Shown here in pieces: positions 1 to 64,000 of a DNA stretch of 64,000 nucleotides. Below the pieces are notes generated by a model. That model saw only the letters and a program-made list of their open reading frames with translations, did not search any database and had not been told where the DNA came from. Origin of the DNA: Traorella massiliensis. GTDB lineage: Bacteria > Bacillota_I > Bacilli_A > Erysipelotrichales > Erysipelotrichaceae. The stretch spans positions 124,001-188,000 of the forward strand of contig NZ_LT629969.1 of assembly GCF_900104665.1 (NCBI RefSeq), written 5' to 3'. The position numbers and the translations under genes were made by a program. Positions within the stretch are counted from its first letter, which is position 1; every line of letters begins with the position of its first letter.

Positions 1-378
1 GCTGAATTAGCACAGATTACTGGACAGAAGCCGGTAATCACAAAAGCTAAAAAGTCAATTGCGAATTTCAAATTGCGTGAAGGTGCTCCAATTGGCTGTA
101 AAGTTACACTTAGAAAAGAAAAAATGTATGATTTCTTGGATAAATTAGTAAGTATTTCTCTTCCTCGTGTTAGAGATTTCCGTGGCGTGAGCAAAACTGC
201 TTTCGATGGCCGTGGTAACTACACACTAGGTATTAAAGAACAAATCATTTTCCCAGAAATCAACTTTGATAAAGTAAACAAAGTTCGTGGTATGGATATT
301 GTTATTGTAACAACAGCTAATACAAATGAAGAAGCCAAGGCATTACTTGAAGAATTAGGTATGCCATTCGCTAAATAG
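1..378 (+). CDS. rplE: 50S ribosomal protein L5 (5' truncated by window edge)
   Basis: The frame is open from base 1, so the N-terminus lies outside the window and 125 residues remain. L5 binds 5S rRNA and contacts the P-site tRNA in the central protuberance of the large subunit. The visible part carries typical L5 sequence: GCKVTLR, a basic LPRVRDFRG segment and the FPEI strand, ending in a short acidic/hydrophobic tail. It is followed after 13 bases by rpsN, which has its own ribosome binding site, as expected in the spc operon. Identity is certain from sequence and context; only the upstream part is unseen. Confidence 0.97.
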
Positions 379-391
379 GGAGGACAATTCA

Positions 392-577
392 ATGGCAAAA
401 AAAGCGATGATCAATAAAGCAAACCGCCCTCAGAAGTTCTCAACTCGTGAATATACAAGATGTGAACGTTGTGGACGTCCTCACTCAGTATTACGTAAAT
501 ATAAACTATGCCGAATTTGCTTCCGTGAACTGGCTTATAAAGGTCAGATTCCGGGTGTAAAAAAGGCTAGTTGGTAA
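392..577 (+). CDS. rpsN: 30S ribosomal protein S14, zinc-binding type
   Basis: 61-residue S14 of the short type Z form. Two CxxC pairs (CERCGRP and CRIC) form the zinc ribbon seen in zinc-dependent S14; the longer zinc-free paralogue lacks these cysteines. S14 sits in the head of the small subunit. A GGAGG site precedes the ATG, and the gene lies between rplE and rpsH, the canonical spc order. A zinc-free S14 could exist elsewhere in the genome, as in other Firmicutes; none is in this window. Confidence 0.98.
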
Positions 578-597
578 GAGATAGGAGGAATAAAGTC

Positions 598-993
598 ATG
601 ATGATGACAGATCCGATTGCTGATATGCTTACTAGAATTCGTAATGGGTTACAGGCTCGTCACGAAACAGTAGAAATACCAGCAAGCAAAGAAAAGGAAG
701 CAATTGCAAAAATTTTGAAATCTGAAGGATTTATCACAGATTACAAAGTAGAAGGCGATGTAAAAAAAGTAATGACCGTAACTTTAAAATATGGTCCTAA
801 CAAAGAAAAAGTAATTACTGGTCTTAAGAGAATCTCTAAACCTGGATTGCGTGTTTATGCTCAGGTTGAGAATCTGCCAAGAGTACTTAATGGTTTAGGA
901 ATTGCCATTATCTCTACTTCACAAGGTCTGATGACAGACAGAGAAGCAAGAGCTAAGCACTGTGGCGGCGAAGTAATCGCTTATGTTTGGTAA
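598..993 (+). CDS. rpsH: 30S ribosomal protein S8
   Basis: S8 binds helix 21 of 16S rRNA and in some bacteria represses the spc operon. The protein begins with the family signature [14 protein letters not shown] and ends in the usual [10 protein letters not shown] start it at the first of three consecutive ATG codons (598, 601, 604) because an AGGAGG box lies just upstream; 604 is nearly as good. A longer reading from 571 would include the ribosome binding site and is rejected. About 131 residues, the normal family length. Confidence 0.97.
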
Positions 994-1010
994 TTAAGGA
1001 GAAAAGCAAA

Positions 1011-1556
1011 ATGTCACGTATCGGTAATAAAACGATTACCATTCCAGCTGGTGTTGAAGTAACAGTTGCCAGTGGGAATGAAGTGACGGTTAAAGGTCCT
1101 AAGGGAACCTTGAGCCGTCAGTTTGCACCAATGCTTGAAATCCAGGTAGATGGTGGTGAATGCCATGTAACTCGTCCAAATGACTTGAAGGCTACAAAAC
1201 AGCTGCATGGTACAACTCGTGCTTTACTGCACAATATGGTAGTAGGTGTGAGCGAAGGTTATGAAAAGAGACTGGAACTGGTAGGTATCGGATTCCGTTC
1301 TGCCGTTTCAGGTAATAAACTTACTTTGAACATCGGTTATTCTCATCCAGTTGAATTGGAATTGTGGAGTGATGTAAAAGTAGAATGTGCAAGCCCAACT
1401 GAAATTGTTGTGTCAGGTATTGACAAGCAGAAAGTTGGAGAATTTGCTGCAAATATTCGTGCTGCTAGAAAACCAGAACCTTACAAGGGCAAAGGTATTC
1501 GCTATAAAGGTGAATATGTTCATCGTAAGGAAGGTAAGACAGCAGGTAAGAAATAG
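1011..1556 (+). CDS. rplF: 50S ribosomal protein L6
   Basis: L6, 181 residues, binds near the sarcin-ricin loop at the factor-binding site. The sequence starts [17 protein letters not shown] and carries the C-terminal KIGxFAA-like segment ([21 protein letters not shown]), the family hallmark. Start 1011 is preceded by AAGGAGAAAAGC; an in-frame extension to 987 overlaps rpsH and has no ribosome binding site of its own. The operon spacing is tight. Confidence 0.97.
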
Positions 1557-1577
1557 CGAGTGGGAGGAAGATAGAAC

Positions 1578-1934
1578 ATGCTTAAGAAAATTTCTAGAAA
1601 CGATGAGCGTTTACGTCGTCATGCACGTGTTCGTACCAAAGTATCTGGTACCGCTGAATGCCCTCGCTTAAACGTATTCCGTTCAAATGCGCATATTCAT
1701 GCGCAGATCATCGATGATGTTGCTGGTAATACTTTAGTTGCTTGCAGCTCAGTTGATATGAAGCTTGAAAACGGTGGTAATGTAGAAGCTGCTAAGAAAG
1801 TTGGCGCTGAAATTGCAAAACGTGCTCAAGCTAAAAACATTAAAAAAGTAGTATTTGACCGTGGCGGATATATCTACCACGGACGTGTCAAGGCTCTTGC
1901 TGATGCAGCTCGTGAAGCCGGATTAGAATTTTAG
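1578..1934 (+). CDS. rplR: 50S ribosomal protein L18
   Basis: 118-residue L18, a 5S rRNA-binding protein of the central protuberance. Recognisable landmarks are the basic N-terminus ([13 protein letters not shown]), the [17 protein letters not shown] strand and the C-terminal [26 protein letters not shown], near-invariant in the family. A GGGAGGAAG site precedes the ATG. Adjacent rplF and rpsE match the standard spc order. Confidence 0.98.
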
Positions 1935-1946
1935 GAGGACATGCGA

Positions 1947-2456
1947 ATGGAACGCAAACCAAGAAGAGATCGTGAACGCGATAAAGAATTCGAAGAACGT
2001 GTCGTTAAAATCAACCGTGTTACGAAGGTTGTAAAAGGTGGACGCCGTTTCCGCTTTGCTGCCCTTGTAGTAATCGGCGATAAAAAAGGACGCGTTGGCT
2101 TTGGTACAGGCAAGGCCAATGAAGTGCCTGACGCAATTAAAAAAGCAATTGAAGACGCAAAGAAAAACGTCTTTAATGTACCAGTCGTAAATGGAACGAT
2201 TCCTCATGAAATTGTAGGAATTTATGGAGCTGGCGAAGTTATTTTACGTCCTGCTACAGAAGGTACTGGAGTTATTGCCGGTGGACCTGTACGTGCAGTC
2301 GTTGAATTAGCAGGAATTGCAAACATTTTATCAAAATGTTTAGGTTCCCGTACACCAGTGAACGTTGTAAGTGCAACAATCAATGCTCTTCAGAATTTGA
2401 AGACAATTGAAACAACTAGTGAATTACGTGGCAAAAAGCCTCAGGAAATTCGTTAG
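1947..2456 (+). CDS. rpsE: 30S ribosomal protein S5
   Basis: S5 (169 residues) contributes to decoding accuracy and mRNA unwinding at the entry channel. N-terminal double-stranded-RNA-binding-like domain ([19 protein letters not shown]), then the [20 protein letters not shown] and [12 protein letters not shown] segments of the C-terminal domain. Start 1947 is chosen over ATG 1941: the AGGAGG box ends at about 1938, which leaves 8 bases to 1947 but only 2 to 1941. In most Firmicutes rpmD (L30) follows; here rplO follows after 15 bases. Confidence 0.97.
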
Positions 2457-2471
2457 TGGGAGGAACACAAC

Positions 2472-2912
2472 ATGAAATTAAATGAAATGAGTTATACGGA
2501 TGGAGCCAGACAGGCTAAAAAAAGAATTGGCCGTGGTCATGGTTCAGGAAATGGTAAAACTGCTGGTAAAGGAAACAAAGGACAGAACGCACGTAGCGGC
2601 GGTGGTGTTCGTTTAGGTTTTGAAGGTGGTCAGACACCGTTGGCAAGACGTTTGCCTAAGCGTGGGTTTACAAATTTCAATCGTAAAGAATACGCAATCG
2701 TTAATGTTGAAAATTTAAACGTTTTCGAAGATGGAACAGTTGTAACTGTAGAAATGCTGAAAGAAGCTGGTTTGATTAAAAAAGAGCTTGACGGAGTTAA
2801 GATACTTGGACAAGGTGAACTTACCAAGAAGCTGACGGTGCAGGCCAATAAGTTCTCAGCTGCTGCTACTGCAGTGATTGAACAGGCAGGCGGAAAAGCA
2901 GAGGTTCTATAA
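2472..2912 (+). CDS. rplO: 50S ribosomal protein L15
   Basis: 146-residue L15. The glycine/lysine-rich N-terminal extension ([20 protein letters not shown]) that threads into the large subunit is plain, followed by the globular domain with [23 protein letters not shown] lies ahead of the ATG. The stop overlaps the secY start by one base (TAATG), which implies translational coupling of L15 and SecY. The gene directly follows rpsE with no L30 gene between. Confidence 0.98.
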
Positions 2913-4204
2913 TGCTTTCAACAGTTATCAGCGTCTTTAAGAATAAAGATATTCGTAAAAGAATTCTTTTTACCTTATTGATGCTGTTCATCTTTAGATT
3001 TGGCGCTAGTATTCCAGTACCTGGTGTTGATTCAACGGCATTGATTGCCGGAATGGGTGAAAATTCACTTTTAGGATTAATGAATTTGCTCGGTGGAGGT
3101 AATTTTGAAAGATTTTCTGTCTTTGCGATGGGTGTCGGACCATATATTACTGCTTCCATCATTATTCAAATTCTTTCAATGGATGTTATACCAGCATTGA
3201 GTGAGTTATCAAAACAAGGACAGGTCGGTCGTAAAAAAATTGACCGTTATACACGTTATTTAGGTGTTGCTTTGTGTCTGTTTCAGTCTTTGACGATGAC
3301 ATATGCCTTTGATCAGACATATGGTATACTGGAAGAAAGTTCTGTTTCTACATTCCTGTTTGTCTCTATCATATTGACTGCAGGAACAATGTTCTTATTG
3401 TGGCTAGGTGATCAGATTAGTGCTAAAGGAATTGGAAACGGAGTATCCATGATTATTTTCGCAGGAATTGTATCTAATTTTCCGGCACAGTTTACTTCAG
3501 CATATAATGCCCTTTGTACAGGTGAAAGTGCATCGGCAAATGGTATGCTGTTATTCGGATTATACTGTCTGACTTTTGTTGTTATTATTGTATTTGTTAC
3601 TTTGATGAATACTGCAAATCGTCGAATTCCGATTCAGTATACTTCAAGTGGAGCTATTAAAGCGAAAACAAACGAATTAACATATTTGCCGCTGAAAATT
3701 AACTCTGCAAGTGTTATGCCTGTCATTTTTGCTAGTTCAGTAATGGTGGCTCCAGTAACAATTGCTAGCTTTTTCCCTGCGAATGGATTTACAACATGGT
3801 TAACGAATGTCTTGAATTTTAGTTCATGGCATGGTTTAATATTGTATGTAGTTTTGATTATTCTCTTTACGTTCTTCTATACCAATCTACAGGTCGATCC
3901 TGAAAAGATTTCGGAAAATCTTAGTAAAAGCGGAACTTATATTCCGGGTATTCGTCCGGGTAATGATACAAAAAATTATGTATCAACTGTTTTAAATAGA
4001 ATCACAGTTGTTGGCTCGATTGCCCTTGCATTTATTGCAATCTTACCGTATGCAATTCCACTTGTAATGCCAGCATTGTCGAATACAAATGTTGGATTAG
4101 GTGGTACGGGTGTCATCATCGTTGTCGGTGTTGCACTTGAAACTGTGAAGTCTTTAACAAGCCAGGTTACGCAGAAGACATATAAGGGATTCTTAACACA
4201 TTAA
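2912..4204 (+). CDS. secY: Preprotein translocase subunit SecY
   Basis: 430-residue channel subunit of the Sec translocon in the cytoplasmic membrane. Ten hydrophobic segments are visible; the N-terminus RFGASIPVPGVD, the plug-region FSVFAMGVGPYITASIIIQIL and the C-terminal loop PEKISENLSKSGTYIPGIRPG are textbook SecY. It starts on the last base of the rplO stop codon. In this operon position it serves general secretion and membrane insertion, including the secreted and lipoprotein products elsewhere in the window. Confidence 0.98.
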   Translation: MLSTVISVFKNKDIRKRILFTLLMLFIFRFGASIPVPGVDSTALIAGMGENSLLGLMNLLGGGNFERFSVFAMGVGPYITASIIIQILSMDVIPALSELSKQGQVGRKKIDRYTRYLGVALCLFQSLTMTYAFDQTYGILEESSVSTFLFVSIILTAGTMFLLWLGDQISAKGIGNGVSMIIFAGIVSNFPAQFTSAYNALCTGESASANGMLLFGLYCLTFVVIIVFVTLMNTANRRIPIQYTSSGAIKAKTNELTYLPLKINSASVMPVIFASSVMVAPVTIASFFPANGFTTWLTNVLNFSSWHGLILYVVLIILFTFFYTNLQVDPEKISENLSKSGTYIPGIRPGNDTKNYVSTVLNRITVVGSIALAFIAILPYAIPLVMPALSNTNVGLGGTGVIIVVGVALETVKSLTSQVTQKTYKGFLTH

Positions 4205-4221
4205 GAAGGGGGTTGTGCTGT

Positions 4222-4866
4222 ATGAACTTATTGATTATGGGCGGGCCTGGTGCTGGAAAAGGCACCATGTCTGAAAAAATACTTGATAGGTTTAACATTC
4301 TACATATTTCTACCGGAGATATCTTCCGTGCTGAAATTGCACAACAAACACAATTGGGTCTGTTAGCGAAAAGCTATATTGATAAAGGATTGCTAGTACC
4401 AGATGATGTTACAAATTCAATGGTAAAAAGCTTTCTTGAAAAGAGTGATCATAGTAAAGGATATCTGCTTGATGGATATCCTCGTACTATCGATCAGGCT
4501 CGTGCTTTTAATGAGCTGGTTGCTGGAAGTGATTTGGAAATCAATAAGGTTCTCTTTATGGATATTCCTTTCGATGTTCTGGCACAGCGGATTACAGGCC
4601 GCCGTATTTGTAAGGAATGCGGTGCGATTTACCACATTACAAACAAGCCAGCCAAGAAGGAAGGTATCTGTGATGTATGTGGAGGGAATCTGTATCAGCG
4701 CAAAGACGATACGATTGAAAGCTTAAGAGTTCGTGTTGACGAATATAAAAAGCTTACTCAGCCTGTTCTCGATTATTATACAGAGAAGGGACTGGTAACG
4801 ACGATCAACGCAAATCAAAGTATCGAAGATGTGTGGTCAGATGTCCAAAAAGCCTTGGAGGATTAA
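4222..4866 (+). CDS. adk: Adenylate kinase (zinc LID type)
   Basis: Adenylate kinase, 214 residues, interconverts 2 ADP with ATP and AMP in the cytosol. P-loop GGPGAGKGT at the N-terminus, AMP-site STGDIFRAE, DGYPRT, and a LID with four cysteines (CKEC and CDVC) that marks the zinc-binding Gram-positive form. Start 4222 follows AAGAAGGGGG; a TTG nine bases upstream is less likely. The stop directly abuts the map ATG (TAAATG). The secY-adk-map-infA order is the usual Firmicute arrangement. Confidence 0.97.
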   Translation: MNLLIMGGPGAGKGTMSEKILDRFNILHISTGDIFRAEIAQQTQLGLLAKSYIDKGLLVPDDVTNSMVKSFLEKSDHSKGYLLDGYPRTIDQARAFNELVAGSDLEINKVLFMDIPFDVLAQRITGRRICKECGAIYHITNKPAKKEGICDVCGGNLYQRKDDTIESLRVRVDEYKKLTQPVLDYYTEKGLVTTINANQSIEDVWSDVQKALED

Positions 4867-5640
4867 ATGATTACGACCAAATCACCAAGAGAAATTGAGT
4901 ATATGCGCAAAGCTGGTCGCATCGTTGCTTTAGCTCATAAGGCATTACAGCCTTATCTAGTGGCAGGAACGACGACGAAGCAGATCGAAGAAATCTGTGA
5001 GCAAGTAATTTTAAATCATCATGCAACGCCATCTTTCAAAGGCTTGTACGGGTTTAAAGGAGCTGTATGTACCTCAGTTAACTCAACTCTCGTTCATGGT
5101 ATTCCAAGTAACACGAAACTGAGAAATGGTGATATAATCTCAGTAGATATTGGTGCCTGCTACCATGGCTATCACGGCGACAGTGCATGGACATATGCCA
5201 TCGGTGATGTTGATGAAGAAACATTAGATTTAATGAAGGTGACACATGATGCGCTATTTGTCGGATTAAGCCATGCGAAAGCAGGGAACCATTTAAGTGA
5301 TATCTCTCATGCGATTGGAGAGTATGTCATTGCACATGGTTACTCAATACCAAGTGATTATACTGGTCATGGGATTGGTACACAGGTACATGAAGATCCC
5401 ATTGTTCCCAATTTTGGCCCAGCTGGTCGTGGCGTCATCTTAAAGGAAGGCATGACGATTGCCGTTGAACCAATGGTACATGCAGGAAAGCCTCAAACGA
5501 GGACCCTTAAAGATGGGTGGAGTGTTGTTTCAAAGGATGGAAGTAACACGGCCCATTATGAACATACCATTGTAATAACGAAAGATGGGTATGAAATTCT
5601 TACAACATTAAATAAGGAGGAACTTCAGAAGAATGGGTAA
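4867..5640 (+). CDS. map: Methionine aminopeptidase, type I
   Basis: 257-residue MetAP that removes the initiator methionine. The pita-bread fold metal ligands are visible: Asp in [10 protein letters not shown], Asp in YHGDSAWT, His in [12 protein letters not shown], Glu in AVEPMV and Glu in YEHTIVIT. Length and lack of the type II insertion identify type I. Its 3' end overlaps infA by 8 bases, so the two are probably translationally coupled. Confidence 0.97.
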
Positions 5641-5851
5641 ACAAGACGTAATTGAGATTGAAGGAGTAGTCGTAGATACTCTTCCAAACGCAATGTTTAA
5701 AGTGAAATTAAAAAACGGTCACGAAATACTGGCTCACGTTTCTGGTAAAATCCGTATGCATTACATTCGCATTTTACCAGGGGATCGTGTCACTGTTGAA
5801 ATTTCACCGTATGATTTAACACGTGGGCGCATAACATTCCGACATAAGTAA
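5633..5851 (+). CDS. infA: Translation initiation factor IF-1
   Basis: 72-residue OB-fold protein that occupies the ribosomal A site during initiation. Landmarks: the N-terminal [43 protein letters not shown] and the C-terminal [12 protein letters not shown], nearly identical to IF-1 across Firmicutes. The start lies inside the map coding region, 8 bases before its stop; the GGAGG box is inside map codons. The exact family length supports the start. Confidence 0.98.
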
Positions 5852-5874
5852 GTCGGAAAGAGGAGGAAACACGC

Positions 5875-5988
5875 ATGAAAGTAAGACCATCTGTCAAACC
5901 AATATGCGATAAGTGCCGCATCATCAAACGTAAAGGTCGTGTGATGGTTATTTGTGAAAATCCTAAGCACAAACAAAGACAAGGTTAA
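5875..5988 (+). CDS. rpmJ: 50S ribosomal protein L36
   Basis: A 37-residue ORF with an excellent AGGAGG site. It reads [14 protein letters not shown] and continues with a CxxC then C..H zinc pattern ([12 protein letters not shown]), the short zinc-binding L36. The infA-rpmJ-rpsM order is conserved in bacteria. All four zinc ligands are present. Confidence 0.97.
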
Positions 5989-6006
5989 AATGGAGGAAAA
6001 AACAAT

Positions 6007-6372
6007 ATGGCTCGTATTGCAGGTGTAGATATTCCACGTGACAAACGTGTAGTAATATCATTAACTTATGTATATGGTATCGGTGTACCAACATCAAAGA
6101 AAATATTGAAGGAATGCGGTATTTCTGAAGATATTCGTGTTAAAGACTTAACAGAAGCTCAGGAAAACGCAATCCGTGCAAAAGTAGACGAAATCAAAAC
6201 TGAAGGTGATTTACGTCGTGAAGTTCAGTTAAACATCAAACGTTTAATGGAAATCGGCTGTTACAGAGGCATCCGTCATAGAAAAGGATTGCCTGTAAGA
6301 GGACAGCGTACAAAGACAAACGCGCATACACGTAAAGGTCCGGCTCGTGCTATTGCGGGTAAGAAGAAATAG
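6007..6372 (+). CDS. rpsM: 30S ribosomal protein S13
   Basis: 121-residue S13, head of the small subunit, forming bridges to the large subunit and contacting P-site tRNA through its basic tail. [26 protein letters not shown] starts the protein, the helix-two-turn-helix [32 protein letters not shown] is intact, and the tail [21 protein letters not shown] is strongly basic. TGGAGG lies upstream. First ribosomal gene of the alpha operon proper. Confidence 0.98.
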
Positions 6373-6391
6373 GACTTAGGAGGTAGAAACT

Positions 6392-6790
6392 ATGGCAAAG
6401 ATTAAAAAAGCCGCTGGTGCTCGTAAACGTCGTGTTAGAAAGAATGTTGCCCGTGGGGTAGCTCATATTCATTCAACTTTCAACAATACGATCGTAACGA
6501 TCACTGACGAAGCAGGAAATGCGATTGCATGGTCAAGCGCAGGTGCGTTAGGTTATAAAGGTTCTCGTAAGTCTACTCCTTTTGCTGCTCAGCAGGCTGG
6601 AGAAGCAGCAGGAAAAGCTGCCGTTGATAACGGTATGAAAACAGTAGCAGTTAACGTAAAAGGTCCGGGACCAGGACGTGAAGCAGCTGTCAGAGCATTG
6701 CAAGTTGCAGGATTAGAAATTACATTAATTAACGATGTAACTCCAATTCCACACAACGGATGTCGTCCACCAAAACGGCCACGTGGTTAA
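6392..6790 (+). CDS. rpsK: 30S ribosomal protein S11
   Basis: 132-residue S11 of the platform, near the mRNA exit and Shine-Dalgarno helix. Family motifs: [52 protein letters not shown] and the C-terminal [18 protein letters not shown]. An AGGAGG site sits 8 bases upstream. Between rpsM and rpoA with the usual spacing; no separate rpsD lies in this cluster, as in other Firmicutes. Confidence 0.98.
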
Positions 6791-6820
6791 TTTTAAACTT
6801 TTAATTGAGGAGGTATCGTA

Positions 6821-7780
6821 ATGCAAAAATTCGAACGTGCACATTTTGAAGTAAAAGAGTTTGTTGACTCAGAGAATTATGGAAAATTCGTGATTGAACC
6901 ATTAGAAAGAGGTTTCGGCCAGACTATTGGGAATGCACTAAGACGTGTTTTGATCTCCTCTTTACCGGGAGCTGCCGTATTTTCAATTAAAGTTGACGGA
7001 ATTTATCACGAGTTCACATCGATTCCCGGTGTAAAGGAAGATGTGACAGCTATTATTTTAAGCATCAAGACTCTCATTATGGAAATTGCTGATGATGAAG
7101 TATATACTCTGCGTATTTCAAAAAAGGGTCCCGGTGTTGTAACGGCGGGCGATATTATTTGTCCGGAAGGTGTTAAGGTTTTAAATAAAGATTTAGTAAT
7201 CTGTCATTTGGAAGAAGACGGAGTTTTAGAAATGGAACTTCAGGCTCATAATGGCCGAGGTTATGTTAATGCCGAATTAAATAAACAGATGTATCAGACA
7301 CAAAACCAGCCTTTAGGAACGATTTATACGGACTCTATTTATACACCAATTGAAAGAGTATCTTACTCAGTTGAACCAACACGTGTTGGTCAGAATGCTA
7401 AGTTTGATAAGATTATTTTTGAGGTATGGACCAATGGTTCTATTACACCTCAGGAATCAATTGCATTGGGTGCTAAAATATTAATTGACCACTTAGAATT
7501 ACTTACAAATGTACATGAAGCTGTCAATGACTATGAATCAGTCATGAAAGAAGCTCAAGGAGATCCTGTAAATAAGGGTCTTGTTATGATGATTGAAGAC
7601 TTAGACTTATCTGTCCGTAGTTATAACTGCTTGAAACGTGCTGGTATTCAGACAGTAGAAGAGCTGACTCAGAAGACTGAGGACGAAATGATGAGAGTAA
7701 GAAACTTAGGTAAGAAATCATTAAAAGAAGTAAAAGAAAAAATCTATGACTTAGGTTTGACTTTTAAGAGTTTTGAATAG
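6821..7780 (+). CDS. rpoA: RNA polymerase alpha subunit
   Basis: 319-residue alpha subunit. The N-terminal assembly domain contains ERGFGQTIGNALRRVLISSLPGAAV, and the C-terminal domain (about residues 250-319) has DLSVRSYNCLKRAGIQTVEEL and RNLGKKSLKEVKEKI, which bind UP elements and activators. GAGGAGGT precedes the start. Normal length for Bacillota. Confidence 0.98.
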   Translation: MQKFERAHFEVKEFVDSENYGKFVIEPLERGFGQTIGNALRRVLISSLPGAAVFSIKVDGIYHEFTSIPGVKEDVTAIILSIKTLIMEIADDEVYTLRISKKGPGVVTAGDIICPEGVKVLNKDLVICHLEEDGVLEMELQAHNGRGYVNAELNKQMYQTQNQPLGTIYTDSIYTPIERVSYSVEPTRVGQNAKFDKIIFEVWTNGSITPQESIALGAKILIDHLELLTNVHEAVNDYESVMKEAQGDPVNKGLVMMIEDLDLSVRSYNCLKRAGIQTVEELTQKTEDEMMRVRNLGKKSLKEVKEKIYDLGLTFKSFE

Positions 7781-7802
7781 GTGTTAAAGGAGGATAAAAA
7801 TT

Positions 7803-8168
7803 ATGTGGAATCGTAGATTTGGACGTACTGCAGACCACCGTAAAGCCATGCTGAGAAATATGGCTACAAGCGTGATTGCACATGGATCAATCGAAACAAC
7901 TGAAATGAAAGCGAAGGATCTTCGCAGTGTTGTCGATGAATTGATCACTCTTGCAAAGCGTGGCGATCTTCATGCACGCCGTCAGGCTGCCAGCTATATT
8001 CGCGATGTTGTCGTTGATGAAAAGACTGGTACAACTGCTCTGCAGAAATTATTCAATGAAATCGGTCCTAAATATAAAGATCGTAATGGAGGATATACAA
8101 AGGTTATCAAAACAGGAAACCGTCGTGGTGACTGTGCTCCAATGGCAATCTTAAAGTTAGTTGACTAA
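7803..8168 (+). CDS. rplQ: 50S ribosomal protein L17
   Basis: 121-residue L17, located near the peptide exit. The N-terminal [22 protein letters not shown] and the basic [25 protein letters not shown] ending are diagnostic. AAAGGAGG lies upstream. It ends the alpha operon: two hairpins with T-runs follow within 75 bases. In Bacillus-type genomes ecfA1 would be the next gene; here it is 21.7 kb away. Confidence 0.98.
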
Positions 8169-8197
8169 TAAGGTGGGGGAAACTTCACCTTTTTTTA
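8169..8197 (+). terminator. Rho-independent terminator after rplQ
   Basis: AGGTG (8171-8175) pairs with CACCT (8186-8190) and is followed by a run of seven T. Short stem, but the position directly after the last alpha-operon gene is convincing. Confidence 0.75.
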
Positions 8198-8219
8198 ACT
8201 TACAGTTTTGTATTATTTA

Positions 8220-8243
8220 GCGAGGATTCTCGCTTTTTATTTA
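8220..8243 (+). terminator. Second terminator after rplQ
   Basis: GCGAG (8220-8224) pairs perfectly with CTCGC (8229-8233) across a 4-base loop, followed by TTTTTATTT. It backs up the first terminator and insulates the P-type ATPase gene from the ribosomal operon. Confidence 0.65.
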
Positions 8244-8282
8244 GGCTTATGATAAAATAATGCACGTGGGTGATTGATAAAA

Positions 8283-10589
8283 ATGAAAGAAATTGATGTT
8301 AAAAAAGGATTGAATCAGCAGGAAGTTCATGATCGTATTGCAAAAGGACTGATCAATATTTCCGATCAGGATACAACAAAATCATATAAGCAGATAATTA
8401 AAGATAATCTTTTAACATTATTTAATTTGATCAATGTAATTCTCGCCGGATTGATCATATTTACAGGCTCTTACCGTAATCTTCTTTTTTTAGGAGTAGT
8501 GATTTCAAATATTATCATAGGTACATTTCAGGAGATAAGAACAAAAAGAGTTTTGGATAAGATTTCTTTGATTCACTCGATGAAGGTCTCTTGTATACGT
8601 GATGGAAGAGAAAAACAAATTTCTGTTGAAGAAATTGTTATTGATGATATATTGAAATTAAAAATGGGTAATCAAATAGTCAGTGATAGTATCGTAAGAC
8701 AAGGGTCTTTAGAAGTAGATGAATCTTTACTGACAGGTGAAAGTCACACGATTATTAAAAACGAAGGAGATTTTTTATATTCCGGTAGTTTTGTAACAGG
8801 TGGTAATGCCTATGTACAGGCTGTTCATGTTGGAAATGATAATTATGCAGCCAAGATGACCAAAGATGCAAAGAAATATTCAAAATATCCTTCTGAATTG
8901 AGAGATATGTTGAATAAGATTATAAAATATATTGGTATTGCTATTATACCATTAGGAATCATCCTTTTTTCAAAACAATATTTCATCTTAAATGGAACAT
9001 TAAAAGACAGTATCCTAAATACAAGTGCAGCTTTGATTGGTATGATACCGGAAGGACTGGTCATTCTTACAAGCATTGCCTTAGCTGTAGGTGTTATTAA
9101 TCTGGCAAGGCATCGTACTCTTGTACAGGAGCTATACTGCATAGAAACGCTGGCCCGTGTCGATGTGCTTTGTTTAGATAAAACGGGGACGATTACTGAA
9201 GGAAAGATGATCGTAGATAGTTATCGTTCAGAAAATAAACATTTTAAAGAAATCATGAAAAATATGACTCATGATCTTGAGGATGCGAATGCAACGATTG
9301 ATGCGATTCGTGAATATTTTATACCAGAAAAAAGTTTCGAATGTGTTAAAACTCTGCCATTTAATTCTTCAAAAAAATACAGTGGTGTTATTTATCGTGA
9401 TGCTATCTATATTATGGGTGCTTATTCTTTTATCATGAATCAGCCTGATAAAAAACAATTGAAAAGTGTCGAAGATGCTAGTGCGAAAGGTTACCGTGTA
9501 ATCAGTGTTGCAAAGACAACACCGGAAGATTTAGAATTAAAGCATTTAGAATGGATCGGAGATATCTATTTATTGGATAAGATACGTGAAGATGCAAGGG
9601 AAACACTTGATTATTTCAAAAAACAGGATGTAGATATCAAAATTATCAGTGGGGATCATCCATTGACTGTCAGTCAGATAGCAAAGCGTGTTCATCTTGA
9701 ACACTATGATTCCTATATAGATGCTTCTCAATTAAATGATGATGAAATTGAAGAGGCAGCAAACAAGTATCATATTTTTGGCAGAGTCACACCTAAACAA
9801 AAAAAAGCACTGATAGCTGCTTTAAAAAGGCAAGGTCATTGTGTGGGGATGAGTGGTGATGGAGTTAATGATGTACTGGCTTTTAAAGAAGCAGATGTCA
9901 GCATTGCAATGGCAAGTGGCAGTGATGTGGCAAAATCAAGTGCCAATCTAGTACTCTTAGATTCAAATTTTGATGCATTGCCTGAAGTTTTATATGAAGG
10001 TCGAAGGGTCATCAATAACATTCAGCGTGTGGCAACGCTCTTTCTGACAAAGACTATTTTTTCAATTCTTTTAGCTTTTATAACAATTATTTTGCCATTT
10101 GAATATCCGTTTGTGCCAATTCATCTGACTTTTGTATCTTCATTAACAATAGGTATCCCAGCCTTCTTTATGGCCATTGAACCTAACCGCAACCGTGTAG
10201 AAAAGAAATTTTTAGAAAATGTGATCAAAGTATCATTGCCATCTGCAGTAAGTGTCATTTTATGTATTATTTACATATATATAATAGCTTCGATACAGGG
10301 TTTCAGTTCAGAAGTAATTACTCAGCTTGCTGTCATTACCATTGCGATCAATGGATGTATTGTGCTAACAAAAGTCTCTCATCCATTTACTTTATTAAGA
10401 AAGATTATTTTAGTTTTCGTTTATATAGGTATTGCCGTCGGATTATTCTGGGCACATGATATTATCAGTATGCTGCCGATACGCTCAATGTCTATTTTAT
10501 TAGATGTAGGTGTAATAGCTTTGATTCTGATTGCTGGTTCAAAATTTGGCAGCATGCTCGTGGAAAAGATCTATGAGCGGAAAAAATGA
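8283..10589 (+). CDS. Cation-translocating P-type ATPase
   Basis: 768-residue P-type ATPase. The phosphorylation motif DKTGTITEGK, actuator TGES loop, hinge GDGVND and the PEGL motif in membrane helix 4 are all present. About ten membrane helices can be placed: two pairs before the catalytic loop and six after GDGVND. PEGL and the lack of N-terminal metal-binding domains argue against heavy-metal (P1B) pumps; the length and motifs resemble the CtpE-like or P2-type group (calcium or another cation), but the ion cannot be read from sequence. Start 8283 is an ATG with GGTGAT upstream; a TTG at 8274 is possible. Single-gene unit between terminators. Confidence 0.88.
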   Translation: MKEIDVKKGLNQQEVHDRIAKGLINISDQDTTKSYKQIIKDNLLTLFNLINVILAGLIIFTGSYRNLLFLGVVISNIIIGTFQEIRTKRVLDKISLIHSMKVSCIRDGREKQISVEEIVIDDILKLKMGNQIVSDSIVRQGSLEVDESLLTGESHTIIKNEGDFLYSGSFVTGGNAYVQAVHVGNDNYAAKMTKDAKKYSKYPSELRDMLNKIIKYIGIAIIPLGIILFSKQYFILNGTLKDSILNTSAALIGMIPEGLVILTSIALAVGVINLARHRTLVQELYCIETLARVDVLCLDKTGTITEGKMIVDSYRSENKHFKEIMKNMTHDLEDANATIDAIREYFIPEKSFECVKTLPFNSSKKYSGVIYRDAIYIMGAYSFIMNQPDKKQLKSVEDASAKGYRVISVAKTTPEDLELKHLEWIGDIYLLDKIREDARETLDYFKKQDVDIKIISGDHPLTVSQIAKRVHLEHYDSYIDASQLNDDEIEEAANKYHIFGRVTPKQKKALIAALKRQGHCVGMSGDGVNDVLAFKEADVSIAMASGSDVAKSSANLVLLDSNFDALPEVLYEGRRVINNIQRVATLFLTKTIFSILLAFITIILPFEYPFVPIHLTFVSSLTIGIPAFFMAIEPNRNRVEKKFLENVIKVSLPSAVSVILCIIYIYIIASIQGFSSEVITQLAVITIAINGCIVLTKVSHPFTLLRKIILVFVYIGIAVGLFWAHDIISMLPIRSMSILLDVGVIALILIAGSKFGSMLVEKIYERKK

Positions 10590-10630
10590 TCATCAGGTTT
10601 TATAAATTAGATATACTTAAAGCAGAGAAT

Positions 10631-10655
10631 GGAAGTCGTAATGACTTCCTTTTCT
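10631..10655 (+). terminator. Terminator after the P-type ATPase
   Basis: GGAAGTC (10631-10637) and GACTTCC (10643-10649) form a perfect 7-bp stem with a 5-base loop followed by TTTTC. It sits 40 bases downstream of the ATPase stop. Confidence 0.75.
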
Positions 10656-10743
10656 TATAATGTAACATAGATGTGACAAAAATAAACATAAAAGGGGTAG
10701 TTTTCTTATATGGAATAAGTAAAATAAAATTAGGAGGTTACTT

Positions 10744-11388
10744 ATGAATATTGGAAATAATATCAGACAGCTTAGAAAAGCGAATCATCTTTCACAAGAA
10801 GAACTGGCACAGAAATGTAATGTATCAAGACAGACAATATCAAGATGGGAAAGCAATGAAGTATTACCAGATACCAATAATTTGCTTATCTTATCAAAGT
10901 TATTCAATGTGACGTTAGATGAAGTTGTATTTGGTAAAAAACAAAAAGAAACCAATAAAAAAAGATTAATACGGAAATATGGTATGACTGTAGTATTGAT
11001 TCTTTCACTTATCTTAAATATTATTTTCTATATGCAAAGATACAAGGAAACCAATGATTTGTTATCAAATAATTTACAAGGGGAATATATCTATCAGCCG
11101 GAAGAACGTAATTATTATTTCATATTAAATGCACATGATAATAATGTAAGTTTTGATGTTTATTTAAATGACAGATGGTCAGAAACATGGTCATGGAAGG
11201 GTCAAATAAACTTTGAAATGAATTTTAATAACTTATATATCTATTCAATAGAATTGAATGATGAAACTTATAACATAGAAGATGAACAAATTCAGTTGAC
11301 ATATGACACAGATAAAGATCAAATTTTATGTTCTTTTCCAGAACGTCTAAGTTTAGGTATACAATCTTTCACAATGATCAGAAAATAA
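10744..11388 (+). CDS. Membrane-anchored XRE-family transcriptional regulator
   Basis: 214 residues. Residues 1-60 are a helix-turn-helix of the XRE/Cro type (IRQLRKANHLSQEELAQKC, then VSRQTISRWESNEVLPD). A single membrane helix follows at about residues 80-97, then roughly 115 residues predicted outside, with no recognised domain. The architecture (cytoplasmic HTH, one helix, extracellular sensor) suggests a one-component sensor. Start 10744 has a TAGGAGGT site. Target genes are unknown; the flanking ATPase and trmR have their own signals. Confidence 0.8.
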   Translation: MNIGNNIRQLRKANHLSQEELAQKCNVSRQTISRWESNEVLPDTNNLLILSKLFNVTLDEVVFGKKQKETNKKRLIRKYGMTVVLILSLILNIIFYMQRYKETNDLLSNNLQGEYIYQPEERNYYFILNAHDNNVSFDVYLNDRWSETWSWKGQINFEMNFNNLYIYSIELNDETYNIEDEQIQLTYDTDKDQILCSFPERLSLGIQSFTMIRK

Positions 11389-11409
11389 ATGTACCTCTAG
11401 ATTTGAGTA

Positions 11410-11418
11410 TGATATAAT
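11410..11418 (+). promoter_or_regulatory. Extended -10 promoter of trmR, leaderless spacing
   Basis: TGATATAAT is an extended -10 (TGnTATAAT). The -10 ends 6 bases before the ATG at 11425, so transcription would begin at or next to the A of the start codon. There is no Shine-Dalgarno sequence between them. Confidence 0.6.
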
Positions 11419-11424
11419 ATTTTC

Positions 11425-12024
11425 ATGAACAAACTAATAGAAGAAATGGAAAAATATGCAGTTGAATATGATATACCGATCATGCAGAAAGAAGGACTTG
11501 CTTTTTTTCAGAGGCTAATTATTGAAAATCATATCAAAAGCATCCTAGAAATCGGCAGTGCAATTGGTTATAGTGCAATACAATTGGCCCGTCTTGATCC
11601 CGATATTCATATCGTTACAATTGAAAGAGATGATGAACGATATATGAAGGCAGTAGAAAATATTGAAAGAAGCGGCTTAAAAAAACAAGTTACACTTATT
11701 CACGGTGATGCGCTAGAAATGGATATTGATGGAAAATTTGATTGTATTTTTATAGATGCAGCTAAGGCCCAGTATATTCGTTTCTTTGAAAAATATGAAA
11801 AGTTATTAAATGATGATGGCGTGATCGTCAGTGATAATCTTTCTTTTCACGGATATGTGGAACATCCTGAAAGAGAGATGTCTCGTAACTTAAGAGGACT
11901 TGTAAGAAAAATAAAGAATTATATTGTTTATTTAGAAAACAATGAGAATTATGACACTTCATTCATAAATGAAGGAGATGGATTAGCTATTAGTAGAAAA
12001 AAGAAAACAAACATGATAGAATAG
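11425..12024 (+). CDS. trmR: O-methyltransferase, TrmR/YrrM family
   Basis: 199-residue class I SAM-dependent methyltransferase of the caffeoyl-CoA/catechol O-methyltransferase-like family. The SAM site is ILEIGSAIGYSAI, followed by an acidic TIERD strand end and FDCIFIDAAKAQY, the metal/SAM aspartate region of this family. The Bacillus subtilis homologue YrrM (TrmR) methylates 5-hydroxyuridine at the tRNA wobble position; small size and overall pattern fit, but this assignment is from family knowledge. No ribosome binding site is seen upstream; a -10 box ends 6 bases before ATG. Followed after 21 bases by a small membrane protein. Confidence 0.75.
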   Translation: MNKLIEEMEKYAVEYDIPIMQKEGLAFFQRLIIENHIKSILEIGSAIGYSAIQLARLDPDIHIVTIERDDERYMKAVENIERSGLKKQVTLIHGDALEMDIDGKFDCIFIDAAKAQYIRFFEKYEKLLNDDGVIVSDNLSFHGYVEHPEREMSRNLRGLVRKIKNYIVYLENNENYDTSFINEGDGLAISRKKKTNMIE

Positions 12025-12045
12025 GAGAAAGAAAGTGGTGATATT

Positions 12046-12597
12046 ATGAAAAAAACATTAACAGCTATCGTAGTATTAGGTGCAATTGCCGGAGCAGTTG
12101 CCTATAAACTGAAAAAAGAAAACGAAGAAAAGAAATATCTAGATCATGAATTGGATATGCTTGCTGGTGAAGATGAGACAGAAGATGAAGATGAAGGTGA
12201 TATTGGATGCAACTGTGAAACAGAAGCAGATATAAAACCTGAAACAAATGAGAATCCTATGACGGATGAAATTGATCAGAACTTGAAAACTCAGCTTGAA
12301 CAGCAAAGTGATTCTGTTATCTCACAGCTTGCGGATGCAGATGATCATTTAGAAGAAGAAAGACCGATCCAGCATTTTGTTGATTTTAAGACTGAAGAAG
12401 ATATGGAAGCATTTAAACATGCAGTCATTGAAAAAGGTTATGTCGTTACTCGTGGAGAAAATCCTTTACAGTTAAGTGTACTTCATATTGCACCGATTAG
12501 CCGCAGTGAATTACTTGTAAATGTATATTATCTTGCTAATCAGGCGATCAAACATAACGGTATTTATCAAGGCTGGCAATCAAGAAAGGTATTATAA
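12046..12597 (+). CDS. Membrane-anchored protein with RraB-like C-terminal domain
   Basis: 183 residues: a membrane helix at residues 4-20, a very acidic linker (about residues 36-80), then about 75 C-terminal residues containing FKTEEDMEAFKHAVIEKGY and AIKHNGIYQGWQ. These resemble the RraB fold (regulator of ribonuclease E), where an alpha/beta unit ends in a GG.YDGW-like strand. The similarity is by eye and modest. RraB proteins inhibit RNase E in gammaproteobacteria; a Firmicute partner is not known to me, so only the fold is suggested. Lies 21 bases after trmR, probably cotranscribed. A terminator overlaps the stop. Confidence 0.55.
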   Translation: MKKTLTAIVVLGAIAGAVAYKLKKENEEKKYLDHELDMLAGEDETEDEDEGDIGCNCETEADIKPETNENPMTDEIDQNLKTQLEQQSDSVISQLADADDHLEEERPIQHFVDFKTEEDMEAFKHAVIEKGYVVTRGENPLQLSVLHIAPISRSELLVNVYYLANQAIKHNGIYQGWQSRKVL

Positions 12598-12624
12598 AGA
12601 GTTTGAAAAATAACTCTTTTTTTC
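12596..12624 (+). terminator. Terminator after the RraB-like gene
   Basis: AAAGAGTT (12596-12603) pairs with AACTCTTT (12612-12619), followed by a T-run. The stem begins at the stop codon, so the gene end is compact. Confidence 0.75.
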
Positions 12625-12639
12625 TTTTATGTTCAATAT

Positions 12640-12645
12640 TATAAT
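12640..12645 (+). promoter_or_regulatory. -10 box of the GTPase-nuclease gene, leaderless spacing
   Basis: TATAAT ends 6 bases before the ATG at 12652, with GGTAGT between. No good -35 is visible and no ribosome binding site at a workable distance, so the mRNA is probably leaderless. Confidence 0.5.
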
Positions 12646-12651
12646 GGTAGT

Positions 12652-15198
12652 ATGAATCATCAGGTGATAGGAATCTTAGCTCATGTTGATGCGGGAAAGA
12701 CAACTTTGTCTGAAAGTCTGCTTTATCTGACAGGAGCCATTCGAAAAAAAGGAAGAGTGGATCATCAGGATGCATTTTTAGATTATGATCCACAGGAAAG
12801 AGATCGAGGTATTACGATTTTTTCTAAGCAGGCACGTTTTTCATGGAAAAATACGCGTTTTACATTGATTGATACGCCAGGACATGTGGACTTTTCAAGT
12901 GAAATGGAGAGAAGCTTATCTGTATTGGATGCGGCTATTTTAGTGGTCAATGGATGTGATGGAGTACAAAGTCATACTGAGACGATCTGGCGCTTATTGA
13001 TGCATTATCAGATACCGGTATTTATCTTTGTGAATAAGATGGATATTAGTTATTTATCAAAAGATAAGCTGATGGAAGATTTACATCAGTTAGATATGAG
13101 AATTACAGATGTAACTTTATCGATGGAAGAAGCTATCGAACAGATGGCTACCAGCAGTGATGAAATGTTTCAAAAATATATGGACCATAAGATTGATGAT
13201 CGTACCATTCAACAGGAAATTGCTTCTTTACATCTTTTTGGTTGTGTATTTGGGAGTGCTTTGAAAGGAGATCATGTAGAACGTCTATTGGACCTTTTAG
13301 ATACTTATACTGTAAAGAAGACATACCCTTCGCAGTTTGGAGCACGTGTTTTTAAAATTACTCATGAAGATCATAAAAAATGGGTTCATTTAAAAATTAC
13401 AGGAGGCAGTTTAAAGGTCAAAGAGAAGATCAACGAGGAAAAGGCGGATCAGATTCGTCTTTATTCAGGGGATCGTTATGAAAGTGTTCAAAGTGTTGAG
13501 GCAGGTGAAATTTGTGCTGTTAGTGGTTTAAATGAAGTACAGATTCATGATGCCTTGGGTTATGAAAAACCATCACATGCACCACTTCTAACAAGTTATA
13601 TGAAATATCGTCTGATATTGCCTGAAGCATGCGATGTATTAAATATGGTCAGAAATTTAAAGATGTTAAGTGAAGAAGATCCACAGCTGATGGTGAGTTA
13701 TGAAGAGGCTTCTAAACAGATCTATCTTCAGGTCATGGGAGAAGTTCAAATCGAAATATTAAAGAATCTGATTTTAGATCGTTTTTCAGTAGAAGTTGAA
13801 TTTGATCAGGGAAGTGTCATTTTTAAAGAAACGATTACTGAATCTGTAGAAGGTGTGGGTCACTTTGAACCTTTACGTCATTATGCAGAAGTACATTTAT
13901 TATTAGAACCTTTACAAAGAGGAGAAGGTCTTATATTTGACAATCGCTGTAGTGAGGATGTGCTGGCAAAAAACTGGCAGCGATTAGTGATGACTCATCT
14001 TGAAGAAAAAGTTCATAAGGGTGTATTGACTGGTTCGTCAATCACAGATATGAAAATAACGCTTGTAACAGGGAAAGCTCATCCTAAACATACTGAAGGC
14101 GGTGATTTTCGGGAAGCGACCTATCGTGCACTGCGACAGGGGCTAAGAAGTACAACTAGTCTACTTTTAGAACCGTATTATGCCTTTCAGTTAACGCTTC
14201 CTGCGAATGTTTTAAGCCGAGCTATCTATGATATTGAAAAGATGCATGGTACATTTCAAGTTGAAGAAAACCAGGGAGAAATGAGCGTATTAAGCGGGAA
14301 GGCACCAGTAAGGCTTATGCGTAATTATCAGCTTGAAGTTTTGAATTATACAAAGGGACGAGGAAAAATGATCTGTAGTCTTGCAGGCTATGAAGAATGT
14401 GTGGATCAGAATGAGGTAATAGCTTCTATCGGTTATGATTGTGATAGTGATATTGAAAATCCATGTGGTTCTGTTTTTTGCCGTAATGGAGCAGGTTTTT
14501 TAGTTCCTTATGATAAAGTTGAACAGTATATGCATTTAAAAAAAGTAGTTCGTAGTGATGCGGAAAAGTATCGTCCGTATCAGCCAAGAAAAGTGGATGA
14601 AGAAGAGGTTTTAAGAGTCTATGAGCGAACCTATGGGCCTATTCAAACAAGGCTATATCGCCCTTCGAAAGTGGAGATAGAGGAGAATATTGAGGTTAAA
14701 AGTGATATCAAGAAACAGTGTCTATTAGTGGATGGGTATAATATCATTCATGCATGGGAAGAGCTGGCTTTATTGGCAAAAGATAATCTGGATGCCGCAA
14801 GGAATCGTCTGATCGATATTCTTTCTAGTTATCAGGGATATCGAAAATGTTTACTGATCTTAGTGTTTGATGCATATAAGGTAAAAGATAATATTGGCAG
14901 TATGACTTATAATGGCAGCATCTATATCGTTTACACAAAAACGGCACAGACAGCGGATGCTTATATTGAGAAGGCTACGCATGAAATGAATGAGGACTAT
15001 CAGGTTCGGGTCGCAACGAGTGATTTTCTGGAGCAGCTTATTATTTCCGGGCAACAGGCTTTACGTATATCGGCACGTGAATTTGAGAAAGAAGTTGCTT
15101 TTGTTTGTGAAACAGGTATGAAAGAATACGAATCAAAACAAAAAAGAATAGGACATCGAATGCTTGAAGGATTGCGTGAGGCTAATGAGAAAAAATAA
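12652..15198 (+). CDS. EF-G-like ribosomal-protection GTPase fused to a YacP/Rae1-type NYN nuclease
   Basis: 848 residues. Residues 1 to about 640 form a translational GTPase of the TetM/EF-G type: P-loop AHVDAGKTT, switch DRGITI, DTPGHVDF, NKMD and GSALKGD, then the beta-barrel and domains III-V. From about residue 687 a separate domain begins with LLVDGYNIIHAW and continues with LVFDAYKVK, QTADAYIEKAT and VATSDFLEQ, matching YacP (Rae1), the ribosome A-site endoribonuclease of Bacillus subtilis; the acidic residues expected for a PIN/NYN site are kept. The fusion suggests a factor that enters the A site and may cut mRNA there. Tetracycline resistance is possible but not implied. No Shine-Dalgarno is seen. 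Confidence 0.85.
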   Translation: MNHQVIGILAHVDAGKTTLSESLLYLTGAIRKKGRVDHQDAFLDYDPQERDRGITIFSKQARFSWKNTRFTLIDTPGHVDFSSEMERSLSVLDAAILVVNGCDGVQSHTETIWRLLMHYQIPVFIFVNKMDISYLSKDKLMEDLHQLDMRITDVTLSMEEAIEQMATSSDEMFQKYMDHKIDDRTIQQEIASLHLFGCVFGSALKGDHVERLLDLLDTYTVKKTYPSQFGARVFKITHEDHKKWVHLKITGGSLKVKEKINEEKADQIRLYSGDRYESVQSVEAGEICAVSGLNEVQIHDALGYEKPSHAPLLTSYMKYRLILPEACDVLNMVRNLKMLSEEDPQLMVSYEEASKQIYLQVMGEVQIEILKNLILDRFSVEVEFDQGSVIFKETITESVEGVGHFEPLRHYAEVHLLLEPLQRGEGLIFDNRCSEDVLAKNWQRLVMTHLEEKVHKGVLTGSSITDMKITLVTGKAHPKHTEGGDFREATYRALRQGLRSTTSLLLEPYYAFQLTLPANVLSRAIYDIEKMHGTFQVEENQGEMSVLSGKAPVRLMRNYQLEVLNYTKGRGKMICSLAGYEECVDQNEVIASIGYDCDSDIENPCGSVFCRNGAGFLVPYDKVEQYMHLKKVVRSDAEKYRPYQPRKVDEEEVLRVYERTYGPIQTRLYRPSKVEIEENIEVKSDIKKQCLLVDGYNIIHAWEELALLAKDNLDAARNRLIDILSSYQGYRKCLLILVFDAYKVKDNIGSMTYNGSIYIVYTKTAQTADAYIEKATHEMNEDYQVRVATSDFLEQLIISGQQALRISAREFEKEVAFVCETGMKEYESKQKRIGHRMLEGLREANEKK

Positions 15199-15215
15199 TT
15201 TTGGAGGAAACGGAT

Positions 15216-16274
15216 ATGCAGAATATGGACTACTATTATGACTTTTCCGGTCAGAAATTTGGTTATCCTTTAAGCTTAAGCATCAATAGTTTTGAGCGGG
15301 TCGTTTTTTCACGTATTCCAAGTCTTGAAATCTGTTATGTGTTAAAGGGAGAATATGAGGTCATTACTGAGCATTTTTCAGGATTGTTACGGGAACATGA
15401 ACTGGCTTTGATTGCTCCGGATGATATTCATAAGATTTGTTGCCATGGGAAAGGTGAAAATGTTGTCTTAACGATTCATATTGATTTTTCTAAGCTTCCG
15501 GATTCAATGGTAGGGCATCGAAAATCTTTTCTTTCTATGATTTGTACTGAAAATTGTCATAAGTTGATACTTGATTCTTTTAAGAAATGTATTGGACAGC
15601 TTATTGGCTTGCTTCAGAAGAAAGATTATAATATTTTTGAATTGAATAAGCTGATGATGGAGCTAATGGCCATTGCTTCTGATTCTAGAGAATATTCAAT
15701 TGAAGAATTGCCTTTATCCTCACAGCACAATGAAAACTATATGAAGGCTATTCGCTATATTGATCGTCATTATCAGGAAGATCTGCGTTTAGAAGACATT
15801 GCGAAGACATTGAATTTTAGTATTTCTTATACTTCAAAGCTGTTTAAAAAATATAATCAGATACCTTTTGTGAAGTATCTCTCTTATGTACGTCTAAGAG
15901 CTTCATTAGAGGCGCTGCTTGAAGGAAAACATACGATTGAGGAGATTGCCAGGGATTGTGGAATGCCGAATGCTAAAGCATATACAGTGGCTTTTAAGGA
16001 GATGTATGGTATCTTGCCAAGCAGTTATCGTAAACAATTTGTACGTAACATGAAATATAATGAAGAAAATCGTGATCAGGAAATGGCTTTAGATGAAAAG
16101 CAGTTATCTTTATTAGCTCATTTGACACAAAAAGATTCTCTTTTATATGAAGATGAAAAAATTGTATTAACAAAACAGTCTGCAGGCTATTCTATGTCAA
16201 TGAAGGAAGAGGCGAGTCAGTTTGTAGTAGAAAAAGATATTATACGATTATCTTTTGGGGAAAAGAAGACGTAA
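15216..16274 (+). CDS. AraC-family transcriptional regulator
   Basis: 352 residues. The N-terminal about 140 residues look like a cupin-type ligand domain (LEICYVLKGEYEVITEHFSG, then LALIAPDDIHKI). Residues about 175-275 carry the paired AraC HTH: IDRHYQEDLRLEDIAKTLNF, SISYTSKLFKKYNQIPF and IEEIARDCGMPNAKAYTVAF. A roughly 75-residue C-terminal tail beyond the HTH is unusual in the family. Start 15216 is preceded by TTGGAGG; an in-frame TTG at 15201 would include that site. Next to two flavoenzyme genes transcribed the same way, which are its likely targets. Confidence 0.85.
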   Translation: MQNMDYYYDFSGQKFGYPLSLSINSFERVVFSRIPSLEICYVLKGEYEVITEHFSGLLREHELALIAPDDIHKICCHGKGENVVLTIHIDFSKLPDSMVGHRKSFLSMICTENCHKLILDSFKKCIGQLIGLLQKKDYNIFELNKLMMELMAIASDSREYSIEELPLSSQHNENYMKAIRYIDRHYQEDLRLEDIAKTLNFSISYTSKLFKKYNQIPFVKYLSYVRLRASLEALLEGKHTIEEIARDCGMPNAKAYTVAFKEMYGILPSSYRKQFVRNMKYNEENRDQEMALDEKQLSLLAHLTQKDSLLYEDEKIVLTKQSAGYSMSMKEEASQFVVEKDIIRLSFGEKKT

Positions 16275-16291
16275 ATCAAACGTCTTTTTTT
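16266..16291 (+). terminator. Terminator overlapping the AraC stop codon
   Basis: AAGACG (16266-16271) and CGTCTT (16281-16286) enclose the stop codon in the loop and lead into seven T. The gene and its terminator are merged. Confidence 0.75.
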
Positions 16292-16293
16292 GT

Positions 16294-16400
16294 TCTTGAT
16301 GGTAGAATAAAAAGTGCAAATAATGACAAAAAACAACCTTTACTATCAAGATATACTGGTGAAAAAATGCACAAAGTATGTTAGAATGAAACCATAAAGG
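16294..16400 (+). promoter_or_regulatory. Promoter region of the flavoenzyme operon with an imperfect inverted repeat
   Basis: TTCTTGATGGTAGA near 16294-16307 and its inverted partner TTTACTATCAAGAT near 16340-16353 form an imperfect inverted repeat with about 32 bases between. A TTAGAAT -10-like box lies at about 16381-16387, followed by AAAGGAG and the ATG at 16412. The repeat is a candidate site for the neighbouring AraC regulator; this is inference from position. Confidence 0.4.
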
Positions 16401-16411
16401 AGTTGATACAG

Positions 16412-18358
16412 ATGGATAAATATCCACATTTGTTTTCACCGATCAAAATAGGTGAAACGGTTGTAAAGAACCGAATTTTTATGCCTCCTTTGTCAACAAA
16501 TCTAGGGAACAAGGGATATGTGACAGATGAGCTGGTAGAACATTATAAAGCTCGTGCCAAAGGTGGTGTTGGTCTTTTCGTAACAGAAGTTGTTACAGTT
16601 GAGCCTACCTATGTTTATCTTCCAGGTGATATGTCAATTCATGATGATTCATTTATTGAAGGCTGGAAAAAGCTAGTCGATGGTGTTCATGAATATGGTG
16701 CAAAGATATTGCCTCAATTATTTCATCCAGCTTATATGGCTTTTCCGATTCCGGGAACACCACAGCTGATTGCACCAAGTCATGTTGGTCCATATTATGC
16801 GAAAGAAGCACCACGTCCGGTTACAAAGGATGAATTGAAAGTTATCATTCGACAATTTGGAGAAGCTGCTTATCGTGTTAAACAGGCTGGCGGAGATGGT
16901 GTAGAAATTCATGCGGCTCATGCACACGGACTTTTGGGAGGATTCCTCTCACCTTTGTATAATAAACGTGTAGATGAGTATGGCGGCGATATTAACGGAC
17001 GTTTGAGATTGACCTTAGAAGTTATTGATGAGGTGCGTCGCAAATGCGGTAAGGATTTTATCATTGATGTGCGTATTTCAGGTGATGAATATAGTGATGG
17101 TGGCCTAAATATCAATGATATGATCTATGTTGCGAAACAGTTAGAAAAAGCAGGTGTTGATATGCTTCATGTATCTGGAGGTACGACGATTGCTCGTGGA
17201 AGCTCGATTCCGGCTCCTGGAACAAAGATGGGATCTCATGCGGCATTATCGGCTGAGATCAAAAAGCATGTTTCTATTCCGGTAACAACAGTAGGACGAA
17301 TCACAGAACCTTGGATCGCAGAAGAACTGATTGCGAATGGTAAGGCAGATGCTTGTATGATCGGACGTGCTAATTTGTGTGATCCTGAATTTGCGAATAA
17401 GGCAAAAGAAGGAAGAGAGGATGATATTCGTCCTTGTATCGGATGTCTGCGTTGTCTCAATGGTATCATGTTTGGTAAAAGAGTTTCTTGTACGGTCAAC
17501 CCTTCCTTTGAACTTGAAAATGAGGATACGTTAAAGAGTGCTGAAGTGAAGAAGGATGTATTGGTGATCGGTGGCGGTGTTGCCGGTATGGAAGCTGCCT
17601 ATGTGGCTGCCAAACGAGGACATCATGTCGTTTTATGTGAAGCTAATGATGAACTTGGTGGTGCACTCAAAGCTGCTTCAGTTCCAATTGGCAAACAGGA
17701 TCTGACAAGAGTGGTTAAGTTTATGAAGCGTCGTCTGGAACAGATGGATGTTGATATTCGTTATAATACTGCTGTCAATGAAGAAATGCTGGAGGATGAA
17801 TTTGCTGGTTATGAAGTCATTGCGTCAACAGGAGCAAAACCAATTATTCTGAACAATCTTACTGGTTTTAAACAGTGGATGAGCGCCGATGATATCTTAA
17901 CAGGGGCTGCTTTCCCAGGAAGAAAGATCGTTGTTATCGGTGGTGGCAGCGTTGGCTGTGAAACTGCGGATTATCTGGCTCCGGTCGTTCATGATCTTTA
18001 TCTGCGAAATCGTGAGATCATCGTATTAGAAATGGCCAAAGGTATCATGATGAATGAAAGCGGACCAGGTAGAAGTCTTTTAGTTCAGCGAATGATGCGT
18101 AAAGGCATTGAAATGATCTGTGAAGCACAGGTGACGAAGGTTGAAACAGATAAGATCTATTATGTCAAAGATGGTGTTGAACATTGTATTAATGATGCAG
18201 ATACGTTAGTCTTTGCCGTAGGTTATAAGAGTGATCCAGGTGTAGAAGAAATGCTGAAGAAGGCAAATGTTAGCTATCACCTTATTGGCGATGCCCATAA
18301 GGTCGGCAATATCAAAGATGCGATTTCTTACGGATATGAAATCGCCAGACAATTATAA
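16412..18358 (+). CDS. NADH:flavin oxidoreductase / enoate reductase family (old yellow enzyme plus FAD/NAD domain)
   Basis: 648 residues. N-terminal TIM barrel of the old-yellow-enzyme/2,4-dienoyl-CoA reductase type with the substrate-binding HAAH (His167, His170) and the conserved YGGDINGRLRL. Cysteines 342, 345, 348 and 360 (CIGCLRC then C) bind a 4Fe-4S cluster. From about residue 383 a dinucleotide domain (VIGGGVAGMEAAYVA) starts and a second NAD site (VVIGGGSVGCETADY) follows. Such enzymes reduce activated C=C bonds of enoates, dienoyl-CoA or bile-acid intermediates; the substrate is not readable. Start 16412 has AAAGGAG. The paralogue follows after 12 bases. Confidence 0.88.
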   Translation: MDKYPHLFSPIKIGETVVKNRIFMPPLSTNLGNKGYVTDELVEHYKARAKGGVGLFVTEVVTVEPTYVYLPGDMSIHDDSFIEGWKKLVDGVHEYGAKILPQLFHPAYMAFPIPGTPQLIAPSHVGPYYAKEAPRPVTKDELKVIIRQFGEAAYRVKQAGGDGVEIHAAHAHGLLGGFLSPLYNKRVDEYGGDINGRLRLTLEVIDEVRRKCGKDFIIDVRISGDEYSDGGLNINDMIYVAKQLEKAGVDMLHVSGGTTIARGSSIPAPGTKMGSHAALSAEIKKHVSIPVTTVGRITEPWIAEELIANGKADACMIGRANLCDPEFANKAKEGREDDIRPCIGCLRCLNGIMFGKRVSCTVNPSFELENEDTLKSAEVKKDVLVIGGGVAGMEAAYVAAKRGHHVVLCEANDELGGALKAASVPIGKQDLTRVVKFMKRRLEQMDVDIRYNTAVNEEMLEDEFAGYEVIASTGAKPIILNNLTGFKQWMSADDILTGAAFPGRKIVVIGGGSVGCETADYLAPVVHDLYLRNREIIVLEMAKGIMMNESGPGRSLLVQRMMRKGIEMICEAQVTKVETDKIYYVKDGVEHCINDADTLVFAVGYKSDPGVEEMLKKANVSYHLIGDAHKVGNIKDAISYGYEIARQL

Positions 18359-18370
18359 TAGGAGGTAATT

Positions 18371-20383
18371 ATGAAATTATTAGATGAAATCAAAGTTGGT
18401 AATCTGACATTAAAAAATCGTGTGATGTTTCCCCCTCTGACAACAGGTTATGAGGAAAGAGATGGCTCCATTGGAGAAAGAAGTTTCAATTTCTATACAA
18501 GACTGGCAAAAGGCGGTGCATCTTATGTTGTTATCGGTGATGTTGCTCCTGTCAATACAGCTTCACCAACACCAAAACTATGTGATGATTCTCAGATTCC
18601 TACATTTAAGAAACTGGCTGATTCTTTACATGAATATGACTGTAAATTAGCTTTACAGATCTTCCATCCTGAATATGATGTGCCAGGCGTAGGAAGAATG
18701 ATCATGGCTGCCAGAATGGCTGGAGTAGCTGCTCAGAAAGCAAAAGAAGCTGGTGATATGGCTACTTTTGAAGCAAAAATGGCAGAGTCTAAGAAAGTGA
18801 CGGCTGATGCTTATGCGAAATTACATCATGATATGCAGCACTTTGTAAGTGAAGCTACAAAAGAACAGTTAGATGATATTAAAAATTCTATTGCTCAGTG
18901 TGCAAGAAGAGCGATGGAAGCCGGTGTAGATGCAATTGAAGTACATGGTGACCGTTTATTAGGTTCTTTATGTTCAACTGTATTGAATCACAGAACAGAT
19001 GAATATGGCGGGTCTTTTGAAAATCGTATTCGTTATGCTTTAGAAGTAGTTACAGCAATTAAAGAAGCAGCTCCATCATTGATGGTAGAATATAAGCTTC
19101 CTTTCATTACTAAAAATGCAGATGGCAGTGATCGTGGTAAAGGTGGTTTATATGAAGAAGAAGGTATCATGTTTGCCAAGAAGCTGGAAGAAGCTGGTGT
19201 TGATATGATTCAGGTGGCTCAGGCAAACCATACAGGTAACATGGGTGATACGATTCCACCAATGGGAACAGTTCCATATAACTGGACATTGCCAATCTGT
19301 AAACGTGTAAAAGAAACTGTAAGTATTCCAGTAGCTACAGTTGGACGTGTTGTTAGTGTAGAAGCTGGTGAAGAAATCTTGAATAATGGTGAAGCTGATG
19401 TGATTGGTTATGGCCGTTCATTATTATGTGATCCAGATATCGCATTAAAAGCTGAAAGAGGCGAACCAATCCGTGAATGTCTCAACTGTAACAAAGGTTG
19501 TGTTGATGCAATTCAGGGACGTAAATATATCTCTTGTGTATTAAATGCAGAAAATGGCGATGAAGGAACGATCTTCATCAAACCAAGTGAAGAAAGCAAG
19601 CATGTAGTGATCGTAGGTGCAGGTATTGCTGGTCTTGAAGCTGCTCGTGTGGCTGCATTACGTGGACATAAAGTCGATGTATATGAAAAAGAAGATCGTG
19701 TTGGTGGTCAGATTCATCTAGCAGCAGTACCACCTAGAAAAGATGAAATCAAGCGTTCAGTTGAATACTATGAAAAGATCCTTCCTCGTTTAAATGTCAA
19801 TGTACATTTGAATAGTGAAGCAACAAAAGATATCATGAATGATGCGGATGCAGTAATCGTAGCTGTAGGAGCTCATGATTTACAGTTACCGATTCCAGGT
19901 GCTGATTCAAGCAATGTTGTATCAAGCTGGGATGTATTGGCAGGTAAGGTAAACGTAAGTGGTCACTGTGCTGTGATTGGTGGAGGGCTCGTAGGTACAG
20001 AAACGGCTGAATATCTGCTTGAAAAAGGCTGCAAGGTATCTATTGTTGAAATGATGGATAAGATCGCTAATGGTGAATCTGGAACGATCTTACCATTGAT
20101 CATGGCTGACTTTACGAAGAATGGTGTGACTCAGTATGTGAATACAAAAGTAAATAGCATTACTGATGATGGCAAGAAAGTATTGGCAACAAACACTGCA
20201 GAAGGAAAAGATGTAGAAATTGACTGCGATATGGTTGTCATGGCTGTTGGTTCTAAGAAGAATACGCTGGATGTTGAAGGTGTTACGACTCCACTTACTT
20301 ATGTAGGTGACTGTTCAGGTGATAGAACAGCTAGTATTGCGGAAGCCATTCGTTCTGGTTATAACGCAGCTAACGAAATTTAA
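18371..20383 (+). CDS. Second enoate-reductase-like flavoprotein, variant active site
   Basis: 670 residues with the same plan as its upstream neighbour: TIM barrel, a C-x2-C-x3-C..C iron-sulphur motif (CLNCNKGC), and FAD/NAD domains (IVGAGIAGLEAARVA, VIGGGLVGTETAEY). Two differences stand out. The usual HxxH/HxxN substrate pair is HGDR here (His192, Arg195), and the stretch before it is about 30 residues longer and rich in Ala, Lys and Glu helices (about 105-170). This suggests a different substrate from the first enzyme, perhaps a partner in the same pathway. Cotranscribed; TAGGAGGT upstream. Confidence 0.85.
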   Translation: MKLLDEIKVGNLTLKNRVMFPPLTTGYEERDGSIGERSFNFYTRLAKGGASYVVIGDVAPVNTASPTPKLCDDSQIPTFKKLADSLHEYDCKLALQIFHPEYDVPGVGRMIMAARMAGVAAQKAKEAGDMATFEAKMAESKKVTADAYAKLHHDMQHFVSEATKEQLDDIKNSIAQCARRAMEAGVDAIEVHGDRLLGSLCSTVLNHRTDEYGGSFENRIRYALEVVTAIKEAAPSLMVEYKLPFITKNADGSDRGKGGLYEEEGIMFAKKLEEAGVDMIQVAQANHTGNMGDTIPPMGTVPYNWTLPICKRVKETVSIPVATVGRVVSVEAGEEILNNGEADVIGYGRSLLCDPDIALKAERGEPIRECLNCNKGCVDAIQGRKYISCVLNAENGDEGTIFIKPSEESKHVVIVGAGIAGLEAARVAALRGHKVDVYEKEDRVGGQIHLAAVPPRKDEIKRSVEYYEKILPRLNVNVHLNSEATKDIMNDADAVIVAVGAHDLQLPIPGADSSNVVSSWDVLAGKVNVSGHCAVIGGGLVGTETAEYLLEKGCKVSIVEMMDKIANGESGTILPLIMADFTKNGVTQYVNTKVNSITDDGKKVLATNTAEGKDVEIDCDMVVMAVGSKKNTLDVEGVTTPLTYVGDCSGDRTASIAEAIRSGYNAANEI

Positions 20384-20390
20384 TGATATT

Positions 20391-20424
20391 AAGATTCTTC
20401 TCTTCATGAGAGGAATCTTTTTAG
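20391..20424 (+). terminator. Terminator after the flavoenzyme pair
   Basis: AAGATTC (20391-20397) pairs with GAATCTT (20413-20419), with an inner CTCT/GAGAG stem, then TTTTT. It separates the flavoenzyme operon from the bgl operon. Confidence 0.8.
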
Positions 20425-20457
20425 TAAGATGAACTTATATAAATGAAATTAACTATA

Positions 20458-20486
20458 TTGACAACGCTTACATCTTATGCTATATT
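20458..20486 (+). promoter_or_regulatory. bgl operon promoter with overlapping cre-like site
   Basis: TTGACA (20458-20463), a 17-base spacer and TATATT (20481-20486) form a strong promoter. TGACAACGCTTACA (20459-20472) matches the CcpA cre consensus at all but one position and covers the -35, so glucose repression is likely. Confidence 0.7.
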
Positions 20487-20500
20487 AATTTTGTAAATCA

Positions 20501-20568
20501 GTATTGTGATTATTAAGTTAAGCAGGACCTGTTTACAACGTTTTGTTGTGGACTGGTCTTTTATTTTA
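20501..20568 (+). promoter_or_regulatory. BglG/LicT ribonucleic antiterminator (RAT) overlapping a terminator
   Basis: The leader stretch 20501-20529 contains ATTGTGA and AGCAGG..ACC, the hallmarks of a RAT target of the BglG family. Its last bases (GACC, 20526-20529) are also the first arm of a hairpin: GACC/GGTC outer pair and ACAAC/GTTGT inner pair, followed by TTTTATTTT. RAT folding and terminator folding therefore exclude each other, as in the E. coli bgl and Bacillus lic leaders. The antiterminator gene itself lies just downstream, implying autoregulation. Confidence 0.7.
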
Positions 20569-20596
20569 TATGTATTTATTAGAAAGGAGTCGTAGT

Positions 20597-21439
20597 ATGA
20601 TAATTTCTAAGATTTTAAATAATAATGCTCTGATTTGTATTGAAAATGATGAAGAGGTCATTGTACGAGGAAAGGGAATTTCTTATAAAAAAAGTTGTGG
20701 AGATGAAATTGAAAGTGCTGCTATTGAAAAAATATATCGTTTGGACAATAGCGTCAAATCAAAGTTCGAAGAACTAGTATCACAAATAGATTTTAAATAT
20801 CTTGATTTAGCTGAAGAAATAATACAATATGCAACTATAAATATGGGAGTAAGACTGAATGATATCATTTATATTTCTCTTTCAGATCATATTGCATATA
20901 CAATAGAAAGAGCCAAAGCACATACTTTAATTACTAATCCTTTACTTATTGATATAAAAAGATTTTATCCCGACGAATTTAATATTGGTTTGCATGCAAT
21001 AAAATTGATCAAAGAAAAAGAAAATATTCAATTAAATGAAGATGAAGCAGGATTTATTGCATTAAACATTGTGAATGCTCAGATAAATAGTGAAAAACCA
21101 ATTGCATATGAGACAACACGTCTCATTCAAAATATTTTGAATATTATAAGATTAAGATTAAATATCACATATAATGAAGACTCTGTTTACTATTATCGGT
21201 TCATTACTCACCTTAAATTTTTTGCTCAACGATTATTTTTAAAAGAAAAAAATAATGATAATTTTGATGACTCATTATTTAATATTGTAAAAGAGCAATA
21301 CGTAAAAAGTTTTGAGTGTGTTCAATATATTGGGGAATTTGTAAAAAACAACTTTGATTATATATTATCACAAGATGAATTATTATATTTGACTATTCAT
21401 GTACATAGAATTGCATATAGATATGAAAAGGAGGAGTGA
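20597..21439 (+). CDS. BglG/LicT-family transcription antiterminator
   Basis: 280 residues. Residues 1-55 are the RNA-binding CAT domain (SKILNNNALICIENDEEVIVRGKGISY). PRD1 follows with LSDHIAYTIERA (phospho-acceptor histidine) and a second His near NIGLHAIKLI; PRD2 contains THLKFFAQRL and TIHVHRIAYR. When unphosphorylated at the PTS-inhibited site it binds the RAT upstream and prevents termination. Start 20597 has AAAGGAG; an in-frame upstream reading runs through the RAT hairpin and is rejected. It heads the bgl operon of PTS permease and phospho-glucosidase. Confidence 0.92.
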   Translation: MIISKILNNNALICIENDEEVIVRGKGISYKKSCGDEIESAAIEKIYRLDNSVKSKFEELVSQIDFKYLDLAEEIIQYATINMGVRLNDIIYISLSDHIAYTIERAKAHTLITNPLLIDIKRFYPDEFNIGLHAIKLIKEKENIQLNEDEAGFIALNIVNAQINSEKPIAYETTRLIQNILNIIRLRLNITYNEDSVYYYRFITHLKFFAQRLFLKEKNNDNFDDSLFNIVKEQYVKSFECVQYIGEFVKNNFDYILSQDELLYLTIHVHRIAYRYEKEE

Positions 21440-21464
21440 AACTATGATATAAAAAAACATTATT

Positions 21465-21492
21465 GGATAGTGACACTTTAGTGGCTAGACCT
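21465..21492 (+). promoter_or_regulatory. Possible second, degenerate RAT before the PTS gene
   Basis: GGATAGTGACACTTTAGTGG followed by CTAGACC aligns with RAT consensus positions (GGAT.GT.AC, then GAC C near the end). I see no clear terminator after it, so it may be a relic or act weakly. Confidence 0.35.
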
Positions 21493-21511
21493 GGAATAAA
21501 AAAGCATCTAA

Positions 21512-23425
<1,914 letters not shown>

Positions 23426-23429
23426 TAAT

Positions 23430-24893
23430 ATGGAAAAAATGAAAAGTGGATTCCCAAAAAATTTCTTATGGGGAGGAGCAACAGGAGCAACACAATACGA
23501 AGGTGGATTTAACGAAGGTGGGAGAGGAAAATCAAATTATGATTATATTTGTAGTATCCCTAACGCTAGAAAGAAAGGTATTCGTCATATTGGTGAACTA
23601 GACTATAAGACTTATTGTTATAATAAAAAAAATGAGAATAAACTATATTTTCCATATAGAAGAGCAACGGATTTTTATCATCATTATAAAGAAGATATCG
23701 CAATGATCGCAGAAATGGGCTTCAAAGTATTCAGAATGTCCATTTCTTGGAGCAGAATATTTCCAACCGGTGAAGAAATGGAACCAAACAGGGAAGGATT
23801 ACAGTTTTATCATAATGTTTTTGATGAATTGCATAAATATAATATTGAACCTTTGGTGACAATGACTCATTATGAATTGCCTGCTGCATTAGTAGAAAAA
23901 TATAATGGCTGGCAATCAAGTAAACTTATAGAATTATTTCTGAAGTACTCTAACACATTAATTGATGAATATAAAGATAAGGTAAAGTACTGGATAACAT
24001 TTAATGAAATTAATGCTTTAATATGTCATCCTTTTACTAGTGGAGGCTTCTTTATTGAAAAGACAGGAAAAAATTACTTCTCAGCAATTTATCAAGCTTT
24101 ACATCATCAATATGTTGCTTCTGCGCTAACAGTTAAATATCTTCATGAAACTGCTCCCAATTGTTTAATTGGTAGTATGATTGCTAGACTTGAATGCTAT
24201 CCATACACATGTAAGCCTAAAGATGTTGCTGCGACTCTTTTAGAAGATCAAATTAACTTTTTTTCCTTTGATATTATGGCTAGGGGTGAATACCCTAAAA
24301 GAATGTATCGATATTTTGAAGAACAAGATATTCATATTGAATATGTAGAAGGATATGAAAATATATTAAAAAATAATACAGTTGATTTTCTTGCATTAAG
24401 TTATTATATGTCTTATGTAGTTAGTGATGATGAAGATAAAAGGGAAGAACCAGGTTATCTTGTTAAGAAGCTGAAGAATCCAAATATTCCAATGACTGAT
24501 TGGGGATGGGGAATTGATCCTGAAGGACTAAGAATTACTTTAAATAGAACATACGATAGATATAAGCTCCCAATTTTTGTTGTAGAAAACGGATTAGGTA
24601 CATATGATAAATTTGTTGATGGAAAAATTCATGATAATTATCGCATTGAATATTTAAAAAAACATATTGAGAAACTAAAAGAAGCTATTGATAATGGAGT
24701 TGAAGTTTTAGGTTATACAACATGGGGTTGTATTGATTGCGTATCTGCAACATATGGTGAAATGGAAAAGAGATATGGATTTGTGTATGTTGATGCAGAT
24801 AATGAAGGAAAAGGTACTTATAATCGATACCATAAAGATTCTTTTTACTGGTATAAAAAAGTCATTGCTTCTAATGGAGAAGATTTAGATTAA
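23430..24893 (+). CDS. bglA: 6-phospho-beta-glucosidase, GH1 family
   Basis: 487 residues, glycoside hydrolase family 1. FPKNFLWGGATGATQYEGG starts the barrel; the acid/base glutamate is in TFNEINAL and the nucleophile glutamate in VVENGLGTYD. It hydrolyses the 6-phosphoglycoside delivered by the PTS in the cytosol. It begins 5 bases after the permease stop with AAAGGAG upstream. Gene symbol is by family analogy (bglA or bglH type). A terminator follows. Confidence 0.92.
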   Translation: MEKMKSGFPKNFLWGGATGATQYEGGFNEGGRGKSNYDYICSIPNARKKGIRHIGELDYKTYCYNKKNENKLYFPYRRATDFYHHYKEDIAMIAEMGFKVFRMSISWSRIFPTGEEMEPNREGLQFYHNVFDELHKYNIEPLVTMTHYELPAALVEKYNGWQSSKLIELFLKYSNTLIDEYKDKVKYWITFNEINALICHPFTSGGFFIEKTGKNYFSAIYQALHHQYVASALTVKYLHETAPNCLIGSMIARLECYPYTCKPKDVAATLLEDQINFFSFDIMARGEYPKRMYRYFEEQDIHIEYVEGYENILKNNTVDFLALSYYMSYVVSDDEDKREEPGYLVKKLKNPNIPMTDWGWGIDPEGLRITLNRTYDRYKLPIFVVENGLGTYDKFVDGKIHDNYRIEYLKKHIEKLKEAIDNGVEVLGYTTWGCIDCVSATYGEMEKRYGFVYVDADNEGKGTYNRYHKDSFYWYKKVIASNGEDLD

Positions 24894-24899
24894 TTTTAT

Positions 24900-24932
24900 A
24901 AGACTGCCCTTTTAATTAAGAGCGGTCTTTTT
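24900..24932 (+). terminator. Terminator of the bgl operon
   Basis: AAGACTGCCCTT (24900-24911) pairs with AAGAGCGGTCTT (24918-24929) with two mismatches and leads into a T-run. Confidence 0.8.
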
Positions 24933-24943
24933 GTAAATATTAC

Positions 24944-24972
24944 TTGCGATTTATAATCATTTTATTTATAAT
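24944..24972 (+). promoter_or_regulatory. Promoter of the candidate structured RNA
   Basis: TTGCGA (24944-24949), 17 bases, TATAAT (24967-24972). Start of transcription is expected at about 24979. No credible protein gene follows on this strand for 2.5 kb, which points to an RNA product. Confidence 0.6.
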
Positions 24973-24977
24973 AGGGC

Positions 24978-25173
24978 TGTGAGATAGTTTTTTATGGGAG
25001 TAAACTATCTTTCTTTTTTATTGCAAGATAGCTTTATTATGATTTCAAGAAGTCGTCTGATTGAATGGATCAGCAGGCGTATTTCTTTTATCAAATCTAC
25101 CATATCAGTACCTTTGCCTTTCTACAATCGACTGACCTGTAGGCTCAGGTGCTTTTTTTCTATCTCACAAGCC
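24978..25173 (+). ncRNA. Candidate structured small RNA, 6S-like architecture
   Basis: About 195 bases between the bgl terminator and an IS. Its two ends pair: GGCTGTGAGATAG (24975-24987) with CTATCTCACAAGCC (25160-25173), one bulge. Inside are a large open region, a small hairpin on the 3' side (ACCTG 25135-25139 with CAGGT 25146-25150), GCAAG/CTTTGC pairing (25023, 25112), and a rod ending in CTGATT-GAATG-GATCAG (25057-25073). Closing stem, central bubble with 3'-side hairpin, and terminal rod is the shape of 6S RNA, which is about this length. A hairpin AGATAGTTT/AAACTATCT (24982-25010) with T-run competes with the closing stem. Assignment to 6S is inference; an 84-codon reading frame here looks spurious. 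Confidence 0.45.
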
Positions 25174-25323
25174 AAGGGACTTACATACTTGATAAGTAAA
25201 GCCCAATTAGATGATATATCTCCTTACTATTATATATGCACTAAATGATCAAAATTCCCAATAAAAATAAAATTAAATATGAAAATATGTTTTACAATAT
25301 CAATATATAAAGATGAAAGGGCT

Positions 25324-25378
25324 GCTTCATTATGATCAAGAAGTCCTCTTTTCTTATAGAGTAAAAAAATGTTATAAT
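25324..25378. repeat. Left copy of a 55-bp direct repeat flanking the IS1634-type element
   Basis: Identical to 27354-27408 over 55 bases (GCTTCATTATGATCAAG through GTTATAAT). It ends in a TATAAT box. Interpreted as the target duplication made on IS insertion; this copy is now separated from the genes it once served. Confidence 0.85.
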
Positions 25379-27353
25379 CCCATCTTTGACAGTTAAAAAG
25401 TAAGAAACCTCAAGAAAACACCGAGATTAAGGGTTATTCCTGAGGTTTTGGTTTTGTAAAGATATGTAGTATTTTATTGCTTTTCCTTACTTTTTTTAAT
25501 GATGCTTCTCATCTTTGATTTCTTGATGATCTCTGTATCAGTTCTGAATCCGAATACTTCGTGTAATTTATCCGTTAATTCTGTTCTTGTGTATGTCGGA
25601 ATATATCCATATTCTTCTAGCCTACATACTTCCATCTTCTTCAGTGTGCTGATGATCTGTTCGGCTGTATATTCTTTTTTCAGCCTGATCTCCAGTAATC
25701 GAAAGATCATCAGTGCAATGAAACAGATCAGAAAGTGTGCTTTGATTCTGTCTTCTCTACGCAAATATACAGGTCTTGCATCGAATTCTGTTTTCATGAT
25801 CCTGAAACATTCTTCAATCTGCCATCTGCGCTTATTAATGTTTATGATCTGTGCTGCATCTCCTTCTATATCGGTTACCACTGCATAGAAACCATCATAC
25901 ATAGTTTCTTTGTCTATCATGTCTTTATCGAGTTCATATATTTCTTTATCTGCTACCTCGCCATATTCCGTAACTGATGTCTTCTTCACAAAGCGAGCAG
26001 GATCGTTTGGATTCCTTCTCTCCTTCTTCAATTTATCTCCACTTTCGATCAGCTTCTTTGCTCGTTCTAATTGCTGCTCTCTGATCTTTTTCTGATAAGC
26101 TCTGTATTTTGGCGAATAGGTAACGATCATGGTTTCTGACAGTTTTTTTGATTCGATCGGCACTTCTTTATAGTAGATGGTTTCGTATACTTCAGGATTC
26201 GTCTCATCCAGAGCAGAAATATCGATCCATTCGTTACTTCCCAGCTTTCTGAACTGTTTTGGATCTAAGGCAGTTTCCCGGTATTCCTGTTTCAGCTTTT
26301 TCAGTGACTGGGTAACTACATAGCCTCTTCCGCCCATGTCATTGAAGAGCCTGTTGTCCTGAGAAGCGAGTCCGGAATCTGAACAGAAAATGAATTCAGA
26401 GCATTCGAAATCACGGATGACCTTCTGTTCGAGAGGTTTTAGAGTTTTCTGTTCATTCTGACTGCCTGGATAAATATCAAAAGCAAGAGGAATACCGTCT
26501 GCATCCATAAAGAGTCCCATTCCAACGATAGGATTAGGTCTATGTTCTTTGCTCTTGCCATATTTCCTCAATTCATCGGATTCTTCAATTTCAAAATAAT
26601 AGTTAGTACAGTCATAATAAAGAATCTTCGTATTTCTGCTGTGTACGAAATGACTATTGCGATAGAGTTCGGACTGGATATAATCAGACTCGCCTGCAAG
26701 GACAGAAAGAGAACGATACATGTGATGAAGATCATACTCAGGCTGTTCCAGAAGAGTCTGTGCAAAAGAATAAGTGCTCTTCTTGCTGGCAGGATAAAGG
26801 ATACGGGCATAGACCATATCAAGCAGGATATCCTGAAAAGGATATTCATAATCATGGCGATTCCTGATATTCCGGCAAATATTATCGAAACGCAGATCAG
26901 AGCATAGCGACTGAAGGAAGAGATAGCCGCAGTTGAAATTTCTTTGCTCGTTTAATTTGATCTGCATATTAGGATGAAAAGGGATAGAAATGGTTTCGTT
27001 TTCTTTTTTATAGGAATCGGTAGCAAGTTTAGCCTGCTGTTTCGCCCAGGCAATGACCTTATCCCTGTCATTATCATGAAGAGGGAGCAATTGATCCATG
27101 GAACCAAGCTTTTTAAAGATTTTAGAAGTACTTTTTCCATTCCTATCACGGAAAGAATGAATAATATAAACCTGTTCTGCATTTGTAGATTTACTGATAC
27201 TGACACGCATAAAATATCACCAGATATATTATAACACAGAATACCACAAAACACTACATATAAAAACATAAAAATTGACAAAATTTCATTAAAAAAAAGC
27301 TTATTTTAAGCCTTATATTAAATATCATTAATTTGATAAGGTGTTAAACTCCC
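25379..27353 (-). mobile_element. IS1634-family insertion sequence (IS4 superfamily)
   Basis: A 1975-bp element between two 55-bp direct repeats, encoding one transposase on the minus strand. IS1634-type elements are known to create unusually long, variable target duplications, which fits. Terminal inverted repeats are weak by eye: CTTTGACA near the left end and, inverted, GTTTAACA near the right. A hairpin AAACCTCA/TGAGGTTT (25405-25448) downstream of the transposase gene may terminate its transcript. The element looks intact and recent because the repeats are identical. Confidence 0.8.
25474..27210 (-). CDS. IS1634-family DDE transposase
   Basis: 578 residues, full length for the family. 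The DDE triad candidates are Asp in YYDCTNYYFE, Asp in FCSDSGLAS and Glu in NKRRWQIEECFRIMK, the last being the YREK-like signature of IS4-superfamily enzymes. The N-terminal about 100 residues are a basic/helical DNA-binding part. No internal stop or frameshift is seen, so the enzyme is probably active. ATG at the 27210 side lies about 145 bases from the element end. Confidence 0.9.
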   Translation of the reverse strand: MRVSISKSTNAEQVYIIHSFRDRNGKSTSKIFKKLGSMDQLLPLHDNDRDKVIAWAKQQAKLATDSYKKENETISIPFHPNMQIKLNEQRNFNCGYLFLQSLCSDLRFDNICRNIRNRHDYEYPFQDILLDMVYARILYPASKKSTYSFAQTLLEQPEYDLHHMYRSLSVLAGESDYIQSELYRNSHFVHSRNTKILYYDCTNYYFEIEESDELRKYGKSKEHRPNPIVGMGLFMDADGIPLAFDIYPGSQNEQKTLKPLEQKVIRDFECSEFIFCSDSGLASQDNRLFNDMGGRGYVVTQSLKKLKQEYRETALDPKQFRKLGSNEWIDISALDETNPEVYETIYYKEVPIESKKLSETMIVTYSPKYRAYQKKIREQQLERAKKLIESGDKLKKERRNPNDPARFVKKTSVTEYGEVADKEIYELDKDMIDKETMYDGFYAVVTDIEGDAAQIININKRRWQIEECFRIMKTEFDARPVYLRREDRIKAHFLICFIALMIFRLLEIRLKKEYTAEQIISTLKKMEVCRLEEYGYIPTYTRTELTDKLHEVFGFRTDTEIIKKSKMRSIIKKSKEKQ

Positions 27354-27408
27354 GCTTCATTATGATCAAGAAGTCCTCTTTTCTTATAGAGTAAAAAAAT
27401 GTTATAAT
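27354..27408. repeat. Right copy of the 55-bp direct repeat, carrying the GNAT-operon promoter
   Basis: Same 55 bases as 25324-25378. TATAAT at 27403-27408 is the likely -10 for the leader and acetyltransferase genes downstream, so the insertion duplicated the promoter and left the genes transcribable. Confidence 0.8.
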
Positions 27409-27531
27409 GTTCATATTGAAAGCGAGGTGGTCTGTATGCTGAATCATGTAGAAAATCAGACCGAGGGAGTTGTTTATTCATAATCGTTTCAATTTCTCGG
27501 CTATTTAAAAAACGATAGTATAGGAGGAAAA
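27409..27531 (+). promoter_or_regulatory. Structured 5' leader of the acetyltransferase operon
   Basis: Two helices can be drawn: GGTCTG (27429-27434) with CAGACC (27457-27462), and CCGAG (27461-27465) with CTCGG (27496-27500). They share CC at 27461-27462, so they compete. TAGGAGG follows at about 27521. I do not recognise a riboswitch family. Confidence 0.4.
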
Positions 27532-27981
27532 ATGGAATTGATTTTAATAAAGGATTTTTTGGATCCGCTTTTTTGTGACGCTTTTAAACAGTATTTTAAA
27601 GAATTAGAAATTCACGTAGATGACTGGAACAAGCTTTTCAGAGAGATGAATGATGAAGGTGAGAATGTTGCCTATGTTTTGAAACAAGAAGATAAAGTCA
27701 TCGGTTTTATTCAGTTTAAAGAGGAATTGTTATCTAATTGGTTCTTTGAAGAAAAGTTTGGTTTTATTCGTGAATTTTGGGTGAATAATGATGAACGGCA
27801 TCAAGGATGTGGGAGTGCTCTGCTTGAAGCTTGTGAACAGTATTTTAAACAACAAGATATACATTTAATGATGTTGACAAGTGATCCGGATGCTCAGGGA
27901 TTTTATCAGCATCATGGATACCGTAAAAGAGATGAAATTCATGCATTAAATGAATTGCCAGTATATGTAAAACAAATATAG
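27532..27981 (+). CDS. GNAT-family N-acetyltransferase
   Basis: 149 residues of the GNAT fold. The acetyl-CoA loop is seen as DERHQGCGSALLEA (Q/RxxGxG/A), preceded by the FGFIREFWV strand and followed by HLMMLTSDPDAQGFYQHHGY, the C-terminal strand with the usual FYxxxGY. The acceptor substrate is unknown. TAGGAGG upstream; the second acetyltransferase follows after 10 bases, so they are cotranscribed. Confidence 0.85.
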   Translation: MELILIKDFLDPLFCDAFKQYFKELEIHVDDWNKLFREMNDEGENVAYVLKQEDKVIGFIQFKEELLSNWFFEEKFGFIREFWVNNDERHQGCGSALLEACEQYFKQQDIHLMMLTSDPDAQGFYQHHGYRKRDEIHALNELPVYVKQI

Positions 27982-27991
27982 AGGGGTTATT

Positions 27992-28507
27992 ATGGAAATT
28001 GTTCAAATGAAAGAGAAATATAAAGGTAAAGAAATTGTATTTCGTTATACAAGTGAATATTATTATGAAGTTTATAGAGAAGATTTTAGTGTGCGTTTTG
28101 TACGTACACCATTTGGACAAGAAGTCCATAAAGAATTTAAAAGTACCTTACTTGAAGATTGGCTGGAAAATCCTGAACTTTATGTAATCAAAGAAAAGGA
28201 TGAAATGATAGGATTTATTGAAATAAGTTTAGAGAGCTGGAATCGTCGCTTACGTATTTCAAATATCTGGGTCAATGATTCAAGACGACATCAGGGGCTT
28301 GGTTCCAGGCTGATGAATAAAGCCATGGAAAGGGCTAAAGTGCTTGGAGCACGAGCGATTGTTTTAGAAACACAAAGCTGTAATGATAAGGCCATTTCTT
28401 TTTATAAGAAACATGGATTTATAATGATCGGGTTTGATCTTATTAGTTATTCAAATGAAGATATAAATAAAAAAGAAGTGCGTATTGAAATGGGAAAGAT
28501 TCTTTAA
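27992..28507 (+). CDS. GNAT-family N-acetyltransferase
   Basis: 171 residues. Acetyl-CoA motif DSRRHQGLGSRLMNKAM and C-terminal IVLETQSCNDKAISFYKKHGF are complete. The N-terminal half (about 1-60) contains an additional beta-rich part. It differs clearly from the upstream GNAT, so this is not a simple tandem copy. Small-molecule or antibiotic acetylation is possible but cannot be inferred. Confidence 0.85.
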   Translation: MEIVQMKEKYKGKEIVFRYTSEYYYEVYREDFSVRFVRTPFGQEVHKEFKSTLLEDWLENPELYVIKEKDEMIGFIEISLESWNRRLRISNIWVNDSRRHQGLGSRLMNKAMERAKVLGARAIVLETQSCNDKAISFYKKHGFIMIGFDLISYSNEDINKKEVRIEMGKIL

Positions 28508-28629
28508 AGAAGCTATGCCAGAATATTTGAATTTATTATATTGTTTTTATAATTTTAATGATTGGATGATTAAGCTAGATTGTTTTATAAAAAACTGATG
28601 AAGATGTATGAGATACTTTACATATATTA

Positions 28630-28681
28630 TTGACATACCTATTATACTATGATATTTTATAGTTGTGAAAGCCTTTCACAA
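28630..28681 (+). promoter_or_regulatory. Promoter with a perfect 19-bp palindromic operator
   Basis: TTGACA (28630-28635), 17 bases, TATTTT (28653-28658). Immediately downstream TTGTGAAAGCCTTTCACAA (28663-28681) is a perfect palindrome around one central base, placed on the expected transcription start. The half sites TTGTGAA/TTCACAA equal those of the redox repressor Rex, but with 5 instead of 4 bases between. Strong repression of the following secreted-protein gene is likely. Confidence 0.65.
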
Positions 28682-28709
28682 TACATGATGAGAAGGGAAG
28701 GAATTTATT

Positions 28710-29204
28710 ATGAAATTCAGTAAGATTTTATGTGTAATTTTAGTTAGCTTTTTTACTGTCCTATCTGCTTCTAAACCTATTTATGTTAATGCAGAAGAAA
28801 TTAGTCCAACAGCATGGCCAGGAAGACCAGGTGGAAATGGTGATGAATCAGAAGAATGGTTGCAAGGCAGTTATGGGCAAACTAACGGCCCATGGAAACT
28901 TATATATACATCTAAGGGTAGTGTTAATGCTTTGAATACTCAAAAAAGTGTTGCTGATACTATTGGGCTTGGAATTGTTGGAGCATTAAGCGGAAATATT
29001 TTGGCAGGAACAAAAGCGCTTGTTGTTAGTGGATTGGTTACAGCTACTGGGGTAGCTACTACTGTTTATGGTGGTTATGAAGGTGTGTATTATATTTCTA
29101 AGACTTATATATCCGGGAGATGTATGAAAACTGTTATAACTACATATCGTAATTCCAATTATACCGGATTTGTAAAGCAATATGAGAAATATACAAAGTG
29201 GTGA
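28710..29204 (+). CDS. Secreted small protein with glycine-rich hydrophobic segment, bacteriocin-like
   Basis: 164 residues. A signal peptide (hydrophobic core about residues 8-22, cleavage suggested after VNA) is followed by a Pro/Gly/Trp-rich part, then at about 85-130 an amphipathic to hydrophobic stretch with many Gly and Ala (IGLGIVGALSGNILAG and VATTVYGGYEGVYYI). The C-terminus is basic and Tyr-rich. I do not recognise a family. Secretion, the Gly-rich membrane-active-like helix, the tight operator and an overlapping small membrane gene suggest a bacteriocin or toxin with immunity, but this is inference. AAGGGAAGGA site upstream. Confidence 0.6.
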   Translation: MKFSKILCVILVSFFTVLSASKPIYVNAEEISPTAWPGRPGGNGDESEEWLQGSYGQTNGPWKLIYTSKGSVNALNTQKSVADTIGLGIVGALSGNILAGTKALVVSGLVTATGVATTVYGGYEGVYYISKTYISGRCMKTVITTYRNSNYTGFVKQYEKYTKW

Positions 29205-29206
29205 AA

Positions 29207-29422
29207 ATGCTTTATTTATATTGGCTGTTTTTTATAATAATTGTATCGGTAATAGGATTTTTAAATTATAGTCTTATACCGTATTTTATATTAGTTTTTG
29301 GAAATATCTACTTTTTAATATTGTATAAGCTTAAAAGGTGGAAAGCTTCTAAATTAAATATTGTTGTTATTGCTTTAACAAATTTAATTTGCCTGCTTTT
29401 ATTGATACTCAAAAACAAATAG
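29207..29422 (+). CDS. Small membrane protein, possible immunity partner
   Basis: 71 residues from ATG 29207, or 74 from GTG 29198, which would overlap the secreted-protein gene by 7 bases. Two to three membrane helices and little else: an aromatic YWLFFIIIVSVIGFL, a middle FILVFGNIYFLILY with KLKRWK after it, and a C-terminal IALTNLICLLLLIL. Translation is probably coupled to the upstream gene. Small polytopic proteins next to bacteriocins are often immunity proteins; no homology is recognised. Confidence 0.5.
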   Translation: MLYLYWLFFIIIVSVIGFLNYSLIPYFILVFGNIYFLILYKLKRWKASKLNIVVIALTNLICLLLLILKNK

Positions 29423-29713
29423 TATGTTTTAAAATTAATGAGAAATGGTATTTTACTGATATTGGAAATATATTATATTTTTTCTGAAAGCATGCATATG
29501 AATCAACAAAAAATATATGCTTAATAAATCACGGATTAAATGAAGACAGATGACTATGAAAGGAATCAGTTAGTCGTTTTATGGTTCGAAAACGGGAAAT
29601 ACATATTTGAGGTGAAGCAAATCTGTTTATGAAGATAGAGAATTAACACTAATTCATATAATTATAAATGATTGATATACAGTATTCTCTAAAATTGAAA
29701 ATAATATTTCATG
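29423..29713. other. Intergenic region without recognised gene
   Basis: AT-rich, about 290 bases. No coding pattern, tRNA or strong hairpin is seen before the terminator at 29714. Confidence 0.5.
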
Positions 29714-29751
29714 GCATGAACTAAAGTATGATATTAGGTTCATGCTTTTTT
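29714..29751 (+). terminator. Strong hairpin terminator before the ecf operon
   Basis: GCATGAAC (29714-29721) and GTTCATGC (29738-29745) form a perfect 8-bp stem followed by six T. It probably ends the secreted-protein operon transcript. Confidence 0.75.
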
Positions 29752-29828
29752 ATGACATTTTGTTTTGTGCTTAAATGAATATGAATTATTTAGGATTGAA
29801 ACTAACGCTTTGGAAAAGCAGAGAAAGT

Positions 29829-29857
29829 TTGCAAAAGCGGTAGTGATGAAGTATAAT
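29829..29857 (+). promoter_or_regulatory. Promoter of the ecfA1-ecfA2-ecfT-truA operon
   Basis: TTGCAA (29829-29834), 17 bases, TATAAT (29852-29857), then GGAGG and the ecfA1 ATG at 29882. The promoter may have been acquired when the operon was separated from rplQ. Confidence 0.5.
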
Positions 29858-29881
29858 AAATGGCGTGTTGTGGAGGAAGAA

Positions 29882-30700
29882 ATGAAAAAAATTGAAGTAA
29901 AAGATTGTACATTTTCATATGACGATACTGTTAATGCTGTAGATTCCATTTCTTTTTCTGTTGAAGAAGGAAGCTATACCACCATTATAGGTCATAACGG
30001 AAGCGGTAAAAGTACCATCGCAAAACTTACAATCGGCTTATTAGAGATGAAAAGCGGAGAAATCAAGATCGATGGACTTCTTTTGAATGAAGAAAATCTA
30101 AATGATATTCGTGAAAAAGTCGGGATCGTTTTTCAAAACCCGGATAATCAGTTTATTGGCGCAACAGTTGCGGATGATATTGCTTTTGGTTTAGAAAATC
30201 ATCAAGTGGCAAGTGAAAAGATGGATGAGATCATTCAGGAGTATGCGAAAAGAGTAAATATGAGTGATTATCTGAATCGGGAACCAGTCTCTTTAAGTGG
30301 CGGACAGAAACAGCGTGTAGCCATTGCAGGTGTTTTAGCCATGAATCCAGATATCATTATTTTTGATGAGGCAACGAGTATGCTTGATCCTAAAGGAAAA
30401 GCAGAGATCAATGCGTTGATTCATGAATTAAATGAAAAAAATCAGATGACGATTCTTTCAATTACGCATGATATTGAGGAAGTCGTAAAAAGCGATTATG
30501 TGATCGTTTTGGATAAAGGTAAGGTTGTGCTTGAAGGAAAACCAAAAGATGTGTTGCTTCATGAAAAGCAGCTGATTGACTTAAAGCTTGATATTCCTTT
30601 TTCATTGAAAGTGATCAACGAATTAAAAAAACAGGGAATTGAATTAAAGAAGTCAATTACATTAGAAGGGCTGGTGGATGAGTTATGCCAATTGAGATAA
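29882..30700 (+). CDS. ecfA1: ECF transporter ATPase A1
   Basis: 272-residue ABC ATPase of the energy-coupling module for vitamin/metal S-components. Walker A GHNGSGKST, Q-loop VFQNPDNQF, signature SLSGGQKQR and Walker B IIIFDEATSMLD are complete. QNPDNQF is typical of EcfA1. Start 29882 has GGAGGAAG; the open frame further upstream lacks a start signal. It overlaps ecfA2 by 16 bases. Normally next to rplQ in Firmicutes. Confidence 0.95.
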   Translation: MKKIEVKDCTFSYDDTVNAVDSISFSVEEGSYTTIIGHNGSGKSTIAKLTIGLLEMKSGEIKIDGLLLNEENLNDIREKVGIVFQNPDNQFIGATVADDIAFGLENHQVASEKMDEIIQEYAKRVNMSDYLNREPVSLSGGQKQRVAIAGVLAMNPDIIIFDEATSMLDPKGKAEINALIHELNEKNQMTILSITHDIEEVVKSDYVIVLDKGKVVLEGKPKDVLLHEKQLIDLKLDIPFSLKVINELKKQGIELKKSITLEGLVDELCQLR

Positions 30701-31545
30701 GAAATCTTTCGCATGCTTATCATGCAGATACAACTTTGGCAAAAACAGCGATCCATGAAATTAGTCTGCGTATTGAAGATGGTGAAATGTGTGCTTTGAT
30801 CGGTGAAACAGGTAGTGGTAAAAGTACTCTTGTTCAGCATTTAAATGCATTATTATTACCTAGTGAAGGCGAACTTGAAATCAATGGGAAGTGTATTTAT
30901 GCCCATGTGAAAAATACAGGTTTAAAAGCATTGCGTAAAGAAGTAGGGCTGGTATTTCAATTTCCAGAGTATCAGCTTTTTGAGGAAACAATATTAAAAG
31001 ATATCGCTTTTGGTCCTAAGAATTTTGGAGTAGAAGTAGAAGAAGCAGAAAAAATTGCCCGGGAAATGATTAAGGTCGTAGGACTTGATGAAAGTTATTT
31101 GGAGAAAAGTCCTTTTGAGTGTTCCGGTGGTGAAAAAAGAAGAATTGCGATTGCTGGTATTTTAGCAATGAATCCTAATATTTTAGTGTTTGATGAACCA
31201 ACGGCAGGTCTGGATCCTAAAGGTGCAAAGGACATGATGGAGCTTTTCCGTAAATTAAACAAAGAATATCATAAAACTGTGATTCTTGTTTCTCATGATA
31301 TGGAGCACGTCATGAATTACTGCGATCGTGTTTTGGTGATGAGTGAAGGTCATATCATTCAAGATTGTCCAGTGAAAGAATTTTTTAGAAGCAGCGAACT
31401 GTTAAGAAAACTGAACATCAATCCGCCACAGATATTGCTTTTAAAAGACATGTGTGCTGAAAGAGGAATTCATATACGTGATGATGTTTTTACGATTGAG
31501 GAATGCGTGGCAGATATTGTGAAAGAGGTGAAGGATCATGAATAG
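30685..31545 (+). CDS. ecfA2: ECF transporter ATPase A2
   Basis: 286-residue partner ATPase. Walker A GETGSGKST, Q-loop VFQFPEYQLFEETI (characteristic of EcfA2), signature ECSGGEKRR and Walker B ILVFDEPTAGLD. It forms a heterodimer with EcfA1 under EcfT. Its ATG lies within the 3' end of ecfA1, and its own end overlaps ecfT by 8 bases, indicating coupled translation of the complex. Confidence 0.95.
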   Translation: MPIEIRNLSHAYHADTTLAKTAIHEISLRIEDGEMCALIGETGSGKSTLVQHLNALLLPSEGELEINGKCIYAHVKNTGLKALRKEVGLVFQFPEYQLFEETILKDIAFGPKNFGVEVEEAEKIAREMIKVVGLDESYLEKSPFECSGGEKRRIAIAGILAMNPNILVFDEPTAGLDPKGAKDMMELFRKLNKEYHKTVILVSHDMEHVMNYCDRVLVMSEGHIIQDCPVKEFFRSSELLRKLNINPPQILLLKDMCAERGIHIRDDVFTIEECVADIVKEVKDHE

Positions 31546-32338
31546 CTTTACCTTAGGAAGATATATCCCTCTTGATTCATTGATGCATCGTTTTGATCCA
31601 CGAGCTAAGATCGTAGCTATGTTCCTTTTGATGATTGCGATTTTTATACCAAGCGGTTTTGTGGGATATATTGGGATCTTTTTCATTATTTGTATTGGCA
31701 TTTACGCATCAAAGCTAAATCTGAAATTTTTCTGGAATGCTATGAAGCCAATGTTTTTTATGCTGGGGGTATTGTTAGTAATTAATGTTCTGGTTGTAAA
31801 AAGTGGTGAGCCATTGATTACGATTGCTGGCTTTACGATTTATTGGAATGCCTTGTCACAGACAGGATATATTGCGGTTCGTCTGGTATTGATGATCGTT
31901 ATTACGACTTTACTGACAGCAACAACAAAGCCGACGGATCTGACAATAGCGTTAGAAGATTTGATGAAGCCTTTGAAAAAGATAGGTTTTCCTGCTAATG
32001 AGATTGCGATGATCATCTCGATTGCATTGCGTTTCATTCCTACATTGATTGAGGAGACACAACGTATTATCAAGGCTCAGACATCTCGTGGTGTTGATTT
32101 GCAGGAAGGAAAATTAAAAGAAAAAGTCATGGCAATCTTATCTTTGATCGTACCTTTATTTGTATCAAGTTATCAAAGAGCGGAAGAACTTGCGAATGCG
32201 ATGGAAGCAAGAGGCTATGTTCCAAGCAGGACACGTACTCGTTATCGTCAGTTACAAATGGCAGGTCGTGATTTTGTTATGCTTGCAGTATGCATGCTTG
32301 TACTTCTTTCAACGATAGGGATCATGATATGGTTATAA
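31538..32338 (+). CDS. ecfT: ECF transporter transmembrane subunit T
   Basis: 266 residues with about five membrane helices in the N-terminal and middle parts and a cytoplasmic helical coupling domain carrying the two Ala/Ser-Arg-Gly motifs (TSRGVDLQEG and AMEARGY) that contact the ATPases. The start LGRYIPLDSLMHRFDPRAKI is the family N-terminus. Substrate-binding S subunits must be encoded elsewhere (group II ECF), as none is here. Confidence 0.95.
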   Translation: MNSFTLGRYIPLDSLMHRFDPRAKIVAMFLLMIAIFIPSGFVGYIGIFFIICIGIYASKLNLKFFWNAMKPMFFMLGVLLVINVLVVKSGEPLITIAGFTIYWNALSQTGYIAVRLVLMIVITTLLTATTKPTDLTIALEDLMKPLKKIGFPANEIAMIISIALRFIPTLIEETQRIIKAQTSRGVDLQEGKLKEKVMAILSLIVPLFVSSYQRAEELANAMEARGYVPSRTRTRYRQLQMAGRDFVMLAVCMLVLLSTIGIMIWL

Positions 32339-33063
32339 AATGTATTGTCAGCTATGATGGAACAAATTATAAAGGCTGGCAGATTCAACCAGGCTTAAAA
32401 ACGGTCCAGCAAGAAATTGAAGATGCATTGGCTCTGATTCATGGTGGCGGGCGTATCGAAATCACTGCTTCAGGAAGAACAGATGCGCAGGTGCATGCGA
32501 TAGGTCAAGTTTTTCACTTTGAAACCATGAAGGAAATGGAAATGGATAAGTGGAAATATAAACTGAATCGGCTCTTGCCTAAAGATATCCGTATACGTGA
32601 GGTAGTTTTGGAAAAAGATGATTTTCATGCTCGCTTTTCATGTGTATCGAAACGCTATGATTATTATATTTCGTTGGATGATGAGAATCCTTTTGTAAGA
32701 AATTATATGTGCGTAGAGAAAAGAAAGCTGGATACGGATGCGATGAAAGAGGCTGCAATGGTATTTGTTGGTACTCATGATTTCACAAGTTTTACATCAA
32801 GTAAGATTCATGAAGAAAAAAGTCGTGTGCGTACGATCAGTGAATGCAGTGTACATGTATTTGATGATCATATTCAATTAATATTTAGAGGAGATGGCTT
32901 CTTACGTTATCAGGTAAGAATGATGGCTCAAACAATTATTGAAACAGGTTTGCATCATCTTGAAGTTAAAGATGTGAAAAGGATGCTGGATGCCTGTGAT
33001 AAACATGCTTGTCGTTATAAAGCAGCAGCATGTGGTTTATATTTAGTAGAGGTAAATTATTAG
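32329..33063 (+). CDS. truA: tRNA pseudouridine synthase A (positions 38-40)
   Basis: 244 residues. The catalytic aspartate is in SGRTDAQVHA, and the N-terminal CIVSYDGTNYKGWQIQPG plus FVGTHDFTSFTSSK are diagnostic. I start it at ATG 32329, inside the last codons of ecfT, because this gives the family N-terminus; a reading from 32290 adds non-conserved residues. TruA after ecfT is the conserved Firmicute order. Confidence 0.95.
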   Translation: MVIKCIVSYDGTNYKGWQIQPGLKTVQQEIEDALALIHGGGRIEITASGRTDAQVHAIGQVFHFETMKEMEMDKWKYKLNRLLPKDIRIREVVLEKDDFHARFSCVSKRYDYYISLDDENPFVRNYMCVEKRKLDTDAMKEAAMVFVGTHDFTSFTSSKIHEEKSRVRTISECSVHVFDDHIQLIFRGDGFLRYQVRMMAQTIIETGLHHLEVKDVKRMLDACDKHACRYKAAACGLYLVEVNY

Positions 33064-33074
33064 GAGGTGTTGAA

Positions 33075-33860
33075 GTGAAGAATTTTCATACGCATACAAG
33101 CCGTTGTATGCATGCCAGTGGCAAAGATGAAGAATATGTACTGGCAGCCATTGAGGCAGGTTATGAGGTACTTGGATTTTCAGATCATACGCCATGGAAG
33201 TATGATAGTGATTTTGTAGCGAATATGCGAATGCCGTTATCTCAGTTTGATGAGTATTATCAGAGTATTTCTTCTTTAAAAGAAAAATATAAGGATCAAA
33301 TTGAAATCAAGATAGGATTAGAATGTGAATATTATCCAAAGTACATGGAATGGCTGAAATCATTTGCGAAAGAATATCGATTAGATTATTTAATCTTTGG
33401 CAACCATTATTATGAGAGTGATGAATATCATATGTATAATGGAGCTTGTACTCGCAATGATGAAATGTTGGATAAATATGTTGAAAGTACAATAGAGGGA
33501 TTAGATACAGGTGTTTATTGTTATTTAGCTCATCCTGATTTGTTCATGCGAGCTCGCCGCTGGGATAAGAAATGTGAAGAAGCAGCTCATCGTCTTAGTG
33601 CTTACTGCAAAGAGCATGATGTGTTGATGGAATATAATCTGGCAGGACTTAGAAGTTCTATTTCAAGAGGGATCATGGAATATCCTCATGATGAATTTTG
33701 GAAGATTGCGGCACAGTATGGAAATCGTGTTATTATTGGTGTTGATGCACATTCTCCAAAACATTTGAGAGATACGAGTTTATATGAAGTCTCTTACAAT
33801 AAGCTAAAAGATTTGAAGATGGAAATCGTAGAAGATATTGATTTCTTACATTACGAGTAA
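33075..33860 (+). CDS. hisK: PHP-domain histidinol-phosphatase
   Basis: 261 residues starting at GTG 33075, with TAGGAGG upstream. PHP metal-ligand motifs are in order: NFHTHTSRCMHA, GFSDHTPW, GLECEYYP, FGNHYY, YLAHPDLF and IIGVDAHSP. This matches the HisK/HisJ family that dephosphorylates histidinol phosphate in many Firmicutes. No other his genes are near, and the gene interrupts the usual truA-rplM junction, so another phosphoester substrate is possible. Confidence 0.8.
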   Translation: MKNFHTHTSRCMHASGKDEEYVLAAIEAGYEVLGFSDHTPWKYDSDFVANMRMPLSQFDEYYQSISSLKEKYKDQIEIKIGLECEYYPKYMEWLKSFAKEYRLDYLIFGNHYYESDEYHMYNGACTRNDEMLDKYVESTIEGLDTGVYCYLAHPDLFMRARRWDKKCEEAAHRLSAYCKEHDVLMEYNLAGLRSSISRGIMEYPHDEFWKIAAQYGNRVIIGVDAHSPKHLRDTSLYEVSYNKLKDLKMEIVEDIDFLHYE

Positions 33861-33897
33861 TTTATCACGGATAAAGCTTAAAATTGTCAATTTATGC

Positions 33898-33986
33898 TTG
33901 ACATGGGGCTATTTTAAAGTAAAATATAAGAAGGCCACTTTTTGTTTTTTAGCCCCGGAAACTAAAAATCGAAAGGAAATTGAAAT
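33898..33986 (+). promoter_or_regulatory. rplM promoter and candidate L13 leader
   Basis: TTGACA at 33898-33903 with TATAAG at 33925-33930 (long spacer; AATATA at 33923 is an alternative) starts a leader of about 50 bases. TTTTTAG and CTAAAAA (33946-33952 and 33962-33968) form a perfect hairpin with a CCCCGGAAA loop just before the ribosome binding site. Firmicute rplM genes often carry an autoregulatory L13 leader; this is a candidate on position and structure. Confidence 0.5.
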
Positions 33987-34421
33987 ATGCGCCAAACTAC
34001 ATTTATTAAGCCTGCAGAAGTAAAGCGTCAATGGTATGTTGTTGACGGTGCAGGACAGACATTAGGTCGTCTAGCTACTCAGGTAGCAGCAGTGTTGCAT
34101 GGTAAACACAAACCAACTTTCACACCAAACGTTGACTGCGGTGATTATGTAATCGTAATCAACGCTGACAAGATCGTCATGACTGGCGATATGGAAGGAA
34201 AGAAATACTATAACCATTCACAGTATCGTGGAGGTTTACGTACTCGTACAGCTCGTACGATGAAGGAAAAATATACCGTTGAATGGGTAGAATTAGCTAT
34301 TCAGGGTATGCTGCCACACACTCGTTTAGGTGACCAGCAGAGAAGACACCTGTTCGTTTACACAGGTGCAGAACATCCACACGCTGCTCAGAAGCCAGTT
34401 GTGATGGAAATTAAAGGATAG
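33987..34421 (+). CDS. rplM: 50S ribosomal protein L13
   Basis: 144 residues. [57 protein letters not shown] and the C-terminal [30 protein letters not shown] are the family core. L13 binds early in 50S assembly. GAAAGGAAA upstream; rpsI follows after 11 bases with AGGAGG. Confidence 0.98.
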
Positions 34422-34432
34422 GAGGAAGAGAT

Positions 34433-34837
34433 ATGGCTACTAAGAAAAATAACGTAACTTACAATGGTACAGGACGTCGTAAAACTTCTGTTGCTCGTGT
34501 CTACATGACTCCTGGCAAAGGTAATATCGTTGTAAACGGAAAAACTTTGGAAGAATATTTACCTTTGGAAACTTTAAGAATGGTTGTTCGTTCACCACTT
34601 GAATTGACTGAAACTTTAGGTCAGTTTGATGTGAAGATCAACGTTTATGGTGGAGGATATACTGGACAGGCAGGAGCAATGCGTCATGGTATCACTCGTG
34701 CTTTATTACAGGCAAGTGCTGATTACAGACCAGCATTAAAAGCTGCAGGATTTGTTACTCGTGATCCTCGTGCTAAAGAACGTAAGAAATACGGTCTGAA
34801 AGCAGCTCGTAGAGCACCACAGTTCTCAAAACGTTAG
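34433..34837 (+). CDS. rpsI: 30S ribosomal protein S9
   Basis: 134 residues ending in the conserved QFSKR tail that contacts P-site t[16 protein letters not shown], the [19 protein letters not shown] core and [24 protein letters not shown] are intact. The last 15 bases of the gene are the repeated core of the array described downstream, so the gene is kept functional while its 3' end acts as an integration or recombination site. Confidence 0.98.
34822..34836 (+). repeat. Core repeat copy 1 (rpsI 3' end)
   Basis: GTTCTCAAAACGTTA, encoding the end of S9. Three further copies are at 36070, 38637 and 40598. Flanks after copies 1, 3 and 4 also share the rpsI terminator, so the repeat unit is longer than the core. 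Confidence 0.85.
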
Positions 34838-34861
34838 TAATAATTGTTGTGAGAAAATTAG

Positions 34862-34904
34862 AGAAGTATTTAGACATAGTGAGTGTTTAGATGCTTCTTT
34901 TTTT
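34862..34904 (+). terminator. rpsI terminator, copy 1
   Basis: AGAAG (34862-34866) with CTTCT (34894-34898), and inner TTTAGACA/TGTTTAGA-type pairing, followed by a long T-run. Near-identical copies lie at 38674 and 40638. Confidence 0.85.
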
Positions 34905-34959
34905 CTTTTTAAAATAAGGGTATAATAAGAATAATTAATATTGAAAGGAGTAGTTGATT

Positions 34960-35982
34960 GTGGAAAATAATTTGTTAAACAATGAAGCATTAGTAAATAA
35001 AATTGCTAGTATTATCACAAATGCTAGAAATAATGTCGCAAAACAAGTAAATAATGAACTTTTAAATGCTTATTGGAATATTGGTCGTGTTATTGTTGAA
35101 GATGAATTGAAGAATAATCGTGGTGAATATGGGAAAAAACAATTACTTGCTATTTCAAAAAATCTTACTAATAAATTTGGAAAAGGTTTTTCACAATCTA
35201 ATTTATATAACATGAAAATGTTCTATACGAAATATCCAATTTTCCAGTCAGTGACTGGAAAATTGAGCTGGACTCATTATTGCGAATTATTATATATATC
35301 TGATGATGACAAACGTAGTTTCTATGAAAAAGAAGCAATTAATGCAAATTGGTCAGTAAGAGAGTTAAAAAGACAAATTAGCTCTTCATTATTCGAAAGG
35401 TTGTTATTATCAAATGGGGAGACTAATAAAAAGAAGGTTCTTGAATTAGCGCTAAAAGGAAATGAAATTGCCAAACCAGAAGATATAGTAAAAGATCCTT
35501 ATGTTTTTGAATTTCTAGGTCTGCCAGAAAATAAACCAATGATGGAATCTGATTTGGAAGAAGCTCTTGTTAGACAAATTGAAAAGTTTCTTTTGGAACT
35601 TGGAAAAGGATTTATGTTTGTAGGAACTCAGCAAAGAGTAACGTTCGGGAATACTCATTATTATGTTGATATGGTTTTCTATAATAAAATTTTAAGATCT
35701 TATGTATTGATAGAATTAAAAACTATCAAATTAATGCCTGAAGCAGTTGGGCAACTTAATATGTACTTGAATTATTATACAGCAGAAATTAATGACGAAA
35801 ATGATAATCCACCAATTGGATTGATTTTATGCACTGATAAAGGCAATGTTGATATGCAGTATGCATTAGGAGGCTTGAGTAATAATATTTTTGCTTCAAA
35901 ATATGTAACATATATGCCTGATAAGGAACAATTAATTGCTCAGGTTGAAGCTGTATTATCATCTAATAATAATACAGAATAA
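34960..35982 (+). CDS. DUF1016/YhcG-family PDDEXK nuclease
   Basis: 340 residues from GTG 34960 (AAAGGAG 9 bases upstream). N-terminal YhcG-type helical domain (NARNNVAKQVNNELLNAYWNIG, LSWTHYCELL) and C-terminal PDDEXK nuclease: an aspartate in HYYVDMVFYN and ExK in YVLIELKTIK, then AVGQLNMYLNYY. Members occur in mobile and restriction-associated loci; the biochemical role is unsettled. It lies alone between core copies 1 and 2, directly after the rpsI terminator with its own TATAAT (near 34920). Two decayed relatives lie in the same array. Confidence 0.85.
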   Translation: MENNLLNNEALVNKIASIITNARNNVAKQVNNELLNAYWNIGRVIVEDELKNNRGEYGKKQLLAISKNLTNKFGKGFSQSNLYNMKMFYTKYPIFQSVTGKLSWTHYCELLYISDDDKRSFYEKEAINANWSVRELKRQISSSLFERLLLSNGETNKKKVLELALKGNEIAKPEDIVKDPYVFEFLGLPENKPMMESDLEEALVRQIEKFLLELGKGFMFVGTQQRVTFGNTHYYVDMVFYNKILRSYVLIELKTIKLMPEAVGQLNMYLNYYTAEINDENDNPPIGLILCTDKGNVDMQYALGGLSNNIFASKYVTYMPDKEQLIAQVEAVLSSNNNTE

Positions 35983-35999
35983 GTGGATATAAGTTTTGT

Positions 36000-36084
36000 G
36001 AGTGGTTATGGCAATGCAACAAGTAAGCGACAAAAAGGCTTAAAAACCCTTATTTTATAAGGTTTCGGAGTTCTCAAAACGTTA
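36000..36084 (+). repeat. Core repeat copy 2 with about 70-bp conserved left flank
   Basis: The stretch from AGTGGTTATGGCAATGCAAC to the core GTTCTCAAAACGTTA (36070-36084) recurs almost identically at 38571-38651. Just before the core, an inverted repeat CCCTTAT/ATAAGG forms a small hairpin, then TTTCGGA. Confidence 0.85.
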
Positions 36085-36110
36085 ATATTTTTAGGTTTAA
36101 GAGAGAAGGA

Positions 36111-36138
36111 AAGCCCCATAAAATGGGGCTTTTTTTCA
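36111..36138 (+). terminator. Terminator downstream of copy 2
   Basis: AAGCCCCAT (36111-36119) pairs perfectly with ATGGGGCTT (36123-36131) and is followed by seven T. It differs from the rpsI terminator seen after the other three copies. Confidence 0.85.
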
Positions 36139-36184
36139 CCTTTTTAGAACTAGTTTTTTAGCTTAAAGTAGCAATAAGGTAACA

Positions 36185-36244
36185 ATAAAGCAGCAAGTAT
36201 TCTCACTAACTATGTGGTGATAGAATGTGGCCTTGCTGCTTTAT
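36185..36244. repeat. Perfect 13-bp inverted repeat (hairpin)
   Basis: ATAAAGCAGCAAG (36185-36197) and CTTGCTGCTTTAT (36232-36244) enclose 34 bases. It could be a bidirectional terminator, or a recombination or IS end; no ORF is attached. Confidence 0.55.
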
Positions 36245-36842
36245 CTTTATTTATATACAAATTTTTATGAAAAATGTGGTGAGATAATTGCACTTTATAT
36301 TTACTAATGAGTATAACAAATTTACTTTAAAGATGGAACATACATTTTGTTTATTGCTTCTATTAAAGTATTAATTTCTAGATATTTATAAATTTACTCA
36401 GCCTATGATATAGCACCTGATGACTTACTATAATTTTAAAAGATGTCTGAACCATTCTTCCTCTTTCTAATAGAGAAATACAAGTATATCTAGTACAATA
36501 TTGTGTAACAATTTTTGAGATTATAAGGTTCCATTAAATGTGTCAATATGAAATACATAACATTGAACAAATCTCTGATTTTTAAGTATCGGATAATACT
36601 TTTTGCAAGTCCTAATTATTCTTTGCAGATTCATTGTTATGTAAATCCGAGTATACTTAAATGAGAATTTGTATGCTTGGATATTAATGAAATCTTTCCA
36701 ATGAGCATGATATACTGTGACAGTTCATAGTATAGTTTATAGGTGTATTGATATTTGCTCGGTAGAATAGTATCACCTTTATTTGTTGATAAGAAAAAGG
36801 AACTCCAACAATTTGAAGTTCCTTTGAAATCATTTTTCTTTA
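36245..36842. other. Gene-free AT-rich stretch
   Basis: About 600 bases with no plausible coding frame, no conserved RNA that I recognise, and no strong repeat. It is probably decayed cargo of the array. Confidence 0.5.
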
Positions 36843-38117
36843 TTAGAATAAATCAACTTTATTCAGCAAAAAATCAACTAAACTACAATGATAAAATCCA
36901 TTATCATCATAAAAGTTATGACTGATGTCATTTCTCACAACTATTTTCTTGAAGAAATCTTTTGTTAACTTAAATGAATCTAATTCAGAATCTATTTTTT
37001 TCTCATCTTCCATTCTTAATGCGGATTGTATATAAATTCTACGATCTCCGTCGTTCACAACAAAATCTATCTCTTTTAATGCGTTTCTTCCATCTCTTCT
37101 ATCAGTTACAACTCCGACATCAACAGAGTATCCTCTGCGAATCAAATCATTGTAAATTGCATTTTCCATCAAATGTCCTGGATCATATTGTCTAAAATTC
37201 AATCGTGCATTTCTTAATCCTAGATCTGTAAAATAATATTTATTAGGATATTTAAAATATGATTTCCCTTTAATATCATATCTTTTGGCGATTGAAACAA
37301 GAAAAGCATCGATAGAATGATTGATATAGCTCGAAACTAAATTACTATCAATTTTTTCTTTACGTGCATCACTGATAGCGTTTGCTACTTTTGTAGGATT
37401 AGTAAGTGAACTGATTTGAGAAGATAAATAATCTAATAATTGTTCAAGAATATCAGGTCTTTCGATTTTATTACGCTCAATAATATCTTTTATATAGACT
37501 TCATCATATAAAGAAGATAAATACTTTTTCTTAGCTGTTTCATCTTTGAATGAAAGAATACGAGGCATGCCACCATACAATAAATACTGTTCTAAACATT
37601 CTTTTGTATCTCCACCAAAGAATGAATAGTATTCTTGGAAAGATAAAGGATATACATGAATTTGAGTTGATCGTCCTCTAAATTCAGTTATGATATCGGA
37701 TGATAACATTTTAGAATTTGATCCAGTAACATATACATCTAAGTTCTTATATGAGTTTAATTCATTTAGCATATCATAAATCGTTACAGGGATATTATCA
37801 TTTTCTTCATCGATAACAGTACGAGAAAGTTGAACTTCATCAATAAAAAGATAATATTCTTTGTTTGTATCGGTAATCAGATTCTCTACATAATCGCAAA
37901 GCATGATAGGATTTCTATATTTGTAATATTTTCTTTGATCTAAAGATAATGTAATAATTTGTTCTTCTTTAATTTCTTTATTTGTGAGATATTCTTTGAA
38001 TAAATCGAATAAAAGAACTGATTTACCAACTCTCCTCAAGCCTGTAATTACTTTAGTCTGCCCATCCCACATACTATTAATAATTTGATTAAGATAATAA
38101 TCACGATTAATCAACAT
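36843..38117 (-). CDS. AAA ATPase of the AAA_14/DUF4143 family
   Basis: 424 residues. Walker A TGLRRVGKS, Walker B YLFIDEVQ and a sensor-like VYVTGSNSKML belong to the AAA_14 domain. The C-terminal half is DUF4143-like: ENAIYNDLIRRGYSVDVGVV then EIDFVVNDGDRRIYIQ, a degenerate PDDEXK nuclease fold in family terms. Start 38117 has GAGAGGGTG upstream; five extra in-frame codons lie 5' of it. It is the only gene of the array on the minus strand. Function in the family is unknown; members are scattered in accessory DNA of gut bacteria. Confidence 0.85.
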   Translation of the reverse strand: MLINRDYYLNQIINSMWDGQTKVITGLRRVGKSVLLFDLFKEYLTNKEIKEEQIITLSLDQRKYYKYRNPIMLCDYVENLITDTNKEYYLFIDEVQLSRTVIDEENDNIPVTIYDMLNELNSYKNLDVYVTGSNSKMLSSDIITEFRGRSTQIHVYPLSFQEYYSFFGGDTKECLEQYLLYGGMPRILSFKDETAKKKYLSSLYDEVYIKDIIERNKIERPDILEQLLDYLSSQISSLTNPTKVANAISDARKEKIDSNLVSSYINHSIDAFLVSIAKRYDIKGKSYFKYPNKYYFTDLGLRNARLNFRQYDPGHLMENAIYNDLIRRGYSVDVGVVTDRRDGRNALKEIDFVVNDGDRRIYIQSALRMEDEKKIDSELDSFKLTKDFFKKIVVRNDISHNFYDDNGFYHCSLVDFLLNKVDLF

Positions 38118-38132
38118 ATAACACCCTCTCAT

Positions 38133-38172
38133 TATCTAGAAGTATCGACGAATATGTCGTAACTTCTAGATA
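38133..38172. promoter_or_regulatory. Palindromic leader/operator of the minus-strand ATPase
   Basis: TATCTAGAAGT (38133-38143) and ACTTCTAGATA (38162-38172) are a perfect 11-bp inverted repeat, with inner CGAC/GTCG. It lies directly before the ribosome binding site, so it could be an operator or a translational hairpin. Confidence 0.55.
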
Positions 38173-38369
38173 TATTTTAACACTTTAGTGAACATGAGAC
38201 AATAAATAATATCATTTGTATGATGATGCTAATTTTATTAATTATAATTTCCCCACTTATTATAATTGAGTTTTCTTAAAAAATATTCTTGTTTTCATCT
38301 ACTAGGCGATAGCCTTGTGATAAGGAAATAGTTTTAGTAGTAAAAATTGCACCTTAAAAATTACATGAA

Positions 38370-38547
38370 TACGATGCCTAATCATTGTGATGATTCCTAT
38401 ATGTATTTAAATTATTATGCAGTGGAAGTTAAAGATAAAAATGATAATTCTCCAATTGTCTTGATTTTATGTACTGATAAAGGTAATGTGGCAAACATTA
38501 ATTAATTAAGTTGAAGCTACAATATCGTCTAATAATAATAGAGATTG
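38370..38547 (+). pseudogene. Remnant of a DUF1016/YhcG nuclease C-terminus
   Basis: From ATG 38401 the frame reads MYLNYYAVEVKDKNDN and SPIVLILCTDKGNV, matching the corresponding C-terminal part of the intact nuclease (MYLNYYTAEINDENDN...). Bases before it (GATGCCTAATCATTGTG) are a decayed match to the LMPEAVGQ coding stretch. After GNV about 80 bases are missing, and the last bases again match the end of the intact gene. It lies immediately before core copy 3, the same place the intact gene occupies before copy 2. Confidence 0.8.
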
Positions 38548-38570
38548 AGCATATATATGCTTTTATGAGT

Positions 38571-38651
38571 AGTTATGGCAATGCAACAGGTAAGCGACAA
38601 AAAGGCTTAAAAACCCTTATTTTATAAGGTTTCGGAGTTCTCAAAACGTTA
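38571..38651 (+). repeat. Core repeat copy 3 with conserved left flank
   Basis: Core GTTCTCAAAACGTTA at 38637-38651; the 65 bases before it differ from copy 2 at only a few positions. The rpsI terminator copy follows at 38674. Confidence 0.85.
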
Positions 38652-38673
38652 ATCGTTGTATTGAGAAGAATAG

Positions 38674-38717
38674 AGAAGTATTTAGACATAGTGAGTGTTT
38701 AGATGCTTCTTTTTTTT
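38674..38717 (+). terminator. rpsI terminator, copy 2 (after core copy 3)
   Basis: Same AGAAG...CTTCT hairpin and loop as at 34862, with eight T. Its presence shows that the duplicated unit extends at least 65 bases past the rpsI stop. Confidence 0.8.
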
Positions 38718-38981
38718 GTGTGATAAGTGGAATAATATGGTTATAAAAAAACTGCTAAGTAATCAAATTTATCGAATTTGGGTAACTTTTAGCTTTGTAT
38801 TGATGTGATATGGCATATTTTCATAATATGTAGCATGTATTGTAGACAAAGATAGTATTTGACTGTAAATAAGTAAAATTTAGAGATTATATGAATTACA
38901 GTACGGATAAACTATTGATATGGAAGAACAAGATTTATTAGGAAGATTTATTTTTCTAAAAAAGTGAATTTAAATAAATGT

Positions 38982-39087
38982 GCGTTTAATCTTATAAAGA
39001 GTATTATTTAAACTTGCGTATAATCTTAAATAGAGTTATAATATGCGTATAATCAGAAAGTAAATGTATATAAATATTGCGTATAAT
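38982..39087 (+). repeat. Four iterated GCGTATAAT boxes upstream of the plus-strand ATPase
   Basis: GCGTTTAAT at 38982 and GCGTATAAT at 39016, 39045 and 39079, spaced 34, 29 and 34 bases. The last is 16 bases before the ATG. Each box contains a -10-like TATAAT. Iteron-like operators or stacked -10 elements are both possible. Confidence 0.6.
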
Positions 39088-39103
39088 AGGAAAAGGTGGC
39101 AAT

Positions 39104-40462
39104 ATGATATTAAAAAGGAAAGTATATGATAAATTATTGCAATGGAAAAATGAAAGCAATGGTGGGAAAGCCATTCTTATTGAAGGGGCACGCCGTATAG
39201 GAAAGAGTACAATTGCTGAAGAATTTGCCAAAAACGAATATGAAAGCTATATATTGATTGACTTTGCAAAGAAAGATATTGAAGTTGAATCGTATTTTAA
39301 TAAATATTTGAATGATTTAGATACTCTTTTTATGCTGCTTCAAGCTCATTTTGGGGTTCATCTTAGAAGACGGAAATCAGTTATTATCTTTGATGAAGTT
39401 CAAATGTTTCCTCAAGCAAGAGCTGCCATAAAATATTTAGTATTAGATGGTAGGTATGATTATATAGAAACAGGTTCTTTAATCTCAATTAAAGAGAATG
39501 TTAAAAACATTGTAATCCCTTCTGAAGAAAGACAACTTTCGATGTATCCTTTGGATTTTGAGGAATTTTGTTATGCATTAAATGAGGAAATAATAATTGA
39601 TTATATTAAAGCGTGTTTTAGAGAAAGAAAGCCTCTGGAAGAATCATTGCACAAAAAAGCAATGTTACTATTTAAACAATATATGCTTGTTGGTGGTATG
39701 CCGATGCCTGTAATCAAATATATTGAAAATGATAAAAGTTTCTTTGAGGCAGATAAAGAAAAAAGAGATATTTTATCCCTTTATAGAGAAGATATCATGA
39801 AAATAAATGCTCGATATAGAAGTAAAGTGTTGGCAATTTTTGATCAAATTCCAGGACTTTTATCAAAACATGAAAAAAGAGTTGTTTTTAAGGAAATCAA
39901 GGAAGGTTCTCAAGCCGATCAATACGAAGAAACTTTTTTCTGGTTAGCTGATTCAATGATTTCGAATGAGTGTTTTTTGTGTAATGATCCAAGTGTAGGT
40001 TTATCAATAAATGAAGATAGAACTTATGTTAAATGTTATTTAGGAGATACGGGTCTTTTAGTTAGTCACGCTTTTGACGAAAATGAGTTGCTTGAGGAAG
40101 AAGTTTACAAACAAATACTTTTAGATAAATTATCTTTAAATGAAGGAATGTTATATGAAAATGCAATAGCACAGATGCTTGTAGCAAATAAACATAAATT
40201 ATATTTTTATACCCATTACAATACTGAAAAACATCGTAATGATATTGAAATAGATTTTCTCTTATCGAACAATAGTAAATTAAAGTATAAACTATATCCG
40301 ATTGAGGTTAAATCAGGCAAGAAATATTCGACATCTTCTTTACTTAAATTTAAAGAAAAATATAAAAATCGAATTGGAGAATGTTATATTATTCATCCTA
40401 AGAATTTATCTATCAAGGACGACATAGTTTGTATTCCACCTTATATGACCTTTATGTTATAG
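39104..40462 (+). CDS. AAA ATPase of the AAA_14/DUF4143 family
   Basis: 452 residues. Walker A EGARRIGKST, Walker B SVIIFDEVQMFPQAR and the arginine/sensor region IETGSLISI. C-terminal DUF4143 part: NEGMLYENAIAQMLVANKH, HRNDIEIDFLLSN and PIEVKSGK; the ExK of a PDDEXK core appears intact here (IEVKSGK). Only distantly like the minus-strand ATPase between copies 2 and 3, so they are different family branches. Start 39104 has AAAAGGTGG; residues upstream to 39077 are dropped. It lies between core copies 3 and 4. Confidence 0.85.
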   Translation: MILKRKVYDKLLQWKNESNGGKAILIEGARRIGKSTIAEEFAKNEYESYILIDFAKKDIEVESYFNKYLNDLDTLFMLLQAHFGVHLRRRKSVIIFDEVQMFPQARAAIKYLVLDGRYDYIETGSLISIKENVKNIVIPSEERQLSMYPLDFEEFCYALNEEIIIDYIKACFRERKPLEESLHKKAMLLFKQYMLVGGMPMPVIKYIENDKSFFEADKEKRDILSLYREDIMKINARYRSKVLAIFDQIPGLLSKHEKRVVFKEIKEGSQADQYEETFFWLADSMISNECFLCNDPSVGLSINEDRTYVKCYLGDTGLLVSHAFDENELLEEEVYKQILLDKLSLNEGMLYENAIAQMLVANKHKLYFYTHYNTEKHRNDIEIDFLLSNNSKLKYKLYPIEVKSGKKYSTSSLLKFKEKYKNRIGECYIIHPKNLSIKDDIVCIPPYMTFML

Positions 40463-40597
40463 AAAAATAATAGGTATCATGGCGGTTCATAGAATAAAAG
40501 ATGTATTGTGTTTATTTGTGTTGGACTAAGCAGTTAAGGAAATCCAACAGGTAAGAAACAAATATGCCATAAAACCTATATTTCATAGGATTTCGGA

Positions 40598-40612
40598 GTT
40601 CTCAAAACGTTA
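40598..40612 (+). repeat. Core repeat copy 4 with diverged left flank
   Basis: GTTCTCAAAACGTTA, preceded by TTTCGGA as in copies 2 and 3. The hairpin before it is CCTAT/ATAGG rather than CCTTAT/ATAAGG: the sequence changed but pairing is kept. After the core, GTAATAATTGTTGTGAGA matches the original rpsI downstream sequence. Confidence 0.85.
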
Positions 40613-40637
40613 GTAATAATTGTTGTGAGAAGATTAG

Positions 40638-40688
40638 AGAAGTGTTTAGACATAGTGAGTGTTTAGATGCTTCTTTTTTTTTTTTTTA
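40638..40688 (+). terminator. rpsI terminator, copy 3 (after core copy 4)
   Basis: Same hairpin as at 34862 with one change in the stem region, followed by a T-run. Promoter and leader bases downstream are again near identical to those before the intact nuclease. Confidence 0.8.
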
Positions 40689-40736
40689 AAAGAAGGGTAT
40701 AATAAGAATAATTAATATTGAAAGGAGTAGTTGATT

Positions 40737-41087
40737 GTGGAAAATAATTTGTTAAACAATGATGCATTAGTAAGTAAAATCGCTAGTATTATCACAAATG
40801 CTAGAAATAATGTCATTAAAAATATTAATGCTGAGTTAATTAATGAATATGAGTTAATTAATGAATATTGGAATATAGGACTTATTATAGTTGAGGGTGA
40901 GTTAAAATCTCAGCGTGGCGAATATGGAAAAAAATTATTTACACTATCGAAAACTCTTACAAATAAATTTGGAAAAGGATTTTCTCGAGAAAATCTTCAA
41001 AATATGAGATTGTTTTATTTAAAATATCCAAATTGCCAGACACTGTCTAGCAAATTAAGTTGGTCACATTATTGCGAATTATTATAG
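40737..41087 (+). pseudogene. Truncated DUF1016/YhcG nuclease, N-terminal third only
   Basis: From GTG 40737 the protein nearly repeats the intact homologue for its first residues (ENNLLNN, IASIITNARNNV) and then diverges to moderate similarity. A short tandem duplication encodes ELINEY twice. It stops after LSWSHYCELL, exactly where the intact protein continues with YISDDD; the whole nuclease domain is missing. The upstream region (terminator, TATAAT, AAAGGAG) is intact, so a short protein could still be made. Confidence 0.8.
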
Positions 41088-41401
41088 TTTTGAAAGTAAG
41101 GTAGAGAGGTTTTTAAAGGAAATATTACTGTTGTTTAAAAGTATATTCTGGAATGATACTAAGAGATTTGAATGATTCTTTTTCGTTTTTTATTCTTGAT
41201 AATCTTTTTTTTGAGCAGCTTATTAATTATTCATATTTGAAAGTATAATATAAAGAAAACCGGATTATTTCAATGCTCTCAAGTATCAAAAATGTACAGA
41301 CTATATATTGATATTCTACTTCCGAATAATTAAATATAGATTTTAAATATTTTACATCTCCAATCTCTATTTATATAATAAGGTTGAAGAGGTGATGAAG
41401 G
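41088..41401. other. Gene-free stretch after the truncated nuclease
   Basis: AT-rich. No reading frame matching the missing nuclease C-terminus or any other family is seen. GAAGAGGTGATG at the end supplies the ribosome binding site of the next gene. Confidence 0.5.
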
Positions 41402-42205
41402 ATGAAATATGTGACATTGAATAATGGAATTCAAATGCCAATGTTAGGGTATGGAACATGGGATTTGAGAGGTGAAGAAGGTAAAAAAGCAATTGTTAGT
41501 GCATTAGAAGTTGGTTATCGGTTGCTTGATACAGCTAAGATGTATGAGAATGAAGATATCGTTGGTCAAGCTATCATCGGAAGTGGTATACCAAGAGAAA
41601 AGATCTTTATCACAACAAAACTCAATGCATCATGTCAAGGCTATGAGCAAGCCCAAAAAGGTATAGAAGATTCATTAAAAGCATTACAAACTGATTATAT
41701 CGATTTACTACTGATTCATGAACCTTATGAAAGGTCGCTTGAAATGTATGAAGCTATGAAAGAAGCCTATCAGCAAAAGAAAGTCAGAGCTATCGGAATC
41801 TCAAATTTTCAAGGACAATATTATGATAATTTTATACAAAACTGTGGCATGAAACCAGCCATTCATCAAATAGAATCACATGTTTATCATCCACAATTTC
41901 ACTTTAAACATCAGATGGATTTAGATGGTGTTCAAATGGAATCATGGGCATCTTTTACAGAAGGCAGGAAAGATATTTTTCATGAACCATTATTAATAGA
42001 GATTGCCAAGAAACATCATAAAAGTGTTGCGCAAATTGCATTAGCTTATTTGATTCAAAATGGTATCATCGTGATTCCTAAAACAGTTCATAGAAAAAGA
42101 ATGATTGAAAATATAAATGTATTTGATATTGAATTATCACAAGATGATATAAAACAAATTCAAAAATTGGATCAAGGGCAATCATTGTTTCATTGGTATG
42201 ATTAA
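41402..42205 (+). CDS. Aldo/keto reductase
   Basis: 267 residues, NADPH-dependent TIM-barrel oxidoreductase. The catalytic set is visible: Asp and Tyr in LLDTAKMYENED, Lys in FITTKLN and His in LLLIHEP; GISNF and the NADP-binding VIPKTVHRKRMIENINVFD are conserved. Reduces aldehydes or ketones; the substrate is unknown. Single gene, GAAGAGGTGATG upstream. It marks the far side of the rpsI array. Confidence 0.9.
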   Translation: MKYVTLNNGIQMPMLGYGTWDLRGEEGKKAIVSALEVGYRLLDTAKMYENEDIVGQAIIGSGIPREKIFITTKLNASCQGYEQAQKGIEDSLKALQTDYIDLLLIHEPYERSLEMYEAMKEAYQQKKVRAIGISNFQGQYYDNFIQNCGMKPAIHQIESHVYHPQFHFKHQMDLDGVQMESWASFTEGRKDIFHEPLLIEIAKKHHKSVAQIALAYLIQNGIIVIPKTVHRKRMIENINVFDIELSQDDIKQIQKLDQGQSLFHWYD

Positions 42206-42281
42206 TCAGGAAAAGTTAAAATTCATTTTATAATAAAAATAGAAGTTTTCAGTAAATAAGCCCTGGGAAATTTTGATATGT

Positions 42282-42350
42282 ATGTCTGGCATTGATAAGA
42301 TGACAGTGGATGAAATTGACAAGTATTTCAAAACCTATATGAAAAGATAA
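42282..42350 (+). pseudogene. Fragment of a group II intron reverse transcriptase (N-terminal)
   Basis: Twenty-two codons, MSGIDKMTVDEIDKYFKTY plus MKR, resemble the early RT segment GVDGMTVDEL..YLK of intron-encoded proteins. Downstream frames are broken. The rest of the 42.35-42.65 kb gap holds a small AACAGC/GCTGT hairpin and nothing else I can name. Too short for certainty. Confidence 0.4.
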
Positions 42351-42650
42351 AAAAACAGCCATATCACTTCAGTGAAGCTGTAAGAAAAGAGGAAAGATTA
42401 GATGGGGCAATCCACTAGGCTACTATCTTTGATAGGTTGTGTTAACATATAAATGTATTACTGTATACGAGATTCGTATGTGCAATAAGAAGTACGAAAA
42501 TTATTTTCTTCCCTTTGATTTATTGTAAACATAAATAAATCTCTCATTCATGATCTAAAAGTATTATAATAAATATGTAAATGATGATTGAACATAAAAT
42601 ATTTAAATGTTAATGACTCAATAATAGATTATTCATAAATGGAGGTTATT

Positions 42651-42899
42651 GTGAGATATTATAGGATTCTTTTACCTTTGACAAAAAAGAAATATGAAGC
42701 ACTAATTCGAGAAAGAAATCAGTTATTGTATATTGAAATTCCTAGAGTGAGACTTCAATTAAAGAAAATGCGTCAAAAAGATGATGCTTTAGATAATTCT
42801 GAATATGATTTATTACAAGAAAAAGATAAGCAGCTAAATGAAAGACTTAAGGAAATCGATGACTATATTCAGAGTATAAGAAAAAGACCTTATAATTAA
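42651..42899 (+). CDS. Stand-alone Gre-factor-like coiled-coil protein
   Basis: 82 residues from GTG 42651 (GGAGG 5 bases upstream; an ATG at 42639 contains that box). The whole protein is a predicted helical hairpin: EALIRERNQLLYIEIPRVR, LQLKKMRQ, tip DDALDNSEYD, then LLQEKDKQLNERLKEIDDYI. This lines up with the GreA N-terminal domain, where the tip is GDLSENAEYD; the two catalytic acids correspond to Asp and Asp here. No C-terminal FKBP-like domain follows. It may bind the RNA polymerase secondary channel. Alternative: an unrelated small coiled coil. Confidence 0.5.
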   Translation: MRYYRILLPLTKKKYEALIRERNQLLYIEIPRVRLQLKKMRQKDDALDNSEYDLLQEKDKQLNERLKEIDDYIQSIRKRPYN

Positions 42900-42905
42900 G
42901 AAGGT

Positions 42906-43244
42906 TTATAGGCCTTTTGAAAGATATACAATTTGAGAAAAAGCATGTGCATTCATATTATATAATGTTTCAGCAATTTCATTAACATTGCTTATATTAG
43001 GATGATCCAGCATATACAATAGTAACTGTTCTGTTCCTGAGGTGGTATATGAACAAATCAGCATGTAAGCTTCCTTGCTTAATTGAGATAACTTAGGATG
43101 ATGGAGAAAGTCAATTTTTTTATATTGGTTCATAATATAATTATGGTACATACCTGTCTTAAGCAAAACTTTAAATATATCTGGCTTGGTGAGAATATAA
43201 TTTAACCTGAAACATTCATGAAAGCAAAGAGGTGAATAAAACTG
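42906..43244 (-). pseudogene. C-terminal fragment, possibly of a TetR-family regulator
   Basis: The frame is open from a TGA at 43245-43247 to the stop near 42906, about 112 codons, with no good start; an internal TTG at 43166 would give 86 residues. The helical pattern VLLKTGMYHNYIMNQY then ICSYTTSGTEQLLLYMLDHPN, NEIAETLYNM resembles ligand-binding domains of TetR regulators (TSG..LL..W...P..EIA..I). The N-terminal HTH is absent. Weak call. Confidence 0.35.
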
Positions 43245-43299
43245 TCAAAAAAAGAGATGATCTGCGAAAATGTCTGAGATTTGGATGAATCGTTTATGA

Positions 43300-44830
43300 G
43301 TTTTCCACAGTAAAAACTGCAGTCAATCAACTGCACTGTTGGCTATCGAATTTTATGATTATTGAAGAAGCACTTTATTCATATAACGATTGAATAGATC
43401 CTGTCTTGGATACGCACTGCTGAAATGCAGCTCCACCTGTCTTGCATGTTTAACTACCCGTACGGCTATCTTTTGATATTTGCTTCTGTAGGTGTTCATT
43501 CTTATTTTCCTGTCGTCATTCTCCAGTATCATATTCTGAAACATGTGAAATATGTTATATGATAACGATGAAATCAAAAATTCTATTTCGTTTTTGAGAA
43601 ACTCTCTGTGAGAAAGCTTCACGCCATTGAAATCATCTTTCAGTTCCTTGGTGAAGTTCTCGCTGTTTCCCCTTTCTTCATAGAAATCCATGACTGACTT
43701 TGGACTGCCGTTTTCCTGATTCGTTATCACACAGTAAATGACAGGCAGCAGTGATACTTGCCCATGTTGATCCATTACATGATATGCCTTGTAGCACACC
43801 CTTCTTGTCGCTGTGCTGTTTGTCATCCTGTATCTGATTTCTCCATAGTACGGATGCTGAGGTGTATACTGTGTTATGTCGATTTTTCTATTGCTGATTA
43901 TATCAGTAATTTTATTCGTCAGTTTTGAAAACGATTTGGTTCTTATGAAATAACGGCAGTTCATTCCTTCCAGATAGGTCATCAGTTCATCGCTGTAGAA
44001 AGCACTGTCGCCTCTGAATCGGATATGTTTGGAGTACTTTCCCTGAATCATCGGCATGATCTCTCTGAGTTCTTCAACGATTCTGTTTGACGAGTAGCTT
44101 TTACCGGTTCTTAGCTGGGCGCTGACTAGCAGTTTTGAATGAAATTCATTGATTACAAGAGGATGATAGCCGGTTTCCTGATAGTGATGGATGAAGGAAG
44201 CGGCTTCCTGTTTTCCATCAGTCGCAACCATCGTGGAATCGGCGTCAAGAATAGGGGAAGCAACATATCTGTTTGATATATGTACAGGTTAGCTTTTGAA
44301 GAAGATGCTTGAACTGTACATTCGTAAGACGGGTCACTCTGTCAAAGAATCTTGAAACGGAAGGCTGGCTTGCGACAGGCGAATGATTGAAAAGCAGGGG
44401 ATCATGAAGAAGGACCTCCTGTTCATCCTGACTGAAGTAGCCTAAAAGATTACGAATAATGAGCTGGGAAAGGATACTTTCGTTGGAATGTATGAATGTT
44501 TTACGGATATCAAAAAAAGGCAGCGAGTCAAAAGAATCAAGAAGATGATTCTTTTGGATAAACCGGATCAGGAGAATCGATCCTCCATCACTTGAAAGGC
44601 TGCCGCCGTTAAAATCATAGTTGTCAAATTGCGTAATATTGTGTATCATGGTATTGCGATTCCTTTCTGTATAAACAGGTTTTGTCACCAATATTATACA
44701 GGAATCGCACCTGTGAATAAAGCACCTGACGGGTGAAACCATAAATATGCGCAAACCTTATAAATAAAGGATTTGCGCTCTTTTTCTTTTTCTTCATGAA
44801 TATTTCAGGTAATATATAAATCTGAGAGTG
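43300..44830 (-). mobile_element. IS1380-family element, ends not resolved
   Basis: Extent is approximate: transposase pseudogene plus non-coding flanks. I could not identify matching terminal inverted repeats or a 4-5-bp target duplication by eye. Confidence 0.5.
43359..44649 (-). pseudogene. IS1380-family transposase, frameshifted
   Basis: The N-terminal piece (MIHNITQFDNYDFNGG..., from 44649) ends in a stop at 44245, while the remainder continues in another frame from about 44275 with VASPILDADSTMVATDGKQE. Joined, they give a transposase of about 430 residues, normal for IS1380. Triad candidates: Asp in LDADSTMVATDG, Asp in RFRGDSAFYSD and Glu in YEERGNSENF. One indel between 44255 and 44290 separates them; programmed frameshifting is possible but no slippery run is obvious. 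Inactive by default. Confidence 0.8.
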
Positions 44831-44957
44831 GTTAGGTCTCGTATTTAGCACCTCTCGCTTTTCTTGACGTTATTATATTGCAGGCAAATTTAAATGTAGC
44901 CGACAGTGAGGTTGACGTAGAGTTGACGTTTGAGTTGACATGAAAGGGGCCTTAGAG

Positions 44958-45989
44958 ATGCAAGAATTAAACTATGTGGCATTTGAAAATGAATTTGTGA
45001 AATTTTGTAGTGGAGATATCGACACTGAATTAGAATATGGAGGAAAAGTTAAACCTACTCGCGAAAACATAGACAGATATATTCTCTTGCCAGCAGCTAT
45101 GACAAAGGACGAAAAAGAGAAGCATCTCGTATTCAATGAGGCAATTGATAAGACGGCACTATCAAAATTCAGAAAAGGTGAGCGTCCAGTACCAAAAGCC
45201 GTAGTAGCTGCATTTAAAAAAGATGGTGCAGTAGGTATTGCAGTAGAGCGATTCATAAAAATAATACCCGAAGTGATATCGCCTCATGAGTACTTTGACC
45301 TTTCTATGGCAATATGGAATATTATTCAAACCGATGTATTTATCCCGGAGGAAGTGTCTACAACTCTAGAGTGTTTGGCAAGAAATTCAGAAATATCAAT
45401 TGGAAAAGGAAAAGTGGAAGGTCTATGTTTATTTCTAGCTACCGCACTAAAGTATGCAATACTGAGAGAAACACTTATCAGGAATACGCCTAATTTGTCT
45501 CCAAGGGTTGCCTTTGTGATTAAAGAACTCAAAAGAGATAAACAAGAATCGGAATTTCTAAAAGCGCTTGTTTATGACATGTTTACCGAACTCGAAAAGC
45601 AGAAAACACGTGTCGGTGATAAACTTGCGTTAGATACGGTAAATCATACGAAATATACGGATGACGATTTTGTGGAACTTATGGCTGCGATAGCACCACT
45701 ACAAGACATTTTTTCAGATGAGTTCATGCATTACGCTTCATTATTACAAATATTTGCTATTGGAATTGAGTCCAATAGAATTCCACCAATGGCTTCTCAG
45801 GAGGGGTATAATAGTCTATTCGCAAAGTTTCGTGTACCTCCAGCACCTTATATTATATTTCCGCCTTCCGTTATCGAGGCACAATACGTGGACACATCCA
45901 GTGGAGAACCAATTCGATATTCAATGAGAGTCGACGAACTAGGAAAAATGATTTGCGAAAATGCTGAAGTATTAAAAGACTATAAATAG
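44958..45989 (+). CDS. Hypothetical protein, 343 residues, family not recognised
   Basis: Start 44958 lies 9 bases after AAAGGGG; an ATG at 44940 is also possible. The protein is soluble, largely helical, without signal peptide or membrane helices. An early basic part (LSKFRKGERPVPKAVVAAFKK) could bind nucleic acid; a hydrophobic helical core (ISPHEYFDLSMAIWNIIQTD, GLCLFLATALKYAILRE) and a proline-rich late segment (FRVPPAPYIIFPP) follow. No catalytic motif is evident. Single gene between an IS remnant and a 21-bp terminator in accessory DNA; composition is less AT-rich than the ribosomal region. Confidence 0.6.
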   Translation: MQELNYVAFENEFVKFCSGDIDTELEYGGKVKPTRENIDRYILLPAAMTKDEKEKHLVFNEAIDKTALSKFRKGERPVPKAVVAAFKKDGAVGIAVERFIKIIPEVISPHEYFDLSMAIWNIIQTDVFIPEEVSTTLECLARNSEISIGKGKVEGLCLFLATALKYAILRETLIRNTPNLSPRVAFVIKELKRDKQESEFLKALVYDMFTELEKQKTRVGDKLALDTVNHTKYTDDDFVELMAAIAPLQDIFSDEFMHYASLLQIFAIGIESNRIPPMASQEGYNSLFAKFRVPPAPYIIFPPSVIEAQYVDTSSGEPIRYSMRVDELGKMICENAEVLKDYK

Positions 45990-46000
45990 ACTTCGCGACA

Positions 46001-46052
46001 AGAGTAAAATAATCCGCCAAGACTTTTGCACCTTGGCGGATTATTTTACTCT
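46001..46052. terminator. Bidirectional terminator with a perfect 21-bp stem
   Basis: Bases 46001-46021 and 46032-46052 are perfect inverted repeats (core AATCCGCCAAG / CTTGGCGGATT, outer AGAGTAAAAT / ATTTTACTCT) with a 10-base loop. The AT-rich outer arms give T-runs on both strands. Confidence 0.85.
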
Positions 46053-46360
46053 ATTCATGAAAGTCCAATTCAACCCAATAATCTTGGACGGAATATGCCC
46101 TATAATATTTTTGTATCGTTAATTTTCCGCGGTGGATTTCTTGACAATCCACGTAAATTCATAAGTTTCGCCGCTATCCAAGAAGGCCCTTGATGGGGGT
46201 CTACTTAAGTAGTGTAAAGTTGATGATCTTGGTCAATTTCCCCTTCTCATCTTTAGTTTTCAGCGACAACATTCGTGAACATGGTACTGATTTTTGATCT
46301 TATTTTCCAAAAAAGAACAGTGTGGACATATTTTTTAATTATTTTTCAAAAACTACCTGA
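46053..46360. other. Intergenic region, possible minus-strand coding relics
   Basis: On the minus strand, short stretches read like protein ends (for example KGKLTKIINFTLLK stop near 46203, and SGETYEFTWIVKKSTAEN stop near 46130) but frames do not connect. They may be remains of a recombinase or other mobile gene; this cannot be established by eye. Confidence 0.3.
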
Positions 46361-46399
46361 TTGTGTGGGGTGCTTTCTTTTTAGAAGTGTTACTATAAA
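46361..46399 (+). promoter_or_regulatory. Promoter region of the surface-protein gene with TTGTGTGGGG box
   Basis: TTGTGTGGGG (46361-46370) recurs at 48799-48808 upstream of the two-component operon. A -10-like TATAAA is at 46394-46399. A shared response-regulator site is proposed. Confidence 0.4.
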
Positions 46400-46449
46400 G
46401 TAGCTTAAACAGGCTTTTATCTTATACGCACAAAAAGGAGGAGTTTTTG

Positions 46450-48720
46450 ATGAAACTAAAAAAATGGGGAGCACTCTTGCTTGCATTATGCATGATAGTC
46501 ATGATGTTCCCGACAACTGTAATGGCGAATGGAGATTCTCTTGCAGGGCCAGATGCGGAAAAGAAGGTCATAGAAAATGATCTTATTGTTCAGCTCCCGT
46601 CTTCGTTGGATGATATGATTGGTACGTCAGCTGGTAATGGTGGTTGGCTGGCTGTCGCGGCAGAACCAACGTGGGAGGACGGTTCTATTCTTGATTATGT
46701 CGTATCCACTCAGGAATTTTACGATAGCACCGGTAAAAAATTAACTGCTGCTGACACATTCCAGAATAATAGCCGATATACGATGAAAATGACGTTCCAA
46801 TCATTTGAGTCTTATCATGGAGATTACTATTATGTATTGTCTGGGAAAAACAATGTTTATGTACAATATATGAATGGCACTGGTGAAAGAGAGCCTATGA
46901 AGGTTACCGTAAATAAAGATGAGAATGGTAATCCGGTAATCACGGCAACTTACAGCTTCTCAATTGGCACGCCTCCGGAAGAACCATCACAAGAGGCAAC
47001 CTATGAATGGGTTCTTTCCAGATGGGACGACTCTGCAAATACACCTTTAGACAAAGTAACTGCAGTCATTGGACAGCCAATCCAATATAGAGCGCAGGTT
47101 ATTGAAACTCGCCCGGACGGAACGAAGTCACCTGTGAGTACAGAACAAATGGATCTTCAATGGGACTACACTTATGTAACTACTGATATTGACATCACAG
47201 TGACGACATACTCTACCGGTTATATATTTACTATTACCGGAAATAAGCCGCTTGAACGTCCTGATGGTTTAATCTTATATACTGAAAACGTCGGTCCTGA
47301 TCCATGTGTAGAAGCATGTTTTGATTTTGAAGTAGTTGAGCCTACAGAGATTGAATCAGACACAGTTTACAATATATCCGATAAGGATGGGCAAGATTTA
47401 TATTATCGGTATCGGCCTACGGATGCGCCTGATGATGGATCTTACCGATCTTACACTCTTTGGACAGATGGTGGAACTGCAGAAGCCACAGGTTTTGGCA
47501 TTTTCGCTGGGGAAAAGCGTTATAATACTTACCGCAGACAGGGCACCGATCCTATTAATTTTCAGTTTTCTCCAACAACAGATAATGCTCGATTCGAGCT
47601 TGTCGAATCAAAACAAGTGACAAAAATCGAATTTTTGTCAGTGCCGGACAGCATTATTCAAGATATTCGAGAAAACGGAAGCAAAGCGAATCTTAACGGA
47701 TTTACATTTAAGGTCACATATGCAGACGGCAGCACACGAACATATGAGTATTCTGGAAAAAAAGATGATAATTATTTCGTTTATCATATGGATTGGACTC
47801 CGGACGGGAATATATATGATTGTTCCTACGATTCAGAAAATAACGCCATAAGCATTTTGGGATTCAAAGAACCTGATGCCCCGACAATCGAATACTATAA
47901 GATACCTGATGAGTCAAAAGTCAACATTAAGGAAGGTCTCAGTGAAGTGACCGGTAATCTTGGAAATACGGAATACAATACGGTTGAAAAGATTGAAAAC
48001 AAATTGACAGAAACCATCGTTTCCAATGAAGGTTACACGGAAGACAATACCATGCTTTATGACATTGAGCTTGTAACAAGCGAGGATGGCGGACGGACAT
48101 GGGTTCCGGTTACTGCTGAGAACTTCCCAGAAGAAGGAATTGTGGTAACACTTCCTTATCCAGAGGGAACCAATGCTGACGAGTACGATTTTGTTGTTAC
48201 GCATATGTTCGATGAAGATGTGAATGGTCATCATGCCGGAGAAGTGGAGACCCCTGAAGTAACAGAGAGTGAGAATGGCATATCGTTCCGCCTGATGGGA
48301 ACCTCTCCTGTCATGATCGGATACAAAAAAGTAGCTGCGACTCACACCCACTCTTATGGAGAATGGACGGATTGTAAAGATGGAAGCAATCACCAGCGCT
48401 CCTGCTCCTGCGGAGATGTTCAGAAAGAGGCTCACGTTTGGGATGACGGAAAGGTCACAAAAGAGGCTACAAAGGATGCAGAAGGTATCAAAACATATAC
48501 TTGCAAGACCTGTGGTGCAACAAAAACGGTAAGCATCCCTAAATTGACTTCCGACACAACGCCATCTAAGCCTGGTGATCCTACAAATCCGAATACGGAT
48601 ACAACATCACCAGAGACTGGAGATTCAGCGAACATTGCTTTATGGATAGTAGTCATGCTCGCATCTGCGGCTGGATTAAGCTGTACTTATTTTATAAAAC
48701 GCAAAAAGGTTAATAACTAG
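46450..48720 (+). CDS. LPXTG-type cell-wall-anchored surface protein
   Basis: 756 residues. Signal peptide KKWGALLLALCMIVMMFPTTVMA; a long beta-rich ectodomain with Ig-like or bacterial-repeat character; near residues 630-690 a cysteine/histidine block (HTHSYGEWTDCKDGSNHQRS, CSCG, TYTCKTCGATKTV) common in clostridial surface proteins; then a Pro/Thr linker, SPETGD sorting motif (LPXTG variant), a membrane helix and RKK tail. A sortase would attach it to peptidoglycan. Start 46450 has AAAGGAGG; higher GC than the host backbone suggests transfer. The adjacent two-component system may control it. Confidence 0.85.
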   Translation: MKLKKWGALLLALCMIVMMFPTTVMANGDSLAGPDAEKKVIENDLIVQLPSSLDDMIGTSAGNGGWLAVAAEPTWEDGSILDYVVSTQEFYDSTGKKLTAADTFQNNSRYTMKMTFQSFESYHGDYYYVLSGKNNVYVQYMNGTGEREPMKVTVNKDENGNPVITATYSFSIGTPPEEPSQEATYEWVLSRWDDSANTPLDKVTAVIGQPIQYRAQVIETRPDGTKSPVSTEQMDLQWDYTYVTTDIDITVTTYSTGYIFTITGNKPLERPDGLILYTENVGPDPCVEACFDFEVVEPTEIESDTVYNISDKDGQDLYYRYRPTDAPDDGSYRSYTLWTDGGTAEATGFGIFAGEKRYNTYRRQGTDPINFQFSPTTDNARFELVESKQVTKIEFLSVPDSIIQDIRENGSKANLNGFTFKVTYADGSTRTYEYSGKKDDNYFVYHMDWTPDGNIYDCSYDSENNAISILGFKEPDAPTIEYYKIPDESKVNIKEGLSEVTGNLGNTEYNTVEKIENKLTETIVSNEGYTEDNTMLYDIELVTSEDGGRTWVPVTAENFPEEGIVVTLPYPEGTNADEYDFVVTHMFDEDVNGHHAGEVETPEVTESENGISFRLMGTSPVMIGYKKVAATHTHSYGEWTDCKDGSNHQRSCSCGDVQKEAHVWDDGKVTKEATKDAEGIKTYTCKTCGATKTVSIPKLTSDTTPSKPGDPTNPNTDTTSPETGDSANIALWIVVMLASAAGLSCTYFIKRKKVNN

Positions 48721-48732
48721 TTAAAAGTAAGA

Positions 48733-48767
48733 TACCCACAAGCCGAATGATGCTTGTGGGTATTGCT
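48733..48767 (+). terminator. Terminator after the surface-protein gene
   Basis: TACCCACAAGC (48733-48743) and GCTTGTGGGTA (48752-48762) form a perfect 11-bp stem with an 8-base loop. The T-run after it is weak. Confidence 0.7.
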
Positions 48768-48798
48768 TATTATTAAAAAGGCCGAATAAGCTACCCTT

Positions 48799-48833
48799 TT
48801 GTGTGGGGCGAATTTGATCTTTCATGCTATAAT
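48799..48833 (+). promoter_or_regulatory. Promoter of the two-component operon with TTGTGTGGGG box
   Basis: TTGTGTGGGG (48799-48808) is followed by TATAAT at 48828-48833. The same 10-mer precedes the surface-protein gene. The box-to--10 distance differs (19 versus 23 bases). Confidence 0.45.
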
Positions 48834-48882
48834 ATTCTTATCTTATTCTAAGGAATCATCTTTGGGCAAGGAGGGGAATAGA

Positions 48883-50517
48883 ATGGGCAAGCGAAAAAAA
48901 TCCGTTGTCCGGCTTTTTGCGGCTACGGCGTTGCTTTTTGCAGTCTCCGCATACCGGCAGCTCAGCATGCGATACTTGCCGGAGGATGCTCTGCGGTCAT
49001 ATCTTGTCTGGGTGGTCTATATGCTCCTGCTTTTCGGTTGGCAATATACGATCAGTACGAAAATCACACAAAAAACCATGCGCAGCCATCTAACTGCGCA
49101 AAATATCGTCAGTATCCTGTATTTAACGGTTCGCTTTGTCCAGGATGCCTTCCTCTATGTCAATATTCCGTGGATGCGCTTTACCGGATACTTCATCAAT
49201 ATCGCGGCTATTTTCATCCCGCTGTTTGGTCTTTACGTCGCATTCTATCTTGGCAAGGCAGACGATTATCGGATCAGCGAAAAGTGGTATCTGCTTCTGA
49301 TTCCGGCGTGCCTTTTAAGCGTACTGGCGCTGACGAATGATCTGCATCATTTTTTCTATTACATTATGCCGGAGGAATCCCAGCCAAATTTGTATTTTCA
49401 CCCCTACATCGGAACATATATCGTCTATATTTGGGGACTTAGTATCATCAGTTATCAGGTATATGTAATCTACCGGCGCAATGGCACGGCGAAGTCTGAT
49501 TCGCTTTACCGAAAGCTGATTCCTTTTTACGAGCCGATTCTGCTGCTCCTATTCAGCATTCCTTATGCAACTACAGCCTATGTGGTTCGATTTGAGCTGG
49601 TGGAATATTCAGCAGGACTGATTTTTATTCTTGTGCTTTGCTGGCAGATTTATATCCTGGTCGGACTGATTCCAGTAAACACACAGTACGAGGAAGTGTT
49701 CCGGCGGTCTACGGTGGCTATGCAGATTCTTTTACCAAGCGGCGAGACGATTGCAGCATCGGAAAACGCGGCGGAGATTACGCCTGCTATGTTGGAAGCC
49801 CTAAAGCAGGAGCAGCGATTTTTTGCTACGGAAGATATTACCATGCACCTGCATCCTGTTCTGGGCGGATATATGGTCTGGCAAACAGATCTCTCGCAGA
49901 TCAATCATGCTTTACGGGAGCTTCAGAGACTGAATGCGAAACTGGAAGAAGAACAAGATCTGCTGGCACAGGAAATCCATATCCAATCGGACGAAGCAAG
50001 CGTTCAGGCGCGCAATGATATTTATGACAGCCTATCCTCGGAGGTGTCTGGGCAGCTTACCTTGCTGACAGAACTTTTATCAAAAGAATCCCTTTCAGAG
50101 AACGACTGGAACCGCATTTGCCTCATCGGCACGTATATCAAGCGGTTCTGCAACTTGCGGCTCACTTATCAGGAGCAGCAGACGATTCCGATGGGTGACT
50201 TAGCCATTAGCTTGCAGGATATGGCGAAATGCATGAAGAATCTTGGAATCATGACAAGTTTGGATTTTTGCCCCACATTGAATTTAGAACCAGAGCTGAT
50301 TCTTCTCATTATGAAAACTTTGGAAGGGATTTTAGAGAAGGCAGATTTTCGTTTGTCTTCTGTGGTAATCCAAATCAGCGATACGGTTTGCTTTGAGATT
50401 ACCGGTACAGCCTGCGAGTTTGTTTCCCATTCTTTGGAAGACGGATATGGACTTCAGGCAGAAAAAATCCAAGCAGGATATCGACTTCTGCTCTTGCAGG
50501 AGGGAGAGGTGGTGTAG
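48883..50517 (+). CDS. 7TM sensor protein with degenerate histidine-kinase region
   Basis: 544 residues. Seven to eight membrane helices occupy the first about 260 residues (AATALLFAVSAYRQL to IFILVLCWQIYILVGLIP), like the N-terminal 7TM region of some histidine kinases. A PAS-like segment and coiled coil follow. The dimerisation helix reads ARNDIYDSLSSEVSGQL, where true kinases have a histidine (compare IHDELGHCL in the next gene), and the last about 100 residues are a weak ATPase-like fold without clear N or G boxes. Probably a pseudokinase sensor working with the next gene. Start 48883 has AAGGAGGGG. Confidence 0.7.
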   Translation: MGKRKKSVVRLFAATALLFAVSAYRQLSMRYLPEDALRSYLVWVVYMLLLFGWQYTISTKITQKTMRSHLTAQNIVSILYLTVRFVQDAFLYVNIPWMRFTGYFINIAAIFIPLFGLYVAFYLGKADDYRISEKWYLLLIPACLLSVLALTNDLHHFFYYIMPEESQPNLYFHPYIGTYIVYIWGLSIISYQVYVIYRRNGTAKSDSLYRKLIPFYEPILLLLFSIPYATTAYVVRFELVEYSAGLIFILVLCWQIYILVGLIPVNTQYEEVFRRSTVAMQILLPSGETIAASENAAEITPAMLEALKQEQRFFATEDITMHLHPVLGGYMVWQTDLSQINHALRELQRLNAKLEEEQDLLAQEIHIQSDEASVQARNDIYDSLSSEVSGQLTLLTELLSKESLSENDWNRICLIGTYIKRFCNLRLTYQEQQTIPMGDLAISLQDMAKCMKNLGIMTSLDFCPTLNLEPELILLIMKTLEGILEKADFRLSSVVIQISDTVCFEITGTACEFVSHSLEDGYGLQAEKIQAGYRLLLLQEGEVV

Positions 50518-50519
50518 TC

Positions 50520-51551
50520 ATGAAAAAGAATACGTCAGCTAAAATGATTAAAAAAGCCATCGACTCTTACCCCGGCGGAATCTGCTTTTCCGCATTGGAT
50601 GGGCGGGTCATTCTTGTTAATGAGAAGATGAATCAGCTGGTGCTGGAGCTGACCGGACATACAATTCTGAACGAAAAGGCGGCGTGGGAGGAACTCACAA
50701 ACTTTGCCAATAACGGCAAGGCGGAAAAGCTAACCCAATCCTGGCTGCCAAAAGATACGAACAATGAAAATGGAAGCACCCACCAACAGTTGTTCTTCCG
50801 TTTCTCCGACAGCTCGGTCTGGCGTTTTGAACTGAGATTTCTTGATTCCAATACCGTTCAGATCGAGGCGGCGAAAATTACAGAACTCTACCGGCTCAGC
50901 GAAGAACTGTACGAGAACACCATTCGGCTGCAGGAGATGCAAAAGCGACAGAAAGCCTTGCTGGACAGTATCGTGGAAGTTAATTTAAATAAAGAGATTC
51001 TTGCTGCAAAAATGCATATTCATGATGAGCTGGGTCACTGTTTGTTGGCCACCACTAAGGCGATTACCGAAGACAGTCTGGCCGAGAACGCTGTCGTACT
51101 GCGGGAAAGCTGGAGCAGCACCATTCGCGATTTCTCCAATATTCCTATGGCGTGGACAGTTCCCGATTCCTCCTTGCAATCTGAACTGCTTCAGGTGGCG
51201 GAGCTGATTGGCTGTAAGGTTGTATTCCTTGGAGAACAGCCCACTCAGCGCAAAACCTTACAATTATTATATGCCGCTATCCGAGAGGCGCTCACCAATG
51301 CGGTACGTCATGCGAATGCCACGGAATTAATGGTAAAGGTTGAACAAAACAAGCAGGGTTATTACATTGAAATATCCGACAATGGTTGTGTATCTGTTTC
51401 AAGCATTACGGAAGGCAACGGCCTTAGTGCATTGCGGCAACGATTAGAACAAGAAGGAGCCTCCCTAAAAGTGCTCTGTGACAATGGCGTTTCTCTCATT
51501 GTCAATATTCCCTTTGATTTTGACGAAGCTCAGAAAGGAGGGCGAACATGA
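50520..51551 (+). CDS. Cytoplasmic sensor histidine kinase, NarL-partner type
   Basis: 343 residues without membrane helices. PAS-like domain (SYPGGICFSALDGRVILVNEKM), coiled coil, H-box MHIHDELGHCLL with the phospho-acceptor His168, and a C-terminal HATPase: AIREALTNAVRHANATELMV (N box), EISDNGC and EGNGLSALRQRLE. It begins 2 bases after the 7TM gene and overlaps the response regulator gene by 4 bases. Lacking its own sensor, it probably takes the signal from the 7TM pseudokinase. Confidence 0.85.
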   Translation: MKKNTSAKMIKKAIDSYPGGICFSALDGRVILVNEKMNQLVLELTGHTILNEKAAWEELTNFANNGKAEKLTQSWLPKDTNNENGSTHQQLFFRFSDSSVWRFELRFLDSNTVQIEAAKITELYRLSEELYENTIRLQEMQKRQKALLDSIVEVNLNKEILAAKMHIHDELGHCLLATTKAITEDSLAENAVVLRESWSSTIRDFSNIPMAWTVPDSSLQSELLQVAELIGCKVVFLGEQPTQRKTLQLLYAAIREALTNAVRHANATELMVKVEQNKQGYYIEISDNGCVSVSSITEGNGLSALRQRLEQEGASLKVLCDNGVSLIVNIPFDFDEAQKGGRT

Positions 51552-52171
51552 TACAGGTTTTAGTAGTAGAAGATTCCAGGATTACCCGGGACGCCATTGA
51601 AAGTCAGATCGCCAAATCAGAAAAATATGTTTTGTACGCCTCCATAGAAAATGCAGCGAATGCAGAAATAGCCTGTCTTCGTGGGCACGTTGATTTAATC
51701 CTGATGGATGTCTGTACGGCCGATGAAGAATCCGGCTTGAAAGCTGCGGCAAAGATTAAGCAATACAACCCTAAAATCAAGATTATCATTATGACCTCCA
51801 TGCCGGAACATTCCTTTATTCAAAAGGCAAAAGCATGTGGTTGTAATGGCTTTTGGTACAAGGAATATGGCAGCACTGCTTTGATGGAGGTTTGCGACCG
51901 GGTGATGAACGGCGAATTTGTTTATCCCGAGGACACGCCGGTGATTCGCATTGGGTACAGCAACAGCACCGAGTTTACCAGTCGGGAATTTGATATTATT
52001 CGGGAGCTTGCACAAGGCAGAAAATACGAGGAGATTGCGGCAGATCTGGATATTACGCTAAATACAGTCAAGTACCACATCAAGAATATCTTGCAGAAAA
52101 CGGGCTACCAGAATACTTTACAGCTTGTGGCTGAGGTGGTAGAAAAGCGATTGATTCTGCCGAAATATTAA
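51548..52171 (+). CDS. NarL/LuxR-family response regulator
   Basis: 207 residues. Receiver domain with acidic VVEDSR, phospho-acceptor Asp in LILMDVCTAD, Thr in IIMTSMPEH and Lys in FWYKEYG. C-terminal LuxR HTH: FTSREFDIIRELAQGRKYEE, then IAADLDITLNTVKYHIKNIL. Overlaps the kinase gene by 4 bases (ATGA), AAAGGAGG upstream. Likely targets are its own operon and the upstream surface-protein gene, which share a 10-base box. Confidence 0.92.
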   Translation: MIQVLVVEDSRITRDAIESQIAKSEKYVLYASIENAANAEIACLRGHVDLILMDVCTADEESGLKAAAKIKQYNPKIKIIIMTSMPEHSFIQKAKACGCNGFWYKEYGSTALMEVCDRVMNGEFVYPEDTPVIRIGYSNSTEFTSREFDIIRELAQGRKYEEIAADLDITLNTVKYHIKNILQKTGYQNTLQLVAEVVEKRLILPKY

Positions 52172-52184
52172 GGAGGATAAGCAC

Positions 52185-52877
52185 ATGGGTAGTTTAACAG
52201 ATAAATATCAGCAGTTAAGAAAAGAGACAGAGGAAAAGCAGCGGATCGAGCAGGAGATGCAAAAACAAGAGGCGTATTATGGCAACATCATTAACCGGAC
52301 AAAATTTGTGTGCAAAGAACATTGGAAAACAAATGTGTATGAAGATATTAGCAATGCTTCTGTATATAAATCTACTTTATTATCAAAGTTCGACCCGCAA
52401 AGGCAGGCTTTGTTTCAGGAGGCAGCAAAACTGATTCGTGAAGATAAGTGGATTTCATGGAAGATGCCCGGCAAAAAAGATACGTCTGTAATTAAACACT
52501 GTTATTCACTCGGCGAACATGAGATTTATTACGAGCTAGGATCTTACATAAAAACCAAATGGGCGGACGGGAGCATTCATGTTGGCGGTCACAAGAGATA
52601 TTTCAGTAGAAAGTATGAAGTATTAGGTGGCTTAATGGATGATATACGGAAAATGGTAGCACAAAAAGCGGCCTATCGAGAAATGCAGGAATATTTCAGA
52701 CTTATCAGTAATGCTGCTGTAGGTGCTTCCAGCTATGTGGAACTAAATCATAGTAATCGAAGTATAGTCTTATTTAGAGATGGAGATGTACTTGATCGGG
52801 GACAGTATATTGAAAAAATGTCTATAAAAGAGCTTGAGGATTTTTTGGCAGAAGCCGTGAATAGAATTAACAAATGA
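52185..52877 (+). CDS. Hypothetical protein, 230 residues
   Basis: Begins 13 bases after the response regulator with AAGGAGG, so it is probably in the same operon. An N-terminal charged coiled coil (about 1-30, KYQQLRKETEEKQRIEQEMQ) precedes a mixed alpha/beta body (YELGSYIKTKWADGSIHVGG) and a C-terminal part ending IKELEDFLAEAVNRINK. No signal peptide, membrane helix or catalytic motif is recognised. Possibly an output or accessory protein of the two-component system; function unknown. Confidence 0.65.
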   Translation: MGSLTDKYQQLRKETEEKQRIEQEMQKQEAYYGNIINRTKFVCKEHWKTNVYEDISNASVYKSTLLSKFDPQRQALFQEAAKLIREDKWISWKMPGKKDTSVIKHCYSLGEHEIYYELGSYIKTKWADGSIHVGGHKRYFSRKYEVLGGLMDDIRKMVAQKAAYREMQEYFRLISNAAVGASSYVELNHSNRSIVLFRDGDVLDRGQYIEKMSIKELEDFLAEAVNRINK

Positions 52878-52924
52878 TTTCTATATTCTTTTAGCTATCA
52901 ATATAGAAAGAAAGGTGGTTTTTT

Positions 52925-54178
52925 ATGAAGAAATACCATTCCGAAAAAGATCCCTTCAGAGATCGCACAATTATATACGATGAACACGGCAAAAAAGTCG
53001 GTTATAGCGAAAAGGCAATCTTTGGTGATCATGTCAATGTCTATGACTCAAAAGGAAATAAGGTTGCCAGACAAGAAAAATCATTCTTTGGAGACCATAT
53101 TAATGTCTATGATGCTAAAGGGAAAAAGACCGGTGAACAACATCAAGCTCTCTTTGGAAATCATACTAATGTTTACGATGCCAAAGGGAATAAGGTTGGA
53201 GAAAGTCAACCGTCTTTCTGGGGCTCCGGTACAGATTATTACAGCCGGGAATCGGCAGCCTCACTACCCTCTGCGGCCATAGACCCGAGCAATTCATGGA
53301 ATTTTGAGAACAGAAGTGCTCCACCGGCAAGCACAACATCCCAACACACCGTGCTATCTAACGAAATGTACTCAAACATATCCGAGGAAGAGCTTGCGCA
53401 GGCTGTAGCTACGAGTCATGAGTTAACCGTGGAAGAAGCCGCATCTTACGCAAAACTCTGTGTAAGCTTATTTGAAAAGGTAAATATCAAAACAGACGGA
53501 ACCATTTTCACGAAAGAAGAATACAAGAAAAAGGTTCGCTACGGCTTCCTTAAACTCAAATCCTATGAAACAACCAAAACAAAATATGTTCCGGGAGAGA
53601 CATATTGGTTATTAAAACGCCGAAACGAAAACGAAGAACGTGTAGGATGTTCTCGTGAGGAAAAATACATTTTGGTTCTCACTAAAAGTGGCAAGTTCTA
53701 TGATGGAGAAATACGGGAAGAATACCGCCATAACGGAACCTATGTCATGCTGAGAAACGACTGGAAAGAATGTTCCACATATCAGTTGCACGAGCTTATT
53801 CCGCTTTTGGATCTTCTTTTGAAAAAGCATAGCATTAAGATGTCCTCCGGCCTGTATTGGACGCAGCTCCATCCACAAAAAAACGTAGGAACATCGCCGT
53901 CTTGCACTGAAAAAAAAGCAGATACCTCTCCAAGTGCTTCAACAAATCAGCAATATAAATATGTTCTGACGGCCTTAAAATCCGGAAATCAAGCGGATTT
54001 AGTGAAAGCAATTCGTACCCTATATGGCTGTGGACGGGATGAGGGCAAGCGGTGGGCAGAATCATCGCAGCTTATTATCATGCAAACCAATGATAAGAAT
54101 AAAGTGACGGAAGCCGTAAATATTTTTGAAGGCGAATACGGTATCAAAGTTACTATCAATGACAAATCAAAGCCATAG
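52925..54178 (+). CDS. Hypothetical protein with four YD-type repeats and an L7/L12-like C-terminal domain
   Basis: 417 residues. Residues about 15-110 hold four copies of a 24-residue unit of the form (V/I)NVYDxKGxKxxxxxxxxFGxH. A middle domain (about 150-310) contains a Lys/Arg/Tyr-rich beta part (YVPGETYWLLKRRNENE). The last about 65 residues (ALKSGNQADLVKAIRTLYGC, GRDEGKRWAE) follow the helix pattern of the ribosomal L7/L12 C-terminal domain (VIKAVRGxTGLGLKEAKxLVE). Cytoplasmic. Role unknown; the L7/L12-like end could bind protein partners. GAAAGGTGG upstream. Confidence 0.65.
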   Translation: MKKYHSEKDPFRDRTIIYDEHGKKVGYSEKAIFGDHVNVYDSKGNKVARQEKSFFGDHINVYDAKGKKTGEQHQALFGNHTNVYDAKGNKVGESQPSFWGSGTDYYSRESAASLPSAAIDPSNSWNFENRSAPPASTTSQHTVLSNEMYSNISEEELAQAVATSHELTVEEAASYAKLCVSLFEKVNIKTDGTIFTKEEYKKKVRYGFLKLKSYETTKTKYVPGETYWLLKRRNENEERVGCSREEKYILVLTKSGKFYDGEIREEYRHNGTYVMLRNDWKECSTYQLHELIPLLDLLLKKHSIKMSSGLYWTQLHPQKNVGTSPSCTEKKADTSPSASTNQQYKYVLTALKSGNQADLVKAIRTLYGCGRDEGKRWAESSQLIIMQTNDKNKVTEAVNIFEGEYGIKVTINDKSKP

Positions 54179-54181
54179 ACT

Positions 54182-54406
54182 CTGACGGAAGAAGAGCAGG
54201 AAAAGTCAAAGATTGACGTAATAAAACAATATAGCTTTTACAAAGTACTCAATTCAATAAAGCATCTTGGTGGAGATCATTATAAATACTTATCCGGTGA
54301 CTGTGTAAATATGAAAAAAACAGCAAATGGACAGATTACTTATGATGAGCTTATTGCAGAACCGAGAAGAAGCTATGGAGTAAGATATAAGCAGATAAAA
54401 ACTTAA
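54182..54406 (+). pseudogene. Coding remnant without start
   Basis: Seventy-four codons are open to a TAA at 54404-54406 and read like protein (EEEQEKSKIDVIKQYSFYK, then YDELIAEPRRSYGVRYKQIK), but there is no start with a ribosome binding site. Family not recognised. Probably the 3' end of a deleted gene. Confidence 0.4.
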
Positions 54407-54452
54407 TGCACGGCTTAAATTTGTCAGCTTAAATTGGGGGGGGATAATATTA

Positions 54453-54737
54453 ATGAAAAAATGCATGGCCGATGCTAAAGAATGTATTGAACGGATTAAT
54501 GCAATGAGCAAGACCAATTTTCATCAAAAAATCTTGCGAGGCGTTGCTGCCAGTGAGGAGTTTTCTTGTTTGGTATCTATCGGCATTAAATATCCGACGC
54601 AGAGTCAAAAGCAGCATATATGCCAGATGTTGGTGCAGGCAGGAATTCCATTCGAATTCTCCGATGATCCGGATTTTGACGAGAAACTAACTAGAATAGC
54701 TTTTGCAATCACTACCAGTGCGGTTAAAGTTATTTAA
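54453..54737 (+). CDS. Hypothetical protein, 94 residues
   Basis: Small soluble protein, helical N-terminus (MADAKECIERINAMSKTNF) then an alpha/beta part (EEFSCLVSIGIKYPTQSQ). A run of eight G just upstream offers a ribosome binding site. A perfect terminator follows, so it is a real transcription unit end. No family recognised. GC and codon use match the neighbouring transferred block. Confidence 0.5.
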   Translation: MKKCMADAKECIERINAMSKTNFHQKILRGVAASEEFSCLVSIGIKYPTQSQKQHICQMLVQAGIPFEFSDDPDFDEKLTRIAFAITTSAVKVI

Positions 54738-54753
54738 ATCTGAATAGTCGGAT

Positions 54754-54795
54754 AAAAGCAGACAAGAAATGCGAATGGCTCTTGTCTGCTTTTGT
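54754..54795 (+). terminator. Terminator after the 94-residue gene
   Basis: AAAAGCAGACAAG (54754-54766) and CTTGTCTGCTTTT (54781-54793) are a perfect 13-bp stem ending in T. Confidence 0.8.
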
Positions 54796-54864
54796 TATGT
54801 GTGCCGGGCATGGCATGAATTCAGTTGGAGATAAACCAACCACAGGTATTTACCGCCAAGTGTA

Positions 54865-55461
54865 GTGAACCACAAGCTGTTGACAGTGATGTCATGGCTG
54901 GAAAGGAAACTATTCTTGAAGGTTAGTGCCACGAAAACAAAGGTTGTACGTCCAATGAAAGGACAGTTCCTGGGGTTTTCCTTTTATAAGGATAGTCAAG
55001 GGTGGAAATGCAGACCTACCGAAGATAGAAAGAAACGATTGTATACAAAGATACAGAAGTATCTGAAAAGAAAGGGAGCCGTTTCAAGACCTCTATCAAT
55101 TACATTTACAAAAGTCAATCAAATAGTGAGAGGATGGATCAACTATTTCAGGATAGGAAGCATAAAAGCATTTCTTGATAAGTTTGGACAATGGTTACGC
55201 CACAAGATACGATGTATCATCATCAAGCAATGGAAGAGACCAAAGACAATCTATAGAAATCTCATGGCATTGAATATCAAGTATAAATGCAGATTTGAGG
55301 AAGAAGATATCTATAAGTGTGCAAATTCAAGATTAGGGTGGTATAGAAGAAGTGGATTAGATGTGGTCAATTTCATACTATCACCAGCAGTTCTAGGCAA
55401 AGAGAAAGGGGACAGACCGGGTTTAGTCAATCCCCTTAACTACTATCTTAAGAGTTTGTAG
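54865..55461 (+). pseudogene. Group II intron maturase, C-terminal half
   Basis: The frame gives about 198 residues: SWLERKLFLKVSATKTKVV, RPMKGQFLGFSFYK, then the maturase (domain X/GIIM) part with WINYFRIGSIKAFLDKFGQW, WKRPKTIYRNL and SRLGWYRRS. These are hallmarks of intron-encoded proteins; the reverse transcriptase palm (YADD) is missing, so the 5' part is deleted. Intron domains V and VI follow at 55477-55547, confirming a 3' intron fragment. No splicing is expected. Confidence 0.85.
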
Positions 55462-55476
55462 TTTCGATATAAATGT

Positions 55477-55547
55477 AGAGCCAAATACGAGGACCGTACG
55501 TTTGGTTCAACGGGAGGGGCAATAAATCTAGAATTTACTCCTCTACC
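55477..55547 (+). ncRNA. Group II intron domains V and VI
   Basis: Domain V at 55477-55507: GAGCCAAA pairs with TTTGGTTC, with ACG/CGT above and the usual bulge. Domain VI: GGGAGGGG (55511) pairs with CTCCTCTACCC (55537-55547), where the intron should end. Remnant of the element whose protein half lies just upstream. Confidence 0.75.
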
Positions 55548-55631
55548 CTATTATGTTGAATAGAATAGTTTAATAGTATTCATTTTCGTTAAAATATTTT
55601 ATAATAGTCATGATTATAAGAGGAAAAAATC

Positions 55632-56285
55632 ATGAAAGAAAAATTAGATTTGTTTTGTAAAGAAAATCCATTTGATTTTAGTAAAGAACAACTAAATAGG
55701 CTCAAATATGAATTAGAACATCCTCGAATTGGTTTAATCTGTGATGAGATGGTCGATTATACGCTTTGGATAAAAGGCTTTAAGTCCAGACAAGAATATT
55801 TCGCAGATTATGTTGCACGTATTTTTACACAGGATAAATATCCTCATCTTTTAGAGGTGGGATGTGGCCATCACGCAAGATTATCTTCTTTACTTGTTTC
55901 AAAAGGATATAAAATGAGTGCGATGGATCCTAAACTGGAAAATATCAAAGACTCTATCGAAGGTATTCAGGACTTCTTTAATTATGAAAAAACGTCAATC
56001 TTAAAATATGATGCTATAATTGCTCAAGAACCCTGTGAGGCTACAGAGCATATCATTCGTTTATGTACAAAAGAAAAGAAAGATTTTATTATCAGTTTAT
56101 GTGCCAGCCCTCATCGACTTATCAATGGAAAAATGCCGAAATCTATCGATGAATGGTATGAACATTTAATAGCCATTGATTCAAATCATACAATTCTTAT
56201 TTATCCAAATATGGTTCCGGGGTATAATACACCGGTGATGATTGGGATGTTTAGAAAAAAAGGTAATGACAGTGATGATAATTAA
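55632..56285 (+). CDS. SAM-dependent methyltransferase-like protein
   Basis: 217 residues. A Rossmann-like core begins HLLEVGCGHHARLSSLLVSK, a glycine-rich SAM loop, followed by KMSAMDPKLE (acidic end of strand 2) and KYDAIIAQEPCEATEHII. The N-terminal about 65 residues are helical. Substrate unknown; the motif is shortened relative to typical methyltransferases. AAGAGGA upstream. It returns to AT-rich codon use, so it marks the end of the transferred block. Confidence 0.65.
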   Translation: MKEKLDLFCKENPFDFSKEQLNRLKYELEHPRIGLICDEMVDYTLWIKGFKSRQEYFADYVARIFTQDKYPHLLEVGCGHHARLSSLLVSKGYKMSAMDPKLENIKDSIEGIQDFFNYEKTSILKYDAIIAQEPCEATEHIIRLCTKEKKDFIISLCASPHRLINGKMPKSIDEWYEHLIAIDSNHTILIYPNMVPGYNTPVMIGMFRKKGNDSDDN

Positions 56286-56350
56286 AATAATATGTGAAAT
56301 AAAAAAGAATTATGTATAATAATTATAAAGAATATAGAGAGGGTGTTCTT

Positions 56351-57058
56351 ATGGATCTAAAGTTTTTAGGCAGAGGGGCTGCTTTTAACGTATATGAACG
56401 TAATACTTCGGCTTATTTCATTGAAAATCAGACTTTATTTTTAATAGATTGCGGAGAAAGTGTCTTTAGCACTTTGATAGAAAAAAATATATTAAATGAT
56501 ATTCATGATGTTTATATACTCATATCTCATACACATAGTGATCATTGTGGATCGTTGGGAAGCCTTGGTTTATATTGTAAATATGTCAAAAAAATCAAAA
56601 TGAAGCTTATCATACCGCATGATAGTGCATATATTCATTCTTTAAAATTGTTAATGGAATTGTTTGGTAATGAAGATACTTATAAATTTGTGTATGAAGA
56701 AGAATTGGATCATCGATTTATAAATTTTGAAAAGGTGCGTTATGATCTTACTTCACATACTAAAGACTTACATTGTTATTCATTTGTTTTTGAATCTAAA
56801 GAAGGAGCTGTTTTTTACTCAGCTGATACGAATGTCGTTGATAATGTAGTTCATTTTATAGATACTTATGATAATATAGCAACGATTTATATGGAAGGAA
56901 CCGATTTAGATATTCCTGATGATGTCCATTTAAATATTGATAAGCTTTCTTCTGTGATACCTCAGCATTTACACAGCTGTGTCTATCTTATGCATATCAG
57001 AAATCATGCATGTGTGGAAGATGCAATTAAAAATGGATTTCAAATTGTCAAAATATAG
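56351..57058 (+). CDS. Metallo-beta-lactamase-fold hydrolase (RNase Z/PhnP-like)
   Basis: 235 residues from ATG 56351 (GAGAGGGTG upstream; an extension to 56312 is unlikely). MBL motif SHTHSDHCGS (HxHxDH) plus later YSADTN, a metal-bridging aspartate, and YLMHIRNH. The start LKFLGRGAAFNVYERNTSAYF matches the RNase Z/PhnP branch. Next to phnDCEE, a PhnP-like phosphodiesterase role is possible, but housekeeping or nucleotide hydrolysis is as likely. Confidence 0.7.
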   Translation: MDLKFLGRGAAFNVYERNTSAYFIENQTLFLIDCGESVFSTLIEKNILNDIHDVYILISHTHSDHCGSLGSLGLYCKYVKKIKMKLIIPHDSAYIHSLKLLMELFGNEDTYKFVYEEELDHRFINFEKVRYDLTSHTKDLHCYSFVFESKEGAVFYSADTNVVDNVVHFIDTYDNIATIYMEGTDLDIPDDVHLNIDKLSSVIPQHLHSCVYLMHIRNHACVEDAIKNGFQIVKI

Positions 57059-57120
57059 AGTAAAATTTATAAAATTTGTGTAAATAAGCAAAATAACCTT
57101 AAAACATCAATGATTTTTTA

Positions 57121-57149
57121 TTGAAATGATGTTTAATCAAATGTATAAT
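57121..57149 (+). promoter_or_regulatory. phn operon promoter with inverted repeat at the -35
   Basis: TTGAAA (57121-57126), 17 bases, TATAAT (57144-57149). AAACATCA (57102-57109) and TGATGTTT (57127-57134) are an inverted repeat straddling the -35, either the terminator of the upstream gene or an operator. Confidence 0.65.
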
Positions 57150-57177
57150 GTGAATGGTAAATTTGGAGGAAAATTCA

Positions 57178-58095
57178 ATGAAAAAACTATTCAAATTATT
57201 TTTAACTGCTACTATGGTATTGGGGTTAGGGGCATGTTCAAACTCAAATGGTGGAAGTGAAGAACAGACCTCTCTTACGATTCAGTTTGTACCTACAAAC
57301 AGTGATAGTGTAGATGCAACGACAGCTGCCTTTGCAGAATACATGAAAAATCTGCTAGATATGGATGTAGAGGTTACAGTTGCTACAGATTATACTACGA
57401 TCGTAGAAGCTATGGAATCAGGTCAGGTAGATGTTGGTATCATGCCTCCTGCTGCATATGTGCAGGCTAGAAGCTTAGATGCTGCTACTTCAATTTTATC
57501 TTCTACTTTAGTAGATTATGATGAAAATGAAATGCCAGTTGAAGGTACTTCAGTAGGAACTTTTAAAGCTGAAGTCATTACTCGTGCTGATGCAGATATT
57601 TCTTCATGGAAAGATCTGGAAGGTAAGAATGTTGCATATTTAAGCGTTACTTCAGCTTCTGGTTATGTTTATCCGGTTGCGGAAATGAAAGAAGCTGGGG
57701 TTGATATTGATAGTGTTAATTTTACGGCCATCAATGATGTAGTATCAGCTATCAAAGCTGTTATCAGCGGGCAGGTAGATGCATGCTTTACATTTGAGGG
57801 TTCTCGTTATGTATTTAATAATGTTGTTACAGATGATGCTGGTAATCCAGTAGATCTATTTGAAACTACGAAAGCTGCTATCTTGTCAGAAGGAGATATT
57901 CCAAATGATGCAATTGCTGTTTTACCATCTATGAGTGATGAATTGAAAGAAAAAGTAAAAGAAGCTTTCTTAACGATGGCATCTGATGAAGAAGGTCTAA
58001 AAATCATGAGTGCCTGGGGACATACAGGTTATGTTGAATCAGATGAAGCGGCTTATGATACAACAGCTGAATATATTGAAGCAGCGGGAGAATAA
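57178..58095 (+). CDS. phnD: Phosphonate/phosphite ABC transporter substrate-binding lipoprotein
   Basis: 305 residues. Lipoprotein signal peptide with lipobox LGAC at residues 19-22, then a Ser/Gly linker and a two-lobed binding protein (PhnD-like): IQFVPTNSDSVDATTAAFAEYM, GQVDVGIMPPAAY, and SAIKAVISGQVDACFTFEG. It captures phosphonate, phosphite or a related oxyanion at the outer face of the membrane. GGAGG 8 bases upstream. First gene of phnDCEE. Confidence 0.88.
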   Translation: MKKLFKLFLTATMVLGLGACSNSNGGSEEQTSLTIQFVPTNSDSVDATTAAFAEYMKNLLDMDVEVTVATDYTTIVEAMESGQVDVGIMPPAAYVQARSLDAATSILSSTLVDYDENEMPVEGTSVGTFKAEVITRADADISSWKDLEGKNVAYLSVTSASGYVYPVAEMKEAGVDIDSVNFTAINDVVSAIKAVISGQVDACFTFEGSRYVFNNVVTDDAGNPVDLFETTKAAILSEGDIPNDAIAVLPSMSDELKEKVKEAFLTMASDEEGLKIMSAWGHTGYVESDEAAYDTTAEYIEAAGE

Positions 58096-58098
58096 AAG

Positions 58099-58866
58099 AT
58101 GATTGTCTTTGATCACGTATCGAAAACATATGATAACGGTGTCAAAGGACTTATTGATGTTAGCTTAAAAATTGATGATGGAGATTTTGTCTCCATCATT
58201 GGTTTAAGTGGGGCTGGAAAGAGCACCCTTTTACGTGCTATTAATCGTTTGAATGAAATTAGTGAAGGAGAAATCACGATTAATGGAGAATCGATTACGA
58301 AAGCTAATAAAAAAGAGTTGCGTCATATCCGTCGTCATATTGGATTAATTTCACAGCAGTTTAATTTGGTGAAAAGAAGTACAGTTCAGAAAAATATTCT
58401 TTCAGGAAAATTAGGGTATTATTCAACTTTGAAGAGCATTTTAGGAATTTTTTCTAAAGCTGATTATGAGCTATGTAATGAAGTTTTAGAAAAAGTTGGA
58501 ATGTCTGATAAACTACATGAAAGATGTGATAATTTATCAGGTGGACAGCAACAGCGTGTTTCAATTGCCCGTACTTTATTTCAACAAGCAGATATCATAT
58601 TAGCAGATGAGCCCGTATCGTCTTTGGATCCGGTAACTTCTTTGGAAATCATGGATGAGTTAAAGATGATCAATGAGAATATGGGAAAAACTGTTATTGT
58701 GAATATTCACTCAGTCGAATTAGCTAAAAAGTTTTCTAAAAGAATCATTGCCTTACAGGATGGCAAGCTTGTTTTTGATGGCAAACCTGAATCGTTGACA
58801 AATGAGGTTTTGACGATGATTTATAAAGGAGACTCCTTCTTAAAAGGAAGTGAGGGAGGACAATGA
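58099..58866 (+). CDS. phnC: Phosphonate ABC transporter ATPase
   Basis: 255 residues. Walker A GLSGAGKST, Q-loop LISQQFNLVKRSTVQ (the PhnC-type), signature LSGGQQQR, Walker B ILADEPVSSLD and switch NIHSV. Three bases after phnD and overlapping phnE by 4 bases, so it is one operon. Confidence 0.92.
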   Translation: MIVFDHVSKTYDNGVKGLIDVSLKIDDGDFVSIIGLSGAGKSTLLRAINRLNEISEGEITINGESITKANKKELRHIRRHIGLISQQFNLVKRSTVQKNILSGKLGYYSTLKSILGIFSKADYELCNEVLEKVGMSDKLHERCDNLSGGQQQRVSIARTLFQQADIILADEPVSSLDPVTSLEIMDELKMINENMGKTVIVNIHSVELAKKFSKRIIALQDGKLVFDGKPESLTNEVLTMIYKGDSFLKGSEGGQ

Positions 58867-59642
58867 AAATAAAGGATACCGTTCATTTCCAATGGTATAA
58901 GCATTTATTTGTGGTATTTGTCATTGCTGTTCTTTTCTTTGGGAGTTCAGCTTTAACTGGAGCTTCTCTTACAGAAGTATTTTCAAATTTGGATGAGATG
59001 GGAACTTTCTTAGAAAGATTATCACATCCGGATTTCTCATATTTACCAGAATTGTTATCTCCAATGTTAAAAACGTTAAAAATGTCAATGCTAGGTACGA
59101 TTATAGGTGTTTTGATTGCTATTCCACTTTCCTTTATGGCCACAGAAGTAGCCACCAAAAATCCGATCATTACCAATATCGTACGTTTATTCTTAAATAT
59201 TATTCGTACAATTCCAAATCTTTTATTAGCAGCAATTTTAGTTGCTGTCATCGGTATTGGGGAAGCAACAGGTATCGTAACGATTGCGATTTTTACGTTT
59301 GGTATGGTTTCTCAGCTGATTTATGAAAGTATAGAAACGATTGAATATGAACCGATTGAAGCGAATGAATCGGTAGGTGCAAATCGTTTGCAGATTGCTA
59401 TATGGTCAATTTGGCCACAAATTATGAGAACGGTTATCAGTTATTTCTTTTATGCCTTTGAAATCAATGTACGTGCTTCTACGGTTTTAGGTTATGTAGG
59501 TGCTGGAGGTATAGGAGTTAGCTTGAGTGCTTCTTTAGGACTTTTCCGCTACGATCGGGTTTCAATGGTAATTCTTTCTATTTTCGCAGTTGTATTGATT
59601 GTCGACTTTATTTCTGAAAGAATTCAAAGGAGGCTGGTCTAG
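58863..59642 (+). CDS. phnE: Phosphonate ABC transporter permease (PhnE), first copy
   Basis: 259 residues with about six membrane helices. The cytoplasmic coupling loop contains EPIEANESVGANRLQIAIWSIWPQ, the EAA motif of binding-protein-dependent permeases. PhnE character comes from GAGGIGVSLSASLGLFRYDRV near the C-terminus. It overlaps phnC (ATGA). Confidence 0.9.
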   Translation: MKIKDTVHFQWYKHLFVVFVIAVLFFGSSALTGASLTEVFSNLDEMGTFLERLSHPDFSYLPELLSPMLKTLKMSMLGTIIGVLIAIPLSFMATEVATKNPIITNIVRLFLNIIRTIPNLLLAAILVAVIGIGEATGIVTIAIFTFGMVSQLIYESIETIEYEPIEANESVGANRLQIAIWSIWPQIMRTVISYFFYAFEINVRASTVLGYVGAGGIGVSLSASLGLFRYDRVSMVILSIFAVVLIVDFISERIQRRLV

Positions 59643-59643
59643 G

Positions 59644-60426
59644 ATGGTAAAAATCAATCCAAATGTAAAGAAATTATTATATATTATAGGTTTTATTTTG
59701 CTTATCTGGTTTTGTTCTTATGATTTGGACTGGTCAAGTTTAAGTTATTTTTCATGGGGCAGCTTTGCAAGTATTTTAAAAAGTATGATGTCACCCGAAT
59801 GGAGCTTTTTCTATAATGGCAGTGGTGAAGATGTTTTATCTTTGATGATCATGACTGTGTGCATTGCTTTTGTAGGAACAGCAATCGGGACGGTTTTATG
59901 TCTTCCTTTTGTCTTGCTTTCAAGCAAGAATCTTTGGAAGAAAAATAAGCTTATTCCTCGTATTGGTAAATTTATACTGGATGCGCTTCGTTCATTTCCA
60001 GAATTGGTTTATGCCATCATATTTATTCGTGTTGTTGGGCCAGGCCCTTTTGCGGGCGTTTTAGCGATTGGTGTTCATCAGATTGGTATGTTAGGTAAAT
60101 TATTTACTGAAGAAATGGAAAAAATGGATGAAGTGCCTGTAGAAGCTTGTCATGCAGTAGGTGCGAATGGTCTTCAAACATTATTTTATGCCCGTATTCC
60201 ACAACTTTTACCTATTTATACATCATTGATCTTAAATCACTTTGAAATTGGTGTAAGAAGTGCTTCAACGTTAGGACTAGTAGGTGCAGGAGGAATTGGA
60301 GCAATGCTGATTTTTGCGATACAAGGAAGAAGATGGGGCAGGATCAGTATTGTATTACTCACGATCATTGTAACAGTATTCTTATTGGATATGTTAACAG
60401 GATATATTCGTAAAAAACTTCGTTAA
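59644..60426 (+). CDS. phnE: Phosphonate ABC transporter permease (PhnE), second copy
   Basis: 260 residues, about six helices; EAA-type loop VEACHAVGANGLQTLFYARIPQLL and GAGGIGAMLIFAIQGRRWGRI. Begins 1 base after the first PhnE stop (start 59644; a longer in-frame reading to 59599 overlaps phnE). Paired permeases are the common Firmicute arrangement. No phosphonate-cleaving gene (C-P lyase, phnX, phnW or ptx) is in the window. Confidence 0.9.
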   Translation: MVKINPNVKKLLYIIGFILLIWFCSYDLDWSSLSYFSWGSFASILKSMMSPEWSFFYNGSGEDVLSLMIMTVCIAFVGTAIGTVLCLPFVLLSSKNLWKKNKLIPRIGKFILDALRSFPELVYAIIFIRVVGPGPFAGVLAIGVHQIGMLGKLFTEEMEKMDEVPVEACHAVGANGLQTLFYARIPQLLPIYTSLILNHFEIGVRSASTLGLVGAGGIGAMLIFAIQGRRWGRISIVLLTIIVTVFLLDMLTGYIRKKLR

Positions 60427-60431
60427 TAAAG

Positions 60432-60457
60432 GAGTGTGGCAGTGCCACCTCTTTTTT
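60432..60457 (+). terminator. Terminator of the phn operon
   Basis: GAG.GTGGC (60432-60440) pairs with GCCAC.CTC (60444-60451), followed by TTTTTT. Confidence 0.75.
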
Positions 60458-60634
60458 GTATATTAGGAAATTTCATTTTTGATTAATAGAAAGATGATAA
60501 AAGAAAATAAAAAAAGTTAAATACTATTTATGTTATGATGGTATATATAATTAATTTGAAATTATAGTATCATTATAGTTATTAATATGATATAATATAT
60601 GTACAAAACATCTCATTTCTGTCAAGGAGGCATC

Positions 60635-61170
60635 ATGAAAGTCTTTTCTCTTTCCAACCGTTTCTATTACCGCGAATTCCCTGATCTGAAGAACACCGTT
60701 CTTCATGATCTTGATGTCTACAACCGTGTCCTTCATAAGGCCTATAAATGTCTTTACGATCGTGCCTATAAGGGAGCCGCGTTTAAGGACAGCGAGCTTC
60801 ACCCGCTCCTTAAAAAGCAGTTTCATCTCAATGACTATATCCCTCTGTCTGCAGTCCATGAAGCCAAGGCCCTGCTAAAGGCTAATGCTGCCTTGAATAA
60901 AAAACTGATCCAGAAAACAGACAAAAGAATGAATAGGATCAGAATGAAGATCAGAGAAAAGGAAACGGAACTGGAAAAGGTCATCTGTGAAAAGGAAAAG
61001 ATGTGGTACTATGTCAAGAAAAAGTACCAGTTTATATGAAAATACAAACAGAAGAGAATAAAAAGAGACATGAAAGATACATAGAAAAGCTGAAGGAAAA
61101 AGGAATAGAGTATTATACACAGGAAAGAATTAGAAAAATCGCAAGCACAGGATATGTGTTTGCGAAATAG
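60635..61170 (+). pseudogene. TnpB-like (IS605-type) protein remnant
   Basis: From ATG 60635 (AAGGAGG upstream) about 134 residues read MKVFSLSNRFYYREFPDLKN through a helical EAKALLKANAALNKKLIQKT coiled segment to YVKKKYQFI, then a stop. A second frame continues across the stop (overlapping ATATGA at 61034-61039) to give GYVFAK at 61168. The basic helical N-terminus resembles the first part of TnpB-like nucleases of Firmicute elements; the RuvC catalytic core is absent. Truncated and frameshifted. Confidence 0.5.
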
Positions 61171-61202
61171 TAATGGTTAATTACATAGATAAGCATATTG
61201 GT

Positions 61203-61269
61203 AAGCCGTACGCCTTAATAAGGCACATGCGGTTTGATAAGGGGAGGTAGTTTAATGACTATCTCCTAC
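61203..61269 (+). ncRNA. Group II domain V/VI-like hairpins, or element right-end RNA
   Basis: AAGCCGTA (61203-61210) pairs with TGCGGTTT (61228-61235), with GCCTT/AAGGC above and a two-base bulge, as in domain V. Next, GGAGGTAGT (61243-61251) pairs with ACTATCTCC (61258-61266) like domain VI, ending CTAC beside the tgt gene. It may belong to the TnpB-like remnant instead. Confidence 0.45.
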
Positions 61270-61272
61270 TTT

Positions 61273-62484
61273 CTATCGATGATAGTAATTTTTTAAAAAC
61301 TCTTTTTTATATTCTTCAAAAGTACCATTGATGATCGCTTCACGTATTTCTTCAGTCAAACGAATGATAAAACGTAAATTATGCATGGAAGCAAGATTGT
61401 AGTATTGATGTTTATCTTCCTGTTTTTCAGATTTCATCAAAGCCCTTAGCTGAGTACGGGTCCATCCTGCTTTACAAGTAGGACAGTCACAGTTTGCATC
61501 TAATAGTTCATTACTGCCATCAAATTTATTCAGACTGATAGGACCATATTTTGTATAAATACGGCCATGACGTGCTTCTCTGGTTGGTGCTACACAGTCA
61601 AACGTATCGGCACCCATTTCTGAACCAATCAGAATATCATCAGGGTGTGATAGACCTAAAAGATGACGAGGTTTGTTTTCAGGTAGTTCTTCACAGCACC
61701 AGCGAAGGATCTCACCTAAGCTTTCTTTTAAGAAAGCACCACCAAGTCCATAACCATCAAAATCCATTTGGGCTAACTTTTTGGCGGTAGAGCGACGTAA
61801 ATCTTCCCAGCGTCCTCCCTGCAGCACACCATATAATGATTGGCGATAGCCAAGATCATCACGATGTTTCAAGTGCTCATCAAGACTGCGCTGTGCCCAT
61901 CTTTCTGTTCGTGCCAAAGCCTCTACATTATAATCATAGCTATCCGCTAATGAAGTCAATTCATCAAACGCCATATGGATATCAGCCCCAATCCGGCATT
62001 GAATCTGCATTGATTCTTCAGGCCCAATAAAATCATCCTGATCAGTAAAAGGATCATGAAAATGAACCCCATCTTCTGTTACATGAGCCAAACGATCTTT
62101 TGGATCAGTATTGATCACTTCCTGTTCACGTTTCATACTGACAACCTTGCCTAATCCACTTCCTAATGACATGACTTGAAAACCGCCGGAATCTGTCAGT
62201 GTAGGTCCTTGCCATCCTGACCATTCTGCTAGGCCTCCATTCCTGGCAATTTCACTGGATACATTACGCAAGTGATAACCATTGCTTAACATAGCTTGGG
62301 CATGAATGGCATTTAAATCATCACTACTGACAAAACGTACTTCACCTTTTGTACCTACACACATAAAAGCAGGTGTATGGATATCACCATGAGGTGTATG
62401 TATAATACCGGCACGTCCTAATTTACCATCAATTTTTTTAGTAATTTCAAAGCTGAACTGATTGTTGTTTTTATATTCTTTCAT
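61273..62484 (-). CDS. tgt: tRNA-guanine transglycosylase, divergent type
   Basis: 403 residues. TGT landmarks: LTDSGGFQVMSL (residues 96-107), AFDELTSL (Asp174), GVLQGGR, the nucleophile region TFDCVAPTREARHGRIYT (Asp296) and zinc ligands CDCPTC plus a later His. It exchanges guanine 34 for preQ1 or queuine in tRNA. Two features differ from standard bacterial TGT: about 20 additional residues after GGFQVMSL, and GGAFLKE (248-254) in place of GGLAVGE at the base pocket, hinting at altered base preference. It overlaps the transporter gene by 14 bases. Confidence 0.88.
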   Translation of the reverse strand: MKEYKNNNQFSFEITKKIDGKLGRAGIIHTPHGDIHTPAFMCVGTKGEVRFVSSDDLNAIHAQAMLSNGYHLRNVSSEIARNGGLAEWSGWQGPTLTDSGGFQVMSLGSGLGKVVSMKREQEVINTDPKDRLAHVTEDGVHFHDPFTDQDDFIGPEESMQIQCRIGADIHMAFDELTSLADSYDYNVEALARTERWAQRSLDEHLKHRDDLGYRQSLYGVLQGGRWEDLRRSTAKKLAQMDFDGYGLGGAFLKESLGEILRWCCEELPENKPRHLLGLSHPDDILIGSEMGADTFDCVAPTREARHGRIYTKYGPISLNKFDGSNELLDANCDCPTCKAGWTRTQLRALMKSEKQEDKHQYYNLASMHNLRFIIRLTEEIREAIINGTFEEYKKEFLKNYYHR

Positions 62485-63112
62485 TTAACTTACCTCTTAA
62501 CATGTTTGCGATAAGTGCTTCTAATGGCGATAAGATGATTTCAAAGCCCATGCCAAGAAGATAGGCAAAAAGCGCTTGTGTTAAAAAATCTTTGAAAGGC
62601 AGTACACCAATAAAAGCAATCGTTTCAAATATTGCAGAGTCGATCAAATGGGCAAAAGCAGAAGATCCCAGTGCTCTGGCAATAAAACTTTTTGAGAAAA
62701 TATCATGTCTGTTTTTCAGCGAAATAAAAAGATGATTGTTGAAAAGGTTGGAACAGATATAGGCAATAAGCGAAGCAATAATAATTCGTGGAGTAAATCC
62801 TAATACACTGGCATAGGCTTCTTGCATGATCCATCCCTTATAAGCAGGCAAAGCAATCACAGCATAAAAGACCCCAATAGCAATAATATTCACTAAAAAA
62901 CCTGCCCATACAACATTTTTTGCTGTTTCCTTACCATAAAACTCAACGATCAAATCACCAATAATATAGGTAAGTGGAAATACAACGATACCTCCATCGA
63001 CAGCAATGCCGAAAAAATCCCACAGCTTAATAGCGGCGAGATTCGACATCAATAAGGTGCTCGCTGAAATTGCAGCAAAGTATATCAAAAGCTTTTGTTT
63101 AAAATTTGACAT
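62471..63112 (-). CDS. yhhQ: Queuosine precursor transporter, YhhQ family
   Basis: 213 residues, about six membrane helices. Family motifs LLMSNLAAIKLWDFFG, GGIVVFPLTYIIGDLIVEFYG and ALGSSAFAHLIDSAIFETIAFIG identify the YhhQ (DUF165) group that imports preQ0, preQ1 or queuine. Start 63112 (MSNFKQK) gives the family N-terminus; 19 additional in-frame codons upstream contain the promoter -10 and are rejected. Overlap with tgt and the absence of queC, D, E or F imply salvage rather than synthesis. Confidence 0.85.
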   Translation of the reverse strand: MSNFKQKLLIYFAAISASTLLMSNLAAIKLWDFFGIAVDGGIVVFPLTYIIGDLIVEFYGKETAKNVVWAGFLVNIIAIGVFYAVIALPAYKGWIMQEAYASVLGFTPRIIIASLIAYICSNLFNNHLFISLKNRHDIFSKSFIARALGSSAFAHLIDSAIFETIAFIGVLPFKDFLTQALFAYLLGMGFEIILSPLEALIANMLRGKLNERI

Positions 63113-63118
63113 GAAAGT

Positions 63119-63127
63119 ATTATAGCA
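63119..63127 (-). promoter_or_regulatory. Extended -10 promoter of yhhQ-tgt, leaderless spacing
   Basis: On the minus strand TGCTATAAT (extended -10) ends 6 bases before the ATG at 63112, so the transcript would begin at the start codon. The -35 is weak, as usual for extended -10 promoters. Confidence 0.6.
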
Positions 63128-63250
63128 CAAAAATAATAGGATAACAGTCAGATTTATCATATGAACCATCCTAGTTACGATTTATAAGGAAAAAAATAAA
63201 TTTTTTTATTCTTTTTTAGGAAAAATAACAATTTTATGGATATAGAATAG

Positions 63251-63478
63251 TAGGTGTCCTACAAAGGAGGGAGTGAGGATCCATGACACCTATATTATTT
63301 GTATGGAGGGGTTGCAGTTGGGTTTTGAACTCATCATTCTTCTCCAGTTATTATAGGAAAATGTAGTAGCTGTGAAAGAGTGTTTGCGTTTGATCATACT
63401 GTACATCAGTCTGATTCAACGATAATCTGCGATCCTCCCTCCTAAATGAAACCCCAGTGCCACGAACACTGGGGTTTC
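63251..63478. ncRNA. Unassigned structured RNA region, strand uncertain
   Basis: AGGAGGGA and GGATC (63265-63272, 63277-63281) pair with GATCC and TCCCTCCT (63431-63443), closing a 150-base core that contains CCTATA/TATAGG (63289, 63348) and a CGTTTGA/TTCAACG hairpin (63389, 63415). GAAACCCCAGTG/CACTGGGGTTTC (63448-63478) is a perfect 12-bp hairpin beside it. TAGGTGTC (63251-63258) and GACACCTA (63285-63292) can pair alternatively and exclude the closing helix. The better promoter (63506-63534) reads minus. On plus, a 27-codon ORF (ATG 63283) has its Shine-Dalgarno inside the closing helix. Confidence 0.5.
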
Positions 63479-63505
63479 CTATTTGTATGGAGTTCATCCG
63501 TTATT

Positions 63506-63534
63506 ATTCTAACATATCTTATGCGTTTTGTCGA
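63506..63534 (-). promoter_or_regulatory. Minus-strand promoter reading into the structured RNA
   Basis: Minus strand TCGACA, 17 bases, TAGAAT; each box matches consensus at 5 of 6 positions. Transcription would begin near 63499 and pass through the structured region toward yhhQ. Confidence 0.6.
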
Positions 63535-63598
63535 TAACATTTCATCTTTATTCTTCGGTGGTCTATAACCGTTTTGAGTTTTGAGTCATACAAAATGT

Positions 63599-63628
63599 TT
63601 GGGAAAAAAATAGAAATACTGATATAAT
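63599..63628 (+). promoter_or_regulatory. mscS promoter
   Basis: TTGGGA (63599-63604), 18 bases, TATAAT (63623-63628); then GAGGTGG and ATG 63645. Divergent to the minus-strand promoter at 63506-63534. Confidence 0.6.
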
Positions 63629-63644
63629 AATAACGAGGTGGATC

Positions 63645-64000
63645 ATGGAAAGTACAATTGAACAATTAGATAGTTTATTTAAAGGTGGATTTGTAAATGG
63701 AATATTAACCATATTATTTTATATTATTGTATTTTTAATAGCGAATCATTTGATTACTAAATTTATTCGCCAGCGTGAATTTAAACATAAGGAAGCAGTT
63801 TTGAGAATCAAGAGTGTACTTTTATGGACATTATTGATTTTTAGTGTCTTATCGCAAATTACTTTCTTACAGGATATCGCAACTACCTTGCTTGCTGGAG
63901 GAGGAATTGTTGCTGTTATTGTTGGTTTAGCGAGTCAGGAAGCGGCAAGCAGTGCTGTCAGCGGCATGATGATTTTGATGTCCAAACCATTTAAAGTAGG
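63645..64000 (+). CDS. mscS: Small-conductance mechanosensitive channel, MscS family (3' truncated by window edge)
   Basis: 118 residues visible. Three hydrophobic helices: about 18-36 (GILTILFYIIVFLIANHLI), 58-75 (LLWTLLIFSVLSQITF) and the pore helix about 82-115 (AGGGIVAVIVGLASQEAASS, then AVSGMMILMSKPFKVG), the glycine/alanine-packed TM3 of MscS. It would open on hypo-osmotic shock. The remainder of the beta and alpha/beta domains lies outside the window. GAGGTGG upstream. Confidence 0.9.
   Translation, partial: MESTIEQLDSLFKGGFVNGILTILFYIIVFLIANHLITKFIRQREFKHKEAVLRIKSVLLWTLLIFSVLSQITFLQDIATTLLAGGGIVAVIVGLASQEAASSAVSGMMILMSKPFKV

Follow-up and report, generated by a model that had tools for sequence, protein, structure and literature searches.

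Organization of the gene pair

Which function is served by two adjoining genes of the gut bacterium Traorella massiliensis, one for a secreted glycine-rich protein (gene A) and one for a small membrane protein (gene B), that lie behind a perfect palindrome? An earlier note had read them, from the letters of the window (the whole 64-kb stretch of DNA analysed), as an undescribed bacteriocin/immunity pair under tight, possibly redox-dependent repression. Both genes and the palindrome were found as that note described them, with the coordinates and the signal-peptide-like N-terminus confirmed, and A and B, the one exported and the other a small membrane protein, are a real, conserved and uncatalogued pair. 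As argued below, the best reading is that A is probably a Sec-exported, membrane-active bacteriocin and B its immunity protein.

Gene A, the proposed bacteriocin (ATG at 28710 to stop at 29204, + strand), encodes 164 aa and was analysed by family alignments, relatives and structure models; the 2.6 Mb host genome carries a single copy. The N-terminus, MKFSKILCVILVSFFTVLSASKPIYVNAEE, is signal-peptide-like, with a basic start and, by hydropathy, a hydrophobic core at residues 6-24. Three modules were delimited downstream and compared by mean pairwise identity among six members: a conserved N-terminal module (28815..28895, + strand; residues 36-62, WPGRPGGNGDESEEWLQGSYGQTNGPW; identity 0.82), a hydrophobic segment predicted from hydropathy and models to be a helical hairpin (28935..29072, + strand; residues 76-121; identity 0.19), in which the Gly/Ala-rich, hydrophobic part spans residues about 81-119, and a C-terminal module of three strands in the models (29085..29201, + strand; residues 126-164; identity 0.42). 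Twenty-five residues are invariant across the six complete members. No recognised catalytic domain was found in A.

Gene B (29198..29422, + strand) encodes a small hydrophobic membrane protein, proposed as the immunity protein on the grounds of its positional conservation and of being kept where A is degraded. Two starts are available, an ATG at 29207 (71 aa, 2 nt past the A stop) and a GTG at 29198 (74 aa, 7-nt overlap with A). Most members of the A family end in TGG followed by the stop, and at L068 (Clostridium), L077 (Roseburia) and L022 an ATG overlaps this terminal TGG, giving B an M-V start and a 7-nt overlap. Because the GTG of the window sits where these three loci have their ATG, the overlapping 74-aa start is plausible, as is the overlap of the two genes that the earlier note had suspected.

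A small ORF of 50-96 aa, starting -11 to +23 nt from the A stop, was present at 9/9 junctions measured, in several genera, and contained at least one segment over the hydropathy cut-off at all of them but that of Carnobacterium; in Granulicatella two B-type ORFs follow A consecutively. Between the window and Clostridium, A is 57% identical and B 20%, with B diverging faster, and relatives were not recoverable when B alone was used as the sequence query. It weighs against the immunity reading that B is identified chiefly by position and hydrophobicity, that AT-rich DNA gives such ORFs readily, and that the Carnobacterium ORF has no segment over the cut-off.

Family members and distribution

The A family is rare and uncatalogued. 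Relatives occur in Erysipelotrichaceae, Clostridium, Roseburia, Carnobacterium and Granulicatella; each of them has WPGRPGGNGD..SEE following the signal peptide, then a hydrophobic segment that varies and a C-terminus rich in strands. Profile searches of 272 genomes of the host's taxonomic family gave matches in eight, of which seven are convincing: the window, G239 (same genus), G008, G049, G095 (two copies), G218 and G219, where the high score of G008 arises by construction, the profile having been built from G008 and its other rows. When 392 genomes of the phylum were searched by profile, A matches were confined to the window's own taxonomic family. A WPGRPGGNG DNA pattern was run over 84,980 species; its 39 matches were mostly in unrelated DNA of other phyla, and it added Carnobacterium maltaromaticum, Clostridium celatum, a Clostridium MAG, Granulicatella balaenopterae (two copies) and Roseburia. 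Judged by this conservation across families, the gene pair goes beyond chance.

Single-sequence scans of genome and viral contigs for A found none, and plasmid and phage collections queried with the window, Clostridium and Carnobacterium A proteins gave no real match; a C-terminal A-like remnant on a Streptococcus plasmid and on an Enterococcus plasmid was similar-looking, but at E 0.3. Searches of A, B and the relatives against Pfam, NCBIfam, PHROGs and PADLOC gave nothing significant, and the Pfam/NCBIfam cut-off was reached neither by the window A nor by six relatives. A PDB profile search with A found no relative, Rfam had no match at the locus, and a text search of the literature library for the WPGRPGG motif gave no paper. 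A catalogued anti-phage defence protein was considered and set aside, as no PADLOC model matched. The libraries searched likewise yielded no homologue of A or B that is a characterised bacteriocin or immunity protein, which counts against the preferred reading.

Proteins of G008 (L026), Listeria (L081) and Enterococcus (L082) are remote A relatives at most, having just the C-terminal region and the general layout in common with A (hhalign gave a probability of 51% over 34 columns). At L081 2264-3118 (Listeria) and L082 2202-3022 (Enterococcus), a membrane ORF of 60-61 aa lies before, not after, the distant A-like gene, and the Listeria gene is broken by a stop.

The range of carriers bears on a further reading, in which the targets of exported A are host or other eukaryotic cells and B helps as a chaperone or in export. 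Some carriers come from gut or animal-associated sources and A is an exported hydrophobic protein, both of which would fit; however, a eukaryotic or host-acting domain was searched for in A and its relatives and none was found, the pattern of orphan B genes described below suits bacterial self-protection, and A is also carried by Carnobacterium maltaromaticum, a bacterium of dairy and food (PMC9504619). Action on eukaryotic cells is hence scarcely probable.

Insertion site and genomic neighbourhood

A and B are carried on a stretch of about 1.3 kb (28509..29828) without counterpart in the sister species G237, where about 34 bp separate the acetyltransferase gene from the ABC-transporter gene that comes next; the flanks match the window, and the place is an empty site. 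By this comparison the A/B cassette appears to be sporadic or mobile. In Clostridium celatum the pair adjoins genes for a prohead protease and a head protein (prophage head genes).

Together, the Clostridium celatum neighbourhood and the insertion missing from the sister species would suit a phage or mobile-element cargo pair that serves in a conflict of another kind (superinfection exclusion, for example, or maintenance of the element) rather than in inter-bacterial killing. Phage genes are nevertheless absent from the surroundings of most loci, PADLOC, PHROG and the phage collection gave no match, and A has a signal peptide and an exported architecture, which leaves this reading with little probability, and a bacteriocin with its immunity protein is still preferred.

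Genes for LytTR response regulators and GHKL kinases are a common neighbourhood of regulated bacteriocins. Such a regulator and kinase lie directly upstream of the A-B-B arrangement in Granulicatella (L076 1814-3282, - strand), which suggests quorum-type control there.

Other features of these neighbourhoods were recorded. A DDE_Tnp_1 transposase gene (window 25474-27210, - strand) lies upstream of the acetyltransferase pair bordering the insertion. After B, 56 bp at window 29711-29766, including a terminator-like inverted repeat, are 82% identical to two other sites of the genome (C7, C6). Tiny ORFs lie upstream of A at L021 (around 15688 and 16661, + strand, MQSLSISRYKNGDYTLDKTIF twice), at L025 (around 1331, - strand, MLKYNLHRYKNGDLI, then a terminator-like hairpin) and at L024 (around 7861, - strand, MKEYDIHHLSVARYKIGI); those of L021 and L025 are preceded by a ribosome-site-like sequence, and the window has no such ORF. 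A leader/attenuator or a signal peptide is a possible role for them.

Degraded A, retained B and tandem copies

Immunity genes are known to be retained after loss of the main protein, and to diversify as partners. Both kinds of event were seen in the family. In two related species, G218 and G219 (L022/L023), the middle of A has been lost through one shared internal deletion, and the G219 gene additionally carries a stop. B is intact in both, with dN 0.02 and dS 0.14 and a dN/dS of about 0.14 that rests on 9 changes; the two genes adjoining B have dS of 0.04 and 0.08. A third genome, G049, has A shortened to 72 aa, followed by a hydrophobic reading frame. The tandem pairs of G095 (L021), a metagenome assembly, have A genes identical at 495/495 nt, as are the 100 nt upstream, next to B genes identical at 255/291 nt, which thus differ by 12%; of the changes in B, 25.5 are non-synonymous and 10.5 synonymous (dN 0.123, dS 0.189).

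B is thus kept where A is lost and has diversified where A has not, which is the behaviour of an immunity gene, although the counts are small; the preferred reading is further tempered by the low confidence of the window A model and by the metagenomic origin of the L021 tandem.

The same loci bear on whether A and B join in a single complex that works in or on the envelope of the producer itself, for instance in surface signalling or adhesion, with B as an assembly partner. Such a complex would account for the export of A, for the making of a membrane protein directly beside it and for an N-terminal motif as strongly conserved as a partner-binding site could be, and killing by A is inferred, not demonstrated. 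B, however, appears constrained in two species with a gutted A, unlike a complex subunit, an identical A stands next to a diverged B at L021, and the distribution is very sporadic; we consider an envelope complex rather improbable.

The interpretation of the earlier note stands in part, its claim of an undescribed bacteriocin/immunity pair being the part supported. That claim gains from the co-occurrence of A and B in distant genera, from B kept beside a gutted A, from the invariant A and variable B of the L021 tandem, from presence and absence at a syntenic site and from the lack of a match to any described family in the searches above, while the killing and the protection themselves belong to the interpretation.

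Predicted structure of A

AlphaFold was run with seven sequences as input. The window A model (pLDDT 53) consists of b63-70, a72-93, a97-121, b127-135, b138-146 and b154-163. The Clostridium relative gave the same order of elements with a mean pLDDT of 63.6, and its first strand and C-terminal module are mostly at pLDDT about 79-91. Both models therefore run from an unstructured conserved N-terminus through one strand and a helical hydrophobic stretch to three strands. Fold comparison with both models gave no match; the best Z scores, 6.3 and 7.1, lie in the background range given for unmatched models. Such a lack of matches is no proof of a new fold.

Comparison with known systems

In pore-forming colicins a hydrophobic helical hairpin inserts into the membrane, and their immunity proteins are small multi-TM membrane proteins. 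A and B resemble them in the predicted hairpin and in the small membrane partner, but A is much smaller, comes from a Gram-positive bacterium and has a signal peptide, and the searches gave no sequence or fold match: the colicin pore domain had no profile match to A and was absent from the fold-comparison lists, though the models compared are weak.

The proposed working of A and B is like that of dysgalacticin/DysI and streptococcin A-M57, bacteriocins of class III that are plasmid-borne, exported by Sec and non-lytic (PMC8308785). Dysgalacticin, made as a 220 aa precursor (21.5 kDa), perturbs the membrane potential of its target, and a membrane-associated immunity factor is encoded adjacent to it (PMC8308785). 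The likeness to A and B would lie in the Sec leader, the single exported protein, the disturbed membrane potential and the adjacent membrane immunity factor; A is likened to DysA (AY907345) and SA-M57 (AY648561) by description alone, and no family model matches it.

The lactococcin 972 family is Sec-exported, as A is predicted to be, and its bacteriocins are unmodified and of Bacillota, including gut species. Its member mediterrocin is a beta-sheet protein of 89 aa when mature; its partner is a seven-TM DUF1430 protein, and an ABC protein accompanies them (PMC12345188). B, in contrast, is only 71-74 aa and has no DUF1430 match, and A has a predicted helical hairpin; both A models contain two or more helices, at low confidence there, whereas the lactococcin 972 fold is all-beta. 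A and its relatives matched no family model of lactococcin 972, and kinship with mediterrocin was rejected.

Proposed mechanism and meaning

The anatomy of the pair, with an exported A that has a hydrophobic hairpin and no recognised catalytic domain, and with a membrane partner beside it, suits the reading preferred here, a bacteriocin active on membranes together with the protein giving immunity to it. A and B would be co-transcribed from a promoter near 28630-28658, with translation of B coupled to the end of A, as the overlap suggests. A would be exported and its signal peptide, by prediction, cleaved, leaving a mature protein of about 135 residues. The WPGRPGGNGD..SEE N-terminus and the strand-rich C-terminus would form a common scaffold, and the N-terminus or the C-terminal module probably binds a target on susceptible cells. 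From its anatomy, the variable hydrophobic helical hairpin would insert in the target membrane and depolarise it. B, in the membrane of the producer, would block insertion or the receptor and diverge together with the hairpin.

Evenly balanced, in our judgement, is a wider proposal: that these proteins are modular, pore-forming bacteriocins of Bacillota, exported by Sec and making up a family not described before. In this family a near-invariant WPGRPGGNGDGSEEW N-module would be joined to a fast-diversifying hydrophobic hairpin, whose match is a mini immunity protein that diversifies just as much, and the genes would be carried by sporadic insertions, by prophages and by plasmids. If true, gut-type and lactic bacteria would have a further bacteriocin family, one missed by the protein-family libraries searched, and the variable hairpin and its variable partner would be a compact system for studying specific immunity by tiny membrane proteins. 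The constant N-terminus of A, if the bacteriocin reading is true, points to a receptor or entry route common to the family. For finding further members, the WPGRPGGNG motif offers an easy handle.

Promoter region and palindrome

The predicted promoter, TTGACA-17-TGnTATTTT with a TG extension (28630..28658, + strand), was taken from a consensus scan, in which such matches are frequent by chance. Downstream of it the exact 9-1-9 palindrome TTGTGAAAGCCTTTCACAA (28663..28681, + strand) covers the predicted transcription start. The genome has this exact copy alone and a single copy with 3 mismatches, inside an apparent polyphosphate kinase coding sequence, and none of the A relatives has the palindrome upstream. 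Among Markov-simulated intergenic sequences of 202 nt, 1.7% had a perfect arm of at least 9 with a spacer of up to 6, and the 64-kb window has 13 such matches, some nested; the palindrome is only weakly beyond chance.

In favour of the Rex or redox control proposed in the earlier note are half sites, TTGTGAA/TTCACAA, that are Rex-like, the presence of Rex in the host genome and the position of the palindrome over the predicted start, where a Rex operator would silence the pair at low NADH. The Rex site, however, is TTGTGAAW4TTCACAA, with a 4-nt A/T spacer (PMC2883068), whereas the spacer here, AGCCT, is of 5 nt and G/C-containing. A genome-wide count gave no excess of Rex-type 18-bp sites (21, against 37 in the reversed control) or of sites of the TTGTTAA form (3, against 4 in the control). 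Given also a palindrome that is unique and missing from relatives, the claim is not supported; Rex control of the pair is unlikely, and an operator of this kind has a slim chance.

With about even probability the palindrome is a 5' mRNA stem-loop stabilising the transcript, or fortuitous. An 8-bp stem with a 3-nt loop would lie at the predicted 5' end, the chance rate given above for this intergenic length is compatible with a fortuitous origin, and lack of conservation suits either; on the other side, the 5' region folds with an ordinary energy (z -0.67), and perfect 9-bp symmetry fits the operator of some other repressor too. The palindrome may thus be an operator for a repressor other than Rex, a 5' mRNA hairpin or a product of chance.

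A cre (catabolite-repressor) site at the palindrome was considered and rejected: compared with a cre-type palindrome the sequence lacks one base, and the central CG is missing. The palindrome also holds TTCACA, the -35 of a promoter-like match (11 of 12) at window 28641-28669 on the - strand, with no obvious gene there. Upstream of position 15463 (- strand) at L026, the promoter region of the distant G008 relative contains a cre-like sequence, GAAAACGCTTTC.
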